Shown: piece after piece, positions 1 to 37,763 of the stretch
Layout of the letters: the number at the start of each line of letters is the position of its first letter
Numbering within the stretch: the stretch's first letter is position 1
Assembly: GCA_030831315.1 (NCBI GenBank)
Contig: JAURLI010000062.1
Location: 1 to 37,763, forward strand
DNA length: 37,763 nt
Direction of reading: 5' to 3'
Source of the DNA: Alphaproteobacteria bacterium
GTDB lineage: Bacteria; Pseudomonadota; Alphaproteobacteria; SMXQ01
Notes under the pieces: generated by a model
The model's input: the letters and a program-made list of their open reading frames with translations, nothing else
The model's database searches: none
What the model was told of the DNA's origin: nothing
Program-made: the position numbers and the translations under genes

Positions 1-863
1 AATGCGGCGCCGGCGGCAATGGCCTCGGCGGTGAAGGCGGTCAGGGTTGCCGCACCGTCGGCCGCCGACAGGCCTGCGATCTCGGGGGCAAAGGCCAGCC
101 GATCGAGGGACTTGGGCGGCAGGCGGCGAAAATAGGGATGGTCGAGGAGCCGGCCGAGCGCCGCGGCGTCTTCCTGTCCTGCGGCGGCAAGCTTGCCGTC
201 GACGTCGCAAGGCTTGCCCGTATGGGCCAGCGCCCAATCGTCGAGCAGCGCATTACCTGGCCCGGTATCGAAGGCAAGCAGCCGCGGCACGCCGTCGGCG
301 CCGGGGGCGCCGATCCAGGTCACGTTGGCGACACCGCCGAGATTGAGCACCGCCAGCGGCAACTCCAGCTTCGATGCCAGCGCAAGGGCGCGATGGTAGA
401 CCGGCACCAGCGGCGCCCCTTCGCCGCCCGCCGCCATGTCGGCGGTACGAAAATCGTTCACCACGGGAGCCGCCGAAAGCCGCGCCAGCAATGCGCCGTC
501 GCCGATCTGGCGGGTGCGGTGCTCCTCGGGGCGATGCCATATGGTGTGGCCGTGAAAACCGATGACGCGGATCGAGCGCGGATCTCCCGTCCAGCGGCGG
601 ACCAGCGACCCGATCGCCATCCAGTGGCTTTCGGTCAGTTGCGCCTCGACCAGGGCAACGGCGGCATCGTCGCCTTCACCCCTGATGACGCCGCGCAGGC
701 GGGCGCGGAAGGCATCGTCGTAGGCCAGCGTCAGGGCCGGGCCGACCTCGGCGACGGTTTCGCCATCGGTACGCACAAGGGCTACGTCCACCCCATCCAT
801 GGAGGTCCCGCTCATGGTGCCGATGGCCCAGACCGCACGGCCGGGGCCGATGCCCGGCAGCAT
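1..863 (-). CDS. anmK: anhydro-N-acetylmuramic acid kinase, 3' part missing at the window edge
   Basis: AnmK phosphorylates and opens 1,6-anhydro-MurNAc during cytoplasmic peptidoglycan recycling, giving MurNAc-6-phosphate. The frame is open from an ATG at 863 to the window edge, about 287 residues against a family length near 370, so the C-terminal quarter lies outside. The N-terminal phosphate-binding motif [10 protein letters not shown] is at residues 17-26, GFHGHTIW follows in the first half, and [12 protein letters not shown] forms the second nucleotide/sugar-binding signature. The order and spacing fit the hexokinase/actin-like AnmK fold. Another possible start is the internal ATG of MSGTSMDG, but the upstream ATG keeps the short leading strand normal in the family. 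The gene is divergent from tyrS, with 92 bases between the two starts; anmK beside tyrS is a familiar proteobacterial arrangement. Confidence 0.93.
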
Positions 864-955
864 GCCTTCGCCGTTCAATTTGTACCGTCCTTCCGATCGT
901 GCTAAAGAGCGCCACAAAGCAGCGGCGCCCGCCGAAACCAAGCAGACTCTACGAT

Positions 956-2188
956 ATGGCCACGGTCAAGAGCGAATTCCTGAACACCCTGATCGAACGC
1001 GGCTTCGTTCATCAGTGCACCGACATGGACGCCCTGGACGCGCGACTCGGCAAAGGTGTCGCCGCCGGCTACATCGGTTTCGACTGTACCGCCAACAGCC
1101 TGCACGTCGGTTCGCTGGTACCGATCATGCTGCTGCGTCACCTGCAAAAGAGCGGCCACAAGCCCATCGTCCTGATGGGCGGCGGCACCACCAAGGTGGG
1201 CGATCCGTCGGGCAAGGACGAGAGCCGCCAGCTTCTGTCCGAATCGGTGATCGCCGACAACAAGGCAGGCATCCAGAAAATCTTCGACCGCTTCCTTTCC
1301 TTCGGCAGCGGTGCCGCCGACGCCATCATGCTCGACAACGCGGAGTGGCTGGACCAGCTCAACTACATTTCCTTCCTGCGCGATTACGGCCGGCATTTCT
1401 CGGTCAACCGCATGCTGGGATTCGATTCGGTGAAGCTCAGGCTTGAGCGCGAACAGCCGCTCAGCTTCCTCGAATTCAACTACATGATCCTCCAGGCCTA
1501 TGACTTCCTCGAACTGGCGCGCCGCCACGACTGCTGCCTGCAGATGGGCGGTTCCGACCAGTGGGGCAACATCGTCAACGGCGTCGAGCTTACCCGCCGC
1601 GTCATCGAGCGCGAGGTATTCGGCCTGACCAGCCCGCTGATCACCACGGCATCGGGCGAAAAGATGGGCAAGACCGCGCGGGGAGCCGTCTGGCTTTCGG
1701 AAGACCGGCTGGCGCCTTACGACTACTGGCAGTTCTGGCGAAATACCCAGGACGCCGACGCCGGCCGTTTCTTGCGTCTGTTCACCGAATTGCCGCTGGC
1801 CGAGATCGCCCGCCTCGAAAAGCTCGCTGGCGCCGAGATCAACGAGGCCAAGAAGGTTCTCGCCCTGGAGGCGACCACCCTCGTCCATGGCAAGACCGCC
1901 GCCGAAGCCGCTGCCGATACGGCGCGCAAGACCTTCGAGGAAGGCGCGCTCGGCGAGGACCTGCCCGTCGTCACCATTGATGGCCCAGAGGGCCTGCCGG
2001 TGATCGTGTCGATAACCGATGCCGGATTCGCCAAATCGCGCAGCGAGGCCCGTCGCCTGATCGAAGGCGGCGCGGTGCAATTGAACGGCGAAAAAATTAC
2101 CGACGTGAATTTTGTCATTCGCCCGCAGAAAGACGAGGGGCGGCTCACGGTCGGTAAGAAGAAAATCGCCCGGATCGTAACGAAGTAG
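956..2188 (+). CDS. tyrS: tyrosine--tRNA ligase
   Basis: Class I aminoacyl-tRNA synthetase that charges tRNA-Tyr in the cytoplasm. The ATG at 956 gives 410 residues beginning [10 protein letters not shown]; the frame also runs upstream to 899, but those extra 19 residues do not resemble the family. The HIGH-type motif is HVGS at residues 50-53. The KMSKS-type loop reads KMGKT at 236-240. The tyrosine-pocket stretch [11 protein letters not shown] lies between them. Residues from about 343 to the end form an S4 RNA-binding domain ([12 protein letters not shown]...), as in the TyrRS group with a C-terminal S4 domain. The stop codon is one base from the stop of the opposing YhdP-like gene, so the two converge with no room for a separate terminator. 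Confidence 0.97.
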
Positions 2189-2189
2189 T

Positions 2190-5100
2190 TCAGCGCGCAG
2201 GCGTGGGCGGAGCGGCAGGCGCCCCGGCCGGCGGCGCGGCCTTGGGCGCTGCGTCCTTCTTTTCCGGCTTCTTTTCCGGCGCATCGAAAATGTTGAACAA
2301 TCCGCGCAGGAAGCCCGGCGTCAGCGTCGCCAGCGGATTGACCGTCACATCCGGATTATCGATGGCCCCGCGCATGGAATAGGTCGCGGCGAAAAGCCCC
2401 GATCCCTTTTCCGGGACGAGAATGCGCCCGATCAAGGGCACGTCGGCAAAAACCGAATTCAGCGAATAGGCCGGCACGACCGTGCCGGTGATGTTCATCG
2501 TATCCTTGTCGAGATCAAGCCGGCCGTTGGCGGTGAAGCCGACGGCATTGCCGTGCGCGCGCGCGTCCTTGATCTCGATGTCGTCGCCGGTCTTGACGAA
2601 GGGCACGTCGGCACGGTCGAAGGCGATGCCCTTTCCCGAGAGCGCATCGAGCAGTCCGGTCAGGGATGCGACGGCCAGCAGCTTGGCAAGGAACGGCGCC
2701 TTTTCCATGTGGTAGTTGCGAACCGCGAAATGCCCGGTCAGGGGGCGGCCGGGCTTGGTGTCGTCATATGACCCCTCGATCTTGAGGGTGCCGCCGACCA
2801 TGTTGTCGGCGATGTCGAAAGCCTTGAGGGCGGCGCCCGCATCCGCGGAAGCGACATTCAGCTTGCGCACCCCGCCCAGCCTGGCAATCGACATGACAAG
2901 CGAGGTTCCGGCGGCACCGACCTTGCCGCCGATTTCGAGCGCCTGCCAGTCGGCGCTGTCACGGCGCAGCAGACCGGCAACCGACGAAATTACCGAATTG
3001 GGCGAGGCACGCACGCCGTCGAGTTTGACCCGGATATCGAGCGGGCGCTTGGGCTTGCCGTCCTCTTTCTGCTTCAGGAAGAACCGGATGTCGGCCATCT
3101 TCCCCGATATGTCGAGCGACAGCGTGCCGTCGTCGCGGTAGGCGCCGCGCGCCGCGTAATCGTTTCCGGTAAAGACGATCTCGCCGAAATCGAATGCGGA
3201 AATCGACTTGCCGTCGGCCCCGAGGCTTATCGACCCCGCGGCCTTCATGTCGCCTGCACGAATGGTCAATTCCTCGATCTTCTTGACCTTTTCGTCCTCG
3301 ATATCGAGGCGCACGCGGGCGAAACCCGGAACGCCGGCGGCCTTCGTCCAGCCCAGTTCGGCAAAGGACAGCTTTGCATCCTTCACGTCGATGGACGCCG
3401 CCAGCGCCATGCGCCGCTTGTCGAATTTCGTGACGATCAGATCGGCGCCCACGGCTCCCGCCGCATAAGGCGCCAGGAAATCGAGGCCGAATTTCGCCCG
3501 CGTCGCGTCGTCAACCACGCCCTTGACGACGTAGCTCGATGTGAAGCGCGCGCCCGAATAAAAGTTCTCGGTCCAGGTCACACTCGCGGGCACGCCCGCA
3601 AGTTTCGCCGTTCCGGTCACATCCATGCCCCGCTTGTCGAGGCGCAGCGTCATGTCGCCGTCGGTCAGGTCATTGCCCAGCGCAACGCCCGGCAGCGCAA
3701 CCTGGCGCAGGTTGGACGCCGCCGCGATCTGCATATGATCGAACTTGAGATCCTTGCGCAGGGGAAACTTGAGTACCAGCCGGGTCGCCGCGGCGCCCTT
3801 GATCGCATCGGCCTTGAGGCCGAGCCCCTTGAGCAGATCGAGGCGCGGATGTTCCAGAAGCCGCACCACCTCCGTGATCGGGCCCGAGGCGACAAGTTCC
3901 AGGTCCAGCAACTCGATATCGGAATGCAGATCGAAGGTACGGAACTTGCCTTCGGTCACCTGCAGTTCGCCGAGCCTGCCGCCGGTGGTGACGAATTCGA
4001 TGGCCGTCGGGCTCAGGATCGCGCGGCCCTCCACCTGGGTAACAGGCGGCATCGGCCGCAGGTAATGGATATCGAGACCGGAAAAATCGAACGACCCGTC
4101 GAGCTTGCCGATGGCGACGTTCGTAAACTTCCCCGTCGCATCCTCGCGCGCGGAAATACCGGCGACAAGGCGCAATTCCTTCACGCCGCCCTTGTCGATG
4201 TTCGTCACCACCCAGTCGCGCGCGTTGGGAGCAACGTCCTTGGGCCAAAGGTTGCGCAGATCCGCAGTCGCAACGGAGCGCGCGCCGACCTCGATCGAAG
4301 AGTCAATGCGCCCATCCTTGCGCGTAGCCTTGCCCGACAGGGCAATGCGCGGGCCATTGAAATCCGCGGTGAAGCCTTCGAGCACGAAGCGCGTCAGCCC
4401 TTCGGTCGCCTGCGCCTTGAACGTTGCGCGGCGCAGGGGGACCGGCTTGTCGAATTGCGCGGCTGTCCGGATTTCCCCCGCCCCGGCGTCGAGGTCGACA
4501 GAAAGGCCGGTCAGTTTACCATCCAGCGTCATTCGTCCCTGCACCCGTCCCCGCACCGGGAAGGCCGCCATGCCGAGCGGCTCGAGCACCGGAGCAAGGG
4601 TCGAGAACTCGGCGGGCGTGAGCCCGCTGAAGCGCGCTTCGGCGTCGATGACCTTGTCCGCTGCGTTATAGCCGCCCGCGATATTGATGACTGCGCTCTT
4701 GTCCCCGGCGACGATGTTAAGACGTGCATTGCCGCCGATGCCGCTGCGATCACGCGTCAGAACGATATCGCTGCCCGGGGCCAGCAACAGCACATTGGCG
4801 CGCCGGTCGTCGTAGACGAATTCGGCGTTGAGCAGGCTGACCGTGTGCAGATAGCCGAGCGGTCCCTTGCGGTCGGGCGGCCCGACCAGGTGGCCGATGA
4901 CTTCCTGTGTGAGCGCGCCCTGAAGGCGCGACTCTTCCGTGACCGCCGTCGCGGGCTGCTGGCCCTGGGGTGTCTGCGACGGCTGGATATTCGAATCGCC
5001 GAAAGCAAAGGAGCCGTCGGCACGACGCACTACGGTCAGGCGCGGCCCGTCGAGAGACAGCCGCGTCGGCGCGATGCGGCCATCGAGCAGCGCGCGGAGC

Positions 5101-5405
5101 GAAAAACTGATCGCAAGTTCGGGGATATAGGCCTGTTCCACGCCGTCGGCGCCCGTCGCCGTCACGTCGGAGACCTGAATATCGAGGGTGCGCGTCCATC
5201 CGGCCCAGCTCAGCGCCGTTTCGCCGATGCCGACCTTGATGGAACCGTCGTCCGCCGACAGGCCTTTTTCGATGTAAGGTGTCAGGAAGTCGAGCGGCAC
5301 GGGGCCATAGCTCAGCCGCACGGCAGCAAGCAGAAGCAGGACCGTGAATCCGGCGACGACCACGCCGACGAATTCGAGAGTAAATTTGACACTACGCTTG
5401 ATCAC
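2190..5405 (-). CDS. YhdP/AsmA-like large envelope protein (DUF3971 and AsmA-type C-terminal region)
   Basis: A 1071-residue protein with one N-terminal membrane anchor (about residues 11-30, hydrophobic and preceded by KRSVK), followed by a very long repetitive beta-rich periplasmic region. The end (GAIDNPDVTVNPLATLTPGFLRG) is typical of AsmA-like C-terminal domains. Family knowledge: YhdP, TamB and related AsmA-like proteins are thought to carry phospholipid between inner and outer membrane through a long hydrophobic groove; that role is inferred here. The extreme C-terminus is a K/P/A-rich tail, probably disordered. The start is GTG at 5405; no nearby ATG precedes the anchor. The gene is divergent from glnE with about 80 bases between starts, which must hold both promoters. 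It could equally be annotated only as a DUF3971 protein. Confidence 0.85.
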   Translation of the reverse strand: MIKRSVKFTLEFVGVVVAGFTVLLLLAAVRLSYGPVPLDFLTPYIEKGLSADDGSIKVGIGETALSWAGWTRTLDIQVSDVTATGADGVEQAYIPELAISFSLRALLDGRIAPTRLSLDGPRLTVVRRADGSFAFGDSNIQPSQTPQGQQPATAVTEESRLQGALTQEVIGHLVGPPDRKGPLGYLHTVSLLNAEFVYDDRRANVLLLAPGSDIVLTRDRSGIGGNARLNIVAGDKSAVINIAGGYNAADKVIDAEARFSGLTPAEFSTLAPVLEPLGMAAFPVRGRVQGRMTLDGKLTGLSVDLDAGAGEIRTAAQFDKPVPLRRATFKAQATEGLTRFVLEGFTADFNGPRIALSGKATRKDGRIDSSIEVGARSVATADLRNLWPKDVAPNARDWVVTNIDKGGVKELRLVAGISAREDATGKFTNVAIGKLDGSFDFSGLDIHYLRPMPPVTQVEGRAILSPTAIEFVTTGGRLGELQVTEGKFRTFDLHSDIELLDLELVASGPITEVVRLLEHPRLDLLKGLGLKADAIKGAAATRLVLKFPLRKDLKFDHMQIAAASNLRQVALPGVALGNDLTDGDMTLRLDKRGMDVTGTAKLAGVPASVTWTENFYSGARFTSSYVVKGVVDDATRAKFGLDFLAPYAAGAVGADLIVTKFDKRRMALAASIDVKDAKLSFAELGWTKAAGVPGFARVRLDIEDEKVKKIEELTIRAGDMKAAGSISLGADGKSISAFDFGEIVFTGNDYAARGAYRDDGTLSLDISGKMADIRFFLKQKEDGKPKRPLDIRVKLDGVRASPNSVISSVAGLLRRDSADWQALEIGGKVGAAGTSLVMSIARLGGVRKLNVASADAGAALKAFDIADNMVGGTLKIEGSYDDTKPGRPLTGHFAVRNYHMEKAPFLAKLLAVASLTGLLDALSGKGIAFDRADVPFVKTGDDIEIKDARAHGNAVGFTANGRLDLDKDTMNITGTVVPAYSLNSVFADVPLIGRILVPEKGSGLFAATYSMRGAIDNPDVTVNPLATLTPGFLRGLFNIFDAPEKKPEKKDAAPKAAPPAGAPAAPPTPAR

Positions 5406-5487
5406 GCGGCTCTCTCGCCCCTGCCCTTGACCCCTCGGTCGAGTTCAAGCAGTGTGCGGCAAAACTCTACCACAGGAAAGGCGACAG

Positions 5488-8451
5488 GTGACGTTTTTAC
5501 CCGACCGAGAACGCCTGCCCCGCCCAGGGGACGCCGAAGCGGCGCGAAATGCCTTTGGCCGCTGGGCCGAGGCGACCGGCCGCGCCCCCAGCGATCCGGC
5601 CATAGCCCGGGCCCGGGCATTCGGCGATGAACCCGCCGGGCACGCCATCCTTGAGAGCGTTTTCGGCAATAGTCCTTTCCTCACCGACCTGATTTTACAG
5701 GACCCCGCAACCCTCGGCGCCATAGCGGCCGAAGGGCCAGAGGCCGTTTTCGAGCAGGCACTGGCCGAGGCCGCCCCCTCGCGCGAACGCGACGAGGCGG
5801 AAACCATGGCCGCGCTCCGCCGGACACGGCGCAAAGTGGCGCTTGCCGTAGCCCTTGCCGATATCGCCGGGGAATGGGAAGTCCTCAAGGTCACGGGCGC
5901 GCTGTCGCGCTTTGCCGATACGGCACTGGCATCTGCGCTCTCCACGCTTCTGTGGCGGGCAGCGGCACAGAATGAAATCAGGCTCGCCGACGAAAACGAT
6001 CCTGCCGCCCATGCCGGGCTTTTCGTCCTCGCACTCGGCAAGCTCGGCGCGTTCGAGCTCAATTACTCGAGCGATATCGACCTGATCACTTTTTACGACG
6101 CCGAAAGGCTCGACTACATCGGCCGCCAGTCGCCGCCCCAGTTTTACGTTCGCACCGTGCAGGGCATCGTCAAGATGCTGGAAAGCCGCACCCGCGACGG
6201 CTACGTGTTCCGCACCGACTTGCGCCTGCGCCCCGATCCGGGCTCCACCCCCGTCGCCATTTCCGTGCGGGCCGCCGAAACCTATTACGAAAGCACCGGA
6301 CAGAACTGGGAACGCGCGGCCATGATCAAGGCCCGCGTCGCCGCGGGCGACCGGGACGCAGGCGCCGCTTTCCTGAAAGCGCTGCGACCCTTCCTGTGGC
6401 GCAAGAACCTCGACTTCGCCGCCATCGAGGACATTCATTCGATCAAGCGCCAGATCAACGCGCACCGCGGCGGCGGCACCATCGCGGTGGCCGGACATAA
6501 TCTGAAGCTTGGACGCGGCGGCATCCGCGAGGTGGAATTCTTCGGCCAGACCCAACAGCTCATCTGGGGCGGACGCGTGCCGGAACTGCGTACGGCGGCG
6601 ACCTGCGACACTTTGGCCGCTCTCGCCCGCGAAGAGCGCATCAACGAAAAGACCGCCGCTGAACTGACCGAATCGTATCTCTACCTGCGCCGCGCCGAAC
6701 ATCGCTTGCAGATGACCGAAGACCGCCAGACCCACAGCGTGCCCGAAGACGCCGAAGCCGTCGCGCGCTTCGCGGCATTCCTGGGCTACCCCGACACCGA
6801 CACCTTCGCCTCGGAACTGACCGCGCATCTTGGCCGCGTCGAGGGCCACTACGCCCAATTGTTCGAGGAATCGGCGACGCTCGCCACCACCGGAAACCTG
6901 GTGTTCACCGGCGGCGAGGACGATCCCGAAACCCTCAAGACGCTCTCGGGCATGGGTTTTACCGACGTTTCCATGATCGCCGACCGCGTGCGCAACTGGC
7001 ATCGCGGGCGCTTCCGGGCGACGCGCAGCGCGCGTGCGCGCGAATTGCTGACCGAGTTGATGCCCGGTCTGCTCGCCGCCTTGGCCAAGACCGCAAATCC
7101 CGACGCGGCCTTCCGTTATTTCGACCAGTTCCTGGCCGGGCTGCCTGCAGGTGTGCAGATCTTTTCGCTGTTCCTCTCGAACCCGGCACTGATGACCCTG
7201 GTGGCCGAGATCATGGGCTCTGCGCCCAAACTGGCGATCCACCTCGCCGCCAATCCGTCCCTGCTCGACGGCGTGCTGACCGGTGATTTCTACGGCACCA
7301 TCGACAGTCGTGAGCGGCTCGCCAAGCGCCTTGCCGCCGTGATCAAACGTGCGGACTTTTTCGAAGAAACCCTCGATCTCTCCCGTCGCTTCACCAACGA
7401 CCAAAAGTTCAGGGTCGGCATGCAGATTTTGAAAGGCCAGCTCGACTGCGATGCCTCGGGCGCGGCGCTGACCGATCTTGCCGATGTGGTGCTGGCGCAG
7501 CTGTTCGACGTCGTGCAGGCCGACATCGAAGCCAAACATGGAAAGATCGACGACCGCGGCATGTGCATCGTCGCGCTCGGAAAACTCGGCGGGCGCGAGA
7601 TCACGGAAAACTCCGACCTCGACCTGCTGTTTCTCTATGACGATCCGCCGACAGACGGCAATGACGAGACCGCGGCACGGTCGGACGGCAAGCGGCCCCT
7701 CGCCGCGAGCCAGTATTTCGCCCGCCTGTCCCAGCAGCTGATCACCGCCGTTTCGGCACCGACCGCCGAAGGCAAGCTTTACGAGGTGGACATGCGGCTG
7801 CGTCCTTCGGGCAACGCCGGTCCCATCGCCAGCACGATTTCCGCGTTCCGTCAGTATCAGGAGGCATCGGCCTGGACCTGGGAACAGATGGCACTTACCC
7901 GCGCCCGCGTGGTCGCCGGCAAGGAACCCCTCGCCCAAGCCACCGCGGAGGCGATCCGCGCCGCCGTCACCACCGCCCGCGACCCGCAAAAGCTGAAAGC
8001 CGATGTGCTGGACATGCGTGCGCGCCTCGCCAAAGGCCACCCGCCGTCTTCGATCTGGGACGTGAAATATGCGGACGGCGGATTGATCGACGTCGAATTC
8101 ATCGCCCAGTACCTGCAGCTTCTGCACGCCCACGGAAAGCCGGAGGTGCTCGATACCAACACCTGTGCCGCCCTCGAAAAGCTGCAATCGGCCGGCGTCC
8201 TGGCCGCTGACGATGCCGAATGCCTGATCCGCGCCGGGCGGCTTTGGCGTACAATCCAAGGCATGCTGCGTTTCACCTTCGAGGGTGCTTTTTCCGAAGA
8301 CGCCGCGCCGGCGGGGCTCAAACAGGCACTTCAGCGCGCGGCCGACGTCCCGGATTTCGAGACGCTCAAAGGCGAGATGCAGGCAACCGCGCAATCGGTG
8401 CGCGAGATATTCATCAAGCTCATCGGCGACCCGGCAAGCGTGCCGGGCTGA
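5488..8451 (+). CDS. glnE: bifunctional glutamine synthetase adenylyltransferase/adenylyl-removing enzyme
   Basis: GlnE attaches AMP to a tyrosine of glutamine synthetase and removes it again, according to PII signalling and glutamine level. Two related nucleotidyltransferase domains are visible. The N-terminal (de-adenylylating) one has GKLGAFELNYSSDIDL from about residue 184. The C-terminal (adenylylating) one has GKLGGREITENSDLDL from about residue 698. Each carries the D-x-D metal-binding pair. I chose the GTG at 5488, giving 987 residues, because AGGAAAGG at 5474-5481 sits six bases upstream. An in-frame GTG at 5452 would add 12 residues without such a site. Length is normal for the family. 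bcp follows after 33 bases and may be co-transcribed. Confidence 0.96.
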   Translation: MTFLPDRERLPRPGDAEAARNAFGRWAEATGRAPSDPAIARARAFGDEPAGHAILESVFGNSPFLTDLILQDPATLGAIAAEGPEAVFEQALAEAAPSRERDEAETMAALRRTRRKVALAVALADIAGEWEVLKVTGALSRFADTALASALSTLLWRAAAQNEIRLADENDPAAHAGLFVLALGKLGAFELNYSSDIDLITFYDAERLDYIGRQSPPQFYVRTVQGIVKMLESRTRDGYVFRTDLRLRPDPGSTPVAISVRAAETYYESTGQNWERAAMIKARVAAGDRDAGAAFLKALRPFLWRKNLDFAAIEDIHSIKRQINAHRGGGTIAVAGHNLKLGRGGIREVEFFGQTQQLIWGGRVPELRTAATCDTLAALAREERINEKTAAELTESYLYLRRAEHRLQMTEDRQTHSVPEDAEAVARFAAFLGYPDTDTFASELTAHLGRVEGHYAQLFEESATLATTGNLVFTGGEDDPETLKTLSGMGFTDVSMIADRVRNWHRGRFRATRSARARELLTELMPGLLAALAKTANPDAAFRYFDQFLAGLPAGVQIFSLFLSNPALMTLVAEIMGSAPKLAIHLAANPSLLDGVLTGDFYGTIDSRERLAKRLAAVIKRADFFEETLDLSRRFTNDQKFRVGMQILKGQLDCDASGAALTDLADVVLAQLFDVVQADIEAKHGKIDDRGMCIVALGKLGGREITENSDLDLLFLYDDPPTDGNDETAARSDGKRPLAASQYFARLSQQLITAVSAPTAEGKLYEVDMRLRPSGNAGPIASTISAFRQYQEASAWTWEQMALTRARVVAGKEPLAQATAEAIRAAVTTARDPQKLKADVLDMRARLAKGHPPSSIWDVKYADGGLIDVEFIAQYLQLLHAHGKPEVLDTNTCAALEKLQSAGVLAADDAECLIRAGRLWRTIQGMLRFTFEGAFSEDAAPAGLKQALQRAADVPDFETLKGEMQATAQSVREIFIKLIGDPASVPG

Positions 8452-8484
8452 CAAAAACCCAAACCAAGGCAGAGGAGACCTGAC

Positions 8485-8949
8485 ATGGCAGCAAACGAAG
8501 GCGACAAGGCCCCCGACTTCACTCTTGAAACCGACGGCGGTGGCAAGGTGCAGTTGTCGAAGCTGAAGGGCAAGAAGGTCGTGCTCTATTTCTATCCGAA
8601 GGACGATACGCCGGGCTGCACCAAGGAAAGCTGCGATTTCCGCGACGGCCATCCGAAGTTCAAGAAGGAAGGCGTGGAGATCATCGGCATTTCAAAAGAC
8701 AGCGCCGAAAGCCACGACAAGTTCAAGGCCAAGTACGAGCTGAACTTCACCCTGGCTTCCGACCCCGACCTGAAGGCGATCAAGGCCTATGAGGTATGGA
8801 AGGAAAAGAACATGTACGGCAACAAGACCATGGGCGTTGAACGCTCGACCTTCCTGATCGACGAAAAGGGCAACATCGCCAAGGCGTGGCGCAAGGTCAG
8901 CGTGGAAGGCCACGCCGACGAAGTGCTGAAGGCGGCCAAAGAAATCTGA
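8485..8949 (+). CDS. bcp: thioredoxin-dependent peroxiredoxin of the BCP/PrxQ group
   Basis: Reduces hydrogen peroxide and organic peroxides through a peroxidatic cysteine, with thioredoxin as the usual reductant. The 154-residue sequence has the TPGCTKESCDF motif in which the peroxidatic and resolving cysteines are five residues apart, the PrxQ arrangement. The preceding KVVLYFYPKDD strand and the later ERSTFLID stretch are also diagnostic. AGGAGA just before the ATG is a good ribosome-binding site. The gene follows glnE by 33 bases. It ends in GHADEVLKAAKEI and TGA. The same 13 residues are encoded again in the same frame 99 bases later, ending in TAG (see the repeat entries), so the 3' end has been rearranged or duplicated. 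Confidence 0.95.
   Translation: MAANEGDKAPDFTLETDGGGKVQLSKLKGKKVVLYFYPKDDTPGCTKESCDFRDGHPKFKKEGVEIIGISKDSAESHDKFKAKYELNFTLASDPDLKAIKAYEVWKEKNMYGNKTMGVERSTFLIDEKGNIAKAWRKVSVEGHADEVLKAAKEI
8908..8947 (+). repeat. direct repeat copy 1 (3' end of bcp)
   Basis: Forty bases, starting GGCCACGCCGACG and ending GAAATCT, that encode the last residues of Bcp. They recur at 9007-9046 with one A/G difference. The repeat distance is exactly 99 bases, so both copies share one reading frame. The match is far too long to be chance. Confidence 0.95.
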
Positions 8950-8986
8950 TTGAAAGCTCGTCGGCGCAGCCTTCCCTCATTGGATG

Positions 8987-9003
8987 GCCGCGCGTGGCGC
9001 GGC
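8987..9003. other. short perfect hairpin between the bcp tail repeats
   Basis: GCCGCGC and GCGCGGC form a seven-base-pair GC-only stem with a GTG loop. No T-run follows on either strand, so it is not a classical intrinsic terminator, but it could slow or protect the ends of the bcp mRNA or of the converging RidA mRNA. Confidence 0.5.
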
Positions 9004-9006
9004 GGT

Positions 9007-9046
9007 GGCCACGCCGACGAAGTGCTGAAGGCGGCCAAGGAAATCT
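9007..9046 (+). repeat. direct repeat copy 2 (remnant of a bcp 3' end)
   Basis: Second copy of the 40-base bcp tail, in frame and followed by TAG at 9046-9048. Similarity resumes weakly upstream: GCGTGGCGC occurs before both copies (8884-8892 and 8992-9000), so both read Ala-Trp-Arg, then a shorter linker in copy 2, then GHADEVLKAAKEI. This fits a degraded partial duplicate of the bcp end. No ribosome-binding site or start precedes it, so it is probably untranslated unless the bcp TGA is read through. Confidence 0.85.
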
Positions 9047-9050
9047 AGTT

Positions 9051-9446
9051 CTATTGCTTCTCGGCCGGGGCTGCGGCAAAGGCCTGCACTTCGCACAGCA
9101 GTTCCGGCCGCGCCAGCCCGGCGACGATGATCTTCGTCGATGCCGGGCGGTGCGGGCCCAGCGCGCGCATCCGCGCCACGTCGTAGGCCGCCGCGTCGGC
9201 GCCGGCAACGATGTAGGACGTGTAATGAATGATATGCTCGGCCCCCATTCCGGCCTCCGCCAGGACAGCCAGCACATTGGCCCAGGCCAGCGCCGCCTGG
9301 GCGGAAATGCCTTCGGCGATGCTGCCGTCTCCGTGCTGGCCGGTCTGTCCCGCCACCGCGACGAGCCGATGGCCGGGCGCCACCTCGATGCCGTGGCTGT
9401 AATTGGGATTGGCGCGCAGGTCTGCAGGCATGAGTTTTTTATGCAT
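9051..9446 (-). CDS. RidA/YjgF family protein (Rid-type, lacking the deaminase arginine)
   Basis: A 131-residue protein starting MHKKLMPADLRANPNYSHGI, with a strong GGGAGGAAA site before the ATG at 9446. The core VAVAGQTGQ strand, the ANVLAVLAEAGMG helix and the ending STKIIVAGLARPELLCEVQAFA fit the trimeric YjgF/RidA fold. Canonical RidA hydrolyses reactive enamine/imine intermediates from PLP enzymes using an arginine in a PAR-S motif. Here that place reads PAST, so the arginine appears to be replaced, as in Rid subfamilies without demonstrated deaminase activity. The substrate is therefore unknown. The gene converges with bcp and is divergent from the DUF455 gene, with about 30 bases between the starts. 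Confidence 0.85.
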   Translation of the reverse strand: MHKKLMPADLRANPNYSHGIEVAPGHRLVAVAGQTGQHGDGSIAEGISAQAALAWANVLAVLAEAGMGAEHIIHYTSYIVAGADAAAYDVARMRALGPHRPASTKIIVAGLARPELLCEVQAFAAAPAEKQ

Positions 9447-9478
9447 GGTTTCCTCCCTCGTTGCGTCGATCCTATAGA

Positions 9479-10312
9479 ATGGCGGCGACCATGACCACGC
9501 CGCCCGACAACAGCACCCTGACCGCCCGCGCCACGGACGCGCTTTTGACCGCCGATCCCGCCGCCAAGGCCGCAAAAGCGCGCCAGATTGAAGCCGATTA
9601 CCGCAGGGGCAATATCACCTTGCGTGGCGACAGTAGCCCCCCGGCCAGGCCCGGGCGGCCGGAGCGGCCGCTGCTTCTGGCGCCGCGCGACATGCCCAAG
9701 CGCCGGGCCGGACGGTCCGAGGCAGGCCGCATCGCGCTCCTTCATGCGCTTGCCCATATCGAACTCAACGCCATCGACCTTGCCCTCGACATCGTCGCCC
9801 GTTTCGCGCCCGATGATGGCGAGGACGAATTCGCATCCGACTGGCTCGGTGTCGCGGCCGAAGAGGCCGTCCATTTCGAACTTCTTGCGCGGCGGCTCAA
9901 TGATTTCGGCGCGGCCTACGGGGACCTGCCGGCCCATGACGGGTTGTGGGAAGCGGCGGAAAAGACCGCCGATGATCTTCTGGCCCGGCTTGCCGTGGTG
10001 CCGCTGGTGCTGGAAGCGCGCGGCCTCGACGTCACGCCTTCCATGATCGAACGCATGGAACGTTTCGGCGACCGCGAAACCTCGCAAATCCTCGAAGTGG
10101 TCTATCGCGAGGAAATCGGCCACGTCGCTTGCGGGCGCAAGTGGTTCGGCCGCGTCGCCCTTGCGCGCGGGTTCGATGCGTGCAAGACGTGGCAGGAACT
10201 TGTGATGGAAAGATTCAGGGGCGACCTCAAGCCGCCGTTCAATATCGCCGCCCGCGACGAAGCGGGGCTGGCCGAGGACTGGTATGCGGCGATCGCCGCG
10301 CCTTTACGCTAG
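9479..10312 (+). CDS. DUF455 ferritin-like protein
   Basis: About 277 residues from the ATG at 9479; an ATG at 9491 and a TTG at 9461 are also possible. The sequence contains HIELNAIDLALDI, AAEEAVHFELL and YREEIGHVACG. These are spaced glutamate/histidine motifs of a four-helix ferritin-like bundle able to bind a di-iron centre, as in DUF455 proteins related to the tRNA hydroxylase MiaE. No specific reaction has been assigned to this branch, so I give none. The stop overlaps the stop of prfB on the other strand (both lie in the CTAG at 10309-10312), so the two transcripts converge with no gap. Confidence 0.85.
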   Translation: MAATMTTPPDNSTLTARATDALLTADPAAKAAKARQIEADYRRGNITLRGDSSPPARPGRPERPLLLAPRDMPKRRAGRSEAGRIALLHALAHIELNAIDLALDIVARFAPDDGEDEFASDWLGVAAEEAVHFELLARRLNDFGAAYGDLPAHDGLWEAAEKTADDLLARLAVVPLVLEARGLDVTPSMIERMERFGDRETSQILEVVYREEIGHVACGRKWFGRVALARGFDACKTWQELVMERFRGDLKPPFNIAARDEAGLAEDWYAAIAAPLR

Positions 10313-11437
10313 TCGATGTCTTCGACCTTCTTCACCGTGCCGGTGATTCGCTGGCTGAGCGAGGCCGCCATGAAGTCGTCGATATCGCCATCAAGGACGC
10401 CCTGGGCATTGCCCTTTTCGACGCCGGTGCGCAGGTCCTTGACCATCTGGTAGGGCTGCAGCACGTATGAGCGGATCTGGCTGCCCCAGCCGATTTCCGA
10501 CTTGTGGCCGCGCGCCGCTTCCGCCGCTTCCTCGCGGTTCTTCAGTTCCAGCTCGTACAGGCGCGCGCGCAGCATGGAGAAGGCCGAAGCGCGGTTGCGA
10601 TGCTGCGAACGGTCCGTCTGGCACGACACGACGATATTGGTCGGAAGGTGCGTAATGCGAATGGCCGAATCGGTCTTGTTGACGTGCTGGCCGCCGGCGC
10701 CCGATGCGCGATAGGTATCGATGCGCAGGTCCTTGTCGAGGATCTCGATCTCGATCGAATCGTCGACTTCCGGATAGACCCAGACGCTGGCGAAGCTGGT
10801 GTGCCGCCGCGCGGCGGAATCGTAAGGCGATATGCGCACGAGCCGGTGCACGCCGCTTTCGGTCTTTAGCCAGCCGTAGGCGTTCATGCCCGACACCTTG
10901 ATCGTGCCCGACTTTATGCCCGCTTCTTCGCCGGGGCTTTCTTCGATGTATTCGACCTTGTAGTCGTGGGCTTCCGCCCAGCGCATGTACATGCGCAGCA
11001 GCATTTCCGCCCAATCCTGGGATTCGGTGCCGCCCGCGCCTGCGTGAACTTCGAGGAAGCAGTTGTTCGCATCTGCCTCGCCCGACAGCATGCTTTCTAT
11101 TTCGAGCTTCGCTGCACGTTCGCGCACAGAGGTGAGCACCGCCTCCGCATCGGCGATCATCGTCGCGTCCTTCTCGGCTTCCGCCATTTCAAGGAGTTCG
11201 ATGTTTTCCCCGAGTTCGCGCTCCAGGGTGTCGTAGGAGCTCAGGCTCTGTTCTAGGCGGGTGCGTGCGCGCATGACGCGCTGGGCTTCAGACGGTTTCG
11301 ACCACAGTTCCGGGTCTTCCGCCTTAGCGTTCAGCTTCGCCAGTTCCTTGGTCGCGTTATCGTAGTCAAAGATACCTCCTCAGCAGCGCGAGCGACTGCT
11401 TGGCTTCTTCGACGACGGTAACGATTTCGGCACGCAT
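10309..11437 (-). CDS. prfB: peptide chain release factor 2, expressed by programmed +1 frameshift
   Basis: RF2 reads UGA and UAA stop codons and triggers peptide release with its GGQ loop. Frame 0 starts at ATG 11437 and encodes 23 residues before an in-frame TGA at 11368-11366. Skipping one base there continues as DYDNATKELAKLNAKAEDPELW and runs to 10309, giving about 375 residues in total, the normal RF2 length. GGQ is at about residues 248-250 (RASGAGGQHVNKT). The stop-recognition tripeptide position reads SPY (203-205) where E. coli has SPF. An annotation beginning at the internal ATG 11274 would lose the N-terminal 54 residues. The gene lies 65 bases downstream of mrcA and is probably in the same transcript. 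Confidence 0.95.
11365..11380 (-). promoter_or_regulatory. RF2 autoregulatory +1 frameshift site
   Basis: On the minus strand the message reads AGGAGG (11380-11375), TAT, then CTT TGA C (11371-11365). An internal Shine-Dalgarno element three bases before the CTT slippery codon, followed by UGA-C, is the standard RF2 signal. When RF2 is scarce, slow UGA decoding lets the ribosome slip +1 and make more RF2. All elements are intact. Confidence 0.96.
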
Positions 11438-11502
11438 GGAGTTTCTCCGGCAAAAAGTCGCGCGCATCAAAACAGATGCAGCGCAGGCTGACAAGTTTCG
11501 AT

Positions 11503-13911
11503 CTAGTAGAGGCCGCGGGTCTGGGGCGCGCTCTTGCCGTCGGAGGCGAGCGGGCCGGAGCCATCCAGTACACCCTCTTCGCCGGTGGGTTCGGTGCCGG
11601 GCTTGAAGGCCTCGAGGATCGCGCGGCGTTCGCCCGGGCGGGCCAGGAGCCCGGTATCGGGATTGACGCGCACCAGGCGGATCCCCGGCGGAATGCGGAA
11701 CGGGATCGCCGCATGATCCTTCAGCGCCGCCTCCATGAAGTCCTTGAAAATGGGCGCGGCCACAGAGGAGCCGGTTTCCCCCTTGCCCAGCGTCGCGGGC
11801 TTGTCGAAGCCGACGAAAACACCCACCGCAAGGTCAGGCGAAAAGCCGAGGAACCAGGTGTCATAGCTGTCGTTGGTCGTGCCTGTCTTGCCGGCGAGCG
11901 GCTTGCCGATAGCGGAAATGCGACGTCCTGTGCCGCGCTGCACAACGCCCTGCAGCATGGAAACAACCTGATAGGCCGAACGCGGATCGGCAACCTGCGG
12001 CCGGTTGTCGGGCACTACGGGAACTTCCGCGGCCGCGAGATCGGCAACGGCGCAGCCTTGGCATTTGCGTTCGTCGTGACGGAATGTGGTGCGCCCGTGC
12101 CGGTCCTGAATACGATCGATGAGGGTCGGCTCGATCTTCTTGCCGCCGTTCACCAGCATGGCATAGGCGGTGGTCAGCTTGAGCAGCGTGGTTTCGCCTG
12201 CACCAAGCGACATCGACAATGTCGGCTTCATCTTGTCTGCGATGCCGAACTTCTTCGCGTAATCGACGACCTTTTCCATGCCAATGGTCTGGGCGAGGCG
12301 CACGGTCATCAGGTTGCGCGATTTCTCGATGCCGAGGCGCATCGTCGAGGGGCCGTAGAATTCCTGCGCGTAGTTCTGCGGCTTCCACAACCCGAGCCCC
12401 GGCCCCTGATCGATCACGAAGGGAGCGTCGAGAATGCGCGACGACGGCGTGAAACTGGAATCGAGGGCAGCCAGGTATACTAAAGGCTTGAAGGCCGAAC
12501 CCGGCTGGCGGTCGGCCTGGGTCGCGCGGTTGAATTGCGAGGCGGCGAAGGAATAGCCGCCGCTCATCGCCAGCACGCGACCGGTGTGCGGATCGAGCGC
12601 AACGATGGCGCCATCGATGGCGGGAACCTGGCGCAAGCTCCAGTTGCCCCCCTTGCCCTTTTCCACCATGACGACGTCACCGGGCTTGAGCACTTGCGTC
12701 ACTGAACGCACCGGCCCGCCCCGGCGGCCTTCCTTGAGGGCCTCGCGCGCCCAGCCGAGATCGGAGAGCGGAATGCGCCCGGTGCTGCCGTCGGTGAAGC
12801 CGATCGCCGCCTCGGCATCGCTCGCCTTCAGCACGACGGAGATACGCCAATCGCCGAGCGCCTTGGGTGGCGGCAGGGCGGCAAGCTGGCGCGCCCAGTC
12901 GGCCCCCGGTGCGTCGCCGCCCCCGGCTTCCAGCCGCGTCACGGGACCGCGCCAGCCATGGCGGCGGTCATAGGCGATCAACCCATCATGGAGAACGCGA
13001 TCGGCAATGGCCTGCAGGCCCGAATCCAGCGTCGTGCGCACGGACAGGCCGCCGCGATAGAGTTGGTTCTGGCCGTAACGCTCGGAAAGCTCGCGGCGCA
13101 CTTCCTCGGCGAAATATTCGGCGCGGGTCAGCAGCGTCACCTCGCGCTCGCGCGTGGCAAGAGGCGCCGCCTTTTCGGCTTTCGCCTGTTCGGCGGAAAT
13201 GAACCCTTCGTCCAGCATGCGCTCGATCACCCAGTCGCGGCGCCCCTTGGCGGCACGCTGGTTGCGCACGGGATGATAATTGCTGGGCGCCTTGGGCAGC
13301 GCGGCAAGATAAGCGGCTTCTGCGATGGTCAGGCGGTCGAGGGACTTGTTGAAGTAATTGAGCGCCGCCGCGGCCACGCCGTAAGACCCGAAGCCGAGAT
13401 AAATCTCGTTGAGATAGAGCTCTAGAATACGGTCCTTCGTAAACGCGCGTTCGATGCGGAAGGCGAGGATCGCTTCCTTCACCTTGCGCTCGATGGACAC
13501 CTCGTTGGTCAGAAGGAAATTCTTGGCGACCTGCTGGGTGATAGTGCTGGCGCCGACGGGGCGGCGGTTGCTTGCAAACTGGAGCGCGTTGGTGACGACC
13601 GCGCGCAAGACGCCGGTGATATCGACGCCGGGATGGGAATAGAAATTCTTGTCCTCGGCCGCAAGGAAGGACTTGATGACGAGCTTCGGCATCGCCTTGA
13701 TCGGCACGAAAACGCGTTTTTCGGTCGCGTATTCCGTGATCAGCCTGCCGTCACCCGCGTGCACGCGCGTCATCACCGGCGGCTCGTAAGTGGCGAGCTG
13801 CTGGTAATCGGGAAGGCCGCGGCCGAAGTAATAAAACAGGCCGAGCACTGCCGCGACGCCAACGAAGGCGAGAAGCAAAAGGGCGGCAATGGCTGTGGTC
13901 AGGAATCGCAT
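11503..13911 (-). CDS. mrcA: penicillin-binding protein 1A, bifunctional transglycosylase/transpeptidase
   Basis: An 802-residue class A PBP that polymerises lipid II and cross-links the strands in the periplasm. There is an N-terminal membrane anchor (about residues 5-28). The GT51 glycosyltransferase domain carries AAEDKNFYSHPG (catalytic Glu near 86), GASTITQQVAKN and KILELYLN-type motifs. An OB-like insertion with several prolines follows. The transpeptidase domain has the active serine in GSAFKP (Ser near 472), an SRN triad and KTGT near 675. The tail is short and polar. The start is ATG 13911 at the beginning of the anchor. It sits between amiC upstream and prfB downstream, all on the minus strand, a frequent alphaproteobacterial order beside rne. 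About 150 bases separate it from amiC, enough for its own promoter. Confidence 0.96.
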   Translation of the reverse strand: MRFLTTAIAALLLLAFVGVAAVLGLFYYFGRGLPDYQQLATYEPPVMTRVHAGDGRLITEYATEKRVFVPIKAMPKLVIKSFLAAEDKNFYSHPGVDITGVLRAVVTNALQFASNRRPVGASTITQQVAKNFLLTNEVSIERKVKEAILAFRIERAFTKDRILELYLNEIYLGFGSYGVAAAALNYFNKSLDRLTIAEAAYLAALPKAPSNYHPVRNQRAAKGRRDWVIERMLDEGFISAEQAKAEKAAPLATREREVTLLTRAEYFAEEVRRELSERYGQNQLYRGGLSVRTTLDSGLQAIADRVLHDGLIAYDRRHGWRGPVTRLEAGGGDAPGADWARQLAALPPPKALGDWRISVVLKASDAEAAIGFTDGSTGRIPLSDLGWAREALKEGRRGGPVRSVTQVLKPGDVVMVEKGKGGNWSLRQVPAIDGAIVALDPHTGRVLAMSGGYSFAASQFNRATQADRQPGSAFKPLVYLAALDSSFTPSSRILDAPFVIDQGPGLGLWKPQNYAQEFYGPSTMRLGIEKSRNLMTVRLAQTIGMEKVVDYAKKFGIADKMKPTLSMSLGAGETTLLKLTTAYAMLVNGGKKIEPTLIDRIQDRHGRTTFRHDERKCQGCAVADLAAAEVPVVPDNRPQVADPRSAYQVVSMLQGVVQRGTGRRISAIGKPLAGKTGTTNDSYDTWFLGFSPDLAVGVFVGFDKPATLGKGETGSSVAAPIFKDFMEAALKDHAAIPFRIPPGIRLVRVNPDTGLLARPGERRAILEAFKPGTEPTGEEGVLDGSGPLASDGKSAPQTRGLY

Positions 13912-14062
13912 GGATTTTTCGGTATCTTCGCGGCTCGCGGCCTGCGGCGCGCAGGGCTCATGGCGCTGGCGAAGGGTATTTTAAGGGATACTGGGCTGGT
14001 TTCACTGACTTTCCCGTTAACAGCCAATAATGGCGACCTTATGGCGCCAAGGCCCCGCCGCC

Positions 14063-15298
14063 CTAGGGTCTCGCGGTTTGGTCACGACGTTTGAAGTAGT
14101 TATCGATGGCATCGGCGATGGCTTCGGCAAGCTTCTGTCGATAGGCGGCGGTGGAGAGCTGGGCCTCGTCACGGCTGTTGGAGAGATAGCCCATCTCGAT
14201 GAGCACGGAAGGCACATCCGGCGCCTTGAGCACGGCAAACCCCGCGAAACGGTGGGATTTCTTCAGGAAGCGGGATGTTTCCGCCATTTCGTCGACAAGG
14301 ACGCGGGCGAAGGATGCCGAATGGTTCATCGTCTCGCGCTGGGCAAGGTCGATCAGGATATTGGCAACCTCGGTACTTTCACCCGACAGGTCGACACCCG
14401 CGATCAGGTCGGCCTTGTTTTCCTTGGCGGCGAGATCAGCAGCTTCCTTGTCCGACGATGTCTCCGAAAGGGTATAGACCGAAGCACCGCGAACCTTGCT
14501 GTTGCTGATCGAATCGGCATGCAGGCTGATGAACAGGTCGGCGCCGGCGGCGCGCGCCATCGCCACCCGCTCGCGCAGACGGATGAAGACATCGCGATCG
14601 CGCGTCAGCACCACCTGGTAGCGTTTGCGCGACGTCAGTTCGCGCCGCAACTGCTGCGCCATCGCCAGCGTAATGCGTTTTTCGTAGACGCCCTTGCGCC
14701 CGATGGCGCCGGGGTCGATGCCGCCATGGCCGGGATCAATGACGATGATCTTGCGCGGCTGCGGCCCCGCCGCCTTCGGGCGCGGCGGCGGCACCAGCAC
14801 GGCAGCCCGCGCGGGGGCCGGTCCCTTGGGCGCCTCCTGTTTCGAAAGCCGGGCAGCGAACGCCGCGCCATCCGTCGCCTTGATGTCGATGACCAGCCGC
14901 CATGGCTGCTTTGCCTTGGGGGCGATATGGAAAGCCTTGTCCACCAGCGCCGGCCCCTTGAGATCAAGGACCATCCGCGAGCGGCCCGGCGCGAACTGGC
15001 CGAAGCGGTAACCGGCGACGACGCCCCAGCCCTTATCACTTTCCTCGGCGGAAACCTTCCAGTCGATGTCGGGCAGGTCGAGAACGATGCGATAGGGCTC
15101 GCCCAGCTCGAAGGACGTCACCGGAAGCTTCTCGCTCGCCTCCAGCACCAGCCGGATCTTGTCCGTATGGACCCCGAAGCGAATGGTGCTGACCGAGGGC
15201 TGCGCCCAAGCGCCATCAGGGGAAATAACGGCGCCGACGCATAGCGCCGCCAGGAAGACGGCGGCGTAGAGCGCTGAAATGGCCTTTTTTATCCACAC
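14063..15298 (-). CDS. amiC: N-acetylmuramoyl-L-alanine amidase with AMIN domain
   Basis: A periplasmic zinc amidase that removes the stem peptide from MurNAc during daughter-cell separation. The 411 residues begin with a signal peptide (cleavage likely after AWA, near residue 32). An AMIN domain (about 38-140) follows, which in this family targets the enzyme to septal peptidoglycan. After a Pro/Ala-rich linker, the Amidase_3 domain begins near 182. Zinc ligands are His191 (DPGHGG), Glu206 (YEKR) and His260 (SLHAD); Glu368 in LIEMGYLSN is the catalytic glutamate. The start is GTG at 15298. It is divergent from rne across a 450-base gap and heads the minus-strand block amiC, mrcA, prfB. The symbol follows the common AMIN-amidase naming; AmiA-C type is sure, the letter less so. 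Confidence 0.93.
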   Translation of the reverse strand: MWIKKAISALYAAVFLAALCVGAVISPDGAWAQPSVSTIRFGVHTDKIRLVLEASEKLPVTSFELGEPYRIVLDLPDIDWKVSAEESDKGWGVVAGYRFGQFAPGRSRMVLDLKGPALVDKAFHIAPKAKQPWRLVIDIKATDGAAFAARLSKQEAPKGPAPARAAVLVPPPRPKAAGPQPRKIIVIDPGHGGIDPGAIGRKGVYEKRITLAMAQQLRRELTSRKRYQVVLTRDRDVFIRLRERVAMARAAGADLFISLHADSISNSKVRGASVYTLSETSSDKEAADLAAKENKADLIAGVDLSGESTEVANILIDLAQRETMNHSASFARVLVDEMAETSRFLKKSHRFAGFAVLKAPDVPSVLIEMGYLSNSRDEAQLSTAAYRQKLAEAIADAIDNYFKRRDQTARP

Positions 15299-15414
15299 GA
15301 TCTAGCGGTCCTCGATTTTCTGGCCACAAGATATACTAGGGTTTCGCGGCTTTCCAGCATCCGCAGCCGTCCCGTGCGCAGCCCGGCCCCCGGCGGCGGG
15401 GGCCAACAAGGCCA

Positions 15415-15443
15415 TTGTGGAAGTCCGATTGGAGCCCTATGGT
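15415..15443 (+). promoter_or_regulatory. candidate sigma-70 promoter for rne
   Basis: TTGTGG, 17 bases, then TATGGT. Both hexamers match four of the six consensus positions and the spacing is ideal. It would give an rne leader of roughly 300 bases, in line with the long regulatory leaders known for RNase E genes. Confidence 0.45.
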
Positions 15444-15591
15444 AAAAAACGAACCGCCTCCTGTCGGCCCGGTTGGACATTAGTCCGGCTCTGGCGGCGC
15501 AGCGGGTTCCGTCCTGGCACTACTTTACGATCGCCGGTGAACGGGGCTTACGGTGCGCTTAGACACCTAGGAGGATTGTTAAGGATTGAAG

Positions 15592-15623
15592 CCGGTTTTC
15601 CGGTCCTGGCGTTGACGCCGGAC
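15592..15623 (+). other. tandem hairpins in the rne leader
   Basis: CCGG-TTTT-CCGG (15592-15603) is followed by GTCC-T-GGCG-TTGA-CGCC-GGAC (15603-15623), an eight-base-pair stem with one bulge. Leader hairpins of rne mRNA serve as RNase E self-cleavage and feedback elements in E. coli; a similar role here is only inferred. Confidence 0.45.
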
Positions 15624-15750
15624 GGAAGGCGGGCCGGACCCCCTCCCCGCGGCACTCGCGCGGGTCGAGATCAAGGCCGACGGCTTCGCAGACATAGCGA
15701 GCGATGCGCCGCCCCAGCGGGCTTGGCGGCATTGCTGCGGAGATAAAAAA

Positions 15751-18369
15751 ATGACGAAGCGCATGCTTATCGATGCGACTCACGCCGAAGAAACGCGCGT
15801 GGTCGTATTGAACGGAAACCGTTTGGACGAGTTCGATTTCGAAACGTCCACCAAGAAACAGCTCAAGGGAAACATCTACCTCGCCAAGGTCACGCGGGTA
15901 GAGCCATCGTTGCAGGCCGCGTTCGTGGAATTCGGCGGCAACCGCCACGGCTTCCTGGCCTTCAGCGAAATTCATCCCGACTACTACCAGATCCCCGTCG
16001 CCGACCGCGCCGCGCTGATCCGCGAACATGAAGAGGCGCTGGCCGCCGAAGCCGCCGCCGAAGAGGCCGAGGACGACGAAATCGCCGCGGCCGAAGCCGA
16101 CGACGAAATTCCGCCGCCGCCGGAGCCACCCGAGGAAATCGTCCGCGAAATCCCGGCCGAGGTCGAGGACCGCGCCGATGCGCCGCAGGATGCCCTGCCC
16201 GCAGAAAGCGTGGAAGCGCCCGCATCCGAACCTGCGGAAGCGGCGTCGCTTGAAGCCCCTGCCGAGGCCAATGAAAATGTCCCCGCCGAAGCGGCGACCG
16301 CGGCCGATAAGTTCTCCGACAACGTGGTCGATCTTCCCGCCCCGGCCCCGATCGAGGAAGACGGCGACGAAGACGATGCCGAGGCCCATCACGAGGAGCG
16401 CCGCCGCAGCCGGCCGCGCCGCCATCGCTACAAGATCCAGGAAGTTATCAAACGGCGCCAGATTCTGCTGGTCCAGGTTGTCAAGGAAGAGCGCGGCAAC
16501 AAGGGCGCGGCGCTGACCACCTATCTTTCGCTCGCCGGGCGCTATTGCGTGCTGATGCCCAATACCGCCAAGGGCGGCGGCATTTCGCGCAAGATCAACA
16601 GTTCCACCGACCGCAAGCGGCTCAAGAGCCTGATCTCCGAGATGGAGATTCCCGACGGCATGGCGGTGATCCTGCGGACCGCCGCGGTCGAACGTTCGAA
16701 GGCGGAGCTCAAGCGCGACTTCGAATTCCTGATGCGGTCATGGGACCAGGTGCGCGAATTGACCCTGCAATCGATTGCGCCGACGCTGGTCTACGAGGAA
16801 GCGAACCTGATCAAGCGTTCGATTCGCGATCTCTACACCAAGGACATCGACGAGGTTCAGGTCGAGGGCGAAGAAGGTTACAAGACCGCCAAGGAATTCA
16901 TGCGCATGCTCATGCCGAGCCATGCCAAGAAGGTCCAACCCTACAGGGACCCCGAAATTCCGCTGTTCCACCGCTACCAGGTGGAAGGGCAGCTCGATGC
17001 CATGCATTCGCCGCAGGTCCAGCTGAAGTCGGGCGGCTATATCGTTATCAATCCGACCGAAGCGCTGGTCTCCATCGACGTCAACTCGGGCCGCGCCACG
17101 CGCGAACGCAACATCGAGGAAACGGCCTACAAGACGAACCTGGAAGCGGCCGACGAAATCGCCCGCCAGCTGCGCCTGCGCGACCTTGCTGGTCTGATCG
17201 TCATCGACTTCATCGACATGGCGGAACACCGCAACCAGCACAATGTCGAGCGGCGCATGAAGGAAGCAATGCGCAACGACCGCGCGCGCATCCAGATCGG
17301 GCGCATCAGCGCCTTCGGCCTGCTCGAACTGTCGCGCCAGCGCCTGCGCCCGAGCCTGATCGAGGCCTCGACCCAGCCGTGCCCGCATTGCCTGGGAACC
17401 GGCCTGATCCGCTCAACCGAATCGGCGGCGCTTCATGTCCTGCGTGCCATCGAGGAAGAAGGCATCCGCCGTCGTTCGATCGAACTGAATATCGACGTCG
17501 ATCCGGGCGTGGCGCTCTACATTCTCAACCAGAAGCGGGGCATGCTCAGGGCTATCGAAAGCCGCTACGGCTTCCGCGTCACCATCAGCGGCGACAGCAG
17601 CCTGATCCCGCCGACCTACAATCTCGAACGCATTGAAGGGCGCCCTGTCAGCGAAGTGCGGGAACTGCCGAAGCCCGAAGCCGTGGTCGAGGAACCTGAT
17701 GTCGAAGAAGACATCGTCGAAGACGAAGACGAAAACGAATCCGCGGAAGCCGAAACCCGTCAGGGCAATGGCGAAGCCGGCGAGGAACGCGGCCGTGGCC
17801 GTCGTCGTCGCCGCCGCCGCCGCCGCGGCCCCCGCGGTGAAGGCGAAGAAGGCGGCGAAGAGTCCCGCCCGATGCGCGCCACCGAAGGCGAGACGGCCGA
17901 AGCCGGCGAACAGGCGGCAGAGATGCCTTCCGGAGAGAACCGTGAAGCCAGCGAATCCGAAGGTACCGAAGGCGAAGGCGAAGGCGGCGATCGTGCGCCC
18001 AAGCGCCGTCGCCGCGGGCGTCGCGGTGGACGCCGTCGCCGCGGACGCGAGGGCAGCGAACGCCCCGGTACCGAGGGCGCCGAAGGCGCTGAGTCTGCCG
18101 AGGCCGCTGAAGCCCCCGAGGCCGCAGATCGCACGCAGGAAACTGCAACGGAATCTCCGGCTGCCGTTGAGTCCCTTCCGCCGCAACCCGGGAACGAACC
18201 CGCGCCTGCCTCATCGGGAAACGGCGAGGACAAGTCCCATGCCCCCGCCATCATTGAAACGCGGCCGGTAGAACCGGCGCCCGTGGAACCCGCCGTCGAG
18301 GCTGCGGTCCCACCGCCAAAGGCCGAAGGGCCCAAGCGCAAGGGCTGGTGGAACCGGTTCGGCAGCTAG
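15751..18369 (+). CDS. rne: ribonuclease E
   Basis: An 872-residue essential endoribonuclease that initiates mRNA decay and matures rRNA and tRNA. The N-terminal half is catalytic. An S1-type domain starts near residue 36 and is interrupted by an acidic, proline/alanine-rich insertion (about 91-228). The DNase I-like metal site has Asp443 (SIDVNSG) and Asp486 (VIDFIDM). The zinc-link is CPHC at 544-547. The C-terminal half (from about 645) is disordered, alternating Glu-rich and Arg-rich blocks expected to bind RNA. It ends in KRKGWWNRFGS; a terminal GWW motif is the PNPase-binding element described for Caulobacter RNase E. GGAG precedes the ATG. The gene is divergent from amiC and closed by a strong terminator. 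Confidence 0.97.
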   Translation: MTKRMLIDATHAEETRVVVLNGNRLDEFDFETSTKKQLKGNIYLAKVTRVEPSLQAAFVEFGGNRHGFLAFSEIHPDYYQIPVADRAALIREHEEALAAEAAAEEAEDDEIAAAEADDEIPPPPEPPEEIVREIPAEVEDRADAPQDALPAESVEAPASEPAEAASLEAPAEANENVPAEAATAADKFSDNVVDLPAPAPIEEDGDEDDAEAHHEERRRSRPRRHRYKIQEVIKRRQILLVQVVKEERGNKGAALTTYLSLAGRYCVLMPNTAKGGGISRKINSSTDRKRLKSLISEMEIPDGMAVILRTAAVERSKAELKRDFEFLMRSWDQVRELTLQSIAPTLVYEEANLIKRSIRDLYTKDIDEVQVEGEEGYKTAKEFMRMLMPSHAKKVQPYRDPEIPLFHRYQVEGQLDAMHSPQVQLKSGGYIVINPTEALVSIDVNSGRATRERNIEETAYKTNLEAADEIARQLRLRDLAGLIVIDFIDMAEHRNQHNVERRMKEAMRNDRARIQIGRISAFGLLELSRQRLRPSLIEASTQPCPHCLGTGLIRSTESAALHVLRAIEEEGIRRRSIELNIDVDPGVALYILNQKRGMLRAIESRYGFRVTISGDSSLIPPTYNLERIEGRPVSEVRELPKPEAVVEEPDVEEDIVEDEDENESAEAETRQGNGEAGEERGRGRRRRRRRRRGPRGEGEEGGEESRPMRATEGETAEAGEQAAEMPSGENREASESEGTEGEGEGGDRAPKRRRRGRRGGRRRRGREGSERPGTEGAEGAESAEAAEAPEAADRTQETATESPAAVESLPPQPGNEPAPASSGNGEDKSHAPAIIETRPVEPAPVEPAVEAAVPPPKAEGPKRKGWWNRFGS

Positions 18370-18375
18370 ATCAGT

Positions 18376-18406
18376 AAAAAGCCCCGCTCTCATGCGGGGC
18401 TTTTTT
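18376..18406 (+). terminator. intrinsic terminator of rne (probably bidirectional)
   Basis: GCCCCGC and GCGGGGC form a stem with a TCTCAT loop, flanked by five A residues on the left and six T residues on the right. It ends rne seven bases after its stop, and in reverse can terminate the converging aminotransferase gene, whose stop is at 18423. Confidence 0.93.
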
Positions 18407-18422
18407 CATGGAACGGTTATGC

Positions 18423-19586
18423 CTAGCGCCGGTTGCGCCCCTGCGACCAGGATTGGAGACGACGCACCGCCTCGCGCATTTCCTCGCCCGAGCCCGCATA
18501 GCTGAACCGCATGAAGCGCCCGCCTGCGCCCGCGTCGAAATCGATCCCCGGGGTTACGGCAACGCCCGCGGTTTCGAGAATTTCGCGGGCGAGCGCCGCG
18601 CTGTCCGCACCGAAGGCTTCGATCCCCGCGTAGATGTAAAACGCGCCGTCGGCGGCGGCGAAAGGCCCGAAGCCGCAGCGCGGCAAACCCTCCAGCAGGA
18701 TGTCCCGGTTCTCGCGATAGCGCGCGACATTTGCCTCAAGTTCGGCCGTGCAATCGAACACGCCGAGTGCCGCGAACTGCGACAGCGTCGGCGGCGATAT
18801 GAAAAGATTCTGCGCAAGACATTCGGTCGTCCGCAGCAGATCCTCGGGCACCACCATCCATCCCAGCCGCCAACCGGTCATCGAATAATATTTCGAGAAA
18901 CTGTTGATCACGACCGCGGCAGGATCGAGCGCCGCCATGGTCACGGCCTCCTTGCCGTAGGTGATGCCGTGATAGATCTCGTCGGAGATCACGCGCACCC
19001 CGTTCGCCCGGCACCAGTCGACCAGCCGGCGCAATGCTGCCTCGTCGAGCATCGATCCGGTCGGATTGGCGGGACTCGCCACGATCAGGCCATCGGGTGG
19101 ACGATCGAGCGCTTCGAGCAGTTCGACCGTCGGCTGGAACCCGTCTTCGCGACGCGCGGGCAGGCTGATGGTTTCGATATCGAGGGCAGCAAGAATATTG
19201 CGGTAGCCGGGATAGCCGGGCGCAGCGAAGGCGACGCGATCGCCCGCATCGAAGGCTGCAAGAAAAGAAAGAATCAACGCCCCCGACGAACCGGTCGTGA
19301 CCGCAATGCGGCGCTCGGGCAGGTCGATGCCGTATTGGTCGCGGTAGCGGGCGACGATGGCCCGGCGCAAAGCCGGAAGTCCGAAGGCTTCCGTATAGCC
19401 GATACGGTCGGTCTCAAGTGCTGCGCGCGCCGCAGTTATGACACCCGCGGGCGCCGGGGTCGATGGCTGGCCGACCTCGAGGTGGATGATATCGAACCCC
19501 TCGGCGGCACGGGCGTTGGCCGCCGCCATCACATCCATGACGATGAAAGGTGGTATCTGTCCGCGCCGTGAAGACTTGATCGCCAT
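18423..19586 (-). CDS. PLP-dependent aminotransferase, class I/II
   Basis: A 387-residue fold-type I aminotransferase. The PLP lysine is Lys232 in SFSKYYSMTGWRLGW. The phosphate/ring-binding motifs include TTGSSGAL, ASPANPTG and SDEIYHG, and the substrate-carboxylate arginine is probably in GRFMRFSYAG near the C-terminus. The start MAIKSSRRGQIPPF is at ATG 19586. The sequence resembles the broad aspartate/aromatic aminotransferase group; the amino donor cannot be set from sequence alone. It lies nine bases upstream of nothing co-directional in the same unit except the GGT-like gene that precedes it on this strand, whose stop is at 19596, so the two are likely co-transcribed. Confidence 0.9.
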   Translation of the reverse strand: MAIKSSRRGQIPPFIVMDVMAAANARAAEGFDIIHLEVGQPSTPAPAGVITAARAALETDRIGYTEAFGLPALRRAIVARYRDQYGIDLPERRIAVTTGSSGALILSFLAAFDAGDRVAFAAPGYPGYRNILAALDIETISLPARREDGFQPTVELLEALDRPPDGLIVASPANPTGSMLDEAALRRLVDWCRANGVRVISDEIYHGITYGKEAVTMAALDPAAVVINSFSKYYSMTGWRLGWMVVPEDLLRTTECLAQNLFISPPTLSQFAALGVFDCTAELEANVARYRENRDILLEGLPRCGFGPFAAADGAFYIYAGIEAFGADSAALAREILETAGVAVTPGIDFDAGAGGRFMRFSYAGSGEEMREAVRRLQSWSQGRNRR

Positions 19587-19595
19587 GAACGGCGG

Positions 19596-21236
19596 TCAGT
19601 TCTGCTGGGCGAGGCCGAAGGCACGGCGATCGGCACGTGCGTCACACTGGCTGCGCTCGCCATCCAAACCGAGAGGACAGGCAATCGCATTGGCCCGCCC
19701 CAGACTGGGCGCGGTCACGACCTGATACCCCGCCTCGCGCAGGTTCGCGCCGAACGGTCGCGCGTCGTGCCTGTCCTCGACGACGACGCGGTCCGGCCGG
19801 GCCGGATGGTAGAAACGCGGGGCCGACAGCATCGTCTCCAGCGATTGCGTCGTCTGCAGGACCTTTGCCGCCGTATCGGCAAGCAGGATCGGCGCCACAG
19901 CGCCGCCCGTTGCTGCGCCGACGAACTGCATCTGGTGCTGGGTGCCGTTTCGCAGGATCATCAGGCTGACCGGCGCAGCAGCGCGCGCCGGGTCGGGCGG
20001 CGCCGCCATCACGATGCCGGTTTCGGCGGCAATGCGCCCGGCACCCATGATGCCGTTCATGGTGAAGCCGCAGGCGACCGACTGGCCGTAGACATCCGAA
20101 GCAACAACACTGGCCGAGCCGAGATCGACCGGTTCGACGACGTCGCCCGCGCCGAAATTGGGCGGCGGCGAGCGCCGCGAGAGGTTGAGGCCCACCATCA
20201 ACCGGTCAATCCGATCCTCGGCAACGAAAGCATCCGCCGGATCGGGAACGCCGGCAGGCGTCGCGAACCAGCGACCAGCATCACCATAGGCGCGCCGCGA
20301 CACCTCGGTCAGGGTCAGCGCCCTTTTGGCGCCAAGCGCATCGGAGGCAAGATTGCGGTTATAGAGCAACGCCCAGGCCTGCGCCGAAACGACACCCGCC
20401 GCCGTCGGCGGGAAATGGGCGACCTGATTGCCGCGCGACACGGTGACGACCGGCCGGAAACGGGGCACCAGTCCCCGCAATTCCTCGGCCGTCAAAAGCA
20501 TGCCAGACCGGGTAAAATCGTCGGCGATGCGCCGCGCCGAGGAGCCGGTGTAGAACTGCGTCGGCTGGCGGCGCAACTGGCTGAGCGTCGCCGCCAGCGC
20601 GAATTGCTGGACGCGCTCGCCCTCCGCCACGGGATTGCCGGAATTGCGGGTGAAGATGGCGGCAAGTGCCGGATCGCGTACGGCAATACCGGGCGCAGCG
20701 GCGAGCGACCGGGCCAGCGCCCGGCTTGCCGGATACCCAAGACGGGCAAGGCCTTCGGCCGGACCAAGCAGCTGTGTCCAAGGCAGGTGCCCGTATTTCG
20801 CGTGCAGCGCCTGCATGGCGCGAGGCGCAATTGGCGCCGGACGTCGGGCAAAAGGACCCGAAGCAAGATGAGTAAAATCGAGGGCCTCGGCCACCGATCT
20901 GGCCCTGTCGTGAACGATGCAGACGCCACCCGCACCGAGCGACGCCGCCGTCGGCAGGGTCACGGACATGGTGAAATAGGCGGCGATCACCGCATCCGCG
21001 GCACTGCCGCCCGCGGCCAGGATATCGCGCGCGACAAGGACGGCCTGCGGCTCGTCGGCGGCAACGGCACCGCCGAACCCCTTGGCGTAGCCCGAAACGC
21101 GGTTGTCGAGAACGCCCTGAACCTTCGCGCATCCCGCCGTCGCGGCAAGCGCCAAAATGACCGATGCGCGCAACAGGGTTTGACCGAACAGCCTGCGATG
21201 CCTACCCTGCCCGCAAAACCGGGTATCGTGAACCAT
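19596..21236 (-). CDS. gamma-glutamyltranspeptidase-like protein, predicted lipoprotein, catalytic site altered
   Basis: About 546 residues from the ATG at 21236 (an ATG at 21248 is also open). The N-terminus has a basic stretch, a hydrophobic segment and AATAGC, which looks like a lipoprotein signal with Cys near 36. The GGT fold is recognisable in AADEPQAVLVARDILAAGGSAADAVIAA, in SLGAGGVCIVHD and in the small-subunit-like region ending SLETMLSAPRFYHP. In active enzymes the precursor is cut before a threonine in T-T-H-x-S-V-V. The aligned segment here is DLGSASVVASD, with no threonine at the nucleophile position. The protein may be a non-processing, non-enzymatic relative, or use the nearby serine. 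It faces away from the M48 gene with the two start codons overlapping. Confidence 0.8.
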   Translation of the reverse strand: MVHDTRFCGQGRHRRLFGQTLLRASVILALAATAGCAKVQGVLDNRVSGYAKGFGGAVAADEPQAVLVARDILAAGGSAADAVIAAYFTMSVTLPTAASLGAGGVCIVHDRARSVAEALDFTHLASGPFARRPAPIAPRAMQALHAKYGHLPWTQLLGPAEGLARLGYPASRALARSLAAAPGIAVRDPALAAIFTRNSGNPVAEGERVQQFALAATLSQLRRQPTQFYTGSSARRIADDFTRSGMLLTAEELRGLVPRFRPVVTVSRGNQVAHFPPTAAGVVSAQAWALLYNRNLASDALGAKRALTLTEVSRRAYGDAGRWFATPAGVPDPADAFVAEDRIDRLMVGLNLSRRSPPPNFGAGDVVEPVDLGSASVVASDVYGQSVACGFTMNGIMGAGRIAAETGIVMAAPPDPARAAAPVSLMILRNGTQHQMQFVGAATGGAVAPILLADTAAKVLQTTQSLETMLSAPRFYHPARPDRVVVEDRHDARPFGANLREAGYQVVTAPSLGRANAIACPLGLDGERSQCDARADRRAFGLAQQN

Positions 21237-22587
21237 GGGTAAACTCATCAGAACGCGTTCTGCCTTCCTGTTGGCTATGGCCCTGTTCTTCATGTGCTGG
21301 AACGCACAGAAGCCCCAGGCCGCCGGGCTCATCCGCGACGCCGAGATCGAAAATACCATTCGCACCTATGCAACGCCACTGTTTGCGGCGGCGGGGCTCC
21401 GCGCGTCCGACATCAGCATTTTCATACTTAACGACCCGCAGCTGAACGCCTTCGTCGCCGGAGGACAGAACCTTTTCGTCAATACCGGGTTCCTGATCCG
21501 TACGCGCAGCGCAGCCGAGGTGATCGGGGTTATCGCCCACGAAACCGGCCATATCTCGGGCGGGCACTTAGCGCGGTTTTCCAACCAGATCAATACCGCC
21601 TCGAACACGGCGCTGGTGACGACGCTGCTGGGTGCGCTGACGGCGCTTGCAAGCGGACGGGCCGATGCCGGGGCGGCGGTGATAACGGCAGGCCAAGGAT
21701 TTGCCATCGGTAACCTGCTCAACTACAGCCGCACGCAGGAATCGGCCGCCGACCAAGCCGCCTTGTCGTTCCTTGATCGTACCGGCCAGTCCGCCGAAGG
21801 CCTCGTCACATTCCTGAGGACCATCGAAAATCAGGAGTTCCTCTCCTCCAACAACCAAGACCCCTACGTCCGCACCCATCCGATTACCCGCGAACGCGTA
21901 CGCAATGTCGAACAGCACCTCGGCAAATCCACGAATACCGCCAAGAAAGCTCCGCCCGAATTCGAGGAAATGCACCGGCGCATGGTGGCCAAGCTGGTGG
22001 GCTACATCGATTATCCGAGCGTCGTGTTCGACCGCTACCCTGAAAGCGATACCTCGATCACGGCGCGCTATGCCCGCGCCGTCGCCTATTACCGGGTTCC
22101 CGATCTCGCCAAGGCGCTGCCGCTCGTCGACGGTTTGATCCGCGACGAACCAAAAAACCCGTATTTTCACGAACTCAAAGGCCAGATGCTGTTTGAGAAT
22201 GGCCGCATCGCCGAGTCCCTCGCCCCCAATGCCGAAGCGGTTCGCCTGTCACCCGAGTCATCCCTGCTGCGCATCGGCCTGGCACGATCTCAGATCGAAA
22301 GCCAGAACCCGGCGCTGCTGAAGGATGCGATCCAGAACCTTCTCTATGCGACCGGCGCCGATCCTCTCTACAGCTTCGGCTGGGACCAGCTTGCCGTCGC
22401 CTATGGCCGCGACGGACAGCTTGGACTTTCGGCCCTCGCCCAGGCCGAAAGCGCGCTGGTGCGCGGCCGCAAGAAAGACGCCATGTTCCATGCGGTGCGC
22501 GCGGAAAAGCGCATCGACAAGGGCTCGGCCGCCTGGCTCAGGGTTCAGGACATCAAGCAGGCCGCCCGCGAAAACGAGCGCAAGTAG
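21235..22587 (+). CDS. M48 metalloprotease with TPR-like C-terminus (BepA/YfgC-like)
   Basis: A 450-residue exported protein. The signal peptide spans about residues 1-31. The M48 catalytic domain follows, with the zinc motif HETGH at 102-106 and the third ligand Glu169 in TQESAADQAA. The C-terminal 180 residues are helical, with repeats such as YARAVAYYRVPDLAKALPLVDGL, consistent with TPR units. Family knowledge: BepA in E. coli is a periplasmic protease/chaperone that degrades or assists stalled outer-membrane proteins such as LptD. The same role is inferred, not shown. The ATG at 21235 overlaps the start of the divergent GGT-like gene in a shared CATG. It converges with maiA, eight bases between the stops. 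Confidence 0.9.
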   Translation: MGKLIRTRSAFLLAMALFFMCWNAQKPQAAGLIRDAEIENTIRTYATPLFAAAGLRASDISIFILNDPQLNAFVAGGQNLFVNTGFLIRTRSAAEVIGVIAHETGHISGGHLARFSNQINTASNTALVTTLLGALTALASGRADAGAAVITAGQGFAIGNLLNYSRTQESAADQAALSFLDRTGQSAEGLVTFLRTIENQEFLSSNNQDPYVRTHPITRERVRNVEQHLGKSTNTAKKAPPEFEEMHRRMVAKLVGYIDYPSVVFDRYPESDTSITARYARAVAYYRVPDLAKALPLVDGLIRDEPKNPYFHELKGQMLFENGRIAESLAPNAEAVRLSPESSLLRIGLARSQIESQNPALLKDAIQNLLYATGADPLYSFGWDQLAVAYGRDGQLGLSALAQAESALVRGRKKDAMFHAVRAEKRIDKGSAAWLRVQDIKQAARENERK

Positions 22588-22595
22588 GCGGCGCG

Positions 22596-23240
22596 TTACT
22601 CCGCGTCTGGCTGCTTCATCGGCTGTGCCGCATCGAAGGCCGGAACCTTCATGCAGGCATCGAACACCCGCATCACCGTCGGGTAGGGATCAAGCGGGCA
22701 TTCCAGCCGCTTGGCGTTGAAGATCTGCGGCACCAGGCAGATATCGGCGAGCGTCGGCGTATCGCCGTGGCAGAACTTGCCGGTACGCCGATCCTCCTTC
22801 AGCGCCGTTTCGAAGGCTGACAGCCCCTTGGCGACCCAATGCCGGTACCAGGTGTTGCGCGCGTCCTCGGACTGGCCCATCGGGTCCTTCAGGTAGAACA
22901 GAACCCGCAGGTTATTGAGCGGATGCAGGTCGCAGGCAATCGCCAGCGACAGCGCACGAATGCGCGCGCGGTCAATGGGGCTGCCCGGAAGGAAGGACGG
23001 TTCGGGGTGCGTTTCATCGAGATATTCGAGGATGGCGAGGGACTGGCTGATGGCCTCGGCCCCATCAACGAGAACGGGCACCAGTTGCTGGGGGTTCATC
23101 TTGGTGAAAGCCGCATCGAACTGCTGGCCGCCGCCCTTGGTCAGGTGGACGAAGTGACGTTCCGGCGCAAGGCCCTTGAGATTGAGACCGATGCGGACGC
23201 GAAAGCTCGCCGAAGAGCGGAAGTAGTCGAAAAGCTGCAT
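22596..23240 (-). CDS. maiA: maleylacetoacetate isomerase / zeta-class glutathione S-transferase
   Basis: A 214-residue thioredoxin-fold GST. The zeta-class signature is YFRSSASFRVRIGLNLKG at residues 6-23; the usual cysteine of SSCSWRVR is alanine here. The helical domain has the very typical CDLHPLNNLRVLFYL, and the C-terminal domain TLADICLVPQIFNA. Zeta GSTs isomerise maleylacetoacetate to fumarylacetoacetate in tyrosine/homogentisate breakdown with glutathione as cofactor, and other substrates such as maleylpyruvate are possible. No other gene of tyrosine degradation is in the window, so the pathway is uncertain. It lies 58 bases downstream of the thiS-thiG gene on the same strand. Confidence 0.88.
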   Translation of the reverse strand: MQLFDYFRSSASFRVRIGLNLKGLAPERHFVHLTKGGGQQFDAAFTKMNPQQLVPVLVDGAEAISQSLAILEYLDETHPEPSFLPGSPIDRARIRALSLAIACDLHPLNNLRVLFYLKDPMGQSEDARNTWYRHWVAKGLSAFETALKEDRRTGKFCHGDTPTLADICLVPQIFNAKRLECPLDPYPTVMRVFDACMKVPAFDAAQPMKQPDAE

Positions 23241-23298
23241 GGAACCCCCGGGATAAGCGGCCGCGGGCGCGACCGGAAAGACGGATGGATTTGGGCGA

Positions 23299-24294
23299 TC
23301 AGATCAGGCCGGCAAGCGGCGACGACGGATCGGCGTAGCGCTTCTTCGCCATCCGCCCCGCGAGATAGGCATAACGCCCCGCCTCGATCGCGAGCTTCAT
23401 GGCGCGCGCCATCATCACCGGCTGGCGCGCCTCGGCGATGGCCGTGTTCATCAGCACGCCATCGCAACCAAGTTCCATGGCGATGGCCGCATCGGACGCC
23501 GTTCCCACGCCTGCATCGACGAGCACGGGCACCCGCGCATTTTCCTTGATGATGCGGATATTGACCGGGTTCTGGATGCCGAGCCCCGAACCGATCGGCG
23601 CGGCAAGCGGCATGATGGCAACGCAGCCGAGTTCTTCCAGCCGCTTGGCCTGGATCGGATCGTCGGCGCAATAGACCATCACCTTGAAGCCCTCCTTGAT
23701 GAGGACTTCCGCCGCGCGAAGGGTTTCGGGCATGTCGGGATACAGCGTCTTCTGATCGCCCAGCACCTCGAGCTTCACGAGGTCCCAGCCGCCCGCCTCG
23801 CGCGCAAGGCGGAGCGTGCGAATGGCGTCTTCGGCCGTGTAGCAGCCTGCGGTATTGGGAAGATAGGTGTAACGCTTGGGATCGACATAATCAGTCAGCA
23901 TCGGCTGCTTGGGGTCGGCGATATTGACCCGGCGCACTGCGACGGTGACGATTTCAGCGCCAGAGGCTTCGATGGCCCGGGCGGTTTCCTCGAAATCCTT
24001 GTATTTGCCGGTTCCGACCAGCAGACGCGAATGATAGGTGCGCCCTGCAACCTCAAGCGGGTCGGGATCGACCAATCCCAGATCGTCGGCGCCGCCGCCG
24101 ATGAAATGCACGATTTCGAGCCGGTCGCCCGGTCCCACCTGCGTTTGGCCATAGGCCGAGCGCGGAACGATTTCAAGGTTAAGCTCGACCGCGACCTTGC
24201 GCGGATCGATGCCGATGGTCCCCAGCAATGCCTCGAGCGTGCGGGCATCGCCAAGCGGGCGCATTTCGCCGTTGATGGTGATCTGGCCGGTCAT
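23299..24294 (-). CDS. thiG: sulfur carrier ThiS fused to thiazole synthase ThiG
   Basis: A single 331-residue frame with two domains. Residues 1-68 are a ThiS-like ubiquitin fold ending VHFIGGG, the position of the free C-terminal Gly-Gly in stand-alone ThiS. Residues about 78-331 are ThiG, a TIM-barrel enzyme that builds the thiazole phosphate of thiamine from DXP, dehydroglycine and the ThiS thiocarboxylate. The Schiff-base lysine is expected at Lys174 ([10 protein letters not shown]). [23 protein letters not shown] and [13 protein letters not shown] are conserved. The Gly-Gly is followed by [11 protein letters not shown], so a thiocarboxylate cannot form without cleavage. Fusions of this kind are known in alphaproteobacteria. 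The start is ATG 24294. No THI-box riboswitch is seen upstream. Confidence 0.94.
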
Positions 24295-24384
24295 AAGGTC
24301 TTCCCTGATGCCCCGATTGATGCGGGTTTGGAGCTTTCCGGGAGTATGGAACGGAGGCCCCGGGCGTGCAAGGCCTGCGCCGGG

Positions 24385-24410
24385 AAAAAGCCGGGGTCCG
24401 AGGACCCGGC
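24385..24410 (-). terminator. intrinsic terminator after the PAS/membrane-protein operon
   Basis: On the minus strand GCCGG-GTCC-TC-GGAC-C-CCGGC is followed by TTTTT. It starts four bases after the stop of the small membrane-protein gene and about 90 bases before thiG, so thiG is probably transcribed from its own promoter. Confidence 0.85.
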
Positions 24411-24413
24411 GGG

Positions 24414-24830
24414 TCAGCGCCGGGGGCCGACGCCGGTCAGGCTATTGATGAACTCGAGCAGGACCATGCCGCCGATGAGGATCACTGCCAGGACGACAGT
24501 GCCGATGATCAGCTGGCGCGAAATCGTCGGCTTTTTCTTCTTGGGCTTGATTGGCGGGGGCGGCGCCGCAACCTTGAGGCCCTGCTGCTGGCGTGCCTGA
24601 TTGGCGGCATTGATCCGCTCGGACTTGGTCGACCGGAAGATCGTGCGCGTCCCGCCCCGCTCGGTTTCCTCATCGAAGGTTTCCTCGACGACGCGAACGG
24701 CGGAGTAACGGTTGGAACGGTCGATGCGGTCGGCTTCCATCAACGCCAGGTCACGGTCATCGAAAACCGAGTCGATTTTCCATGAGCCGTTCCGGTAGGT
24801 ATGGATTTCAAAAACCTTGAGCAGCGACAT
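24414..24830 (-). CDS. small single-pass membrane protein of unknown function
   Basis: I do not recognise this 138-residue protein. The first 70 residues are soluble and charged ([33 protein letters not shown] at the start, rich in acidic and basic residues). They read like a small alpha/beta domain that handles row-like repeats of Asp/Arg. A proline run [12 protein letters not shown] near 92-103 leads into one transmembrane helix at about 107-128, and a short GVGPRR tail. Topology by the positive-inside rule puts the N-terminal domain in the cytoplasm. ATG 24830 is preceded by AGAGGA. It lies 11 bases downstream of the PAS gene and shares its terminator, so the two are probably one operon. 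Confidence 0.75.
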
Positions 24831-24841
24831 GATCCTCTACC

Positions 24842-25300
24842 TCATGCGCCATCGGAGTCCGGCGAGATCTTGCAATTCGATCCGCCAAAAATTCCGGTCA
24901 AGGTTTCGCCGTCATCAGACAGCGGCATCAGGATGGAACGGTAAAGAATCTTCCGCCCTTCGGGTTCGGTCATTTCGCCGCCATAGGTGATCGGAATGCG
25001 CCGGCGCAACACTTCCGGCAGGTAACGCACGGACCGCTCGACAAGGGTGTCACGGGTCAACTCCTTGAGCGCCCGCCCGGTCATGTCGGTGCCGTAGAAC
25101 TCTGCATGCCAAGCGCCGAAATGGGCGAACACCGGCTCGCCCCTGCGGAGATCGATCAGGAAGCTGTAGTCCCACATATCCGAAATGGCGGCGCCAACGA
25201 CGTCCGAAAACGCCGGCAGATCGCGCTCGCCGGCGATTTCACGCCAGTGGCCGAGCAGCCGCAGGACGAGGCGTCTTTCCCTAGGGTCGACAGGTTCCAA
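24842..25300 (-). CDS. PAS-domain protein (PAS_5-like)
   Basis: About 152 residues forming one stand-alone PAS-like domain. WDYSFLIDLRRGEPVFAHFGAWHAEFYGTDMTGRALKEL matches the usual PAS beginning, and RSILMPLSDDGETLTGIFGGSN the closing beta strands. No kinase, cyclase or HTH region is attached. Small proteins of this PAS_5 type are abundant in alphaproteobacteria and mostly uncharacterised. The start is uncertain: I take the TTG at 25300, which has AGAAGG about ten bases upstream. A TTG at 25309 leaves only one base of spacing. It is followed by the small membrane-protein gene and is divergent from aroQ. Confidence 0.75.
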   Translation of the reverse strand: MEPVDPRERRLVLRLLGHWREIAGERDLPAFSDVVGAAISDMWDYSFLIDLRRGEPVFAHFGAWHAEFYGTDMTGRALKELTRDTLVERSVRYLPEVLRRRIPITYGGEMTEPEGRKILYRSILMPLSDDGETLTGIFGGSNCKISPDSDGA

Positions 25301-25391
25301 AACTCGCAAGCCTTCTAAAGGGTTCCAATAACTTCAATTTGTGACGAATTCTGGTTAAATTGCGGTAAACAGGGGAGCCGGGCCGTAACCA

Positions 25392-25419
25392 TTGCGCGCC
25401 GGCTGGCGCGTGCTATAAC
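25392..25419 (+). promoter_or_regulatory. candidate sigma-70 promoter for aroQ-accB-accC-aat
   Basis: TTGCGC, 16 bases, then TATAAC (five of six matches). Transcription would start near 25426 and leave a leader of about 45 bases before aroQ. Confidence 0.55.
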
Positions 25420-25469
25420 CCCCGGAAACCAGCCCTCGAGCCGGGGGCGGCAGAGGACAGGTCAGGCGA

Positions 25470-25922
25470 ATGAGCCGTAAGGTATTGATTTTAAACGGTC
25501 CCAACCTGAACATGCTGGGCACCCGTGAAGTCGAAATTTACGGCAAGGAAACCCTCGCCGATATCGACAAAAGCTGTCGGGAATACGGCCGGGACCTTGG
25601 GCTGGAGATTGATTTCCGCCAGAGCAATGCCGAAGCCGAGCTTGTGACCTGGATCCAGCAGGCACGCGGAACGGTCGAGGCGATCATCCTCAACGCCGGC
25701 GCCTATACCCACACCTCCATCGCCATTCTCGACGCCCTCAAGATGGTCGAGGTGCCGGTTGTCGAGGTACACCTTTCCAACATCTTCCAGCGGGAGCCCT
25801 TCCGTGCGGAGTCCTATGTTTCCCGCGCGGCAAAGGGCATTATTGCCGGGTTCGGCGCCCACGGGTACAGGCTCGCGCTGGACGCCATCAGTCAATTGAT
25901 CGGGGCAGGAACCAAAAAGTGA
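25470..25922 (+). CDS. aroQ: 3-dehydroquinate dehydratase, type II
   Basis: A 150-residue dodecameric-type enzyme that converts 3-dehydroquinate to 3-dehydroshikimate in the shikimate pathway by an anti elimination. NGPNLNMLGTRE (9-20) holds catalytic Arg19; Tyr24 is the catalytic base. Asn75 and His81 lie in LNAGAYTHTS, His101 in EVHLSN, and Arg112 in FRAES. All active-site residues are present and length is standard. A GAGGACAGG site precedes the ATG. Its stop overlaps the GTG of accB in GTGA (25919-25922), so translation is probably coupled. Confidence 0.97.
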   Translation: MSRKVLILNGPNLNMLGTREVEIYGKETLADIDKSCREYGRDLGLEIDFRQSNAEAELVTWIQQARGTVEAIILNAGAYTHTSIAILDALKMVEVPVVEVHLSNIFQREPFRAESYVSRAAKGIIAGFGAHGYRLALDAISQLIGAGTKK

Positions 25923-26371
25923 TCGGCAAACACGACATCGACGAAAAACTTCTCCAGAAGCTGGTCAAGGCGCTCGACGAGTATGGCCTGACCGAAATCG
26001 AGGTCGGCGAGGGCCGTCATCGCATCCGCATTTCACGCGCCCAGATGGCGGCACCCCAGGCATTCGTGGCGGCGCCCACCGTCGCAGCAGCGGCGGCACC
26101 CGCCGCGGTCCCGACGGCAGAAAACGCCAAGGCCCATCCCGGCGCGGTCACCTCGCCCATGGTCGGCACCGTCTATGTCGCCCCCGAACCCGGCGCCAAG
26201 CCCTTCGTCCAGGCCGGCGACACGGTCAAGGAAGGCCAGACCCTTCTGCTGATCGAGGCGATGAAGACCATGAACCCGATCCGTGCGCCCAAGGGCGGCA
26301 AGATCACCCAGGTCCTCATCACCAACGCCGCACCCGTCGAATACGGCGAAGTGCTCCTGATTATCGAGTAG
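25919..26371 (+). CDS. accB: biotin carboxyl carrier protein of acetyl-CoA carboxylase
   Basis: A 150-residue BCCP that carries biotin between the biotin carboxylase and carboxyltransferase subunits in the first step of fatty-acid synthesis. The N-terminal region (about 1-45) is the helical assembly part, followed by an Ala/Pro-rich linker of about 30 residues and a C-terminal biotinyl domain. The biotin is attached to Lys116 in EAMKTMN. The GTG start overlaps the aroQ stop by four bases. accC begins 25 bases after the stop. Confidence 0.97.
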
Positions 26372-26396
26372 CCATTCCGGCGCGGAGTTTTCCATC

Positions 26397-27755
26397 ATGT
26401 TCGACAAGGTGTTGATCGCGAACCGCGGCGAGATTGCGCTCCGGATCCATCGCGCCTGCAAGGAAATGGGCATCAGCACGGTGGCCGTGCATTCCACCGC
26501 CGATGCCGATGCCATGCATGTGCGTCTTGCCGACGAAAGCGTCTGCATCGGCGAGGCCCCTGCCTCGCGCAGCTACCTCAACATGGCGGCGCTGATATCG
26601 GCGGCCACGATCACCAACGCCGATGCCATTCATCCGGGCTACGGCCTGTTGTCCGAAAATGCCGAATTCGCGCAAATCGTGGACGACCATGGGTTTGTTT
26701 TCATCGGCCCCTCCGCCGACCATATCCGCATGATGGGCGACAAGATCACGGCGAAGGATTCGATCAAGGCACTGGGCGTGCCCGTGGTGCCGGGCTCCGA
26801 CGGCGCCGTCAAGACCGAGGTCGATGCCCGCGCGGTCGCAGAACAAATCGGCTATCCCGTCCTGATCAAGGCGACCAGCGGCGGCGGCGGCCGCGGCATG
26901 AAGGTGGCTCAGAACGCCGACGAAATCGGCCTCGCCTTTACCACGGCACGCGCCGAGGCCAAGGCCGCGTTCGGCAACGAAGACGTCTATATCGAGAAAT
27001 ATCTCGGCCGCCCGCGTCATATCGAAATCCAGATACTGGCCGACAGCCATGGCAACGTCATTCACCTGGGCGACCGCGACTGCTCGCTCCAGCGCCGTCA
27101 CCAGAAACTGCTGGAAGAGGCCCCCTCGCCCGCGCTCAATGCAGCCGAACGCGCCGCCATCGGCCAGACCGTGACCAAGGCGATCGGCAAGCTCGGTTAT
27201 CTCGGCGCGGGCACCCTCGAGTTTCTTTACGAGGACGGCGAATTCTATTTCATCGAGATGAACACCCGTGTGCAGGTCGAGCATCCGGTGACCGAAGCGA
27301 TTACCGGCATCGACATCGTGCGCGAACAGATCCGCGTCGCTGCGGGCATGCCGCTCGCCTACAAGCAGGAAGACGTGAACTTTTCGGGCCATGCCATCGA
27401 ATGCCGCATAAACGCGGAAAATCCCGATACCTTCATGCCCGCACCCGGACGTATCGGCCTTTACCACCCGCCGGGCGGGCTCGGGGTGCGCGTCGATTCA
27501 GCGATCTACGCGGGCTATACGGTTCCCTCCCATTACGACAGCCTGATTTCAAAGCTGATCGTCCACGGCCGCTCACGCAACGAGGCGCTGATGCGGCTGC
27601 GCCGCGCCCTTCAGGAATACGTCATCGAAGGCGTCGAGACGACGATCCCGCTGCACGTGCGCCTGACCCAGGAACACGACTTCGTCAACGGCGACTACGA
27701 CATTCACTGGCTCGAGCGATTCGTCAAACGAGTCCAGGAAAAGAACGGGGCGTGA
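26397..27755 (+). CDS. accC: biotin carboxylase subunit of acetyl-CoA carboxylase
   Basis: A 452-residue ATP-grasp enzyme that carboxylates the biotin on AccB with bicarbonate and ATP. Signatures in order are [14 protein letters not shown] at the start, the glycine-rich ATP loop [13 protein letters not shown] near 160-172, [34 protein letters not shown] with the active arginine, and the C-terminal [13 protein letters not shown]. Length is normal. The GGAG element upstream is about ten bases from the ATG. The stop TGA overlaps the GTG of aat. Confidence 0.98.
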
Positions 27756-28420
27756 GCCAGGGCGGCCAGCCGACGCCGCTCACGCCGGAGCTTCTGCTCC
27801 GCATCTATGCCGCGGGCATCTTCCCGATGGCCGAGGATGCCGACGATCCTGCCCTTCACTGGATAGACCCCGAACATCGCGGCATTTTGCCGCTCGACGG
27901 CTTTCACGTTTCGAGAAGCCTGCAAAAAACGATCAGGCGCGGCCCCTTCGATGTTCGCACCGATACTGCGTTCGAGGCGACCGTCGCCGCCTGCGCAGAG
28001 CCTCGCCTCGACCGTCCGACGACATGGATCAACGGGGAAATCCGCAGGCTTGCGGGACGCCTGTTCGAAATGGGCCACGCCCATTCGGTCGAATGCTGGC
28101 ACGGCGGCTGCCTCGTCGGCGGGCTTTACGGGATATCGCTGGGCGGCGCCTTCTTTGGCGAAAGCATGTTCAGCCGTGCAACCGATGCTTCCAAGGTGGC
28201 GTTATGCCATCTGGTGGCACGGCTCCGGCGCGGCGGCTACGCGCTTCTCGATACCCAGTTCCTGACCGAACATCTCGCGCAGTTCGGCGCCATCGAGATT
28301 CCGCGGGCCGAATATCACGACAGGCTCGCCGCCGCACTCGCCATGACGGCGGAATTTTACCGGGGGCCGCTGGAAGCGGGCGACCTCGCGTTCAGGCAGT
28401 CCTTCACCCAGACGTCGTAG
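27752..28420 (+). CDS. aat: leucyl/phenylalanyl-tRNA--protein transferase
   Basis: A 222-residue enzyme that adds Leu or Phe from tRNA to proteins with N-terminal Arg or Lys, marking them for the N-degron pathway (ClpS-ClpAP). The family start is seen in [20 protein letters not shown] and [21 protein letters not shown]. The catalytic core is in [31 protein letters not shown], and the C-terminal part in [16 protein letters not shown]. The GTG at 27752 overlaps the accC stop; the same frame is open far upstream but overlaps accC and is not coding. Its last 64 bases overlap the end of the opposing DUF2155 gene. clpA, the downstream protease partner, is also in this window. Confidence 0.95.
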
Positions 28421-28761
28421 ACCGGGTGTTCGAGCGCGTTCAGCGCGGGCGAAGACGCAAACATCCAGCCGCGGAAGATGACGACCGGCGGTTCGCCCGG
28501 TCGCACCTCGCGGATTTCGAGCAGCGCCGTGCTTTCAGGCGTCTCCTCGGGCGGCCGCTTGAGGCAGCGGTGCACGGTGATGTCGAGAGTGCCAAACCGC
28601 ACGGCATGGCCGATGGTGGCCTCGATCGGTGAAATGCGCGCGGTCACCTTGTCGAGCCCCTGCAACAGCGCGCCGCCGCCTTCAAGATCGGCCGCGCGCG
28701 TGCGCCCCGTCCCCGACAGGACGAGCAATGCGACGGTCAGTAATGCAAAGACTATCTTCAC
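28357..28761 (-). CDS. DUF2155 domain protein, exported
   Basis: A 134-residue protein from the GTG at 28761, with a signal peptide ([24 protein letters not shown]). The mature part [32 protein letters not shown] ... [29 protein letters not shown] is the DUF2155 domain, with two conserved cysteines (HRC and KDC) that may form a disulfide. The upstream TTG at 28809 would add 16 residues before the signal and is less likely. The function is unknown in the family; the constant link with NDUFA12 and MlaD suggests an envelope or respiratory role, which is inference. The stop lies 64 bases inside the 3' end of aat on the other strand. Confidence 0.85.
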
Positions 28762-28818
28762 GGCGCCTGTTCCGGTGATGATGCCGGGACGCCAGCGCCC
28801 CGCGGACAATGCAGTCGC

Positions 28819-29346
28819 CTACTTCGCGCCCGGCGCCGGCGCCGGACCCAACAGCGGATTGGCCGCATCGGTTCCCTTGGCCCCAGCATCGTTCTTGTCG
28901 AGCCCGTCCTTGGACGAGAACATCGCCTTGCCGATCAGGTCTATCAGGTTGACCGCGCCCTGGGTCACCGTGATCTCGCCGCCCGGCTGGATGCTGGCGT
29001 TGGCGCCGCCCGGGGTGAGCAGCACGTAGCTGCCGCCGAGAAGCCCGGCCAGGGCGACTTCTGCTGCGGTATCGGTCGGCAGCTTCACATTCGACTCGAT
29101 CGTGAGGGTCACAATCGCCTGGTAGGTCTTGGGATCGAGCTTCTGGCTGGTGACGGACCCAACCTTGATGCCGGCCAGCTTGACGTCGTCGCCCTGCTTG
29201 AGGTCGCCGACGCGGTCGAAACGCGCGCGAACCTCGTAGCCGATGGACGTGCGCAGCGACGCATTCGAATAGGCGAAAACCACGAACACACCCGCCACAA
29301 GCAGGACCACGGCGCCGAGAACGGTCTCGATCATGTTGTTTTTCAT
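28819..29346 (-). CDS. mlaD: MlaD-type MCE-domain lipid transport protein
   Basis: A 175-residue inner-membrane protein facing the periplasm. The transmembrane helix is at about residues 6-26 (ETVLGAVVLLVAGVFVVFAYS). The MCE domain follows from about 38 to 118 (VRARFDRVGDLKQGDDVKLAGIKVGSV ... EVALAGLLGGSYVLLTPGG). The C-terminal tail is flexible and Ala/Pro rich. In the Mla system MlaD forms a hexameric ring on MlaFE that moves phospholipids between membranes. No mlaE, mlaF or mlaB is in the window, so the partners must lie elsewhere. ATG 29346. It sits between NDUFA12 and DUF2155 on one strand, with 25 and 57 base gaps. Confidence 0.92.
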   Translation of the reverse strand: MKNNMIETVLGAVVLLVAGVFVVFAYSNASLRTSIGYEVRARFDRVGDLKQGDDVKLAGIKVGSVTSQKLDPKTYQAIVTLTIESNVKLPTDTAAEVALAGLLGGSYVLLTPGGANASIQPGGEITVTQGAVNLIDLIGKAMFSSKDGLDKNDAGAKGTDAANPLLGPAPAPGAK

Positions 29347-29371
29347 TGTCTGGTCTCCAACGGGGGCTTGA

Positions 29372-29737
29372 TCAGGACGGCGTCCACGGTTCGTAGTCGC
29401 CGGTGGCGCGTGCTCGACGCCCGCCGCGCAGCAGCGATCCCAGTGGCCGATAAGCCTGATCCGTGCCGGTCATGTTGGGTTGATGGGGCTTCTGCCATCC
29501 CCGGCGCGCCAGCGCAGCCGCATTCGGCACCTCGTCGGCGGAATGGTGCAGCCAGGCATGCCAGACGGGCGGAACCTTGGAGCCCTCGGCATCGCCCGCG
29601 TATACGACCCAGCGGCGCTCGCGGCCGTTGTTCTTGGGATCGCGGCGCTTCGGGTCGCGGTAATAGCGGTTGCCATACTCATCCTCGGCGACGAATTCGC
29701 CGCGCAGCCAGGTGAGCAATCGGGTGCCTATGGTCAA
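29372..29737 (-). CDS. NDUFA12-family complex I accessory protein
   Basis: A 121-residue homologue of mitochondrial NDUFA12 (B17.2), a supernumerary subunit of NADH:ubiquinone oxidoreductase found in alphaproteobacteria. TIGTRLLTWLRGEFVAEDEYGNRYYR at the start, GRERRWVVYAG, VPPVWHAWLHHSADEVP and GDYEPWTP at the end are the family landmarks. I chose TTG 29737, which places GTGAGG five bases upstream and begins at the usual family N-terminus; the frame stays open a further 89 codons with no family similarity. It is the first gene of the minus-strand unit NDUFA12-mlaD-DUF2155. Confidence 0.88.
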   Translation of the reverse strand: MTIGTRLLTWLRGEFVAEDEYGNRYYRDPKRRDPKNNGRERRWVVYAGDAEGSKVPPVWHAWLHHSADEVPNAAALARRGWQKPHQPNMTGTDQAYRPLGSLLRGGRRARATGDYEPWTPS

Positions 29738-29813
29738 ATCGGCCTCACGCGAACAGTGGAAACGCCGGGCAGGATGCAACGGTCGCTGCCAACGAAAAGT
29801 GAATGCGAGGCGG

Positions 29814-29842
29814 AATATGGCACCGCATCGGCGATCGAACAA
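29814..29842 (-). promoter_or_regulatory. weak candidate promoter for NDUFA12-mlaD-DUF2155
   Basis: On the minus strand TTGTTC is followed after 17 bases by CATATT. Each hexamer matches about four consensus positions, so this is only a candidate. Confidence 0.3.
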
Positions 29843-29940
29843 GCCCAACGCGCAGACCTTAACCCCATGGCTTGCGCCTTGAGACAAAAAGCAAATCGCC
29901 TCTCCGGCTACTGCCCCGCACAACCTGTCACTAAAATCCA

Positions 29941-30045
29941 CGTCAATATATTGTGTGTCGATAGGCAAAAAACCCAATTTGTGGTTGACACTAATCGACC
30001 CCAATATCTAGAGTTAACAGTCCCGCCGCTGCCTAGATATAGACC
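29941..30045. promoter_or_regulatory. array of NrdR-box-like operators upstream of nrdJ
   Basis: Against the NrdR consensus ACACWATATATWGTGT I find three sites: 29941-29956 (CGTCAATATATTGTGT, 13 of 16), 29999-30014 (CCCCAATATCTAGAGT, 12 of 16) and 30030-30045 (TGCCTAGATATAGACC; 9 of the 10 core positions). The last two are exactly 31 bases apart, the three-turn spacing typical of NrdR site pairs. A weaker match at 29972 is 31 bases from the first. NrdR represses ribonucleotide reductase genes when dATP/ATP is bound. Confidence 0.7.
29985..30014 (+). promoter_or_regulatory. candidate sigma-70 promoter of nrdJ, overlapping an NrdR box
   Basis: A perfect TTGACA, 18 bases, then TAGAGT. The -10 lies inside the NrdR-like box at 29999-30014, and the next box is just downstream, a layout that would allow repression by blocking RNA polymerase. 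The leader would be about 150 bases. Confidence 0.5.
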
Positions 30046-30172
30046 ATGGCTCGCCGGATCGGCGCCAAACCAGGGCAAATCTTGGGGATGGCAAGCGCGG
30101 GATTGAATAGGGACAGGTGGACCGCAACGCAAGAGACGCTGGCGGTCCCAGCAGATGCTAGGGGGGCAGTTC

Positions 30173-33916
<3,744 letters not shown>

Positions 33917-33946
33917 TCAGTACGTACCTAGTGGTGTAGGTTCTCC

Positions 33947-33990
33947 CTGAAAACTTGAGGGGTGCCCGATAGGACACCCCTCCTTTTCAG
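33947..33990 (+). terminator. intrinsic terminator of nrdJ
   Basis: GAGGGGTG and CACCCCTC pair around a ten-base loop, followed by CTTTTC. An outer CTGAAAA/TTTTCAG pairing extends the stem. It starts about 30 bases after the nrdJ stop and ends about 20 bases before the RidA-like gene. Confidence 0.85.
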
Positions 33991-34012
33991 GGGGGCCGAC
34001 ACCGGCAGGAAC

Positions 34013-34477
34013 ATGGCAGGAAATACCGAAAAGACTTTGGCCAAACTCGGCATTGCCCTGCCCCAGGCGGCAGCGCCGGCCGCCAATTACGTTCCCTTCG
34101 TGATCAGCGGCAACCTGCTGTTCGTCTCCGGCCAGTTGCCGATGGAAAACGGCAAGATCGCCATCTCCGGCACCCTTGGCGACAGCGTGTCACTGGAAGA
34201 CGGCCAGAAGGCCGCCCGTCTCTGTGCAATCAACATCATCGCCCAGGCAAAGGCGGCACTCGGCGATCTCGACCGGGTGCGGCGCGTCGTAAGGCTGGGC
34301 GGCTTCGTCGCCTCGGCCAATGGCTTTACCGACCAGCCCAGGGTCGTCAACGGCGCCTCGGACCTGATGGTCGCCGTTTTCGGGGATGCCGGTCGCCACG
34401 CCCGGGCAGCCGTCGGCGTCAATGTCCTGCCGCTCGGCGCCGCGGTCGAAATCGACGCGATCATCGAATTCGCCTGA
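34013..34477 (+). CDS. RidA/YjgF family protein, larger variant
   Basis: A 154-residue protein beginning MAGNTEKTLAKLGIALPQ with AGGA before the ATG at 34013; the frame is open further up to 33962 but that part lies in the nrdJ terminator. The pattern FVISGNLLFVSGQLPMENGKI ... LGGFVASANGFTDQPRVVNGASDLMVAVFG ... HARAAVGVNVLPLGAAVEIDAIIEF matches the YjgF-like subgroup with a long central part. Unlike the first RidA gene of this window, it has an arginine in HARAAVGV at the place used for substrate carboxylate binding, so deaminase-type chemistry is possible. It lies between nrdJ and the histidine kinase, each with its own signals. Confidence 0.85.
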   Translation: MAGNTEKTLAKLGIALPQAAAPAANYVPFVISGNLLFVSGQLPMENGKIAISGTLGDSVSLEDGQKAARLCAINIIAQAKAALGDLDRVRRVVRLGGFVASANGFTDQPRVVNGASDLMVAVFGDAGRHARAAVGVNVLPLGAAVEIDAIIEFA

Positions 34478-34515
34478 TTTTCGCCTTCAGATATCCATTT
34501 AAATTCAAATAACTA

Positions 34516-34540
34516 GGGGATTAATCCCGATTTAATCCCC
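34516..34540. other. inverted repeat upstream of the histidine kinase
   Basis: GGGGATTAA and TTAATCCCC form a perfect nine-base-pair stem with a TCCCGAT loop, within a short AT-rich stretch (about 34480-34545). No T-run follows, so it could be an operator for the kinase gene or a processed mRNA end of the RidA-like gene. Confidence 0.5.
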
Positions 34541-34599
34541 ATCCCCAATGATGGCATTCACTCTCGGCAGTCGATCTGCCGGTTTTGCATTGGGGCGAA

Positions 34600-36060
34600 A
34601 TGTTCAAGCGTCTAAGCCTGCCGGCGCGTTTTGCGACCCTTGGCGCCTTGCTATTTTTGATAGCGGGAACGGTTTTCACGTACCTCGACTACCGCCTCGC
34701 CATCGAGCGCATGGAAGCGACCGGGGAACGGGCCAATGCCATAGCCACCCGCACGCTGTGGCAACATATCGAACCGGTCGCACTGCAGCTGTTCGGCATG
34801 ACCAGCCGCGGCCCGGCGGTACGCGGCATCGACGCCCTGGTGATCAGCGAAATCGGGCAGCAAGCCAACAAGATCCTGCAGAATACCGACATCGATAAGA
34901 TCATGATCTACGATGCCGACGGCTACGTCATCTATTCGACCGACCCAAAGGAGATCGGTATCGACGAAGCGGATAATCCCCGGTTCCTGAAATCCATGGC
35001 CGGCGCGGAAGTCTTCACGACCGAAAGGTACAATTCGCTTGTGACGATCAACGGCCTGCAAAAGAACGCCATCATGCAGGCAACCTACATGCCGATCTAC
35101 GGGCCGGAAAACGGTACCGTTCCGATCGGCGTTTTCGAGACCTATACCAATTTCGGCCCAACCCTCCAGGCGACGAGGCTGCGGGCCTGGTTGCGGATCG
35201 GCGGCCTGACGCTGGGTCTCGCTGCCCTTTATGCGCTTCTTGTCGTGCTCGTCATTCACAGCGACCGGGCCGTCCGCAAGGCAGACGAAGCACGAGTGAA
35301 AGCCCTGGCCGAGGTGGTCAAGGTTCGCGCCGAAGATGCCTCGAAGTCCGCCTTTCTCGCACACATGAGCCACGAATTGCGCACGCCGCTCAACGCCATC
35401 ATAGGGTTTTCGGAATTCATCGAAAAATCGCGCGACCTCAACCTTTCCAGCGACAAGATCATCGAATACTCGGGCGACATCCGCCTTTCGGCCGTTCACC
35501 TGCTGCGCATCATCAACGATCTGCTGGACCTGACGCGACTTGACCTCGGACGTATCAAGCCCGAAGTCAGCGATGTCAACCTTGAGGCCGTATTTACCGA
35601 AGCCTTCGCGATGGTCGGAGCACAGGCCAAGAACGGCAACATTACGCTCGTCCACGACTTCGACGGCAAAACCCTGATGATTCGCACGGACCATCAGAGA
35701 GTGAAGCAGATTCTCATCAATCTGCTCGGCAATGCCGTCAAGTTCACGCCCGAGGGCGGGACCGTTACCGGCAGTATCGAAATCGATCGCGAAAGGAAAA
35801 TCGTCGAACTCATCGTGCAGGATACCGGCATCGGCATGAGCGGCGACGAGACCAGTGACCGCCTCAACATTCTGAAATACGGGGACGCCATGATCGCGCA
35901 CAAGCTCTCCGGCGTCGGCCTCGGCCTGCCACTGTGCCAGCGTTATGCCCGGCTGCTCGGCGGCGAGCTCAAGATCGACAGCACCCTTGGGCAGGGGACG
36001 AAAGTCACGCTGGAAATCCCGCTGGTGCCGGTGGACGGCAAGGCCCGCGCCGCCGCCTGA
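34600..36060 (+). CDS. membrane-bound sensor histidine kinase, orphan
   Basis: About 486 residues from ATG 34600; an in-frame TTG at 34585 would add five. The first transmembrane helix is at about 10-28 and the second at about 203-224. Between them a periplasmic sensor part of about 170 residues contains IDKIMIYDADGYVIYSTDPKEIG, a PAS/Cache-like pattern. A linker helix leads to HisKA with the phospho-acceptor His258 (MSHELRTPLNAIIGFSEF). The HATPase_c domain has the N box (QILINLLGNAVKFT), G1 DTGIGMSG and G2 GVGLGLPLC. The H-box style resembles the PdhS/DivJ/PleC group of alphaproteobacteria. No response regulator is adjacent, so partner and signal are unknown. Confidence 0.92.
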   Translation: MFKRLSLPARFATLGALLFLIAGTVFTYLDYRLAIERMEATGERANAIATRTLWQHIEPVALQLFGMTSRGPAVRGIDALVISEIGQQANKILQNTDIDKIMIYDADGYVIYSTDPKEIGIDEADNPRFLKSMAGAEVFTTERYNSLVTINGLQKNAIMQATYMPIYGPENGTVPIGVFETYTNFGPTLQATRLRAWLRIGGLTLGLAALYALLVVLVIHSDRAVRKADEARVKALAEVVKVRAEDASKSAFLAHMSHELRTPLNAIIGFSEFIEKSRDLNLSSDKIIEYSGDIRLSAVHLLRIINDLLDLTRLDLGRIKPEVSDVNLEAVFTEAFAMVGAQAKNGNITLVHDFDGKTLMIRTDHQRVKQILINLLGNAVKFTPEGGTVTGSIEIDRERKIVELIVQDTGIGMSGDETSDRLNILKYGDAMIAHKLSGVGLGLPLCQRYARLLGGELKIDSTLGQGTKVTLEIPLVPVDGKARAAA

Positions 36061-36105
36061 TCCGCAGCCGTTTCCCCGCCCCTCGGGCAGTGCTAGCATC
36101 CCTTC

Positions 36106-37284
36106 ATGCCGGACGGATCTGACGCCGCTGAAATCAGGCTGCTTGGCCGCGTGAACGAAGTCGCGCGCGAAGACTGGGACGCGCTGCTCGCCGCAACCGA
36201 CCCGTCCTTCAACCCCTTTCCGTCCTGGGATTTTCTCGATGCGCTAGAGGTCACCGGCTGCGTCGGCCCCAATACCGGCTGGGCGCCGCGCCACCTTGCC
36301 GTTTTCGATGCGACGGGCGGGCTTCTGGCTGCCGTGCCCATGTATGCCAAGGGGCATTCCTACGGCGAATATGTCTTCGATTGGGCCTGGGCCGAAGCCC
36401 TTGAGCGCGCGGGCGGCCGTTACTATCCGAAGTTGCTGGCCGCGGTGCCGTTTTCGCCGGTGCCCGGCCCCCGCATCCTGACACGCGCAGACTCCGCCCC
36501 TGAACTGCAGCGCATCGCGCTGGCCGGACTGGTCGAGGCGGCGAAGCGCTCGGAGGTCTCCTCCCTGCATCTCAATTTCCCGACCGAAGAAGAATGGCGC
36601 CTTGCCGGGGAATCAGGATTCCTGCTGCGCGAGGGCCGCCAGTTCCACTGGCACAACGAAGGCTACCGTTCCTTCGATGATTTTCTGGCCGCACTTTCGT
36701 CGCGCAAGCGCAAGAATCTGCGCAAGGAGCGTGAGCGTGCGGTCGAAAATGTCACGATCCGACGCCTGACCGGCGGCGACATAGAACCCGCCCACTGGGA
36801 CGCCTTTTTCGACTTCTATCTCGATACCGCCTCGCGCAAATGGGGCAGCCCCTATCTCAACCGCGAGTTCTTTCTTGAAATCGGCAGGCGGCTCGCCGAT
36901 CGCATCCTGCTGGTCATGGCGTTTCGCGACGGCCGGCCCGTGGCGGCGGCACTCAACCTCTTTTCGGACGAAGCCATTTTCGGACGCAACTGGGGCTGCG
37001 CCGAGGATCACCCGTTCCTCCATTTCGAATGCTGCTACTACCAGGCCATCGATTTCGCCATCGAACGCGGCCTGAAACGGGTCGAAGCGGGAGCCGGCGG
37101 CCATCACAAACTGTCGCGCGGCTACATGCCGGCCGCCACCTACTCCGCCCACTGGATCGCCAACGACGGCTTTCGCGATGCGGTCGACCGTTTCCTGAAG
37201 ATGGAACGCGCCGAGGTCGAACACGAACGCGCCGCGCTCGCTTCCCATGCGCCCTTCCGCCACGACGCGGAAGAGGACTTCTGA
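36106..37284 (+). CDS. FemAB/GNAT-like acyltransferase (peptidogalycan biosynthesis, DUF482 type)
   Basis: A 392-residue soluble protein starting at ATG 36106. Features are ATDPSFNPFPSWDFLDALE in the N-terminal half, VPMYAKGHSYGEYVFDWAWAEALERAGGRYYPKL in the centre, and a C-terminal GNAT-like half with SRKRKNLRKERE, LVMAFRDGRPVAAALNLFSDEAIFGRNWGC and a conserved ending GAGGHHKLSRGYMPAATYSAHWI. This pattern defines the FemAB-like/DUF482 group, whose members resemble enzymes that transfer aminoacyl or acyl groups. The substrate is unknown; the name peptidogalycan biosynthesis is historical and untested. The ribosome-binding site is weak. It converges with clpA with a shared terminator between them. 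Confidence 0.85.
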   Translation: MPDGSDAAEIRLLGRVNEVAREDWDALLAATDPSFNPFPSWDFLDALEVTGCVGPNTGWAPRHLAVFDATGGLLAAVPMYAKGHSYGEYVFDWAWAEALERAGGRYYPKLLAAVPFSPVPGPRILTRADSAPELQRIALAGLVEAAKRSEVSSLHLNFPTEEEWRLAGESGFLLREGRQFHWHNEGYRSFDDFLAALSSRKRKNLRKERERAVENVTIRRLTGGDIEPAHWDAFFDFYLDTASRKWGSPYLNREFFLEIGRRLADRILLVMAFRDGRPVAAALNLFSDEAIFGRNWGCAEDHPFLHFECCYYQAIDFAIERGLKRVEAGAGGHHKLSRGYMPAATYSAHWIANDGFRDAVDRFLKMERAEVEHERAALASHAPFRHDAEEDF

Positions 37285-37285
37285 A

Positions 37286-37318
37286 AGAAAAAGGGCCGGA
37301 ATTCCTTCCGGCCCCTTT
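37286..37318 (-). terminator. bidirectional intrinsic terminator between clpA and the FemAB-like gene
   Basis: GGGCCGGAA and TTCCGGCCC pair with a TTCC loop. On the minus strand the stem is followed by TTTTTCTTTC, a good T-run that ends clpA. On the plus strand CCTTTAC follows and gives a weaker end for the FemAB-like gene. Confidence 0.85.
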
Positions 37319-37337
37319 ACGATCTATCGCATGACGA

Positions 37338-37763
37338 TCATTCCACCAGGGCCGGCACCTTGGGCGGCTTTTTGGTGATCTGCTTGGGCTTGCTGTCGCC
37401 CTTGGGCGGACGCGAAGAGATATCGAAGACGAGCTTGTCGTCCTTGACCGCGACGCGAACATGGCCGCCCTTGGCAAGCTTGCCGAACAGCAACTCGTCG
37501 GCAAGGGGGCGCTTGATTTGTTCCTGGATCACGCGGGCCAGCGGCCTGGCGCCGAAGGCCTGGTCGTAACCGCGGGTAGCGAGCCAGTTGCGTGCCTCTT
37601 CCGACAATTCGATATCGACGCCACGGTCGCCCAACTGGGCTTCCAGCTCCATGACGAACTTGTCGACGACGCGAGCGACGATCTCTGGCGCCAGGCCCGA
37701 GAACGGGATCACCGCATCGAGGCGGTTGCGGAATTCCGGCGTGAACATGCGCTTGATCGCATC
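37338..37763 (-). CDS. clpA: ATP-dependent Clp protease ATP-binding subunit ClpA, C-terminal fragment
   Basis: The last 141 residues, starting at the window edge with DAIKRMFTPEFRNRLDAVIPF. The sensor-2 motif GYDQAFGARPLARVIQEQIKRPLADELLFG is in the AAA+ D2 small domain, as in ClpA C-terminal ends. The FGARPL motif contains the sensor-2 arginine. It ends in a Lys/Pro-rich tail. ClpA unfolds proteins, including N-degron substrates delivered by ClpS, for ClpP. The N-domain, both Walker sites and the start are outside the window. A ClpB or ClpC assignment is less likely because of the lack of a coiled-coil middle domain in what is seen and the ClpA-like tail, but the fragment alone does not settle it. 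Confidence 0.85.
   Translation of the reverse strand, partial: DAIKRMFTPEFRNRLDAVIPFSGLAPEIVARVVDKFVMELEAQLGDRGVDIELSEEARNWLATRGYDQAFGARPLARVIQEQIKRPLADELLFGKLAKGGHVRVAVKDDKLVFDISSRPPKGDSKPKQITKKPPKVPALVE

Follow-up and report, generated by a model that had tools for sequence, protein, structure and literature searches.

The locus

The window considered here, by which is meant the whole stretch of 37,763 nucleotides from an alphaproteobacterium, carries an intact gene, here designated GGTL, for a protein of the gamma-glutamyltranspeptidase (GGT) type (Table 1). Its open reading frame matches PF01019 (E 4.8e-57, 194.4 bits, the Pfam cut-off being 27), and with TIGR00066, the GGT equivalog model, it scores 137.1 bits, which is well under that model's cut-off of 357.85. 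The source genome (2.7 Mb, 99% complete) encodes two more PF01019 proteins, one an ordinary GGT with TTHF and in addition a lipobox-like Cys (L001), the other a remoter homologue with TVH (L002), and the cell thus has GGT-like genes besides the one in the window.

GGTL is flanked by a divergent gene for a BepA-like M48 metalloprotease and, on its own strand, by a gene for an aminotransferase. The first ATGs taken for GGTL (21236, minus strand) and for the M48 gene (21235, plus strand) overlap head to head within CATG (21234-21237), which implies either that each promoter is inside the other gene or that one of the starts is further in. Beyond the protease gene, a single open reading frame of 331 codons (23299-24294, minus strand) has both ThiS (residues 5-68) and ThiG (residues 82-326), i.e., it is a ThiS-ThiG fusion.

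Table 1. Positions in the window of GGTL, of its diagnostic residues (numbered from Cys1 of the putative mature chain) and of neighbouring genes
Feature	Position	Strand	Remarks
RNase E/G gene	15751..18369	+	member of conserved block
Class I/II PLP aminotransferase gene	18423..19586	-	9 bases downstream of GGTL, same strand
GGT-like lipoprotein gene (GGTL), lipidation predicted	19596..21236	-	intact, 546 aa; mature chain from Cys1, 511 residues
Cys496	19644..19646	-	100/101 members; exception L071, cut by contig end
Cys485	19677..19679	-	invariant, 101/101; probable disulfide with Cys496
Short turn, about residues 376-381	19990..20006	-	replaces GGT NN..(D/T)DF loop with E. coli Asp433; bounds approximate
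Cys354	20070..20072	-	invariant, 101/101; probable disulfide with Cys71, by elimination
DLGSASVVASD segment, residues 336-346	20094..20126	-
Ser339	20115..20117	-	at GGT nucleophile Thr (E. coli Thr391); profile-profile alignment
Thr87	20871..20873	-	at GGT alpha-carboxylate-binding Arg (E. coli Arg114); R in 5/101 members vs 29/31 GGTs
Cys71	20919..20921	-	invariant, 101/101; probable disulfide
Cys1 of putative mature chain	21129..21131	-	context LALAATAGC, lipobox-like; Thr at -3
M48 metalloprotease gene with TPRs, BepA-like	21235..22587	+	divergent; 141.2 bits to BepA model NF052400, below cut-off of 570

A family under selection

In a search of 61 genomes related open reading frames were taken as members in 29 (L006-L034), the other matches being weaker and some of them canonical GGTs; named genomes, when scanned, supplied 161 relatives, and 80 of these were retained. 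The labels of the scan relatives are mostly Rhodospirillales or unclassified Alphaproteobacteria or Proteobacteria, and include Magnetospirillum (several genomes), Telmatospirillum and Magnetovibrio. Removal of identical rows, of the truncated L030 and of the copy from the window itself leaves a family set of 101, and in the tree these members form one side of a fully supported branch (SH-aLRT 100), apart from 32 GGT-type proteins. Within that tree L066 (VBWB01000010.1), labelled Stygiobacter (Ignavibacteriota), nests among Magnetospirillum sequences and is probably a misbinned or mislabelled MAG; the labels of L064 (Asaia) and L099 (Rhizobium) also look doubtful.

How far does the family extend? 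A phylum-wide search of 299 genomes yielded 15 matching genomes, all of them alphaproteobacterial and with some of the matches resembling canonical GGTs; restriction to Alphaproteobacteria is not proven by this, the number of other classes among those 299 genomes not being shown. Another search found matches, apparent canonical GGTs included, in 106 of 289 genomes, and in 52 of the 289 at E <=1e-100 (a count from the table of matches, not individually checked); it misses divergent members, the genomes of L033 and L034 having given no match at 1e-70. Among 11 genomes searched for PF01019 proteins there were five in which GGTL was the sole one found: G164 (0.9 Mb), G048 (1.2 Mb), G031 (1.4 Mb, 87% complete), G083 (1.8 Mb) and G235 (2.2 Mb). 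The G048 member (L185:5951-7339; 463 aa) is very divergent, scoring 163 bits, and keeps the five cysteines discussed below along with one more.

Given that its catalytic residues are lost, as set out below, might GGTL be a decaying GGT paralogue retained by chance? One further match, in G067, does carry an in-frame stop, as decay would have it. However, the frames are open in all 101 rows used (L071 being truncated where its contig ends), and all 12 close pairs compared have dN/dS below 1, with values of 0.04-0.20 in the eight pairs where dS exceeds 0.3, which indicates that the gene is under selection. Purifying selection, invariant cysteines and retention in a genome of 0.9 Mb already contradict chance retention, to which we accord next to no credence. 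By the same open frames and dN/dS values a pseudogene or a sequencing error is ruled out, G067 being the exception elsewhere.

Fold and nucleophile site

An AlphaFold2 model of the window protein, built with an alignment of 81 rows, is confidently of GGT fold (pLDDT 92.3, pTM 0.93). Its best structural match (Foldseek, VIA) is 2e0w, the unprocessed T391A precursor of E. coli GGT (Z 44.8, rmsd 2.6, 469 residues aligned, 24% identity), and the B. licheniformis T399A precursor is also among its best matches (Z 40.9), though this ranking of precursors first is no proof of non-processing since a single-chain model favours single-chain entries. The first-pass annotation, in suggesting a folded relative of GGT, was thus borne out at the level of the model.

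It had also suggested that the catalytic threonine is missing, and that too holds. In a profile-profile alignment with 31 GGTs as reference (probability 100%, E 1e-102) Ser339 falls gaplessly on the nucleophile Thr, and the model strand 339-346 begins at this serine, which is where we take the first strand of the small subunit to be expected. A phmmer alignment to 2e0w inserts a one-residue gap and puts Ala340 at the site instead. A real GGT whose Thr had been misaligned was rejected as an explanation: there is no Thr within two residues of the site, the profile alignment is gapless, and the Ala340 of phmmer is not Thr either. The DLGSASVVASD segment to which attention had been drawn is indeed present, slightly off from the 20110-20145 at which it had been placed (Table 1).

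Across the family the nucleophile column holds Ala in 42 of the 101 members, Gly in 30, Ser in 20, Thr in three and other residues in six, as against Thr in 31 of 31 control GGTs. On the tree the residue has changed at least 34 times, and the change between hydroxyl and no hydroxyl has occurred at least 18 times. Ser is shared by the window protein and L036-L039; L008, in the same clade of six rows, has Gly. With such variation over family and tree, the Ser of the window is most readily taken as just one among a number of residues, mostly small, that are tolerated there. The first-pass annotation had named a Thr or Ser correctly placed at the nucleophile position as telling against a non-processing protein. 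For the window the profile alignment does place a Ser there; it is not a family trait, as the Ala and Gly counts and the Gly of L008 make plain. According to a published GGT phylogeny (PMC4568574), every known GGT retains the nucleophile Thr. Non-processing in the manner of GGT is still what the missing Thr would predict, and probably correctly.

The substrate pocket

Could the protein nevertheless still be an Ntn hydrolase, with Ser339 in the window's subgroup serving as nucleophile on a different amide substrate? The gapless alignment of Ser at the site in five related sequences is consistent with it. So is activity that persists in part when Thr is replaced by Ser in real GGTs, roughly a tenth remaining according to PMC8062742 (T380S minus 92%, T399S minus 89%). 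In addition, the Gly-Gly pair of the oxyanion hole is kept in most members (first Gly 88/101, second 82/101; ATGGAV in the window), and Thr357 falls in the column that holds the second Thr of TYT, where 84 of the 101 members have T and 16 have S. Other losses do not fit this. The His of TTH is gone in all 101 members and the substrate-binding Arg in 96; the columns of the NN..(D/T)DF loop are gaps in 101 of 101 members (MAFFT), its Asp, present in 29 of 31 GGTs, and its Phe having no partner with hhalign. Coupled with the Gly of L008 and the repeated switching between hydroxyl and no hydroxyl, these make a working hydrolase of another specificity distinctly improbable. The reading favoured here is that of a pseudoenzyme, and that GGTL is not a working GGT can be held with little doubt.

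The Ser-Ser pair of P.SSM (Ser462/463 in E. coli) has also been eroded, its first Ser being found in 10 and its second in 38 of the 101 members, compared with 29 and 25 of 31 GGTs (MAFFT); the window has Ala and Pro in these columns with a lone Ser nearby (PVSLM), at a place where, next to the deleted loop, the alignment is less certain. More broadly, in a comparison that used 29 GGTs, two aberrant PF01019 rows having been excluded, there are 32 positions that 90% or more of the GGTs conserve but fewer than 20% of the GGTL family have. The expectation that landmarks of the large and small subunits would be otherwise preserved therefore fails, the substrate-site Arg and Asp being among the positions lost. 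There are 36 conserved positions common to GGTs and GGTL, one of which is the N-terminal Cys, found in some GGTs, and 18 are specific to GGTL. As judged from these alignments, much of the residue loss falls on the catalytic pocket and the framework is retained. With most of the gamma-glutamyl pocket gone, binding of gamma-glutamyl compounds is unlikely.

Five cysteines

Strict lipoboxes follow the pattern [LVI][ASTVI][GAS]C, and the TAGC of the window, with Thr at -3, is outside it. A Cys preceded by a hydrophobic leader was located in all 101 members. This count is to some extent built in, since the script that trimmed each row to begin at Cys1 took whichever Cys was nearest upstream of the start of the conserved domain; it located such a Cys in all 29 loci of the first set and in all 80 of the second, which overlaps the first. 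The box is strict in 68 of the 101 and passes a loose pattern in 99, the commonest forms noted being LAAC (22) and LAGC (19), and in every member row at least 60% of the 15 residues that precede Cys1 are hydrophobic. The N-terminal Cys of lipoprotein type that had been noted at the outset is accordingly present, and GGTL is very likely anchored through a lipid on it. Is that what is new about GGTL? That idea was discarded, as about a dozen of the 31 control GGTs look alike. A simple regular expression picks 14 of 31, at least two of them spuriously, and the canonical GGT controls with a lipobox-like Cys are L001, L128, L129, L132, L136, L137, L139 and L145-L149 (12/31). Going by such N-termini, lipid-anchored active GGTs may be common in Alphaproteobacteria.

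The other four cysteines are a different matter. All four columns are without Cys in 29 GGTs and likewise in three GGT-type rows aligned with the family, and counted from Cys1 there are exactly five Cys in 98 of 101 chains, no other Cys column reaching three members. Model strands 479-484 and 497-500 flank Cys485 and Cys496 with a ten-residue loop between them, and with those two as one pair only Cys71 and Cys354 are left to form the other. The set is naturally read as a lipid-modified Cys together with two disulfides, and we consider it highly probable that there are two disulfides, the pairing being the one that these positions suggest.

Strict invariance, an export signal and a DsbA-like gene that is often behind the M48 gene would equally suit cysteines that are redox-active or bind a metal. 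However, there is no CXXC, and save for 485 and 496 the cysteines are far apart in sequence; those two are at strand ends with a ten-residue loop, just as in a structural disulfide, and a redox or metal-binding role appears very improbable. Structural disulfides are what is assumed in the following.

Gene neighbourhood

A divergent M48 gene adjoins GGTL in 75 of the 76 loci with more than 600 bases of flank, four of the 80 being too short and the one miss being L071; in the partly overlapping set L007-L034 it is beside GGTL in 27 of 28, the miss being L034. HEXXH is present in 74 of 74 M48 open reading frames that score above 200 bits. GGTL is seldom seen without the protease next door, and the envelope context earlier proposed from the divergent BepA-like protease is in this respect corroborated. 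Adjacency alone is modest evidence, because a larger block (amidase, rne, aminotransferase, GGTL, M48) is conserved and the gene order may be partly inherited, and because divergent genes whose starts overlap are hard to pull apart. Stronger evidence of pairing is provided by small genomes that keep the two side by side: GGTL is still divergent from M48 in G164, G048, G031 and G083, and in the 14 kb read of G048 amidase, rne, aroQ, accB, accC, thiG and GST were not found.

That the protease does not need GGTL is clear from BepA-like M48 genes that occur without it. Fourteen genomes were chosen as lacking GGTL, and in 13 there is none beside M48 (in G040 the M48 match is only weak), the fourteenth being G048. 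Among those 13 an aminotransferase gene is close to M48 on the opposite strand in four (in L155 only as overlapping open frames), and rne adjoins M48 on the same strand in six. Of the 64 GGTL loci long enough to show one, 46 have a DsbA-like gene behind M48, at a distance of up to about 3 kb; such a gene is behind M48 also in 9 of 14 loci from the genomes picked for lacking GGTL, from which it seems to belong to M48 rather than to GGTL. None was found in the window among open reading frames of at least 60 codons at E 1e-4.

What then of the aminotransferase, whose gene adjoins GGTL in the same orientation in 72 of 76 loci and is separated from it by so few bases in the window? Such close co-orientation would accord with a lipid-anchored pseudoenzyme having a role unrelated to M48, e.g., solute or peptide binding linked to the aminotransferase. 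In the stretch read beside GGTL in the four small genomes where it is still next to M48, no aminotransferase gene was found, and its candidacy as functional partner is weakened to that extent; we regard a role of this type as rather unlikely.

A proposed role

The proposal to which we incline is that GGTL is a lipid-anchored, disulfide-stapled pseudo-Ntn-hydrolase working with the M48/BepA-like protease in envelope quality control, and as a whole it has perhaps an even chance of being right. Its pseudoenzyme part is strong. The partnership with the protease we infer, physically or functionally, and would rate at evens or a little short of that.

In this proposal the GGTL precursor would be exported and lipidated on Cys1. 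It would remain a single chain, the site of the self-cleaving nucleophile having drifted mostly to small residues, and its fold would be made rigid by two disulfides, most likely 485-496 and 71-354, the latter of which would join the half that was once the large subunit to the half that was once the small one. The product would most likely serve the M48/BepA-like protease as a scaffold tethered to the membrane or as a partner that binds clients, in a setting of outer-membrane protein folding and quality control. The model behind this is E. coli BepA which, according to PMC8423444, acts on LptD at the BAM complex both as helper and as protease, and by analogy with which the role is conceived.

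A bolder version can be imagined, in which the disulfide-stapled family is a dedicated outer-membrane anchor or client sensor for the BepA-like protease and its DsbA neighbour, the GGT cleft holding unfolded or wrongly oxidised envelope proteins. It is improbable, and if true there would be a component of outer-membrane assembly that is not known from E. coli.

Whatever the role, a widespread clade has lost the Thr and the substrate site yet has kept the fold and gained a strict set of cysteines, which suggests the reuse of an old enzyme shape as a structural partner. The constant pairing with a BepA-like protease raises the question of an alphaproteobacterial lipoprotein in outer-membrane quality control. 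There is also a practical aspect: as the window protein and other members pass Pfam's general cut-off, automatic annotation may well call them gamma-glutamyltransferase and so overcount GGT activity.

Relation to known systems

In the open-licence literature no paper describing the GGTL family was found. The fold is already known, and what is described here is a pseudoenzyme branch of it, marked by a definite signature and by a genomic partner that is nearly constant. Of that partner, the M48 domain, TPRs and HEXXH are in common with E. coli BepA, though its 141 bits are under the equivalog cut-off of 570, and the BepA passages of PMC8423444 have no GGT-like partner of BepA.

Loss of the classical role within the GGT fold is not in itself without parallel. 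LmbA and Ant6 are, according to PMC5519988 and PMC6085292, GGT homologues that have no gamma-glutamyl activity and are still Ntn hydrolases. With the LmbA type (6j3i, 6j3a) GGTL has the fold and the lack of a classical GGT role in common, but in GGTL the nucleophile is not conserved, and the model is closer to E. coli GGT (Z 44.8) than to the LmbA type (Z 34.3). Lipoprotein-type GGTs with the active-site motif (L001, C89) share the lipobox-like N-terminus; L001, however, retains the TTHF, Arg and Asp that GGTL does not. In relation to GGT proper (PF01019, MEROPS T03; E. coli 2e0w/2dbu), what is common is the whole predicted fold, the Gly-Gly oxyanion pair and the shared conserved positions, whereas GGTL is without the nucleophile Thr, TTH, the counterpart of Arg114 and the Asp433 loop, has four invariant cysteines specific to the family, and forms a separate clade.
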